Of a DNA stretch of 21,973 nt, positions 1-21,973 are shown piece after piece; positions within the stretch are counted from its first letter, which is position 1; each line of letters starts with the position of its first letter. Position numbers and translations under genes: made by a program. The DNA comes from a virus. The notes under the pieces are model-generated. The model made no database searches and was not told the origin of the DNA. It saw nothing but the letters and a program-made list of their open reading frames with translations. The stretch lies in the IMG/VR virus record IMGVR_UViG_3300023179_000565, positions 1 through 21,973 of that record; one strand, written 5' to 3'.

Positions 1-95
1 GGATTGATAGCAATAATGTGTGCTTCAAATAATCCTACTTTTTTTGCATACTCTTTTGCCTCTGAAGACTCTCTTTTTACTCCTGTAATAGCCAT
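1..95 (-). CDS. Unidentified protein, N-terminal fragment cut by the window edge
   Basis: Only the first 31 codons are present. The reading frame starts with ATG at 95 and begins MAITGVKRESSEAKEYAKK, continuing to the window edge without a stop. The fragment is rich in Lys and Glu and helical in its first 20 residues. I cannot name it. It follows the Sak4-like ATPase gene with a 26-base gap containing an A-rich leader and no Shine-Dalgarno, so it is probably the next gene of the same recombination/replication operon. A single-strand-binding or annealing partner would fit the position, but that is speculation. Confidence 0.6.
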   Translation of the reverse strand, partial: MAITGVKRESSEAKEYAKKVGLFEAHIIAIN

Positions 96-121
96 AACTT
101 TGTTTTTAATTGTTTATTTGT

Positions 122-793
122 TTATTTGTAATACTCATCAATTGTGTTTGCAACTTCTTGCAAATTATTAGGAATGATAATTTCACTAAACATTCCATCA
201 GGACTCTTGGCTGGATACTTCCTATAACGATTAGTTACAAAGCTATAGGTAACACTACCATCTTTTGATTCTTCAACATTTGTATATAGACAGATTGTTA
301 AAAGTCCTTCTAATACAATTTGGTTGTCAATTAATTTTCCAGCAGTTTTAATTTTATATCCTACAATCTCACCACTATCTTCTATAGTTTCTGGATGTGT
401 AAAGTAGAACACTTTCAAATCATCACGTAAGTTACGAGCTTCACGGAATAAGTCAACCATATCCCTAGCCATAATTGTAAACTTTTCATACCCTTTCTCT
501 GTAGCACGTGCAACCATGTTAAAACCCATGATGTAGTTTGAATCCTCAATCACAATGTTCTTAATGTGTGGTGCTTTGTCTGATATAGCACGTAATCTAC
601 GTGAGATATCAATTGCATCATCTAACTCTGCATAGTTCTTATTTTCTGTATTGTACAGTTTTTCAGAACCTTTGAATGGTAATTCTTTCTTTGCAACGTT
701 AATGATGTACGTTTCCTTTGGATTTAGGTGCTTGATGGATGTGGATTTTCCCGTTCCTGTAGGCCCTACAACCCCGATTAACTTTGAGCTCAT
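122..793 (-). CDS. Sak4-like P-loop ATPase (RecA-fold recombination protein)
   Basis: A 223-aa P-loop NTPase. The Walker A motif GPTGTGKST lies at residues 10-18, right at the N-terminus. The chain contains a VIEDSN stretch near residue 82 that could be the Walker B strand, and an IVLEGLLTICLYT strand in the last third. This size and layout match the short single-domain ATPases often annotated as phage Sak4-like or AAA proteins, which assist single-strand annealing recombination together with an SSB. The gene sits directly downstream of an SF2 helicase and a DnaB-type helicase, supporting a role at the phage replisome or in repair of its DNA. The start at 793 is an ATG close to the Walker A, leaving no room for a later start. 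The ATPase call is firm; the Sak4 label is a family-level inference. Confidence 0.72.
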   Translation of the reverse strand: MSSKLIGVVGPTGTGKSTSIKHLNPKETYIINVAKKELPFKGSEKLYNTENKNYAELDDAIDISRRLRAISDKAPHIKNIVIEDSNYIMGFNMVARATEKGYEKFTIMARDMVDLFREARNLRDDLKVFYFTHPETIEDSGEIVGYKIKTAGKLIDNQIVLEGLLTICLYTNVEESKDGSVTYSFVTNRYRKYPAKSPDGMFSEIIIPNNLQEVANTIDEYYK

Positions 794-839
794 ATTTAGT
801 TTTTGTTTTAGTTTATACCTCTAATTTACGAAATTAATT

Positions 840-1970
840 TTAATAATTAAAATTCTTATACGTAATTTTTTCTCTAGGAATGTCCTTTAATGCTGTAAGA
901 AGCCACTTTTTCTGAAATTCTTCATTTGTGCAAAGGATGTATATTTGAGAGACTTTGGATTCTTCTTGAAGCAAAGTACGACCTAACTTTTGGAATAAAT
1001 TTTCTGAATTAGAGTTGATGTTAGTTATAACAACTGTATCTAAATTTTTGAAAGTTACCCCTTGTGATGCTAGTTGCACTAAACCAAGTTGATTAATTTC
1101 ACCATCCTGAAACTTCTTAAGATTATCTTCTTTGATATTTTTAGAATGATGTGTAGGAATTCCTAGCCCATCTACAAAATCTGTATCTGCTCCATATAAT
1201 AGATAACGTTTATCTTTTAAATGATGCATTAAGATTTTTGTATTCTTCTTAAGAGATGGTAGTTTATTAATGAATCGCATTCTATTTAATGCAGGAAACT
1301 TCATATCTCTGTGTTGCATTTTAGCAACATCTAACACTTTGGTTAAATACACAAGTTCTTTAGCTTCTGTAGTCATCCATTCTTTAGTTTTTGTTTTCTT
1401 GAGATATTGATTAACTCCATCTACATTAAATGTAATTACATTCACTTCATAGTTAGCTACAATTTTATCTTCGATAGCTGCTTCTGTATTGTATTCATGA
1501 CTAATCTTTAGTCTACAATATTCCCAGAGCTGATCTTTTGTTTTATCTGAATATGTACCAGACAATCCTAAGAATCGTTTATTATTTTGTAACAAACTAT
1601 CAAGATTAAATAAAGCATTATCAGATGCTTTATGTATCTCATCACCTACAATCATGTCAAACTTGTGTTTATCATGTTTGCTCACTGATAAATAGGTAGA
1701 ATAGTAAACCTCTTCAGGTTTCCATTCCATTTTCTCAAATTCATCTTCCCAAGCTTTTTTAATATTTAGTTCAGGATAGAGAATGAGAACACGCTTGACT
1801 TTCAAAGCCTGCATAATCATAATACCTAGTCTAGTTTTACCAAACCTTACACTAATATTAAAGCAAGTTTTAGGATTACCTGATAGATATTGATCTACCG
1901 CTTCTTGCTGTAATTGATCTCTAATATCACCCATGTTGTAAGAAAAATGTTTTGTTAACAACTGCCTCAT
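840..1970 (-). CDS. SF2-type DEXH helicase
   Basis: A 376-aa superfamily 2 helicase. Motif I is VRFGKT (residues 41-46), a variant P-loop. Motif II is DEIH (110-113) and motif III is SGT (137-139). A QKLGR stretch near residue 328 is the arginine-bearing motif VI. All core motifs are present, so it is probably active as an ATP-dependent DNA or RNA translocase, at about the minimal size for two RecA-like domains. It overlaps the 3' end of the DnaB-like gene. The start at 1970 gives a 44-base overlap, while an in-frame ATG at 1934 (MGDIRDQL) would reduce it to 8 bases and still keep the IRDQLQQEA stretch that resembles the usual Q-like region. Either is possible. Part of the replication operon. 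Confidence 0.82.
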   Translation of the reverse strand: MRQLLTKHFSYNMGDIRDQLQQEAVDQYLSGNPKTCFNISVRFGKTRLGIMIMQALKVKRVLILYPELNIKKAWEDEFEKMEWKPEEVYYSTYLSVSKHDKHKFDMIVGDEIHKASDNALFNLDSLLQNNKRFLGLSGTYSDKTKDQLWEYCRLKISHEYNTEAAIEDKIVANYEVNVITFNVDGVNQYLKKTKTKEWMTTEAKELVYLTKVLDVAKMQHRDMKFPALNRMRFINKLPSLKKNTKILMHHLKDKRYLLYGADTDFVDGLGIPTHHSKNIKEDNLKKFQDGEINQLGLVQLASQGVTFKNLDTVVITNINSNSENLFQKLGRTLLQEESKVSQIYILCTNEEFQKKWLLTALKDIPREKITYKNFNY

Positions 1971-2346
1971 AATCAGAATCAGTCATGTCTTTTCTTCTTG
2001 GTAGCTCCTTAAACATCCCAATTTGCCCTAAGAAGCCCAATCCAATTCGCACATCATCCTCACCAAAACTATTCTTAATTAGTCTTAGAGAACGATAATA
2101 CTTTGCACCATATTCATCCTTTAGTTTATCTAGTTGATAACCACTAGGGTCTTCCACTTTATATCTCATAGGATCAAATAATGCCAACACAACATCAGCA
2201 TCATTCTGAGTTGCTGAACTATCTGCAAAATCCTCTAATTGAGGTTCTACATCACCATTCTTAATCCTCATAGGATTAGCAATGTCACGATTGAACTGAG
2301 AGACTACCACTGGACTATAACCATAGAAATCTCTCGATTGTGTTAT
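1927..2346 (-). CDS. dnaB: DnaB-like replicative helicase, exon 2 (C-terminal part)
   Basis: This is the C-terminal exon (139 codons plus TGA) of the helicase whose first exon is at 3529-4191. It carries the VVVSQFNRD stretch, the DnaB H3-like motif with the glutamine/arginine region, then an acidic loop and a DADVVLALFDP strand typical of DnaB-family RecA folds. The open frame contains an ATG at 2349, but that codon overlaps the last bases of the intron, so I do not think it is a start. In the spliced product the sequence reads DELRYA|ITQSRDFYGYSP across the junction. The exon ends at 1927, just inside the SF2 helicase gene. Confidence 0.82.
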   Translation of the reverse strand: MTQSRDFYGYSPVVVSQFNRDIANPMRIKNGDVEPQLEDFADSSATQNDADVVLALFDPMRYKVEDPSGYQLDKLKDEYGAKYYRSLRLIKNSFGEDDVRIGLGFLGQIGMFKELPRRKDMTDSDYEAVVNKTFFLQHG

Positions 2347-3528
2347 CATTAGGCTCTTTATCCTAACTTCTGCATCTTATTTTGTTATTCATGCAGTCCA
2401 GACTATATCATCAACCAATTAAATTGGTTGTCGGGAGCTCGTGGGTATATTATATTCTATATTATAGTTTCAATACCTAGTCGTTGAACCTTCAAGTAGC
2501 TTTTACACTACGAGCTTGGCTGCTGATTGTCTGCTTCCAGATTTTCCAGCAATTCACCCAATTATCCATTATACATTACTGCATAAGGAGCCTTATAAAT
2601 ATTTCCATACAAAACCTTTACAAGTTTTATATTTAGGATTATTACTACTAACTGCTCTATGTAAATTTTCTGTTTTAACATTCATAGATTTTGCAGCTTC
2701 TGTAAGACTTTTAAAAGTTTCTAATAAATTACCATTTTTGTCAAATTTTAAAACTTCTTTTGCAACAGTTCTTTTTATATAAGAATTTATTTTTTTAGGA
2801 AAATCATATGTATTATATATTTTCCATAAATGATCGCAACTACTTTTATTTGTTTTAACACTTCTAGCTATATTTAAATGATTAGAATTATTTATATTAA
2901 AATATGATTTTATTTCATTTTCAGAATAAAAATATTTTACAAATTCTCCATTTAAATTATAACAACAATAAAGTTTTAATAAACTTTTAATTTTATCTTT
3001 TTTATAATATTTCCACTGAAACCCTCCAGATAAATTATGAGAGTTTTTATCATTCATGGCAGCACTAATAGAACACAAATTTAATGTTTGTTGTGCTTTA
3101 TTTATACTTTCCCATTCTTTAATAAAGTTTCCTTCTAAATCATATTGATAAGCTTTTTTTTCTCCTGTAGTGTTACAGGATGCATTTTTAGACATATTGT
3201 ATCCAAATTTTCTATCATAACTTTGATATAAATCTAACCAATATTGTTCTTTTTTTATCTTATCTTTATTATCTATAAGTATTTCTATTATAGAAATTTC
3301 AAGATTTTCTTTTCCGTACTTGTTATAAACAGCTTGTAAATAAGCTGAATGATGTGCGTTTCTTCTCAATCTTGATAAATGAGCAGCAATTCTTTTATTT
3401 ATATTATCTGAACTACCAATGTAAATTTTATTATTATGTTTCGTAGTAATTTTGTAAATTCCAATCATATATTTATATTTTTACAAATATAGATAATATA
3501 ATTGAATAATCCAAATTTATTTTATTTA
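2347..3528 (-). mobile_element. Group I self-splicing intron in the DnaB-like helicase gene
   Basis: The interruption between the two helicase exons shows the conserved group I core on the minus strand, in order: P element AATTGCTGGAAA (2543-2554), Q element AATCAGCAGCC (2518-2528), R element GTTCAACGACTA (2478-2489) and S element GATATAGTC (2401-2409). R and S pair through GACTA/TAGTC (P7). AACCAATT/AATTGGTT near 2412-2429 forms a P8-like hairpin, and CTGCAT/ATGCAG (2370-2396) a P9-like hairpin. The predicted 5' exon ends in U (GCT, last base 3529) and the intron ends in G (2347), as the mechanism requires. Joining these sites keeps the frame. The guide sequence for P1 is not clear; AAGGC at 2590-2594 is only a weak candidate. 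Length is 1182 nt, most of it taken by the endonuclease gene, which lies between the 5' splice site and the core. Confidence 0.88.
2593..3468 (-). CDS. GIY-YIG homing endonuclease inside the group I intron
   Basis: A 291-aa protein starting with the GIY-YIG nuclease fold: GIY at residues 3-5, YIG at 16-18, a conserved Arg at 26, and a Glu in the ENLEISIIE stretch near 54-62. The C-terminal two thirds hold about three copies of a short DNA-recognition repeat of the NUMOD1 kind, each with a pattern like YDLEGNFIKEWxSI, then A..L and a final GGFxWKY (roughly 108-155, 165-220 and 236-291). Such intron-encoded enzymes cut an intronless allele and spread the intron by homing. It is AT-richer than the exons and keeps its own start at 3468. 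No frameshift or lost motif is visible, so it looks functional. The stop at 2593 lies just upstream of the catalytic core. Confidence 0.9.
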   Translation of the reverse strand: MIGIYKITTKHNNKIYIGSSDNINKRIAAHLSRLRRNAHHSAYLQAVYNKYGKENLEISIIEILIDNKDKIKKEQYWLDLYQSYDRKFGYNMSKNASCNTTGEKKAYQYDLEGNFIKEWESINKAQQTLNLCSISAAMNDKNSHNLSGGFQWKYYKKDKIKSLLKLYCCYNLNGEFVKYFYSENEIKSYFNINNSNHLNIARSVKTNKSSCDHLWKIYNTYDFPKKINSYIKRTVAKEVLKFDKNGNLLETFKSLTEAAKSMNVKTENLHRAVSSNNPKYKTCKGFVWKYL

Positions 3529-4191
3529 AGCATATCTCAATTCATCAGACATCTTGTCTATAGAAGCTTTCTTTGTATTATGATCTTTGGTTAGTTTAAG
3601 CAAACCAATGTGATCAATAATTACAAGAGTTATTTCATTAGGATCATCAGGAATATATTTTTTATTCCACTTGTCCATTTGAATAATCTCACCACGTTCT
3701 AATGCATAGTCTCTTAGTTCTTTTGCTATACCTACTGCATTCTCTGGTCCATCGATGATGGTGATTTTTTCTTTCATTAATTCACCATATTCTTCATACT
3801 GTAAGAAAAGATCATGTTCATCGTGATTCATCTTATCAGTCCAACCTAACATCTTACCTACAGGAATAATAATTCCATGGTCTAGAAAGATTTTTCTACC
3901 AATCCATTTGGCATACTTGTAGGTTCTACTACGCTCCATTGATCTATAAATGATTTTTACATTAATCCCAGAGGCTTTACCCTCTGGGCTAATAGCCCAA
4001 TCAAATGGATTTAGTACATACGCATCATCAATAAAACTAGTTTTTCCAGAACCAGTTAAGCCACCAATCAAACTGTACATAGACTTACGAATACCAATGT
4101 ATCTATTCAATCTATCAAAGCCCATAGGAATGCCACCATTCTTACCATTTAAACCATCTTCAACCGCAATCTTAAGGTCTTGAAAACTCAT
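3529..4191 (-). CDS. dnaB: DnaB-like replicative helicase, exon 1 (N-terminal part)
   Basis: This exon encodes residues 1-221 of a RecA-fold replicative helicase. Walker A GGLTGSGKT is at 43-51, and Walker B VIIDH has its Asp at about 193. In the unspliced frame translation stops at a TAA right after GCT (Ala221), at 3526. With splicing it continues into exon 2 for about 360 aa in total. This is shorter than cellular DnaB (about 450-470 aa) and lacks the N-terminal primase-binding domain, as in many phage DnaB-like proteins. The intron sits between Walker B and the SQFNRD motif, a conserved site favoured by homing introns. The start ATG overlaps the stop of the 72-aa gene upstream (ATGA), so the two are likely coupled. 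Expected role: hexameric 5'-3' unwinding at the fork. Confidence 0.86.
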
Positions 4192-4406
4192 AATTTCTCT
4201 ATTTCTTCTTTAACTTTATAATAATACATCATTGGTTCTCTAATACCTTGCTCATTGCCAAATTTAATTATTTCATCTATGGCAATTAATGCGCATCTTT
4301 TAGCATCTAAATCAGAGGTAAAGTATTCTTCTCCTACTGCATCTGTACCTAAATAAAGTCTAAATTTATCTACTAATTCTTTTGCTTTTTTTTGTGGTGT
4401 TATCAT
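4188..4406 (-). CDS. Unidentified 72-aa protein in the replication operon
   Basis: Not recognised. The protein is mostly helical and begins MITPQKKAKELVDKF; it contains a KRCALIAIDEIIKF helix. ATGA overlaps join it both to the replisome-organizer-like gene upstream (4403-4406) and to the helicase exon 1 downstream (4188-4191), so it is co-translated with both. A length of 72 aa between a putative helicase loader and the helicase suggests a helper protein, but nothing in the sequence proves it. Confidence 0.72.
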   Translation of the reverse strand: MITPQKKAKELVDKFRLYLGTDAVGEEYFTSDLDAKRCALIAIDEIIKFGNEQGIREPMMYYYKVKEEIEKL

Positions 4407-5026
4407 ATATCTGTACCTGTTATTTGTTTAACTGATTGTTTAACTTCTACTCCAGCTCTAATCAATTCAATGAATGGTTCATAACTTCTTTGATTAAGAT
4501 ATGTCAAAGAGTTCTGCATAAACGATAGTTTATTTTTATTCTCTTTAAACGAAGCTTCTTTCTTCAAATGAACATCATGTTGCATGGCATCTATTAATTC
4601 TTTTGCTGTGTATTCTTTCTCTGATAGAATTACATTAAACTTAATTCTACAATCTTCTTTACCAGAACGAAGGGAACGACTTCCCTGAAACTTCTTCCCA
4701 AGATATTCAAAGGAATCGGTTCCAGGGTAAGCTTCCCACCAGTCATCAAACTCTTGTGCTGAAATCTTGGGCTTTACGAACTTCTGTCGGGTTTTAGCCT
4801 TCAAATATTCTAGCAACTTAGTTCCTGTTTCTGTTATCTTATATTCTGATGTAATCAATCCTTTTCTATGAATTGATTGACATAAGATTTGTAATTTAGG
4901 ATTGTCTTGACATATAAGTTTAACATCATACTGTTCCTGTAACATCATCAATAGGAACACCATGTCCATCGTGTATCCTTTTGCTATCGTATCTTCGAAC
5001 TGCTCTATGCTTATGTCTATCTTCAT
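4403..5026 (-). CDS. Possible replisome organizer / helicase-loader-like protein
   Basis: A 207-aa protein with a helical N-terminus (residues 1-75) that looks like a winged-helix segment (QILCQSIHRKGLITSEYKIT, then a TGTKLLEYL helix), followed by a basic linker. The C-terminal part has FDDWWEAYP, KEDCRIKF and a closing YLNQRSYEPF stretch. This last arrangement (WWxAYP and a terminal YLNxxxYE) is what I associate with C-terminal domains of phage replisome organizers and DnaD-like proteins. The position two genes upstream of the DnaB-like helicase agrees. Starting at 5026 it overlaps the 71-aa gene out of frame by 101 bases; a later ATG (MDMVFLL, residue 20) would shorten the overlap but remove a good-looking N-terminus. 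Function is inferred from context and weak motifs. Confidence 0.7.
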   Translation of the reverse strand: MKIDISIEQFEDTIAKGYTMDMVFLLMMLQEQYDVKLICQDNPKLQILCQSIHRKGLITSEYKITETGTKLLEYLKAKTRQKFVKPKISAQEFDDWWEAYPGTDSFEYLGKKFQGSRSLRSGKEDCRIKFNVILSEKEYTAKELIDAMQHDVHLKKEASFKENKNKLSFMQNSLTYLNQRSYEPFIELIRAGVEVKQSVKQITGTDI

Positions 5027-5141
5027 CTTTAAAAACTTTATCTTTGTCTATAACTTCTATTCTTGGTAGATGCTCATCTAGCATTTCATCAGCTAATAAA
5101 TATACAAAATCTTTAGCTAAAATGTGTTCATAATCTTCCAT
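4926..5141 (-). CDS. Unidentified 71-aa charged protein
   Basis: Starts with ATG at 5141, one base after the stop of the metallophosphoesterase gene, which argues for translation. The first 45 residues (MEDYEHILAKDFVYLLADEM onward) look like a helical acidic domain, then the chain turns rich in Asp, His and Arg. The last 33 codons overlap the next gene in another frame, which is long for this tightly packed genome. Either the overlap is real or the 3' end is tolerated read-out. I do not recognise a family. Confidence 0.55.
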   Translation of the reverse strand: MEDYEHILAKDFVYLLADEMLDEHLPRIEVIDKDKVFKDEDRHKHRAVRRYDSKRIHDGHGVPIDDVTGTV

Positions 5142-5142
5142 A

Positions 5143-5871
5143 TTATTCTTGTTTATGTGTTGGAAATGTTAATTTATCATCTTCTATAATCATATATTCT
5201 CCTGATGTTCCTAGTGCATCAATATAATGATATCTACCACCTGTAGCTTTACCTTCTACATCCATTTTGTTAACTTGTGTATGTCCCACCACTTGAATGT
5301 ATTTATTACGCAATGTGTCATAATTTGTAGCTTGTAATGCTTGTGGACGAATCCAAATTGGTGATGCTAAACTACTATTACCATATGGATTAACTCCTGC
5401 AAAAGCAAATGAAAAAGATTTATATTTAAACAAATCATTTACAATTTCTGAAACATCAGCATTCTCATCTTTTCGATATTCACGTGAATGTAATAGTAAC
5501 CAATCATGGCTAACACCAGCATGAGTAAATAAATAATCACCCAATCTATAACACATCTGTAGATGTTCTTTATTATCTTCTAGTAAATGTTGTATAGCTG
5601 GTGCTGCACCTGCTTGATATCCTGAATAATGTTCAGATACACCTCGCATATAATGATAATCATGATTACCAATTAACATTATTACTTCAGCTTGATTTGA
5701 TTGTTTGTATTCTATAATCTGTTTGAAATTATCCATCTGCTCAACAGATATATAATCATCATAAGAATCAAAATAGTCTCCAATAAATATCACTCTATCA
5801 GCATTTTCTTTTGCTACAATTTCTTTCCAATATGGACGACCATGTGTGTCTCCTAGCACTAATGTTTTCAT
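5143..5871 (-). CDS. Calcineurin-like metallophosphoesterase
   Basis: A 242-aa single-domain phosphoesterase with the full two-metal motif set: GDTHGR (Asp8, His10), GDYFDS (Asp32), GNHD (Asn69, His70, Asp71), THAG (His117) and GHTQ (His197). These ligands hold two metal ions and are all present, so it should be active. Family members hydrolyse phosphoprotein, nucleotide or nucleic-acid phosphate esters; small phage versions resemble the lambda/PP1-like phosphatases. The substrate cannot be read from the sequence. It is the first gene of the replication group and has a short A-rich leader before the ATG at 5871. Confidence 0.9.
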   Translation of the reverse strand: MKTLVLGDTHGRPYWKEIVAKENADRVIFIGDYFDSYDDYISVEQMDNFKQIIEYKQSNQAEVIMLIGNHDYHYMRGVSEHYSGYQAGAAPAIQHLLEDNKEHLQMCYRLGDYLFTHAGVSHDWLLLHSREYRKDENADVSEIVNDLFKYKSFSFAFAGVNPYGNSSLASPIWIRPQALQATNYDTLRNKYIQVVGHTQVNKMDVEGKATGGRYHYIDALGTSGEYMIIEDDKLTFPTHKQE

Positions 5872-5881
5872 CGTGTGTTAT

Positions 5882-6106
5882 TTAAAGTTCTAAAAACCAA
5901 TTACAAAACTTGTATATCAACCATATTAGAGTACCTAAAATCAATAAAAGCAATGTAATAGGCCAAACTATTGAAAATGCTGTAATATATCTTACGTCAT
6001 TATATGAATGCATATCATCACTATATATCCATTTAAGTATAGATAGTGTAATGATAAACCCTACAAGATAAATCATTGTCCATTGTATTATTGTTATATC
6101 AGCCAT
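5882..6106 (-). CDS. Small membrane protein, two predicted helices
   Basis: 74 aa. Hydrophobic segments at about residues 10-26 (MIYLVGFIITLSILKW) and 46-68 (FSIVWPITLLLLILGTLIWL) make this an inner-membrane protein with two spans. No signal peptide cleavage site and no family I recognise. It overlaps the 42-aa gene upstream by 8 bases and lies 10 bases before the phosphoesterase start, so it shares their transcript. Confidence 0.7.
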   Translation of the reverse strand: MADITIIQWTMIYLVGFIITLSILKWIYSDDMHSYNDVRYITAFSIVWPITLLLLILGTLIWLIYKFCNWFLEL

Positions 6107-6227
6107 TGTTTTGTTGTTTAATTATTGACATAATCTCTCTTGTTAGTTCACCTGCTGTCTTAGTCTTATCAAGATTCCAACGTATAATAGCTGCTTCTAT
6201 AGCACTATATAATTCATCTTCAGTCAT
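6099..6227 (-). CDS. Unidentified 42-aa protein
   Basis: A short frame starting MTEDELYSAIEAAIIRW and ending at a TGA that overlaps the next start by 8 bases. It is a single amphipathic helical unit with acidic start and Lys/Arg-rich middle. It fills exactly the space between two accepted genes, and its overlap pattern is the same as elsewhere in the window. Those are the reasons I call it a gene; there is no family evidence. Confidence 0.6.
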   Translation of the reverse strand: MTEDELYSAIEAAIIRWNLDKTKTAGELTREIMSIIKQQNNG

Positions 6228-6237
6228 TATCTTGTTG

Positions 6238-6585
6238 TTATAAATATTTTAAAAATGCCCAAAACTTTCTTTTATCCAGATACTCCAAATCTTTCTCATT
6301 CTCATATGCTTCCCTCTCAAAACATATTTTTCGATAAGCTGCATCGGTATTGCCAATTAGTACGGTCCTAATACAAAATTCTAAAAAATACCAGACATAA
6401 AAGAATACCACACCAAGTTCCGCTTGTTGCTTTAGATGAATAGATTCATGGTTTACTAGACTATAAAGATTCCAATCAGCCAATCTATCGACATACGATT
6501 TTCGTAAGAAAATAAAAGGAAACAAAGTGATTCCATTGGTTTCTTTTCCTAAAATCCAATAATTTCCAATTTTAATATTATTCAT
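6238..6585 (-). CDS. Putative zinc metalloprotease-like HExxH protein
   Basis: 115 aa. Contains NHESIHLKQQAE: an HExxH pair (His46, Glu47, His50) followed by Glu56, then a hydrophobic stretch (ELGVVFFYVWYFLEF, 56-70) and a FEREAYENEKD motif near residue 90. HExxH binds zinc in gluzincin-type peptidases, with the later acidic residue as a possible third ligand. The closeness of a membrane-like helix recalls M48/M56-type proteins, though this one is far shorter. It could be a real small peptidase or a structural relic of one. The leader ends in the A-rich context AAAAAGACAATG. Confidence 0.7.
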   Translation of the reverse strand: MNNIKIGNYWILGKETNGITLFPFIFLRKSYVDRLADWNLYSLVNHESIHLKQQAELGVVFFYVWYFLEFCIRTVLIGNTDAAYRKICFEREAYENEKDLEYLDKRKFWAFLKYL

Positions 6586-6596
6586 TGTCTTTTTGT

Positions 6597-6743
6597 TTAA
6601 ATTATTACATAAAAAAATAATGAATCAAATTTAGAATGGGCTAAAAATTTCATTCCATTCTTACACCGATATAAATTAACAATCCTTCCATTGACAGAAT
6701 CGGTAAATCTGCTTTCAATGAATTTTGCAAATAATCTATTCAT
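6597..6743 (-). CDS. Unidentified 48-aa basic protein
   Basis: Starts with ATG at 6743, overlapping the TAG stop of the 128-aa gene, and runs to a TAA at 6597. The protein begins MNRLFAKFIESRFTDSVNGR and ends in a hydrophobic SLFFYVII tail. It fills the gap before the HExxH gene. No family recognised. Confidence 0.55.
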   Translation of the reverse strand: MNRLFAKFIESRFTDSVNGRIVNLYRCKNGMKFLAHSKFDSLFFYVII

Positions 6744-7122
6744 TGTCTTGTTGTTTTGCTATTTCTATTAATTTATTGATTGCTTCATCTTCTGCTTCTT
6801 CGTATGTAGAATATAAGTCATTATCATAAACAAAATCAGTATCATCTGACTTGTCAATGATTTTAAAATCAAAGAATAATTCATCATCTTTAAACTCACT
6901 AAGTCTAAATACTTCAATTTGTTGATATAAACCATACTTCTCTCGAAACCAACGGAATACTTGTTGCTTCAATGGTGCTGGAACAAATCGTTCCTTCTTA
7001 TCTTTCTTTCCTCTTTCCCAGATTTCTCCTGTGGCATGATATACATAATCATAGTCCCCATCGTAATTTAATTCGCTCAATGCCTCGCATTGTTGTTTGC
7101 TTAAAAATTCTTTCTTTTCCAT
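6736..7122 (-). CDS. Unidentified 128-aa phage protein
   Basis: A soluble acidic protein with an N-terminal helix (KKEFLSKQQCEALSEL), a basic turn around residue 40 (GKKDKKERF), an aromatic segment (VFRWFREKYGLYQQIEVF) and an acidic C-terminal helix (YEEAEDEAINKLIEIA). The layout resembles small hypothetical proteins common in Bacteroidota phages, but I cannot assign a function. It starts at 7122 in a one-base TAATG overlap with the gene upstream and ends in TAG, which speaks against recoded TAG in this genome. Confidence 0.75.
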   Translation of the reverse strand: MEKKEFLSKQQCEALSELNYDGDYDYVYHATGEIWERGKKDKKERFVPAPLKQQVFRWFREKYGLYQQIEVFRLSEFKDDELFFDFKIIDKSDDTDFVYDNDLYSTYEEAEDEAINKLIEIAKQQDNE

Positions 7123-7307
7123 TATTTGTTAAAAGTTTTGTTGTAATAATCTTCTGAATAACTTCCAACCCATCCGCTTTCATAAGCATCTTTGATTTCT
7201 TTTTTATTCATTTCTTTGGCTTTTTCTATTTCTGTAGCATGACTGTTTTGAATACGTAATGGTAATTGTGATACAAACCATTCGATTGATGTTTCTTTAT
7301 TTTCCAT
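7122..7307 (-). CDS. Unidentified 61-aa protein
   Basis: Begins MENKETSIEWFVSQLPL and has a Lys/Glu-rich helix (ATEIEKAKEMNKKEIKDAYE) followed by an aromatic end with two adjacent Tyr. It resembles short phage proteins with the IEWF...QL and KAKEM...H/D pattern often seen next to each other in Bacteroidetes phages. It overlaps the zinc-ribbon gene by 11 bases and touches the next start (TAATG). Confidence 0.72.
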   Translation of the reverse strand: MENKETSIEWFVSQLPLRIQNSHATEIEKAKEMNKKEIKDAYESGWVGSYSEDYYNKTFNK

Positions 7308-7542
7308 TTCTATGTTTTAAATTATAATTTATTTTCCATTTTGTATTAAATCTATGAAAGGAATAAAATCCATTCACAGAGAACCGTGCTATTAATTTAC
7401 CATTACAAGATGTACAATATGTTGTAACAGCAGAAGAATTGCCTGTTTGTTCAAACAATTCTTCTATCACTGATACATCTTGTACATTGCCACAATGAAG
7501 ACAATCCATTTTATCTTCTAATAGTTTTGGCTTCTTAGGCAT
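7297..7542 (-). CDS. Small zinc-ribbon protein
   Basis: 81 aa with two knuckles: CLHCGN (Cys14, Cys17) and CTSCNG (Cys43, Cys46), the four-cysteine pattern of a zinc ribbon. The spacing of about 25 residues between pairs is usual. Such proteins bind nucleic acid or other proteins; no further domain is present. It starts two bases from the stop of the 184-aa gene upstream and overlaps the next gene by 11 bases. Confidence 0.75.
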   Translation of the reverse strand: MPKKPKLLEDKMDCLHCGNVQDVSVIEELFEQTGNSSAVTTYCTSCNGKLIARFSVNGFYSFHRFNTKWKINYNLKHRNGK

Positions 7543-7543
7543 G

Positions 7544-8098
7544 TTAACAAGCGGCTACACCAAACAATATATAAACACCTTCTTTCTCTTGTGTAGATTG
7601 TTTATATTTAATACAAGCTACATTAGGATTTTGATTTGTAAGAATCTTTTCCATACGTACAAAGGTAGTGTTTTTTGTTTTCTCTGTATGCTCACGAGCA
7701 AATTTAACAGCATCACCTTTAGTGTTAAAAGAATCCAATTGTCTTTCATCATGTGCACCAACATAGACATTATATCTAAGTTCCCATTTACTAGTACCTT
7801 TAACAACAGTGTGTTCTACAACACTCTTAATTTTGTTGTCATTCTTGACAGGTGCTTGTTCTTCAATAACACGACAATCACGCTTACCTATCTTTTCTAA
7901 CATTTCGTTAACAAATTGCTGTCTAGTCTTTTTGCTTTTACGAAACTCATCAGTGACATTTTTAAAACCAATTGTTGTACTGATTGTACCATTGTATAAA
8001 TCTGTACCCTCTTCAGCAATAGCTTCTTGTACAGCATTACCATATGCTTCAGTGGCAGACATTGCTGTTTGTCTAATAATAAAATCTTGTGCTCCCAT
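7544..8098 (-). CDS. Unidentified 184-aa protein
   Basis: Soluble, mixed charge. The N-terminal 60 residues look helical (SATEAYGNAVQEAIAEEG), followed by a Lys-rich piece (RKSKKTRQQFVNEMLEKIGK) and a C-terminal beta-rich domain (KWELRYNVYVG, then KFAREHTEK). No enzymatic motif is visible. It is the first gene after the terminator at 8121-8150 and has the leader TTTAAACACACAAAAAAATG, nearly identical to the one before the gene at 17555. It therefore probably opens a new transcription unit and is well expressed. Confidence 0.78.
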   Translation of the reverse strand: MGAQDFIIRQTAMSATEAYGNAVQEAIAEEGTDLYNGTISTTIGFKNVTDEFRKSKKTRQQFVNEMLEKIGKRDCRVIEEQAPVKNDNKIKSVVEHTVVKGTSKWELRYNVYVGAHDERQLDSFNTKGDAVKFAREHTEKTKNTTFVRMEKILTNQNPNVACIKYKQSTQEKEGVYILFGVAAC

Positions 8099-8120
8099 TT
8101 TTTTGTGTGTTTAAATTGTT

Positions 8121-8150
8121 AAAAAAAAGCCCGAAATTTCTCTGGGGCTT
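8121..8150 (-). terminator. Rho-independent terminator after the tRNA-like gene
   Basis: On the minus strand AAGCCC (8150-8145) pairs with GGGCTT (8132-8127), and the stem is followed by a run of eight T. It lies 10 bases after the tRNA-like gene and before the next promoter-distal gene, so it should end the polymerase/tRNA transcript. Confidence 0.85.
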
Positions 8151-8159
8151 GTGTTAATT

Positions 8160-8321
8160 TAGTCAGGACCAGATTCGAACTGGCAATACTCAGTATTAAA
8201 ACTGCTGCACTGTATAATAGAGTTAGTAAGTATTTCACGCAGTAATCTAACTCTATGCGTCTACCAAGCTATAAGGGGAGTGTCATAGTTTCTCTGCTTA
8301 TAGGCATTCCGCCACCTGACT
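8160..8321 (-). tRNA. tRNA-Leu-like gene with strongly enlarged arms (161 nt plus discriminator)
   Basis: The ends form a perfect 7-bp acceptor stem (AGTCAGG with CCTGACT) followed by discriminator A at 8160; CCA is not encoded. The T arm is normal: GCCAG-TTCGAAT-CTGGT. The D arm has a class II leucine signature, GGTGGCGGAA ... TTGGTAGACGC, but a 38-39-nt segment with its own hairpin (CTATAAG/CTTATAG) splits the D loop. The anticodon region is a 10-bp perfect stem (ATAGAGTTAG/CTAACTCTAT, 8217-8256) with a 20-nt loop, and the variable region is 32-33 nt, ending in a small AATAC-TGA-GTATT arm typical for Leu. A normal tRNA-Leu is about 85 nt. I cannot assign an anticodon. It may be a tRNA with introns or inserted hairpins, a decoy, or a decayed gene; the intact stems argue against simple decay. 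Confidence 0.6.
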
Positions 8322-8327
8322 AATATC

Positions 8328-8741
8328 TTAATAAAATCCTACAAAGAACTTATGTAATCTTTGCCAGAATGTAGGCTTTTGATTTTTAAGCAATTGTGCT
8401 TCAGGTGGAATAGTTGTACGTATGTGTGTAGTTTCCAATCTTTTATCAACATTCCAAAAATGCTCTTCTTCAACTAAAGGAGGATTGTATTCACGCAGTC
8501 CTAAATTAACCTCAAATGTAGCCATTATTAATTCTGCTCTTCTTCTATTACATTTGAATGTTTTTTGGATAAGTTTCATAGCATCCTTACGCCACATTTC
8601 TGTTTGTTCTGTAGTCAATGTGTACACTCTCCAAAATTCTGGTGTGTTCATTGCGTCCTCATATGTTAATCCTATGAGTTCCATTTGCATAGAGACCAAC
8701 TTCCTGTTGATTTCTTCTCTTTGTTTCTCTGTTCCTGCCAT
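8328..8741 (-). CDS. Unidentified 137-aa protein
   Basis: Mostly helical and charged: the N-terminal helix is KQREEINRKLVSMQMEL, a central stretch is rich in Trp, Thr and Glu, and KFCNRRRAEL-like basic residues (KCNRRRAELIMA) sit near 65-78. The C-terminus is hydrophobic/aromatic (FWQRLHKFFVGFY). No motif I can name. Its stop at 8328 lies 6 bases before the tRNA-like gene, so both are probably cut from one transcript. Confidence 0.75.
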   Translation of the reverse strand: MAGTEKQREEINRKLVSMQMELIGLTYEDAMNTPEFWRVYTLTTEQTEMWRKDAMKLIQKTFKCNRRRAELIMATFEVNLGLREYNPPLVEEEHFWNVDKRLETTHIRTTIPPEAQLLKNQKPTFWQRLHKFFVGFY

Positions 8742-8742
8742 A

Positions 8743-9117
8743 TTATTTTATTAGTTTATGCCACCATTTAGTAGCAGCTTTTACAGCTTCTACAGGTTCT
8801 TTTACAAATGACTGTGCTTGTGCTGTAGCTAATTGTTTCTCTAAGTCTGCAATTTGTTGTAGATAACCAGTTTCTCTTTCTTCAACTCGTTTTTTCATTA
8901 AAGATAAATGTTTTTGCATTTTACTAAGCAATTCGTCTTTGTCAATTATCATACCACCACCCATTTGGCGCACAAATAAAGGATTTTCACTATATGCTGT
9001 AGTTACATAAACCCATTTTTCTTCTTTGAGACGATTATATTCTTCTCTAGCTATTTCAGCTTCTGTTGATAGCATTTTATACTCATACATTGACATTGTA
9101 ACTGTTTTTTCTACCAT
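8743..9117 (-). CDS. Unidentified coiled-coil protein
   Basis: 124 aa. Two coiled-coil-like helices are visible, at about 12-35 (YKMLSTEAEIAREEYNRLKEE) and 65-105 (LSKMQKHLSLMKKRVEERE followed by QQIADLEKQLATAQAQ), linked by a Gly-rich turn (QMGGGMI). The C-terminal WWHKLIK could contact a membrane or protein. Seven bases overlap the end of the polymerase gene (ATGGTAG), suggesting translational coupling. Perhaps an accessory or scaffold-type factor, but no function is assigned. Confidence 0.78.
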   Translation of the reverse strand: MVEKTVTMSMYEYKMLSTEAEIAREEYNRLKEEKWVYVTTAYSENPLFVRQMGGGMIIDKDELLSKMQKHLSLMKKRVEERETGYLQQIADLEKQLATAQAQSFVKEPVEAVKAATKWWHKLIK

Positions 9118-11084
9118 AATGTTAGTTGATTTTTGATTATTACAGGTACTTTCTTACCTCTATAATTAATCTTGTTAATAATACGTTCTGCTCTCTCTAT
9201 ATAATAAGAATAATTAATATTATCTAGAGGATGATCTTTCTTAAGGTGATTACATACAGTCATCACCCAGTCACCAGCTTCAACTTGTGATATAGCTGCT
9301 GCGTTAGTGTCACAATTTTCATTCTTTACCTTTAAGAGCTTCTCTCCTGTGTTTGAGACATAATATCTGATAAGTTTATTATAGACATTTGTCTTTCCAT
9401 CAACTTTACCTTCAAAGTGAAAATCTTTAGTAGATTTTTGACGAATAGCAAAGTCATAGATATTTTTATGATTAGTAATAGTATCAGCAACAGGAGTACC
9501 ATTGATGAAATATTGCTCAAGAGCAATAGGGATAATCCTACCAGACTTATTTTTATGTAACTCAAAATCAGTGAGGAAATCGCCTTTAGCTTTAACTTCT
9601 CCATTTGTTTTAATTGCTATGTAATCATTTACTGTCGAAAAAATCATTTTCTTAAATTCCACTTCCTCAAGTTCATACGTAAGAGATATTGTTGTAACAT
9701 CTCTCCAATTTTCTTTAAGTTCATTAAATAATTGCCTTTTAACTTTTGGAACAATAAATGTAGCACCATCTGTATTTGCCATTATACATTTTATTCCATT
9801 TAATTCACAATCCTCTATAAACATTAATAAAGAAAGTTCGCCTGTAAGACATGTTGCTAGAGTCATTTTTTTATCGTATAACCAACTAGTCATTTCAGAA
9901 CTTTTACCATAAGGACAATTACCCGCTTCTTTAAGTCCTGCTACAATACCTTTTATTCTTTTATCTTTCTTAGCTAAAGGTTTTAATTCAAGTCTTTTAA
10001 AGTACACTTTACTATACCCCACTAAAAATTCTTTACCTAAATGAGCAGGATAATATGAATTGTTAATAATTGAAGCGGGATAAAATCCACTAACGTCTAC
10101 ATCAATTAAATCATTATTCTCATCAGATTCATAAACTTTACTAGATATGATATTATGTAATCCCCCTCGTGCGAATGTATAAGTTTGATTATAAAAATCA
10201 ATACTTACAACAAAATCTTCTGTTTGAGAAAGAGTGATAGTTTTTATTTTTGTTAAGAAATTTTGTAATTGTTTAGTTTTGAATTTAACATATTTAGGAA
10301 TACAATTTTTTAAAGCTATTGATTTTCTAAATGTACCTTTTTTAGGAAGATCTTTGTATTTAATATTTTTAGTTTCACAATAGTATTTTTTAATAATCTC
10401 ATCGCCTATCTTAGAATTAGAATAATTTAAGCAAGGAATGTCAAACTCTGTTTCAATATCTTGTCTCAATGCTATTTGATTATTTCCTTTGTACAAAAGA
10501 TGTTCGCAATCTCCTATTGTTATCTTATAGAATTCATAAGTGGCATGTACATCATTCTTGCAATACTCTCTAGTGATTTCAATCTCTTCCTTAGTCATAT
10601 TCACCTTTGTATGATGAATAGGCATCTCTTCAATATTCTCAAGATCCATTTCAAACTCTAGCCTTTTTAAAGAAATTCTGCGATTTTTATTGTCAAAATG
10701 CCAGAGCTTAAATAAATCTATTTGTTTGAATGATAAATCTTGTTCTCTATACTCAGGAAACACCTCAAAGTTTGCATCATGGATAACATCTTGTGCTTTC
10801 TGGGCAATCATAGCTGTAATCTCTAGATTGTCCTTCTCATGCCAATTCTCGTAGTTACGTAATATCCATTCAACCACTTGAGCATCAAATCGTAAATTAT
10901 TATAGCCAACAAAATAATAATCTTTATGTTCATTAATGAAATTAATCATTACATCAAGATTGTTGTGCCATTTGCTCACCATAAATTCATGTTGCTCATG
11001 CATTTCAGGATCTAGTATGTTGATGAGAAACAACTCTTGCATGGTTTCTATGTCATAGCAAAGAACTTTTAGTTTATTTTCCAT
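9111..11084 (-). CDS. Family B-type DNA polymerase with 3'-5' exonuclease domain
   Basis: 657 aa from the ATG at 11084; a TTG 18 bases upstream (11102) is a less likely start. The exonuclease domain has Exo I DIET (Asp11, Glu13), Exo II YNNLRFDAQ (Asp67) and Exo III Y-CKN-D (Tyr174, Asp178). The palm has motif A DVSGFYPASI (330-339) and motif C as NTDGATF (TDG 438-440) in place of the classical DTDS. The motif B region is MTSWLYDKKMTLATCLTGEL. This is the variant B-family polymerase seen in many Bacteroidota phages, shorter than cellular PolB, so it probably replicates the phage genome with the DnaB-like helicase. Both catalytic Asp residues of the polymerase and the exonuclease residues are present. 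The downstream coiled-coil gene overlaps its end. Confidence 0.9.
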   Translation of the reverse strand: MENKLKVLCYDIETMQELFLINILDPEMHEQHEFMVSKWHNNLDVMINFINEHKDYYFVGYNNLRFDAQVVEWILRNYENWHEKDNLEITAMIAQKAQDVIHDANFEVFPEYREQDLSFKQIDLFKLWHFDNKNRRISLKRLEFEMDLENIEEMPIHHTKVNMTKEEIEITREYCKNDVHATYEFYKITIGDCEHLLYKGNNQIALRQDIETEFDIPCLNYSNSKIGDEIIKKYYCETKNIKYKDLPKKGTFRKSIALKNCIPKYVKFKTKQLQNFLTKIKTITLSQTEDFVVSIDFYNQTYTFARGGLHNIISSKVYESDENNDLIDVDVSGFYPASIINNSYYPAHLGKEFLVGYSKVYFKRLELKPLAKKDKRIKGIVAGLKEAGNCPYGKSSEMTSWLYDKKMTLATCLTGELSLLMFIEDCELNGIKCIMANTDGATFIVPKVKRQLFNELKENWRDVTTISLTYELEEVEFKKMIFSTVNDYIAIKTNGEVKAKGDFLTDFELHKNKSGRIIPIALEQYFINGTPVADTITNHKNIYDFAIRQKSTKDFHFEGKVDGKTNVYNKLIRYYVSNTGEKLLKVKNENCDTNAAAISQVEAGDWVMTVCNHLKKDHPLDNINYSYYIERAERIINKINYRGKKVPVIIKNQLTLW

Positions 11085-11187
11085 TTCTTGTTGTTTTATC
11101 AATCCACCAACCAGCTATTCTTAATAAACGAACAACTATTTTAAATGCTACATCTAATAGCCAATTATAAATCTTTCCGTGTGCCAT
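11074..11187 (-). CDS. Very small basic amphipathic protein (37 aa)
   Basis: Begins MAHGKIYNWLLDVAFKIVV and continues to a TAA at 11074. It forms one amphipathic helix with Trp and Arg/Lys residues. Its 3' end overlaps the polymerase start by 11 bases and its start overlaps the 56-aa membrane gene by 23, as in the rest of this packed cluster. Evidence is only the reading frame and overlap pattern, so it is tentative. Confidence 0.42.
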   Translation of the reverse strand: MAHGKIYNWLLDVAFKIVVRLLRIAGWWIDKTTRNGK

Positions 11188-11335
11188 AATGTTTTGGTTT
11201 AATAAATAGCACCATTATCATTTTAACAAAGGTGTACAATGCTAAAATAAATAATAGTGCCATTACTTTTATTACATTAATTACTAGGCTCCAAAGCAGT
11301 GCGAGGCTTACTTGTTTTGATTTCTGAGATACCAT
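11165..11335 (-). CDS. Small single-span membrane protein (56 aa)
   Basis: A short N-terminal polar part (MVSQKSKQV) precedes a long hydrophobic segment, about residues 12-46 (LALLWSLVIN followed by VIKVMALLFILALYTFVKM), then a basic tail (IKPKHYGTRKDL). One long or two short membrane helices are expected. It is out of frame with, and overlaps, the 56-aa charged gene upstream by 59 bases, so the translation start may lie later. No family known to me. Confidence 0.5.
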   Translation of the reverse strand: MVSQKSKQVSLALLWSLVINVIKVMALLFILALYTFVKMIMVLFIKPKHYGTRKDL

Positions 11336-11447
11336 ATTTTTCTAAGAAATATTGCTTTTTGCGAAGATAATAAATTTCTTGCTCTTTACGAAACCTTTCA
11401 ATTGCCATAGTGTGATCTGCTATAGTAACGTTTAATTCATTTCTCAT
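11277..11447 (-). CDS. Small charged helical protein (56 aa)
   Basis: Begins MRNELNVTIADHTMAIERF and continues with a Lys/Glu/Arg/Tyr-rich helix (RKEQEIYYLRKKQYFLEKYG) that looks like a short coiled coil, then a polar tail. The start overlaps the stop of the 29-aa gene upstream (ATGA), a coupling signal. Unidentified. Confidence 0.55.
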   Translation of the reverse strand: MRNELNVTIADHTMAIERFRKEQEIYYLRKKQYFLEKYGISEIKTSKPRTALEPSN

Positions 11448-11533
11448 ATTTGTCGAATTATAGCATATGTAATTATTACAAATGCTGTGAGTAAAACATA
11501 AAATACTGGGTGTTTAGTTGTTGTCTCCATCAT
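11444..11533 (-). CDS. Tiny membrane protein (29 aa)
   Basis: MMETTTKHPVFYVLLTAFVI and nine more residues: a polar start followed by one clear membrane helix (about 10-26). It overlaps the acidic 91-aa gene upstream by 20 bases and the next gene by an ATGA. Its hydrophobic pattern is unlikely by chance in a region otherwise full of short coding frames, but proof is missing. Confidence 0.45.
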   Translation of the reverse strand: MMETTTKHPVFYVLLTAFVIITYAIIRQI

Positions 11534-11789
11534 ATCCATCATTAAATATATCAATACCATCCATTAACTCATCATCTGTAACCCAATCGGGAACAGCCAT
11601 TGGTTTAGTTATAGGTTTGTTATTATACGCTACAACTTTAACATCATCAATATCCATTTTCTCATAAGGTGGATCATAATAATCTCCTGGATCATAGGAA
11701 TGAGTCCATTTAACTTTCATTTCACAACAATCACCATCTATTTTTGGATGATACACTGTAATATACGAATGTCCTGATATTTGTCTCAT
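11514..11789 (-). CDS. Unidentified acidic 91-aa protein
   Basis: Begins MRQISGHSYITVYHPKIDGD, with beta-rich segments and two Asp/Tyr-rich loops (YDPGDYYDPPYEKMDIDD), and ends in a very acidic tail (DELMDGIDIFNDGYDGDNN). The high acidity is notable, and small acidic phage proteins sometimes mimic DNA, but nothing else supports that here. The ATG overlaps the end of the membrane gene upstream by four bases (ATGA). Confidence 0.68.
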   Translation of the reverse strand: MRQISGHSYITVYHPKIDGDCCEMKVKWTHSYDPGDYYDPPYEKMDIDDVKVVAYNNKPITKPMAVPDWVTDDELMDGIDIFNDGYDGDNN

Positions 11790-12010
11790 CTTTCATTTTT
11801 CTTAAGAATTTTAATACCTGATTTTGTATACCTACCTGGCTCTAATTCACCAGTCCATATAGATTCTTCTACAACTACACCAAATGGTTCATATTGTTCA
11901 TTTGTATTAGCAATTTTTGGTGCTGTTATTGTTTTAAATCTAACATACGCTAATAGAATAAGAAACAAAATTAACATGATTCCTATAACTTCAAAAATAT
12001 CTTTTTTCAT
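11786..12010 (-). CDS. Small membrane-anchored protein (74 aa)
   Basis: I choose the ATG at 12010 (MKKDIFEVIGIMLILFLILL) over one at 12103 because it overlaps the preceding stop as TAATG. An N-terminal membrane helix at about 6-24 is followed by a soluble part of about 50 residues with a GVVVEESIWTGELEPGRY stretch that would lie on one side of the membrane. This signal-anchor arrangement could place the tail in the periplasm. Unidentified. Confidence 0.65.
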   Translation of the reverse strand: MKKDIFEVIGIMLILFLILLAYVRFKTITAPKIANTNEQYEPFGVVVEESIWTGELEPGRYTKSGIKILKKNER

Positions 12011-12132
12011 TATTTTACAATGTTTGAAATAAACCATCCCATCAATGCACCAACTAGCAAGCCTACTATGAGGCTCACTAGTGATGCTTGAATCATTAAA
12101 CAAAATAATCTTTCTTTAGAATGATTATTCAT
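12010..12132 (-). CDS. Tiny membrane protein (40 aa)
   Basis: Begins MNNHSKERLFCLMIQASLVS and has one long helix with small residues (SLIVGLLVGALMGWF), the glycine pattern of tightly packed helices. It is bracketed by TAATG overlaps on both sides (12132-12134 and 12010-12012), which is strong operon-type evidence that it is translated. No family recognised. Confidence 0.62.
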   Translation of the reverse strand: MNNHSKERLFCLMIQASLVSLIVGLLVGALMGWFISNIVK

Positions 12133-12347
12133 TAATCTATTAATCTAGAAATGAAACTTTGTGTTACAACATCTTCTGGACTCTTACGAGCTCTAGAATA
12201 TGCTACCTCCAATTCTACTTTTGTAAATAAGAATGGATGTACTCCTGTAGCATTTCTTAACAATACAGCTTCAAACTCAGATGAAGCTTTCTTTTTATTT
12301 TGGTTGATAACTTCAATTATCTTCCCTACACGTGTTTTTATCGACAT
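12132..12347 (-). CDS. Unidentified 71-aa protein
   Basis: Starts MSIKTRVGKIIEVINQNKKK and is basic at first, then neutral with a LEVAYSRARKSPEDVVTQSF stretch. It may be a small helix-turn-helix-like or helper protein, but no motif is diagnostic. It follows the ParB-like gene after 8 bases and couples to the next by TAATG. Confidence 0.7.
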   Translation of the reverse strand: MSIKTRVGKIIEVINQNKKKASSEFEAVLLRNATGVHPFLFTKVELEVAYSRARKSPEDVVTQSFISRLID

Positions 12348-12355
12348 AACTATAA

Positions 12356-13141
12356 TTATTTTATTTTTTGAAATAATTCATTTAATTTACCTTCTTCTTG
12401 AGTTGCTAATACAAACAACTCTTTCTGTGCAGTGAGATTTTTAATAAACTTTTTGTGATTATAATCTTTGCAGTTTCTATAGAAGTTAACATACTCTGAA
12501 CAAACATATCTATTCTCATTTCTACTTTGACGTTTTACAACACGTAACACATCTGTTAAGTTGTCAAGAGTTATAGCATTTACTTCTTCATCAAGAATTT
12601 CAAATGTACCATTCTTAATTTTTTTATTAACAGTGGCACCACCAACAGCACTACTTAAAGTTTGATTATTAAGAATAGAAGCAACTACACCAAATTCAAG
12701 ATCGTAAATTTGGAAATAACGATTAAGTTTGATATAATCTGGTTTTAACGAAGACCATGCTGTTACATAATCTTGAATACACCAAGACTTTGATGATGAG
12801 TTTAATAAAGCAATCTTTTCTACAAGATCAATTTTATCTTCAATCTCAATCTCAATATAAGGAACATCAATCTTGTTTCTTAAACAAGCTGTGTATAAAT
12901 GCTGACCATCAATAATATATTTTTCTGGTCTTCCTGTAATAAAAGACAATGTTGCAATAATAACTGGACGAACAACGCCTAATTTGTCTATAGAAACAGA
13001 CATTGTAGTTACGTGATACGGTTTAATTGCACGATTTAATCCTGCTAAGAATAAAAATCCTTTTTTACTGTCTGCTGATAACCACTTGATGGTCATTTCT
13101 TGAGTTAATGCTAACTTCGTTACTTCATTTGCTTTTTTCAT
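12356..13141 (-). CDS. ParB/sulfiredoxin-fold protein
   Basis: 261 aa. Residues 75-110 hold the ParB-like core: YIIDGQHLYTACLRN, with the acidic-Gly-x-His box (IDGQH, 77-81), then VPYIEIEIED and an EKIALLNSSSKSW helix. In ParB/Srx-fold proteins this IDG(Q/N)HR-like box binds nucleotide; the usual Arg after His is Leu here, so the catalytic state is uncertain. The C-terminal half is helical and Asn/Lys-rich with no DNA-binding motif I can name. Phage ParB-fold proteins act as CTPases, nucleases or transcription-related factors, so a definite role cannot be given. It has its own leader with a run of A before the ATG. Confidence 0.72.
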   Translation of the reverse strand: MKKANEVTKLALTQEMTIKWLSADSKKGFLFLAGLNRAIKPYHVTTMSVSIDKLGVVRPVIIATLSFITGRPEKYIIDGQHLYTACLRNKIDVPYIEIEIEDKIDLVEKIALLNSSSKSWCIQDYVTAWSSLKPDYIKLNRYFQIYDLEFGVVASILNNQTLSSAVGGATVNKKIKNGTFEILDEEVNAITLDNLTDVLRVVKRQSRNENRYVCSEYVNFYRNCKDYNHKKFIKNLTAQKELFVLATQEEGKLNELFQKIK

Positions 13142-13182
13142 GACTTTGTTTTTTTTTTTAAACTTTGTTTGTGTAAAAATTA

Positions 13183-13650
13183 TTAATCTTCTAATTCCCC
13201 ATCTTGGTATTCTTCCTCATCATATTCTTCTTCCCATAGATTATTCATTGATGTGACTATTACAAGACCATCCTCTAAATAAGGCTCATCTGTTTCATCA
13301 TCAAAGTATAATCCAACATATCCTTCATCTTTCATACTAATGTAGTTCATGTCATCTATTGTAAACTCAAATAGATGATCCTCATGCTCATAGTATGCAA
13401 TTTGGTCTGGATATGCCACCACCTCTGGTTCAACATCGGGATTAGAATCTATAGCCCTAATTAAATAGGGTTTGACTGGATTTCCGTTCTCTTTAAGATA
13501 TTTCTCAATATCTCTTGGAAGCTTATCAAGCTTATGAACATGCAAATAGGAGTGATCATTAATTGTAACACTCACAGCAAATAACATCCCAGATTCTATC
13601 TGATCTGGGATGTATGAGTTATAGATTAATTTAACTGGATAATAAGCCAT
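13183..13650 (-). CDS. Unidentified protein with strongly acidic C-terminus
   Basis: 155 aa. The N-terminal domain is beta-rich and near neutral (PVKLIYNSYIPDQIESGM); the second half is full of Asp/Glu and ends in EEEYDEEEYQDGELED-like residues. It overlaps the membrane gene at 13650 by one base (TAATG). The acidity fits a DNA-mimic or a calcium-binding surface, but no known family is visible. Confidence 0.72.
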   Translation of the reverse strand: MAYYPVKLIYNSYIPDQIESGMLFAVSVTINDHSYLHVHKLDKLPRDIEKYLKENGNPVKPYLIRAIDSNPDVEPEVVAYPDQIAYYEHEDHLFEFTIDDMNYISMKDEGYVGLYFDDETDEPYLEDGLVIVTSMNNLWEEEYDEEEYQDGELED

Positions 13651-13967
13651 TATTTTGTTGGTATATTAATAGTAGTTGTATCTTTTTCTTTGATGTCTTT
13701 AATAAGTTCATCTTTATTATCTTTCATGAACTGTTTAAAGCCTTTCATAATCTTACGTGCTACATCATTTTCCATCATCTGCAATTTAGCTTTAGCTACA
13801 GTTAATGACATGAAATATACATAAGAACAAACTACCCATATTGCACAAACAATATATCCAAAAGGATCATATTTTATAAATGCACTGTAAACCATTAAAA
13901 CAAACATTGCTAAATGCAATAGATGTGTAATAAGCGAAGATTTTGACTTCTCGATAATTATTTTCAT
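13650..13967 (-). CDS. Membrane protein with two predicted helices
   Basis: 105 aa. Hydrophobic segments at about 14-32 (LLHLAMFVLMVYSAF) and 36-54 (FGYIVCAIWVVCSYVYF), then a soluble, helical, Lys/Asp-rich tail of about 50 residues (KGFKQFMKDNKDELIKDIKE). The tail should face the cytoplasm. It starts a unit: a terminator (13989-14027) and the box CACATTTTAAATATT lie just upstream. Confidence 0.7.
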   Translation of the reverse strand: MKIIIEKSKSSLITHLLHLAMFVLMVYSAFIKYDPFGYIVCAIWVVCSYVYFMSLTVAKAKLQMMENDVARKIMKGFKQFMKDNKDELIKDIKEKDTTTINIPTK

Positions 13968-13988
13968 TTTCTAAATATTTAAAATGTG

Positions 13989-14027
13989 AAAAAATAAAAG
14001 AGCTCAAAGACAAAGTCTAAGAGCTCT
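13989..14027 (-). terminator. Rho-independent terminator (AGAGCTC family)
   Basis: Minus strand: AGAGCTC pairs with GAGCTCT, with an inner AGAC/GTCT stem on a TTT loop, followed by TTTATTTTTT. It ends the ATPase/VWA transcript. It shares its stem and the following 18 bases with the terminator at 19341-19386. Confidence 0.85.
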
Positions 14028-14047
14028 ATACAATACACTATTCAACA

Positions 14048-14911
14048 TTATTTCTTCAGTTTAATCTTACTAAAGATTTCACCTACATTTTCCACTGGAC
14101 CTACAGCATTGAAACCAATTACGGAATCATATCCAAGATTACCAAGTTTATTTATACTATCTTGATCCATTGGATATCCTAGTAAACCACATGCACTTAC
14201 ATCACAGTTACTCCAAGCTGCAAATATGTTATCTCTATAACTACCAACACAGAATATTGGAGCAAATAATGTCCAAGAGAATCTTTGTTGGGCTGATTTA
14301 ACTTTTACAGCTAGTTCACTATGAGCAAACCCACTATGAGTTCCTGTAGAAAACGCGCAATAATAAACTTCTGTAGTAATACCAGCTTGTTCCAACGCAT
14401 AAATAGTTGGAATAGCTGTTTTTGCCACTTTTGCAAAAGCTTTTGCATCAACACTTGCACTCCCACAAATGTTAATAGCAATCTTCACAGTTGGTTTTCT
14501 GGCAGCTTTAAGACTAACAAAGTATTTATCCTCACCAGCTATAGCTCGTGGGACAGAAAGTCTAGATCCTACATCTTGAAATTTAGGTTTTCTACGATAT
14601 GTCATAGCATTAGCCATCAACTTCTTATAGCTTCTATCAGCCATGGTTGATCTAACAGCTTCTGCACACATACCTTTACCTTTTGTGGGATCAAATCTAG
14701 TCTTTTGAAACTCATCTTTGCTTCCTTCCTCACCATATCTCCAACCTTCTGATTTTGATCTTGCAATGTCTCTAATATGAGATTGGTTAGTGCTAGGTAA
14801 ATGACTTATGCCTTTTTCCTTAATAGCTACCGCATCACTGTTTTGAAAGAAATCATCTACAGAATCAAAATACATATGAAGAACTTTCTTCTCTTCTTTA
14901 ACTATCCTCAT
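14048..14911 (-). CDS. VWA-like protein with degenerate MIDAS, partner of the AAA+ ATPase
   Basis: 287 aa. The second half looks like a von Willebrand A fold: VKIAINICGSAS (143-153) at the place of the metal motif DxSxS, followed by a helix, YYCAFSTGTHSGFA and a C-terminal GYDSVIGFNAVG strand. The canonical Asp and first Ser of the MIDAS are replaced (Asn147, Cys149), so normal metal-mediated binding may be lost. The first 120 residues are basic and helical. MoxR-type AAA+ ATPases are commonly paired with VWA proteins that link them to substrates, and here the ATG overlaps the ATPase stop (TAATG). The VWA call is inferred from the context plus the fold-like pattern. Confidence 0.66.
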   Translation of the reverse strand: MRIVKEEKKVLHMYFDSVDDFFQNSDAVAIKEKGISHLPSTNQSHIRDIARSKSEGWRYGEEGSKDEFQKTRFDPTKGKGMCAEAVRSTMADRSYKKLMANAMTYRRKPKFQDVGSRLSVPRAIAGEDKYFVSLKAARKPTVKIAINICGSASVDAKAFAKVAKTAIPTIYALEQAGITTEVYYCAFSTGTHSGFAHSELAVKVKSAQQRFSWTLFAPIFCVGSYRDNIFAAWSNCDVSACGLLGYPMDQDSINKLGNLGYDSVIGFNAVGPVENVGEIFSKIKLKK

Positions 14912-16857
14912 TATAGTACAGCAGTTACAAGATCCTTACGCAATGCTTCATCCCAATGTTCAGACATCATTGTTAGAATGTTTTCTTGTGTAAAACCATT
15001 GTTCAACAACAATGCTGCATCATACATAGAACGAGTTGAGAAGTTCTCACCATCCACTTTCTTCTTAACATAATTACGAATCTTCTTGAAGAACGAATAA
15101 TGCTTACCAGCAATATTCTTCTCAAGCTTCTCATCATAATCAATGAAAATACGACACATCTTAAAACGATCTAAGAAAGCAGCATCTTGCATCTCACGAC
15201 CTTGATACTCTACAGAACCTGAACCCCAGGTATTACCAGCTAGAATACAATAGAAATCTTTGTGTTTCTTAGCTGTAGTTTTACCTCTTCTGTTAGGAAC
15301 AGCAATAATACCAGTTCTGTCGAATGCAGCATTTAGCACTACTGCAATGGAAGGACTCATAGAATCATACTCGTCTACAAGAAATACACCACCATTCTCA
15401 TAGAAATCTAAGAAAGAAGATTCTACATAACCATCAATGTTAGCAAAACCTACTAGCTCTGATTTAGAAGCTTCTAGATTACAAGAGAATGCACCATAGC
15501 GTAATCCCATAACTTCAGCTGCTTGCTTAGCCATAGTTGATTTACCTGATCCTGAAGGACCTACAATCATAGCTTGCTTGAACAACTGTAGATATGTCAC
15601 CATCTTTGGTAACTCTGCATGCTTGTCTTCAAGAGAGAATTCATATTTCTTATCTTGTCCCAATTCAATAACAACTTGCTTAGAAGTTAAATAATCTTCT
15701 ACAACTTTTTGCTTGAACTCTACAAATTCACAAGAAATAGTCTTTTCAAACTTTTGATACAATTCTGTCTCAATCATCTGCTTCTTCTTGTCTATCAAAG
15801 CAACAACATCTTCACGATGCTTCTCAAACTTCTTTTCAGACTCTCTGAAGTGAGTTTGTGTAGCTTGTGATAACGCTGCTCCTACAATTTCAGGAGGAAG
15901 AGTTAATTGAAATCCACCTTGTTGGGTGTATTCAAACTGTTGGGCTTGTGGCTCCATACTTGGTTTTGGTTTTTGTGTGAAAAATTGTGACAAATACTCA
16001 TGTGAATATTCCTTCTTCTGAGAACTACGAGATACAAACCAATATCCTTTTTGATTCCAGCAAATTGCTTTTGCACGGTCTTTCAAGGATTGGTCTCCTT
16101 CTGGAGTTCTAGTCTTACGTAAATATTCTAGTAAATCAACAGAAATCTCTTTACATTGTCCCTCTACAGGAAATACATCAGACTCTTCTGTAGGTACAGG
16201 CTTTTTAACTTCTTCAAAAGAATCTTCTGAATACCAAGTACCCTTAGAAATTCCATAATACCAACTTTTTTTATCTGGTGAATATGCAACATCTAACACC
16301 TTATGTTGACCAAAGTCAGTTTTCCATCCATTGTGATATCCAAGACCAGGTGCATCTGGTTTAACATTACAATAAGAAGTTGCATTACGTAATTTAATAG
16401 ATTTCAATACAATTGTATCACCTACATTATATTTAGCACCTTCGTGTTCATCATCTTCAGTAGTGTCTACATCAGCCCATTTTCCATTTTCATAAACAAG
16501 AACATTCCCAAGATCTTCTCTTATAATATAAATTTGAATGTCATCAACCTCACCCCATTTTGGATATTTTGGGTCAAAATCAGTAACCTTTGTACCTACC
16601 AATGAGGTAAATGAACATCCTTTAGGATAACGTTCCATTGCTTCTTGCAATAGTTCATCTCTTTCATGCACAAACTCAAGATCATAATTATCATAATGAC
16701 CAATACGTGCTACATCTCCATTACCATCTAAATACTGAATATCAACAGCTTTGTAATTATCTGCTAATCCTGTAATTTTAACAATCTCATCTTTTCTACA
16801 ATATGAAGTGACACATTTCACTTCAATGTCAGGGATGTAATATTTTACTTTTTTCAT
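14911..16857 (-). CDS. AAA+ ATPase of the MoxR/CobS/dynein-related type
   Basis: 648 aa. The C-terminal half is a complete AAA+ module: Walker A GPSGSGKST (433-441), Walker B VFLVDEYD (491-498), sensor 1 in LAGNTWGSG (Asn542) and a DAAFLDRFKM arginine-finger region (558-567). This matches MoxR/CobS-like ATPases. Residues 1-220 hold small repeated beta-rich units of the KWADV...YNVGDTIVLK kind, probably SH3-like, and 335-395 is a charged helical coiled-coil linker. Residues 71-130 resemble the separate protein at 18012-18698. Such ATPases remodel protein partners with VWA subunits; cyanophage cobS-type genes are a known parallel. Immediately downstream is the VWA-like partner. The target is unknown. 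Confidence 0.85.
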   Translation of the reverse strand: MKKVKYYIPDIEVKCVTSYCRKDEIVKITGLADNYKAVDIQYLDGNGDVARIGHYDNYDLEFVHERDELLQEAMERYPKGCSFTSLVGTKVTDFDPKYPKWGEVDDIQIYIIREDLGNVLVYENGKWADVDTTEDDEHEGAKYNVGDTIVLKSIKLRNATSYCNVKPDAPGLGYHNGWKTDFGQHKVLDVAYSPDKKSWYYGISKGTWYSEDSFEEVKKPVPTEESDVFPVEGQCKEISVDLLEYLRKTRTPEGDQSLKDRAKAICWNQKGYWFVSRSSQKKEYSHEYLSQFFTQKPKPSMEPQAQQFEYTQQGGFQLTLPPEIVGAALSQATQTHFRESEKKFEKHREDVVALIDKKKQMIETELYQKFEKTISCEFVEFKQKVVEDYLTSKQVVIELGQDKKYEFSLEDKHAELPKMVTYLQLFKQAMIVGPSGSGKSTMAKQAAEVMGLRYGAFSCNLEASKSELVGFANIDGYVESSFLDFYENGGVFLVDEYDSMSPSIAVVLNAAFDRTGIIAVPNRRGKTTAKKHKDFYCILAGNTWGSGSVEYQGREMQDAAFLDRFKMCRIFIDYDEKLEKNIAGKHYSFFKKIRNYVKKKVDGENFSTRSMYDAALLLNNGFTQENILTMMSEHWDEALRKDLVTAVL

Positions 16858-16912
16858 TTCTTTGTTATTAATTGAATTGATTATTAAACTATAACGTGGT
16901 TAATTAGAGAAT

Positions 16913-16941
16913 GAGAGCAACATTAGGTGAATGCTGCTCTC
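16913..16941 (-). other. Strong 12-bp inverted repeat between operons
   Basis: GAGAGCAGCATT pairs with AATGTTGCTCTC (one G-U) around a 5-base loop on the minus strand. It lacks a T-run, so it may be a weak terminator, a transcript end or an operator. It separates the 197-aa gene from the ATPase gene. Confidence 0.6.
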
Positions 16942-16961
16942 TTATCCTCTATACACACAAA

Positions 16962-17555
16962 TTAATCTTTGTTCATTCCTTTGACATTTTCTACAATGTC
17001 TTCTATAATTTCAGGAATGTACGCATCGCCATTTTCTTCATCATCTAACATAGATTTAAACAATGTATAATCGTAGTTAGAATTATCTATTTGGCGAACC
17101 AACTTTCTCATTGGCTTGAATGGCCTAGTTTTACTACTAAGCATATCTTCCATCTTTTCTTGTAACTCTTTTTCAGAGAATTTATCTCCAAAATGCTCTC
17201 TAGCAGATTCAATCATTGAAGAATACAAAGCACTATCTTTTTCTGTAACTCTAGACATTGCTTCATAACCAGCTAATACAGCTATTGTAGCATTATACTT
17301 ATTAATAAATGCATAAGCTAAATACATTTTCTCTTGGTCATTGCTTGTATATTTCAAACAACGAGACAATACACCAGTTTTGGTTTGTATCTCACGAGGT
17401 GCATTTTCTCTATCACCTTCGTAATGCACTTCTAAAATTCTATCAGCTACGATAGTTTCGAACATAATGACAGAATCTAACTTCTCACCTTGTTCTTTTG
17501 TCAATTTGAATGAATCGTAAATCTTTACGCCATCATGATTAAATGTAATCTCCAT
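16962..17555 (-). CDS. Unidentified 197-aa protein
   Basis: Soluble, Glu-rich, mostly helical: it starts with a short beta hairpin (MEITFNHDGVKIYDSFKL), then long helices rich in Glu and Lys (EKDSALYSSMIESAREHFG, LQEKMEDMLSSKTRPF). No motif I can name. The leader ATTAAACACACAAAAAATG matches the one before the 184-aa gene at 8098. It is followed by the inverted repeat, then the ATPase pair. Confidence 0.75.
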   Translation of the reverse strand: MEITFNHDGVKIYDSFKLTKEQGEKLDSVIMFETIVADRILEVHYEGDRENAPREIQTKTGVLSRCLKYTSNDQEKMYLAYAFINKYNATIAVLAGYEAMSRVTEKDSALYSSMIESAREHFGDKFSEKELQEKMEDMLSSKTRPFKPMRKLVRQIDNSNYDYTLFKSMLDDEENGDAYIPEIIEDIVENVKGMNKD

Positions 17556-17568
17556 TTTTTGTGTGTGT

Positions 17569-17928
17569 TTAATACTCTGATTTAACTAGTTCTCGTACTT
17601 CAGTCAAAGAATAAAAGTCAACACTATCTGTAACATCTTCTAATGTTAGTTTAGTGCTTTTACATTCTCCTGTTTTACGATCTACCCCTAAAATAATTCC
17701 TCTTCCATGTATAGGCATAACATCCTTATACGTGAAAAATCTACTGTTATGTGAAAGAAAGAATAATCCTTCTTCATCTACCCAAAGGTCATTACCATTT
17801 GGTAAATGAACACATTCTACAGTTGAACATCCAATAAGCTCATACATTTGTTGTAATGTATTAGCTTCGTCAATGATTGTAACCTCCCTTACATCATTTT
17901 CCCATGCGTCAATTAAAATAGCTCTCAT
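17569..17928 (-). CDS. DUF3846-like protein
   Basis: 119 aa. The layout MRAILID..., then QQMYELIGCSTVECVHL, LWVDEEGLFF and GRGIILGVDRKTGE matches the DUF3846 family, small proteins common in phages and plasmids of Gram-positive and Bacteroidota hosts, of unknown function. Its start overlaps the stop of the 27-aa membrane gene (ATGA). Confidence 0.75.
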   Translation of the reverse strand: MRAILIDAWENDVREVTIIDEANTLQQMYELIGCSTVECVHLPNGNDLWVDEEGLFFLSHNSRFFTYKDVMPIHGRGIILGVDRKTGECKSTKLTLEDVTDSVDFYSLTEVRELVKSEY

Positions 17929-18008
17929 TTATTTAAGAAACTACGAATTATAACTCCTATTAACACTCCCGTTAATAAAGTTGTCATGTACACTTTTAAA
18001 ATCTCCAT
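17925..18008 (-). CDS. Tiny membrane protein (27 aa)
   Basis: MEILKVYMTTLLTGVLIGVI and seven more residues: a single glycine-spaced membrane helix with basic end. It overlaps the DUF3846-like start (ATGA). Support is only the reading frame, hydrophobic pattern and overlap. Confidence 0.45.
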   Translation of the reverse strand: MEILKVYMTTLLTGVLIGVIIRSFLNK

Positions 18009-18011
18009 TTT

Positions 18012-18698
18012 TTATACTTTTCCATAAACATTAAACCTATTACATGCATCATATAAATGTTTTACAACATTTGTTAATGCTTCGTAATCATCCACTTTAC
18101 ACATTGGAAATCCACCTTCTTCAATAGCATATCCATAAGCATTTGCACAAAATTCTTCTGGATTCGTTATACCTAACTCTTTGAAGATTTTCTGATTAAC
18201 ATAATTTGAAATACTTAAAAAAGAAGGTTGTACAATGTATTCATAAGAATCATCTCCAACTCTGAATGTAACTTTATCACCATATTTAACTAAATATGAA
18301 GGTTTCTCTAAGATTTCAGCCCATTTACCTTTATAATAGATAGCACCTTTACCTAGTTCACCATAAATAACATTTGGTTCTGGTATACTGAATAATTCAG
18401 GATTGTCTACAATAAACCCATCGCTATAAGAATTTGCACAATTATAGATTGTACCAGCAGGATATAACTTTCTTGCTTCTCGCAATCTATACTCATCCAT
18501 GTCAAAATGCACAAAATGTCTTTGTTTATTAGACCAAGTCCAATAACCATTATCAAGATCTATTTTAAAATGGTGATCTTCATTGCCAGAAACTAATGTT
18601 GCAACTTTACCAATATACTTATCCATTCCTCCACACCAATTCTCACTGCTTTTAGTGATTAACACTCTATCACCTATTCTGAATTCTTTCTCTTTCAT
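18012..18698 (-). CDS. Protein sharing a domain with the AAA+ ATPase N-terminus
   Basis: 228 aa. The N-terminal 55 residues form an SH3-like barrel (FRIGDRVLITKSSENW, then YIGKVATLV). Residues 74-129 resemble residues 71-130 of the ATPase at 14911-16857: both have an EA..YP.G start, an aromatic/acidic middle and a close Gx..YY.GKWAE / Gx..VYENGKWAD end. No catalytic motif is seen. The repeated domain may bind the same partner, so this protein could be an adaptor or competitor for the ATPase. It follows the 81-aa gene with a 4-base overlap. Confidence 0.75.
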   Translation of the reverse strand: MKEKEFRIGDRVLITKSSENWCGGMDKYIGKVATLVSGNEDHHFKIDLDNGYWTWSNKQRHFVHFDMDEYRLREARKLYPAGTIYNCANSYSDGFIVDNPELFSIPEPNVIYGELGKGAIYYKGKWAEILEKPSYLVKYGDKVTFRVGDDSYEYIVQPSFLSISNYVNQKIFKELGITNPEEFCANAYGYAIEEGGFPMCKVDDYEALTNVVKHLYDACNRFNVYGKV

Positions 18699-18940
18699 AG
18701 CGTTAAAGTGATTACAAATTCTTGATTTTGAAACATAAATGCAAACTTGATAAATCCTGTTGTCTCCAATGTACCTTGTGAATAGGGCATCAATAAGAAA
18801 GCTAATTCTTTTTGATGATGTCCCATGAGATCAATACGATTTGTCTGATTCCAAAAATTGATATTAAAGAAAGATGAATCTACGTCTATCTTACTTTCAG
18901 CTAAAAATTGCTGTAAAACTTTAAATTGCTCTTTCATCAT
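18695..18940 (-). CDS. Unidentified 81-aa protein
   Basis: Begins MMKEQFKVLQQFLAESKIDV, a helical start followed by beta strands with aromatic residues (FFNINFWNQTNRIDL). The start could be either of two consecutive ATGs. It overlaps the 131-aa gene by 20 bases and the next gene by 4. Unknown. Confidence 0.68.
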   Translation of the reverse strand: MMKEQFKVLQQFLAESKIDVDSSFFNINFWNQTNRIDLMGHHQKELAFLLMPYSQGTLETTGFIKFAFMFQNQEFVITLTL

Positions 18941-19316
18941 CTGATAATTTTTCTAGTTCAGCTTGTAACTCAAGTATTTTCATTCTTCTCTTTGCCACCA
19001 CTTGTTGTTCAAAAAGACGTTTAAATGCAACAATCTCTTCTTTACTACGTAAGATAATAGCATCTAAATCTTCATCAGATATTCTATCTATGTCAATGAT
19101 GACATTAGTTTGATTGAACTTATCAGTGTGATACACATTAATTTCTAGCTTACTAGGAAAACGATTAAATGATACACTCATATAATCCACGTTTACTGTA
19201 GTCACTCGTATATTATCTGATACTTCTATAGGACTATTAATAATACCATGGTGATCTGCTAATAGATCTTTTAAATCTTTTGCTATTTTCGATAGCTCGT
19301 TTAATTGACTTCTCAT
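18921..19316 (-). CDS. Unidentified 131-aa protein
   Basis: Begins MRSQLNELSKIAKDLKDLLA. The first third is helical, the middle a small beta domain (IRVTTVNVDYMSVSFN), and the end a long Lys/Arg/Glu-rich helix (FEQQVVAKRRMKILELQ followed by AELEKLSDDE), likely a coiled coil. No family recognised. It opens a unit after a terminator and has CACATTTTAAATATG before its start. Confidence 0.72.
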   Translation of the reverse strand: MRSQLNELSKIAKDLKDLLADHHGIINSPIEVSDNIRVTTVNVDYMSVSFNRFPSKLEINVYHTDKFNQTNVIIDIDRISDEDLDAIILRSKEEIVAFKRLFEQQVVAKRRMKILELQAELEKLSDDERAI

Positions 19317-19340
19317 GTATATACATATTTAAAATGTGAA

Positions 19341-19386
19341 AAGATAAATAAAACATAAGAGCTCAAGGACATTGTCCAAGAGCTCT
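19341..19386 (-). terminator. Rho-independent terminator (AGAGCTC family)
   Basis: Minus strand AGAGCTC pairs with GAGCTCT with an inner GGAC/GTCC stem and a T-rich tail (TTATGTTTTATTT). Its stem and flank closely resemble those at 13989-14027. Confidence 0.82.
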
Positions 19387-19403
19387 ATAATAACCTTTAA
19401 ATC

Positions 19404-19556
19404 TTAAAAATCTAATGCAAAACCTAACGCTTGCAATGATTCTTTGTTTGCCTTCACTAACACTAAGCCACCCAATACACAATATGTATATTGAAACTTT
19501 GCTAGTTGCACAAACAATGAACAAAACACCACTGGTGTCAACTTTATAGTTGCCAT
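19404..19556 (-). CDS. Small hydrophobic protein (50 aa)
   Basis: Begins MATIKLTPVVFCSLFVQLAK and contains a glycine-rich hydrophobic centre (CVLGGLVLV) with few charges. It has its own box (CACACTTTAAATTTAGC) upstream and a terminator on each side, forming a single-gene unit. That genomic setting is the main evidence. It may associate with membranes; no family is known. Confidence 0.6.
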   Translation of the reverse strand: MATIKLTPVVFCSLFVQLAKFQYTYCVLGGLVLVKANKESLQALGFALDF

Positions 19557-19600
19557 TGTTGCTAAATTTAAAGTGTGAATAATTTATATATGTGAGGAAA

Positions 19601-19637
19601 ATTAAAAGAAAGAGCTCAACAATATGCTGAGCCCTTT
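19601..19637 (-). terminator. Rho-independent terminator (AAAGGGCT family)
   Basis: AAAGGGCTCA pairs with TGAGCTCTTT (one G-U) on the minus strand, followed by CTTTTAATTTT. Ends the lipoprotein unit. The stem resembles that at 19943-19979. Confidence 0.82.
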
Positions 19638-19663
19638 ACTACATTTCTAACCCTCAAAACAAT

Positions 19664-19924
19664 TTAAAAGCTTACAATTTTACCTGTTCTGTGTTTAATA
19701 CCACCTGATGATGTAACCATCACTGTATCTCTAAACTCACCATCATCACAAATATACCATGTACCTTTGCTGTTCTGGACACACACCTCATCAAACTGAT
19801 AATAGCTGATGTTTGTATTATTAATGGCATCAACATATGCACCATTAGACAATTTGACTTTCTCATGAGAGTCACAACTCATTAATGTTGTAGCTATAGC
19901 TACTAGTAATACTAATTTTTTCAT
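19664..19924 (-). CDS. Predicted lipoprotein
   Basis: 86 aa. The N-terminus is a lipoprotein signal: a Lys pair, a hydrophobic core (LVLLVAIATTL) and a lipobox ending LMSC, with the lipidated Cys at 17 followed by DSHEK. The mature part is about 70 residues, with two cysteines (VCVQNS and YICDDG) and a beta-rich composition. A short phage lipoprotein expressed as a single unit fits a role in blocking superinfection by other phages (as with known T5/N15-type examples), but this is inference. The whole unit has its own leader box and terminator. Confidence 0.82.
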   Translation of the reverse strand: MKKLVLLVAIATTLMSCDSHEKVKLSNGAYVDAINNTNISYYQFDEVCVQNSKGTWYICDDGEFRDTVMVTSSGGIKHRTGKIVSF

Positions 19925-19930
19925 TTCTAT

Positions 19931-19947
19931 GAATATTTAAAGGGTTA
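19931..19947 (-). promoter_or_regulatory. Leader box before the lipoprotein start
   Basis: TAACCCTTTAAATATTC ends about 7 bases before the ATG at 19924. The same motif recurs before several other starts in this region, always just after a terminator or a stop. It may be a promoter core or a translation leader. Confidence 0.5.
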
Positions 19948-19979
19948 AAGAAAGAGCTTGATAAAATACCAAGCCCTTT
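19943..19979 (-). terminator. Rho-independent terminator (AAAGGGCT family)
   Basis: AAAGGGCTTG pairs with CAAGCTCTTT on the minus strand, followed by CTTTAA. It ends the 52-aa membrane gene unit and runs straight into the lipoprotein leader box. Confidence 0.8.
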
Positions 19980-19999
19980 ACACTATTCTCATTTTAAAC

Positions 20000-20158
20000 C
20001 TATTTACTTTCTTTATAAACAATTACACCAAATATAGATGCAACCATAGCACAGCCAATAGCTACACCATAATGTGCAAACATACACATTTGTATACACA
20101 TCAATATCATCAGGACACCTAGTATCACTGTGAATGCTATATTAATGATCTTATCCAT
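20000..20158 (-). CDS. Small membrane protein (52 aa)
   Basis: I choose the ATG at 20158 (MDKIINIAFTVILGVLMILM) because it overlaps the upstream stop by 8 bases; the longer frame would enter that gene deeply. Two hydrophobic helices cover about 5-25 and 32-46, with Cys residues in both. Unidentified. Confidence 0.65.
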   Translation of the reverse strand: MDKIINIAFTVILGVLMILMCIQMCMFAHYGVAIGCAMVASIFGVIVYKESK

Positions 20159-20351
20159 TGTATTTATGGGGATAATAAAAATGAGCAATAACACCACTGA
20201 CAATAGCCATAATGATTAACATCATTAAATATTCAGCTTGAAATGCACGAATATTAACAATTGACATCACAAACACAAACAATGTTATTGCTGCTGAAAA
20301 CAATATACAGAAATAACTAACAATCAATCTACGTTTTGTAAGATTTTTCAT
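20151..20351 (-). CDS. Small membrane protein, two helices (66 aa)
   Basis: Begins MKNLTKRRLIVSYFCILFSA. Helices at about 9-32 and 41-58 are separated by a short polar loop (NIRAFQAE). The positive start suggests that the N-terminus is cytoplasmic. It is coupled to the 52-aa gene downstream, so the two may form a pair. Function unknown. Confidence 0.68.
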   Translation of the reverse strand: MKNLTKRRLIVSYFCILFSAAITLFVFVMSIVNIRAFQAEYLMMLIIMAIVSGVIAHFYYPHKYNG

Positions 20352-20360
20352 TTTGAATAA

Positions 20361-20375
20361 TATATTAAAGGGTTA
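20361..20375 (-). promoter_or_regulatory. Leader box before the 66-aa membrane gene
   Basis: TTAACCCTTTAATATA, the same motif as before the lipoprotein, here overlapping the TAA stop of the gene at 20373. No terminator separates the two genes at this point. Confidence 0.45.
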
Positions 20376-20699
20376 AAATATTAACTCGTCTGGTATTGTA
20401 GGAACACAATGATAGTCCCAACATTCTGATCCATCATACTCATATCTGTCTGACCATGTACCATCATTATACCATATCTTACCATATAGTTGCTGTATTC
20501 CATAACCATTATCATATACGAAATCTAATGAATCAACAAATGCATCATACTCTTCTTGTGTATAACCAACACGCAGTCTGTATGCACAATCTTCTTTCTC
20601 ATCCTCATCTCTAAATGAATAAGGAGAATAATCAATAAGAGCGCATGTAACAATCCTGTTACCAACGTGCTTAATAAACTCTTCTTTAGCGTTAGCCAT
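20373..20699 (-). CDS. Unidentified acidic, aromatic protein (108 aa)
   Basis: I choose the ATG at 20699 (MANAKEEFIKHVGNRIVTCA) because the earlier ATG lies in a terminator. The protein is acidic, with many Tyr, Trp and Asp, and a YTQEEYDAFVDSLDFVYDNG helix in the middle, then a YDGSECWDYHCVP end. It is probably a compact globular domain; no motif named. One leader box precedes it. Confidence 0.7.
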   Translation of the reverse strand: MANAKEEFIKHVGNRIVTCALIDYSPYSFRDEDEKEDCAYRLRVGYTQEEYDAFVDSLDFVYDNGYGIQQLYGKIWYNDGTWSDRYEYDGSECWDYHCVPTIPDELIF

Positions 20700-20707
20700 A
20701 ATAATAA

Positions 20708-20720
20708 TATTTAAGGGTTG
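20708..20720 (-). promoter_or_regulatory. Leader box before the 108-aa gene
   Basis: CAACCCTTAAATATT, a one-base-shorter copy of the same motif, placed between the terminator's T-run and the ATG at 20699. Confidence 0.45.
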
Positions 20721-20759
20721 AAAAAATAGTAGAGTTTCACTTCGCATTATATCTCTACT
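20721..20759 (-). terminator. Terminator-like hairpin
   Basis: AGTAGAG pairs with CTCTACT around an 18-base loop, followed by ATTTTTT on the minus strand. The loop is long, so it is weaker than its neighbour at 20776-20813. Confidence 0.6.
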
Positions 20760-20775
20760 GAAGCCCGCTTCTAGG

Positions 20776-20813
20776 CTTTATTAAATAAAAAGGGAGAAAC
20801 ATTATTCTCCCTT
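20776..20813 (-). terminator. Rho-independent terminator
   Basis: AAGGGAGAA pairs with TTCTCCCTT around a 6-base loop, followed by TTTTATTTAATAAA. It ends the 75-aa gene immediately upstream. Confidence 0.85.
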
Positions 20814-20817
20814 ATAC

Positions 20818-21045
20818 TCAATACATTCTTTGATCTGCATCACACATAATGACAAGACCTAGATTATTGGCAACAATACGCTTTACTTTATAAAAGCCAT
20901 CACCTACATGAGTTAAAAACCCACCTTCGTAAGCTATATTAAACTGAGCTGCACGATGACTATTATGTTCATTATTAATAATGACATATTCAGACTCATT
21001 TTGATTAGAGAACATATTATGAACTCCCATTCTGCTTGCATACAT
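20818..21045 (-). CDS. Unidentified 75-aa protein
   Basis: Begins MYASRMGVHNMFSNQNESEY and has beta-strand-like stretches (YVIINNEHNSHRAAQFN, FYKVKRIV and GLVIMCDADQ). Compact and neutral, without a known motif. Its leader has the box AACCCTTTAAATAATAAAGA and the long hairpin at 21174-21241 further upstream. Confidence 0.68.
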   Translation of the reverse strand: MYASRMGVHNMFSNQNESEYVIINNEHNSHRAAQFNIAYEGGFLTHVGDGFYKVKRIVANNLGLVIMCDADQRMY

Positions 21046-21052
21046 ATCTTTA

Positions 21053-21067
21053 TTATTTAAAGGGTTG
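21053..21067 (-). promoter_or_regulatory. Leader box before the 75-aa gene
   Basis: CAACCCTTTAAATAA, the clearest copy of the motif, ending 7 bases before the ATG at 21045. Confidence 0.5.
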
Positions 21068-21173
21068 TTTAATGCTATATAATCCTATTATTGTAGAATT
21101 AATAGTGTTGTAATCTATAACTGTTTATCACTAAGGGAATACACTGCATTATTTTTACACTCAAACATATATA

Positions 21174-21241
21174 AAACTAATGCTATTTTACCATAAAAGT
21201 TTATTTCTCCCTAAGGGACAATGATAAAATAACATTAGTTT
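21174..21241 (-). ncRNA. Long stem-loop with conserved RNA pairing in the intergenic region
   Basis: Two 21-base arms (21221-21241 and 21174-21194) form a stem of 19 Watson-Crick pairs and two G-U pairs when read as minus-strand RNA. The plus-strand version would have C-A mismatches there. The 26-base loop holds a further TCCC-TTA-GGGA hairpin. The 314-base gap 21046-21359 holds this, the leader box, the G-tracts and a terminator, and no credible gene. It may be a leader regulator, a stable transcript or an element of replication. Confidence 0.5.
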
Positions 21242-21280
21242 GTACATAATCTTCTGTTAAAGTGATTTGTTTTTAAATTT

Positions 21281-21314
21281 CCCCACCCAATGTTACTTTA
21301 CAATCCACCCACCC
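21281..21314 (-). other. G-tract cluster, possible G-quadruplex
   Basis: Minus strand reads GGGTGGGTGG, then 16 bases, then GGGTGGGG. That is four runs of at least three G, two of them joined by single T loops. Unusual in this AT-rich genome. Confidence 0.45.
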
Positions 21315-21321
21315 TGTATAT

Positions 21322-21343
21322 AAGAGAGACCGAAGTCCCCCTT
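21322..21343 (-). terminator. UUCG-capped hairpin after the last gene
   Basis: AAGGGGGAC pairs with GTCTCTCTT (two G-U) closing a TTCG loop (the stable cUUCGg form), 17 bases after the stop at 21360. There is no long T-run, so it may be a 3'-end stabilizer or a weak terminator. Confidence 0.6.
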
Positions 21344-21359
21344 ATTACAAGATTGTTCT

Positions 21360-21905
21360 TTACCAAGCAGGTGCTTGAAAAGATCTTTTAATCGCAGAAG
21401 GGTCAAATTGTTCATCCTTCAAGTCCTTAAGAGCTTTACCGTTTTTACCAATTCTGTTGGATTCCTCGCCAGGCATTTGAATCTTGGGAGAACCCATTTG
21501 CCCTGCACGCTTGCCTTCTTTTATCACAGAAGTACGAACAGGTAAGTTGCAAGCCTGACTGATGGTGAGTTCTTCAGAGCGAAGTAGTTCACTAACAGCG
21601 CGAGAGCAACCAACAGAAGTAGAAGTGCCGTCTGCCAAAGTAATAACCAAGAAGACATTTTCATCAGGGTTATTGAAGTTAGGCAAGTAAGGCTCTATCT
21701 TCGCGTCACTTGGAAAGATGCTCTTGATAGTGCCAAGCTCCGTGAACTTGACAGATTCGTACTTTTTGATGTTAAAGTAAGAAAGACTTGCATTAGCAAT
21801 TGGAGCTGATGCGGGAGTTTTTGCAACCACCTTTTTTTCTTTAGGTGGAGTTTTTACAACCACCTTTTTTTCTTTAGGTGTTGCCTTTGTTTTTACTTGT
21901 TCCAT
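21360..21905 (-). CDS. Unidentified protein with Lys/Pro-rich repeated N-terminus
   Basis: 181 aa. Residues 1-35 hold two copies of an 11-residue unit, TPKEKKVVVKT and PPKEKKVVAKT, a flexible basic tail like those of nucleic-acid-binding proteins. The rest is a folded domain: FLVITLADGTSTSVGC..., SELLRSEELTISQACNLP and a GKNGKALKDLKDEQFD tail. Codon use looks richer in G and C than in its neighbours, which suggests high expression or a different origin. An abundant DNA-binding or single-strand-binding role is possible, without direct proof. It has its own leader hairpin at 21937-21955 and a 3' hairpin. Confidence 0.72.
   Translation of the reverse strand: MEQVKTKATPKEKKVVVKTPPKEKKVVAKTPASAPIANASLSYFNIKKYESVKFTELGTIKSIFPSDAKIEPYLPNFNNPDENVFLVITLADGTSTSVGCSRAVSELLRSEELTISQACNLPVRTSVIKEGKRAGQMGSPKIQMPGEESNRIGKNGKALKDLKDEQFDPSAIKRSFQAPAW
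21824..21880 (-). repeat. 33-base tandem repeat in the N-terminal tail coding region
   Basis: A 24-base identical stretch (CACCTAAAGAAAAAAAGGTG plus GTTG on the minus strand) occurs at 21824-21847 and 21857-21880, 33 bases apart, so the frame is preserved and codes the 11-residue Lys-rich unit twice. Confidence 0.85.
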
Positions 21906-21936
21906 TGTTATTGGATTTAAATTGTGAAACGATTTG

Positions 21937-21955
21937 GTCGGGGACTAACCCCAAC
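21937..21955. other. GC-rich hairpin in the leader of the last gene
   Basis: GTTGGGG and CCCCGAC (one G-U) flank a TTAGT loop. On the plus strand a T-run starts 4 bases further on (21960-21965), so it could end rightward transcription from the left; on the minus strand it is part of the gene's 5' leader. Confidence 0.4.
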
Positions 21956-21973
21956 ACACTTTTTTATAGGAGG

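Follow-up and report, generated by a model that had tools for sequence, protein, structure and literature searches.

A family of tRNA-Leu-like phage RNAs with a predicted pseudoknotted domain in place of the anticodon arm

We describe a 162-nt gene for a tRNA-Leu-like RNA that lies on the minus strand (8321..8160) of a 21,973-nt stretch of viral DNA (IMG/VR record IMGVR_UViG_3300023179_000565; the whole stretch is here called the window). The element is present within this record as one exact copy and carries extra RNA in the D loop, the anticodon arm and the variable region. From the comparison of its homologues, we assign it to a large RNA family that is found almost only in phage contigs and that is neither an intron-bearing tRNA nor a decayed pseudogene. 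The comparison shows that the anticodon arm and the variable arm are replaced by a predicted domain that evolves independently and is often pseudoknotted. We consider it probable (about 65%) that the members are non-decoding, tRNA-scaffolded phage RNAs that expose a structured domain to some target in the host.

Read from 5′ to 3′, the element consists of AGTCAGG, TG, GCGGAAT, a 38-nt insert, TTGGTAGACGC, a 72-nt middle, the T arm, CCTGACT and A73 (Table 1). It resembles a functional tRNA-Leu in its acceptor stem, its T arm and its D arm with G18G19 and A14, and the leucine identity elements of bacterial LeuRS are present (A73, A15-U48, G18G19 and the contacts between D and T loops). What it lacks is a 5-bp anticodon stem with a 7-nt loop, U33 and a conserved anticodon; a 10-bp helix (S1) is found there instead. 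A preliminary description of this DNA had reported intact tRNA-Leu arms with discriminator A, a hairpin-forming piece that splits the D loop, a perfect stem of 10 bp at the anticodon position, capped by a 20-nt loop, and an enlarged variable region. We recovered all of these, with the arms on the minus strand (8321..8160), a D-loop piece of 38 nt (8268-8305) and the stem with its loop at 8217-8256. Scans with ARAGORN and with the covariance models of Rfam left the element unmatched: ARAGORN calls neither a tRNA nor a tmRNA, and no Rfam family matches at E <= 1 under permissive thresholds, the score remaining below the Rfam tRNA threshold. Shorter relatives of the element score 31-44 bits as tRNA in Rfam. 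The terminator downstream was missed by a terminator scanner, for which its loop is too long, and a scan for sigma-70-type promoters, which says little about a probable Bacteroidota phage, found none upstream on the strand of the element.

Table 1. Parts of the tRNA-Leu-like element and its terminator in the window (S1-S4, helices of the middle domain)
Feature	Position	Strand	Evidence or remark
Complete tRNA-Leu-like RNA gene	8160..8321	-	162 nt; sequence and folding
Acceptor stem 5′ strand AGTCAGG	8315..8321	-	7/7 pairs with 8161-8167; stem covaries within the family
D stem 5′ strand and start of D loop GCGGAAT (A14, A15)	8306..8312	-	tRNA-Leu D-arm sequence
D-loop insert, 38-nt hairpin module GCCTATAAG...CTTATAGC	8268..8305	-	missing in same-middle homologues L276, L209 and L142
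End of D loop and D stem 3′ strand TTGGTAGACGC (G18G19, A20a)	8257..8267	-	sequence
Middle domain, 72 nt, replacing the arms of anticodon and variable region; predicted multi-pseudoknot	8185..8256	-	homologues on 23 further viral contigs
Helix S1 5′ strand ATAGAGTTAG	8247..8256	-	98/100 cells paired; double changes at 10/10 pairs
Helix S1 3′ strand CTAACTCTAT	8217..8226	-	same S1 covariation
Pseudoknot helix S2 5′ strand AATACTTA	8227..8234	-	60/60 cells over 6 pairs; double changes at 5
Pseudoknot helix S2 3′ strand TGAGTATT	8185..8192	-	adjoins T stem; final base is U48
Helix S3 5′ strand CTGCGT, inside S1 loop	8237..8242	-	58/60 cells paired
Helix S3 3′ strand GTGCAG	8205..8210	-	58/60 cells paired
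Small hairpin S4 CAG...CTG, within loop 3	8191..8204	-	30/30 cells over 3 pairs; one double change
T arm GCCAG TTCGAAT CTGGT	8168..8184	-	stem varies in homologues, pairing kept
Acceptor 3′ strand CCTGACT and discriminator A73	8160..8167	-	CCA not encoded
Intrinsic terminator AAGCCC-(12 nt)-GGGCTTTTTTTT	8121..8150	-	directly downstream of element; sequence

A search for the same insertions in related phages, as proposed in the preliminary description, was successful for the middle: using middle-specific and frame searches, we found nine further distinct homologues on 23 viral contigs. Two of the middle-specific patterns also matched stretches that lack the frame (10 and 4), all of which were discarded. 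We counted pairs on a hand alignment of the ten window-type sequences, five rows of which were checked by script against the raw sequences, since a MAFFT alignment shifts S1 by one base between subgroups. In this alignment, S1 (ATAGAGTTAG/CTAACTCTAT) has 98 of its 100 cells paired and shows changes on both sides at all ten pairs; its top five pairs correspond to the would-be anticodon loop, which is thus base-paired and not conserved in sequence. S2 (AATACT/AGTATT) joins the loop of S1 to bases beside the T stem and is paired in every one of its 60 cells, with double changes at five of the six pairs. S3 reads CTGCGT/GTGCAG in the window and CTGGAT/ATCCAG in five homologues, a switch from C-G to G-C, and 58 of its 60 cells are paired. 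When the 3′ partners were moved by one to three bases as a control, pairing fell to at most 57/100 for S1, 34/60 for S2 and 35/60 for S3. Furthermore, the pseudoknot score of the window middle is higher than that of 100 out of 100 shuffles. The small hairpin S4 overlaps with its last two bases the two outermost bases drawn for S2. The T stem varies as well, with ACAGG, GCAGG, GCTGG and GATGG among the homologues, and keeps its pairing.

S1, S2 and S3 cross one another and would therefore form a compact knotted domain. Taken together, the ten window-type sequences thus define a predicted compact multi-pseudoknot in place of the lower half of the tRNA. A nested energy fold, as had been suggested for 8160-8321, was obtained; however, we rejected it as the full structure, since it contains an ATAC/GTAT variable-arm helix in competition with the covarying S2, and this pairing gives way to the pseudoknot helix AATACTTA/TGAGTATT. 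The pairing of ACTGC with GCAGT noted in the preliminary description came close to the conserved contact, but the exact contact is the S3 helix in its two versions. As the would-be anticodon is base-paired and not conserved, the window-type RNA is predicted to be unable to decode codons.

To find further members, we used the pattern of a leucine-type D arm that is interrupted by 20-50 nt, for which about four chance matches were estimated. This yielded 33 viral stretches, of which 31 were judged real by eye as they run on into a T arm or a matching frame; L013 and L031 were rejected. In many of the 31, the entire region from D arm to T arm is un-tRNA-like as well. A frame search that did not require the insert gave at least 120 matches in viral contigs, and frames with other acceptor stems were found in 36 further stretches, most of them with acceptors that differ and are complementary at 7/7 positions. 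Among these independently found acceptors are GATTGAG/CTCAATC, TCCATAG/CTATGGA, GATGGAG/CTCCATC and AGGCAAG/CTTGCCT; AGTCAGG predominates in part because one of the search patterns required GTCAGG. In total, 215 elements with a tRNA-Leu frame were collected, comprising 14 with ordinary anticodon arms and 201 unusual ones, the latter on 155 loci. A looser test classed about six of these 201 as near-normal, and the later statistics leave them out.

In 84,980 prokaryotic genomes, the exact frame pattern has matches in just 6 contigs, 5 of which are short MAG contigs, compared to the at least 120 matches in viral contigs; the reversed pattern, used as a control in 16 phage records that carry up to five copies each, had no match. 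We thus conclude that the family is essentially a phage feature. Blast searches of 50,697 phage records with the element, the frame and a set of middles returned ordinary tRNA fragments and no recognisable member in any cultured phage of this collection. Covariance models of GOLLD and ROOL had no match in the window or in 20 loci, and no tmRNA with a tag peptide was recognised by ARAGORN or Rfam in the window and the loci scanned. In the open-licence papers that we searched there was no description of such an RNA class, and an earlier description elsewhere is possible. The family is apparently an undescribed kind of viral RNA that is covered by no Rfam family.

Most features of the frame are constant across the collection. 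The acceptor stem is paired at 7/7 positions in 189 of the 201 unusual elements and in 159 of the non-redundant ones (n=167), among which there are 35 different acceptor sequences on the 5′ side. The base that precedes the T stem (tRNA position 48) was demanded by no search pattern; it is T in 152/167 middles that are otherwise unrelated, with 27% as the background. As U48 is kept together with A15 of the D loop, the Levitt pair of the tRNA core is kept. A73 occurs in 136/167 elements (the 31 exceptions are 19 G, 7 C and 5 T), and in only 24/38 outside the group with GTCAGG acceptors. These patterns in the aligned sequences show that the tRNA-Leu frame, that is acceptor stem, D arm, T arm, U48 and usually A73, is kept by selection. 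In E. coli, leucylation needs A73, A15-U48, G18G19 and contacts between D and T loops, whereas the anticodon and the variable arm are dispensable (PMC9976931). By these rules, the features used by LeuRS are retained and the unused ones are dropped, and it is plausible that members with A73 are leucylated by LeuRS; since A73 is not universal, leucylation cannot be general. A 74-nt tRNA-like RNA at L034:10609-10682 joins the acceptor of the family (AGTCAGG/CCTGACT) to another frame with a class I D arm (GCTCAATGGTAGAGC), and its anticodon as given by ARAGORN is nonsense.

The middles are hypervariable: 167 remain after the removal of near-duplicates, and their length ranges from 23 to 151 nt. 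We compared each of 179 middles to 100 dinucleotide shuffles and found that 54 have, in the region from D arm to T stem, a pseudoknot matched by at most 5% of the shuffles (10.7 expected). In 33 of the 179, a nested, cloverleaf-like pair of stems in tRNA-like places is favoured (10.7 expected). Since only a minority is significantly pseudoknotted on its own and some are nested, the variable domain has no single shape. Covarying pseudoknots can also be seen by eye, for instance GCGCAC/GTGCGC in L104 and L115 versus GGGTG/CACCC in L191, and CGGG/CCCG in L082 and L123 versus ATGG/CCAT in L034. In L002, L218 and L249, the middle contains a second T-arm-like stretch (GGTTCGATTCC, GGTTCGAATCC and GGGTTCGAATCCCC) inside the first frame. 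For the group with AGTCAAG/TGGGAGATAATACTCAAAACTCC, taking out six bases would yield a CUCAAAA anticodon loop; we rejected this intron reading because the homologue L230 lacks U33.

The hairpin in the D loop is a second variable part. L276 and L209 have nearly the same middle as the window and no D insert, which defines the borders of the insert. The hairpin motif GCGYTGGGATAAAAACTGRGGCC occurs in 14 viral contigs and lies inside the D loop of such elements in all 13 that can be judged; in the remaining one (L278), whose 5′ side is beyond the end of the locus, a D-stem 3′ strand and a T arm come after the hairpin. This hairpin is combined with at least nine different middles, and L281 has it, together with a different acceptor stem, on a middle that L017, L147 and L161 have without the hairpin. 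Compared to shuffles, the 34 distinct D inserts, one of which belongs to the rejected L031, fold better (mean z -2.8; -2.5 for the window insert). With the same middle found with and without the insert, and one hairpin found with many middles, frame, D hairpin and middle are interchangeable. This comparison of contigs shows that middles, D hairpins and frames have recombined with one another, with the D hairpin as an optional second module. The earlier suggestion of tiny inserted mobile hairpins is thus right in that the D-loop hairpin is a discrete module recurring in 14 contigs; its movement as a mobile element would be hypothetical. Five of the six elements L111, L120, L122, L155, L162 and L003 form a family of D inserts with the constant loop GGTGTCC, in which the stem varies by paired substitutions (GAGGATGG/CCATCCTC, GGTAGGGG/CCCTTGCC, GTTAGGGG/CCCCTGAC), hinting at the loop as a candidate binding motif.

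Many members lie inside phage tRNA arrays, and some copies are in tandem. An ordinary tRNA is present within 500 bp of 80 of the 201 elements, always on the same strand (80/80); ARAGORN calls only 32 of them, with scattered anticodons. Relatives of the window phage have the same intergenic slot, between genes of 137 and 184 aa, and in most of them a very similar terminator, with no element beside it; in two of these relatives (L035 and L067), a member whose middle is different lies 8-9 kb from the slot. No consistent partner gene was detected: an RNA ligase is present in 4-6 of 18 records, RtcB in 1/18, Pth in 0/18 and LigT in 0/20. The genes of the window phage include a replication module with PolB, Sak4-like and DnaB-like proteins, and the helicase of this phage resembles only those of Bacteroides and Flavobacterium phages (about 23% identity), so that its host is likely a member of the Bacteroidota. 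The gene of this DnaB-like helicase (1927-4191, minus strand) appears split into an N part (4191..3526) and a C part (2349..1927) with a GIY-YIG homing endonuclease between them (3468..2593, minus strand), suggesting an intron or an inserted homing endonuclease. Two further RNAs were observed in the arrays: a freshwater-1 RNA (RF02979) at L034:10301-10363, in the same array as at least five family members, and a tRNA called by ARAGORN at L009:10000-10072 (minus strand) with the anticodon CTA, a TAG reader and possible stop-codon suppressor.

How could such an RNA act? It would likely be transcribed with tRNAs or like them, and matured and stabilised by RNase P, RNase Z and the CCA-adding enzyme, which are expected to act on the element because they read the acceptor, T and elbow half. 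For members with A73, charging of the frame by LeuRS is plausible as a second step. The mature RNA would then show its pseudoknot and its D hairpin to a putative host target. The rapid diversification suggests a role in conflict, in which the RNA may sequester a host factor that binds tRNA or acts in defence, or may serve as a stabilised regulatory RNA; counter-defence or host takeover as its use is our guess. More tentatively, and with somewhat less than even confidence, we envisage that phages possess a modular RNA system: a tRNA-Leu-like frame that can be charged would be its universal natural scaffold, and structured payloads (pseudoknots for the lower half, hairpins for the D loop), swapped between frames and phages, would act as effectors of counter-defence or host takeover.

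One alternative, already raised in the preliminary description, is a functional phage tRNA-Leu from which introns in the D loop, the anticodon loop and the variable region are removed to leave an ordinary 85-nt tRNA. In its favour, the acceptor, D and T arms are intact, members are present within tRNA arrays, and the window has a UAG triplet close to where it would be expected. However, all ten S1 pairs covary among the ten window-type sequences, and the would-be anticodon lies within S1 and is made of other bases in the homologues with pairing kept, so that no conserved anticodon exists and taking out the inserts does not restore a canonical anticodon arm. The would-be intron loop parts (S3 and S2) are the most conserved, the middles of other members are unrelated to one another, and some, at 23-36 nt, are too short for an anticodon arm and a variable arm. 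Moreover, 14 ordinary tRNA-Leu genes with readable anticodons occur in some of the same loci, and a partner for tRNA repair or ligation is not consistently present. The intron model is thus contradicted for the window type, and we consider spliced tRNAs very improbable. A decayed tRNA pseudogene with random insertions might be suspected of an RNA that is longer than a tRNA and missed by tRNA tools; yet the acceptor and T stems are perfect, all new helices covary, U48 is retained and there are nine distinct homologues, which makes this practically impossible, the covariation by itself ruling out the decay against which the preliminary description had cautioned.

Other alternatives accept that the RNA does not decode. 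As a decoy, its elbow and acceptor would occupy a host tRNA-binding defence protein or nuclease while the variable domain diversifies in an arms race. The restriction to phages, the tandem copies, the hypervariable middles and the absence of an anticodon next to a preserved elbow and acceptor fit this, and defence systems that target tRNAs are known, including the tail-cleaving Cas12a3 (PMC12851939). As no anticodon loop is present, a decoy for proteins that bind the elbow or acceptor is more plausible than one for anticodon nucleases. Yet no supporting co-occurrence was found, and a pure decoy leaves the internal S2/S3 pseudoknot unexplained that is conserved in distant phages; a decoy is thus possible but doubtful. 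It is rather unlikely that the frame is a cassette for processing and stability of a small regulatory RNA, the middle of which pairs with RNAs of the host or of rival phages: a constant frame, a variable payload and the interchange of D hairpin and payload would be expected, but the window-type payload is mostly self-paired and covarying and offers little free antisense sequence. An aminoacylated, anticodon-less RNA for ribosome rescue, with pseudoknots replacing the lower half, would match the tmRNA plan of a tRNA-like half with pseudoknots, and charging without an anticodon is possible (PMC9976931). Against such a function, which we regard as highly unlikely, the RNA is not recognised as tmRNA by ARAGORN or Rfam, the middle (23-151 nt) falls short of the length of a tmRNA body, an intact D stem is present here, and the identity looks like Leu and not Ala.

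If our preferred reading of a non-decoding RNA on a tRNA scaffold is true, hypervariable pseudoknots grafted onto a tRNA have built a large, overlooked class of viral RNAs that is common in phage metagenomes and that tRNA finders miss or give a wrong name. Among annotated phage tRNAs, some of those for which the anticodon is odd or undetermined may then not be tRNAs. A tRNA frame could accordingly be conserved for reasons besides decoding; the engineered tRNA scaffold would have a precedent in nature, and an RNA-based arms race would be hinted at.

When comparing the family to known systems, we find that none among tmRNA, GOLLD, ROOL, the Bacillus cereus pseudo-tRNA and freshwater-1 RNA has its combination of features. 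In tmRNA, a tRNA-like half is joined to pseudoknots and the D stem is absent. The family shares with it the fusion of a tRNA half to pseudoknots and the missing anticodon, but keeps the D stem, is far smaller, is Leu-like instead of Ala-like, has a hypervariable domain and has no identified tag reading frame. GOLLD and ROOL are structured non-coding phage RNAs of unknown function that are often found beside tRNA islands (PMC12286853); they are likewise structured phage RNAs near tRNAs, but have hundreds of nucleotides, form RNA nanocages and are not framed by a tRNA. The pseudo-tRNA tRNAOther of Bacillus cereus is a tRNA-like RNA without a role in translation (PMC3399842), as we propose for the family, but it is chromosomal and adjoins a genomic island, and we found no link from it to a phage family with interchangeable modules. 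Freshwater-1 RNA shares the tRNA array of L034 with the family, but is a separate 62-nt motif without a tRNA frame. With bacterial tRNA-Leu (class II; RF00005), the family has in common the acceptor stem, the T arm, the class II D arm GCGGAATTGGTAGACGC, U48 and usually A73, whereas it differs in having no anticodon arm and no anticodon, a predicted pseudoknot domain for the lower half and an optional hairpin in the D loop.
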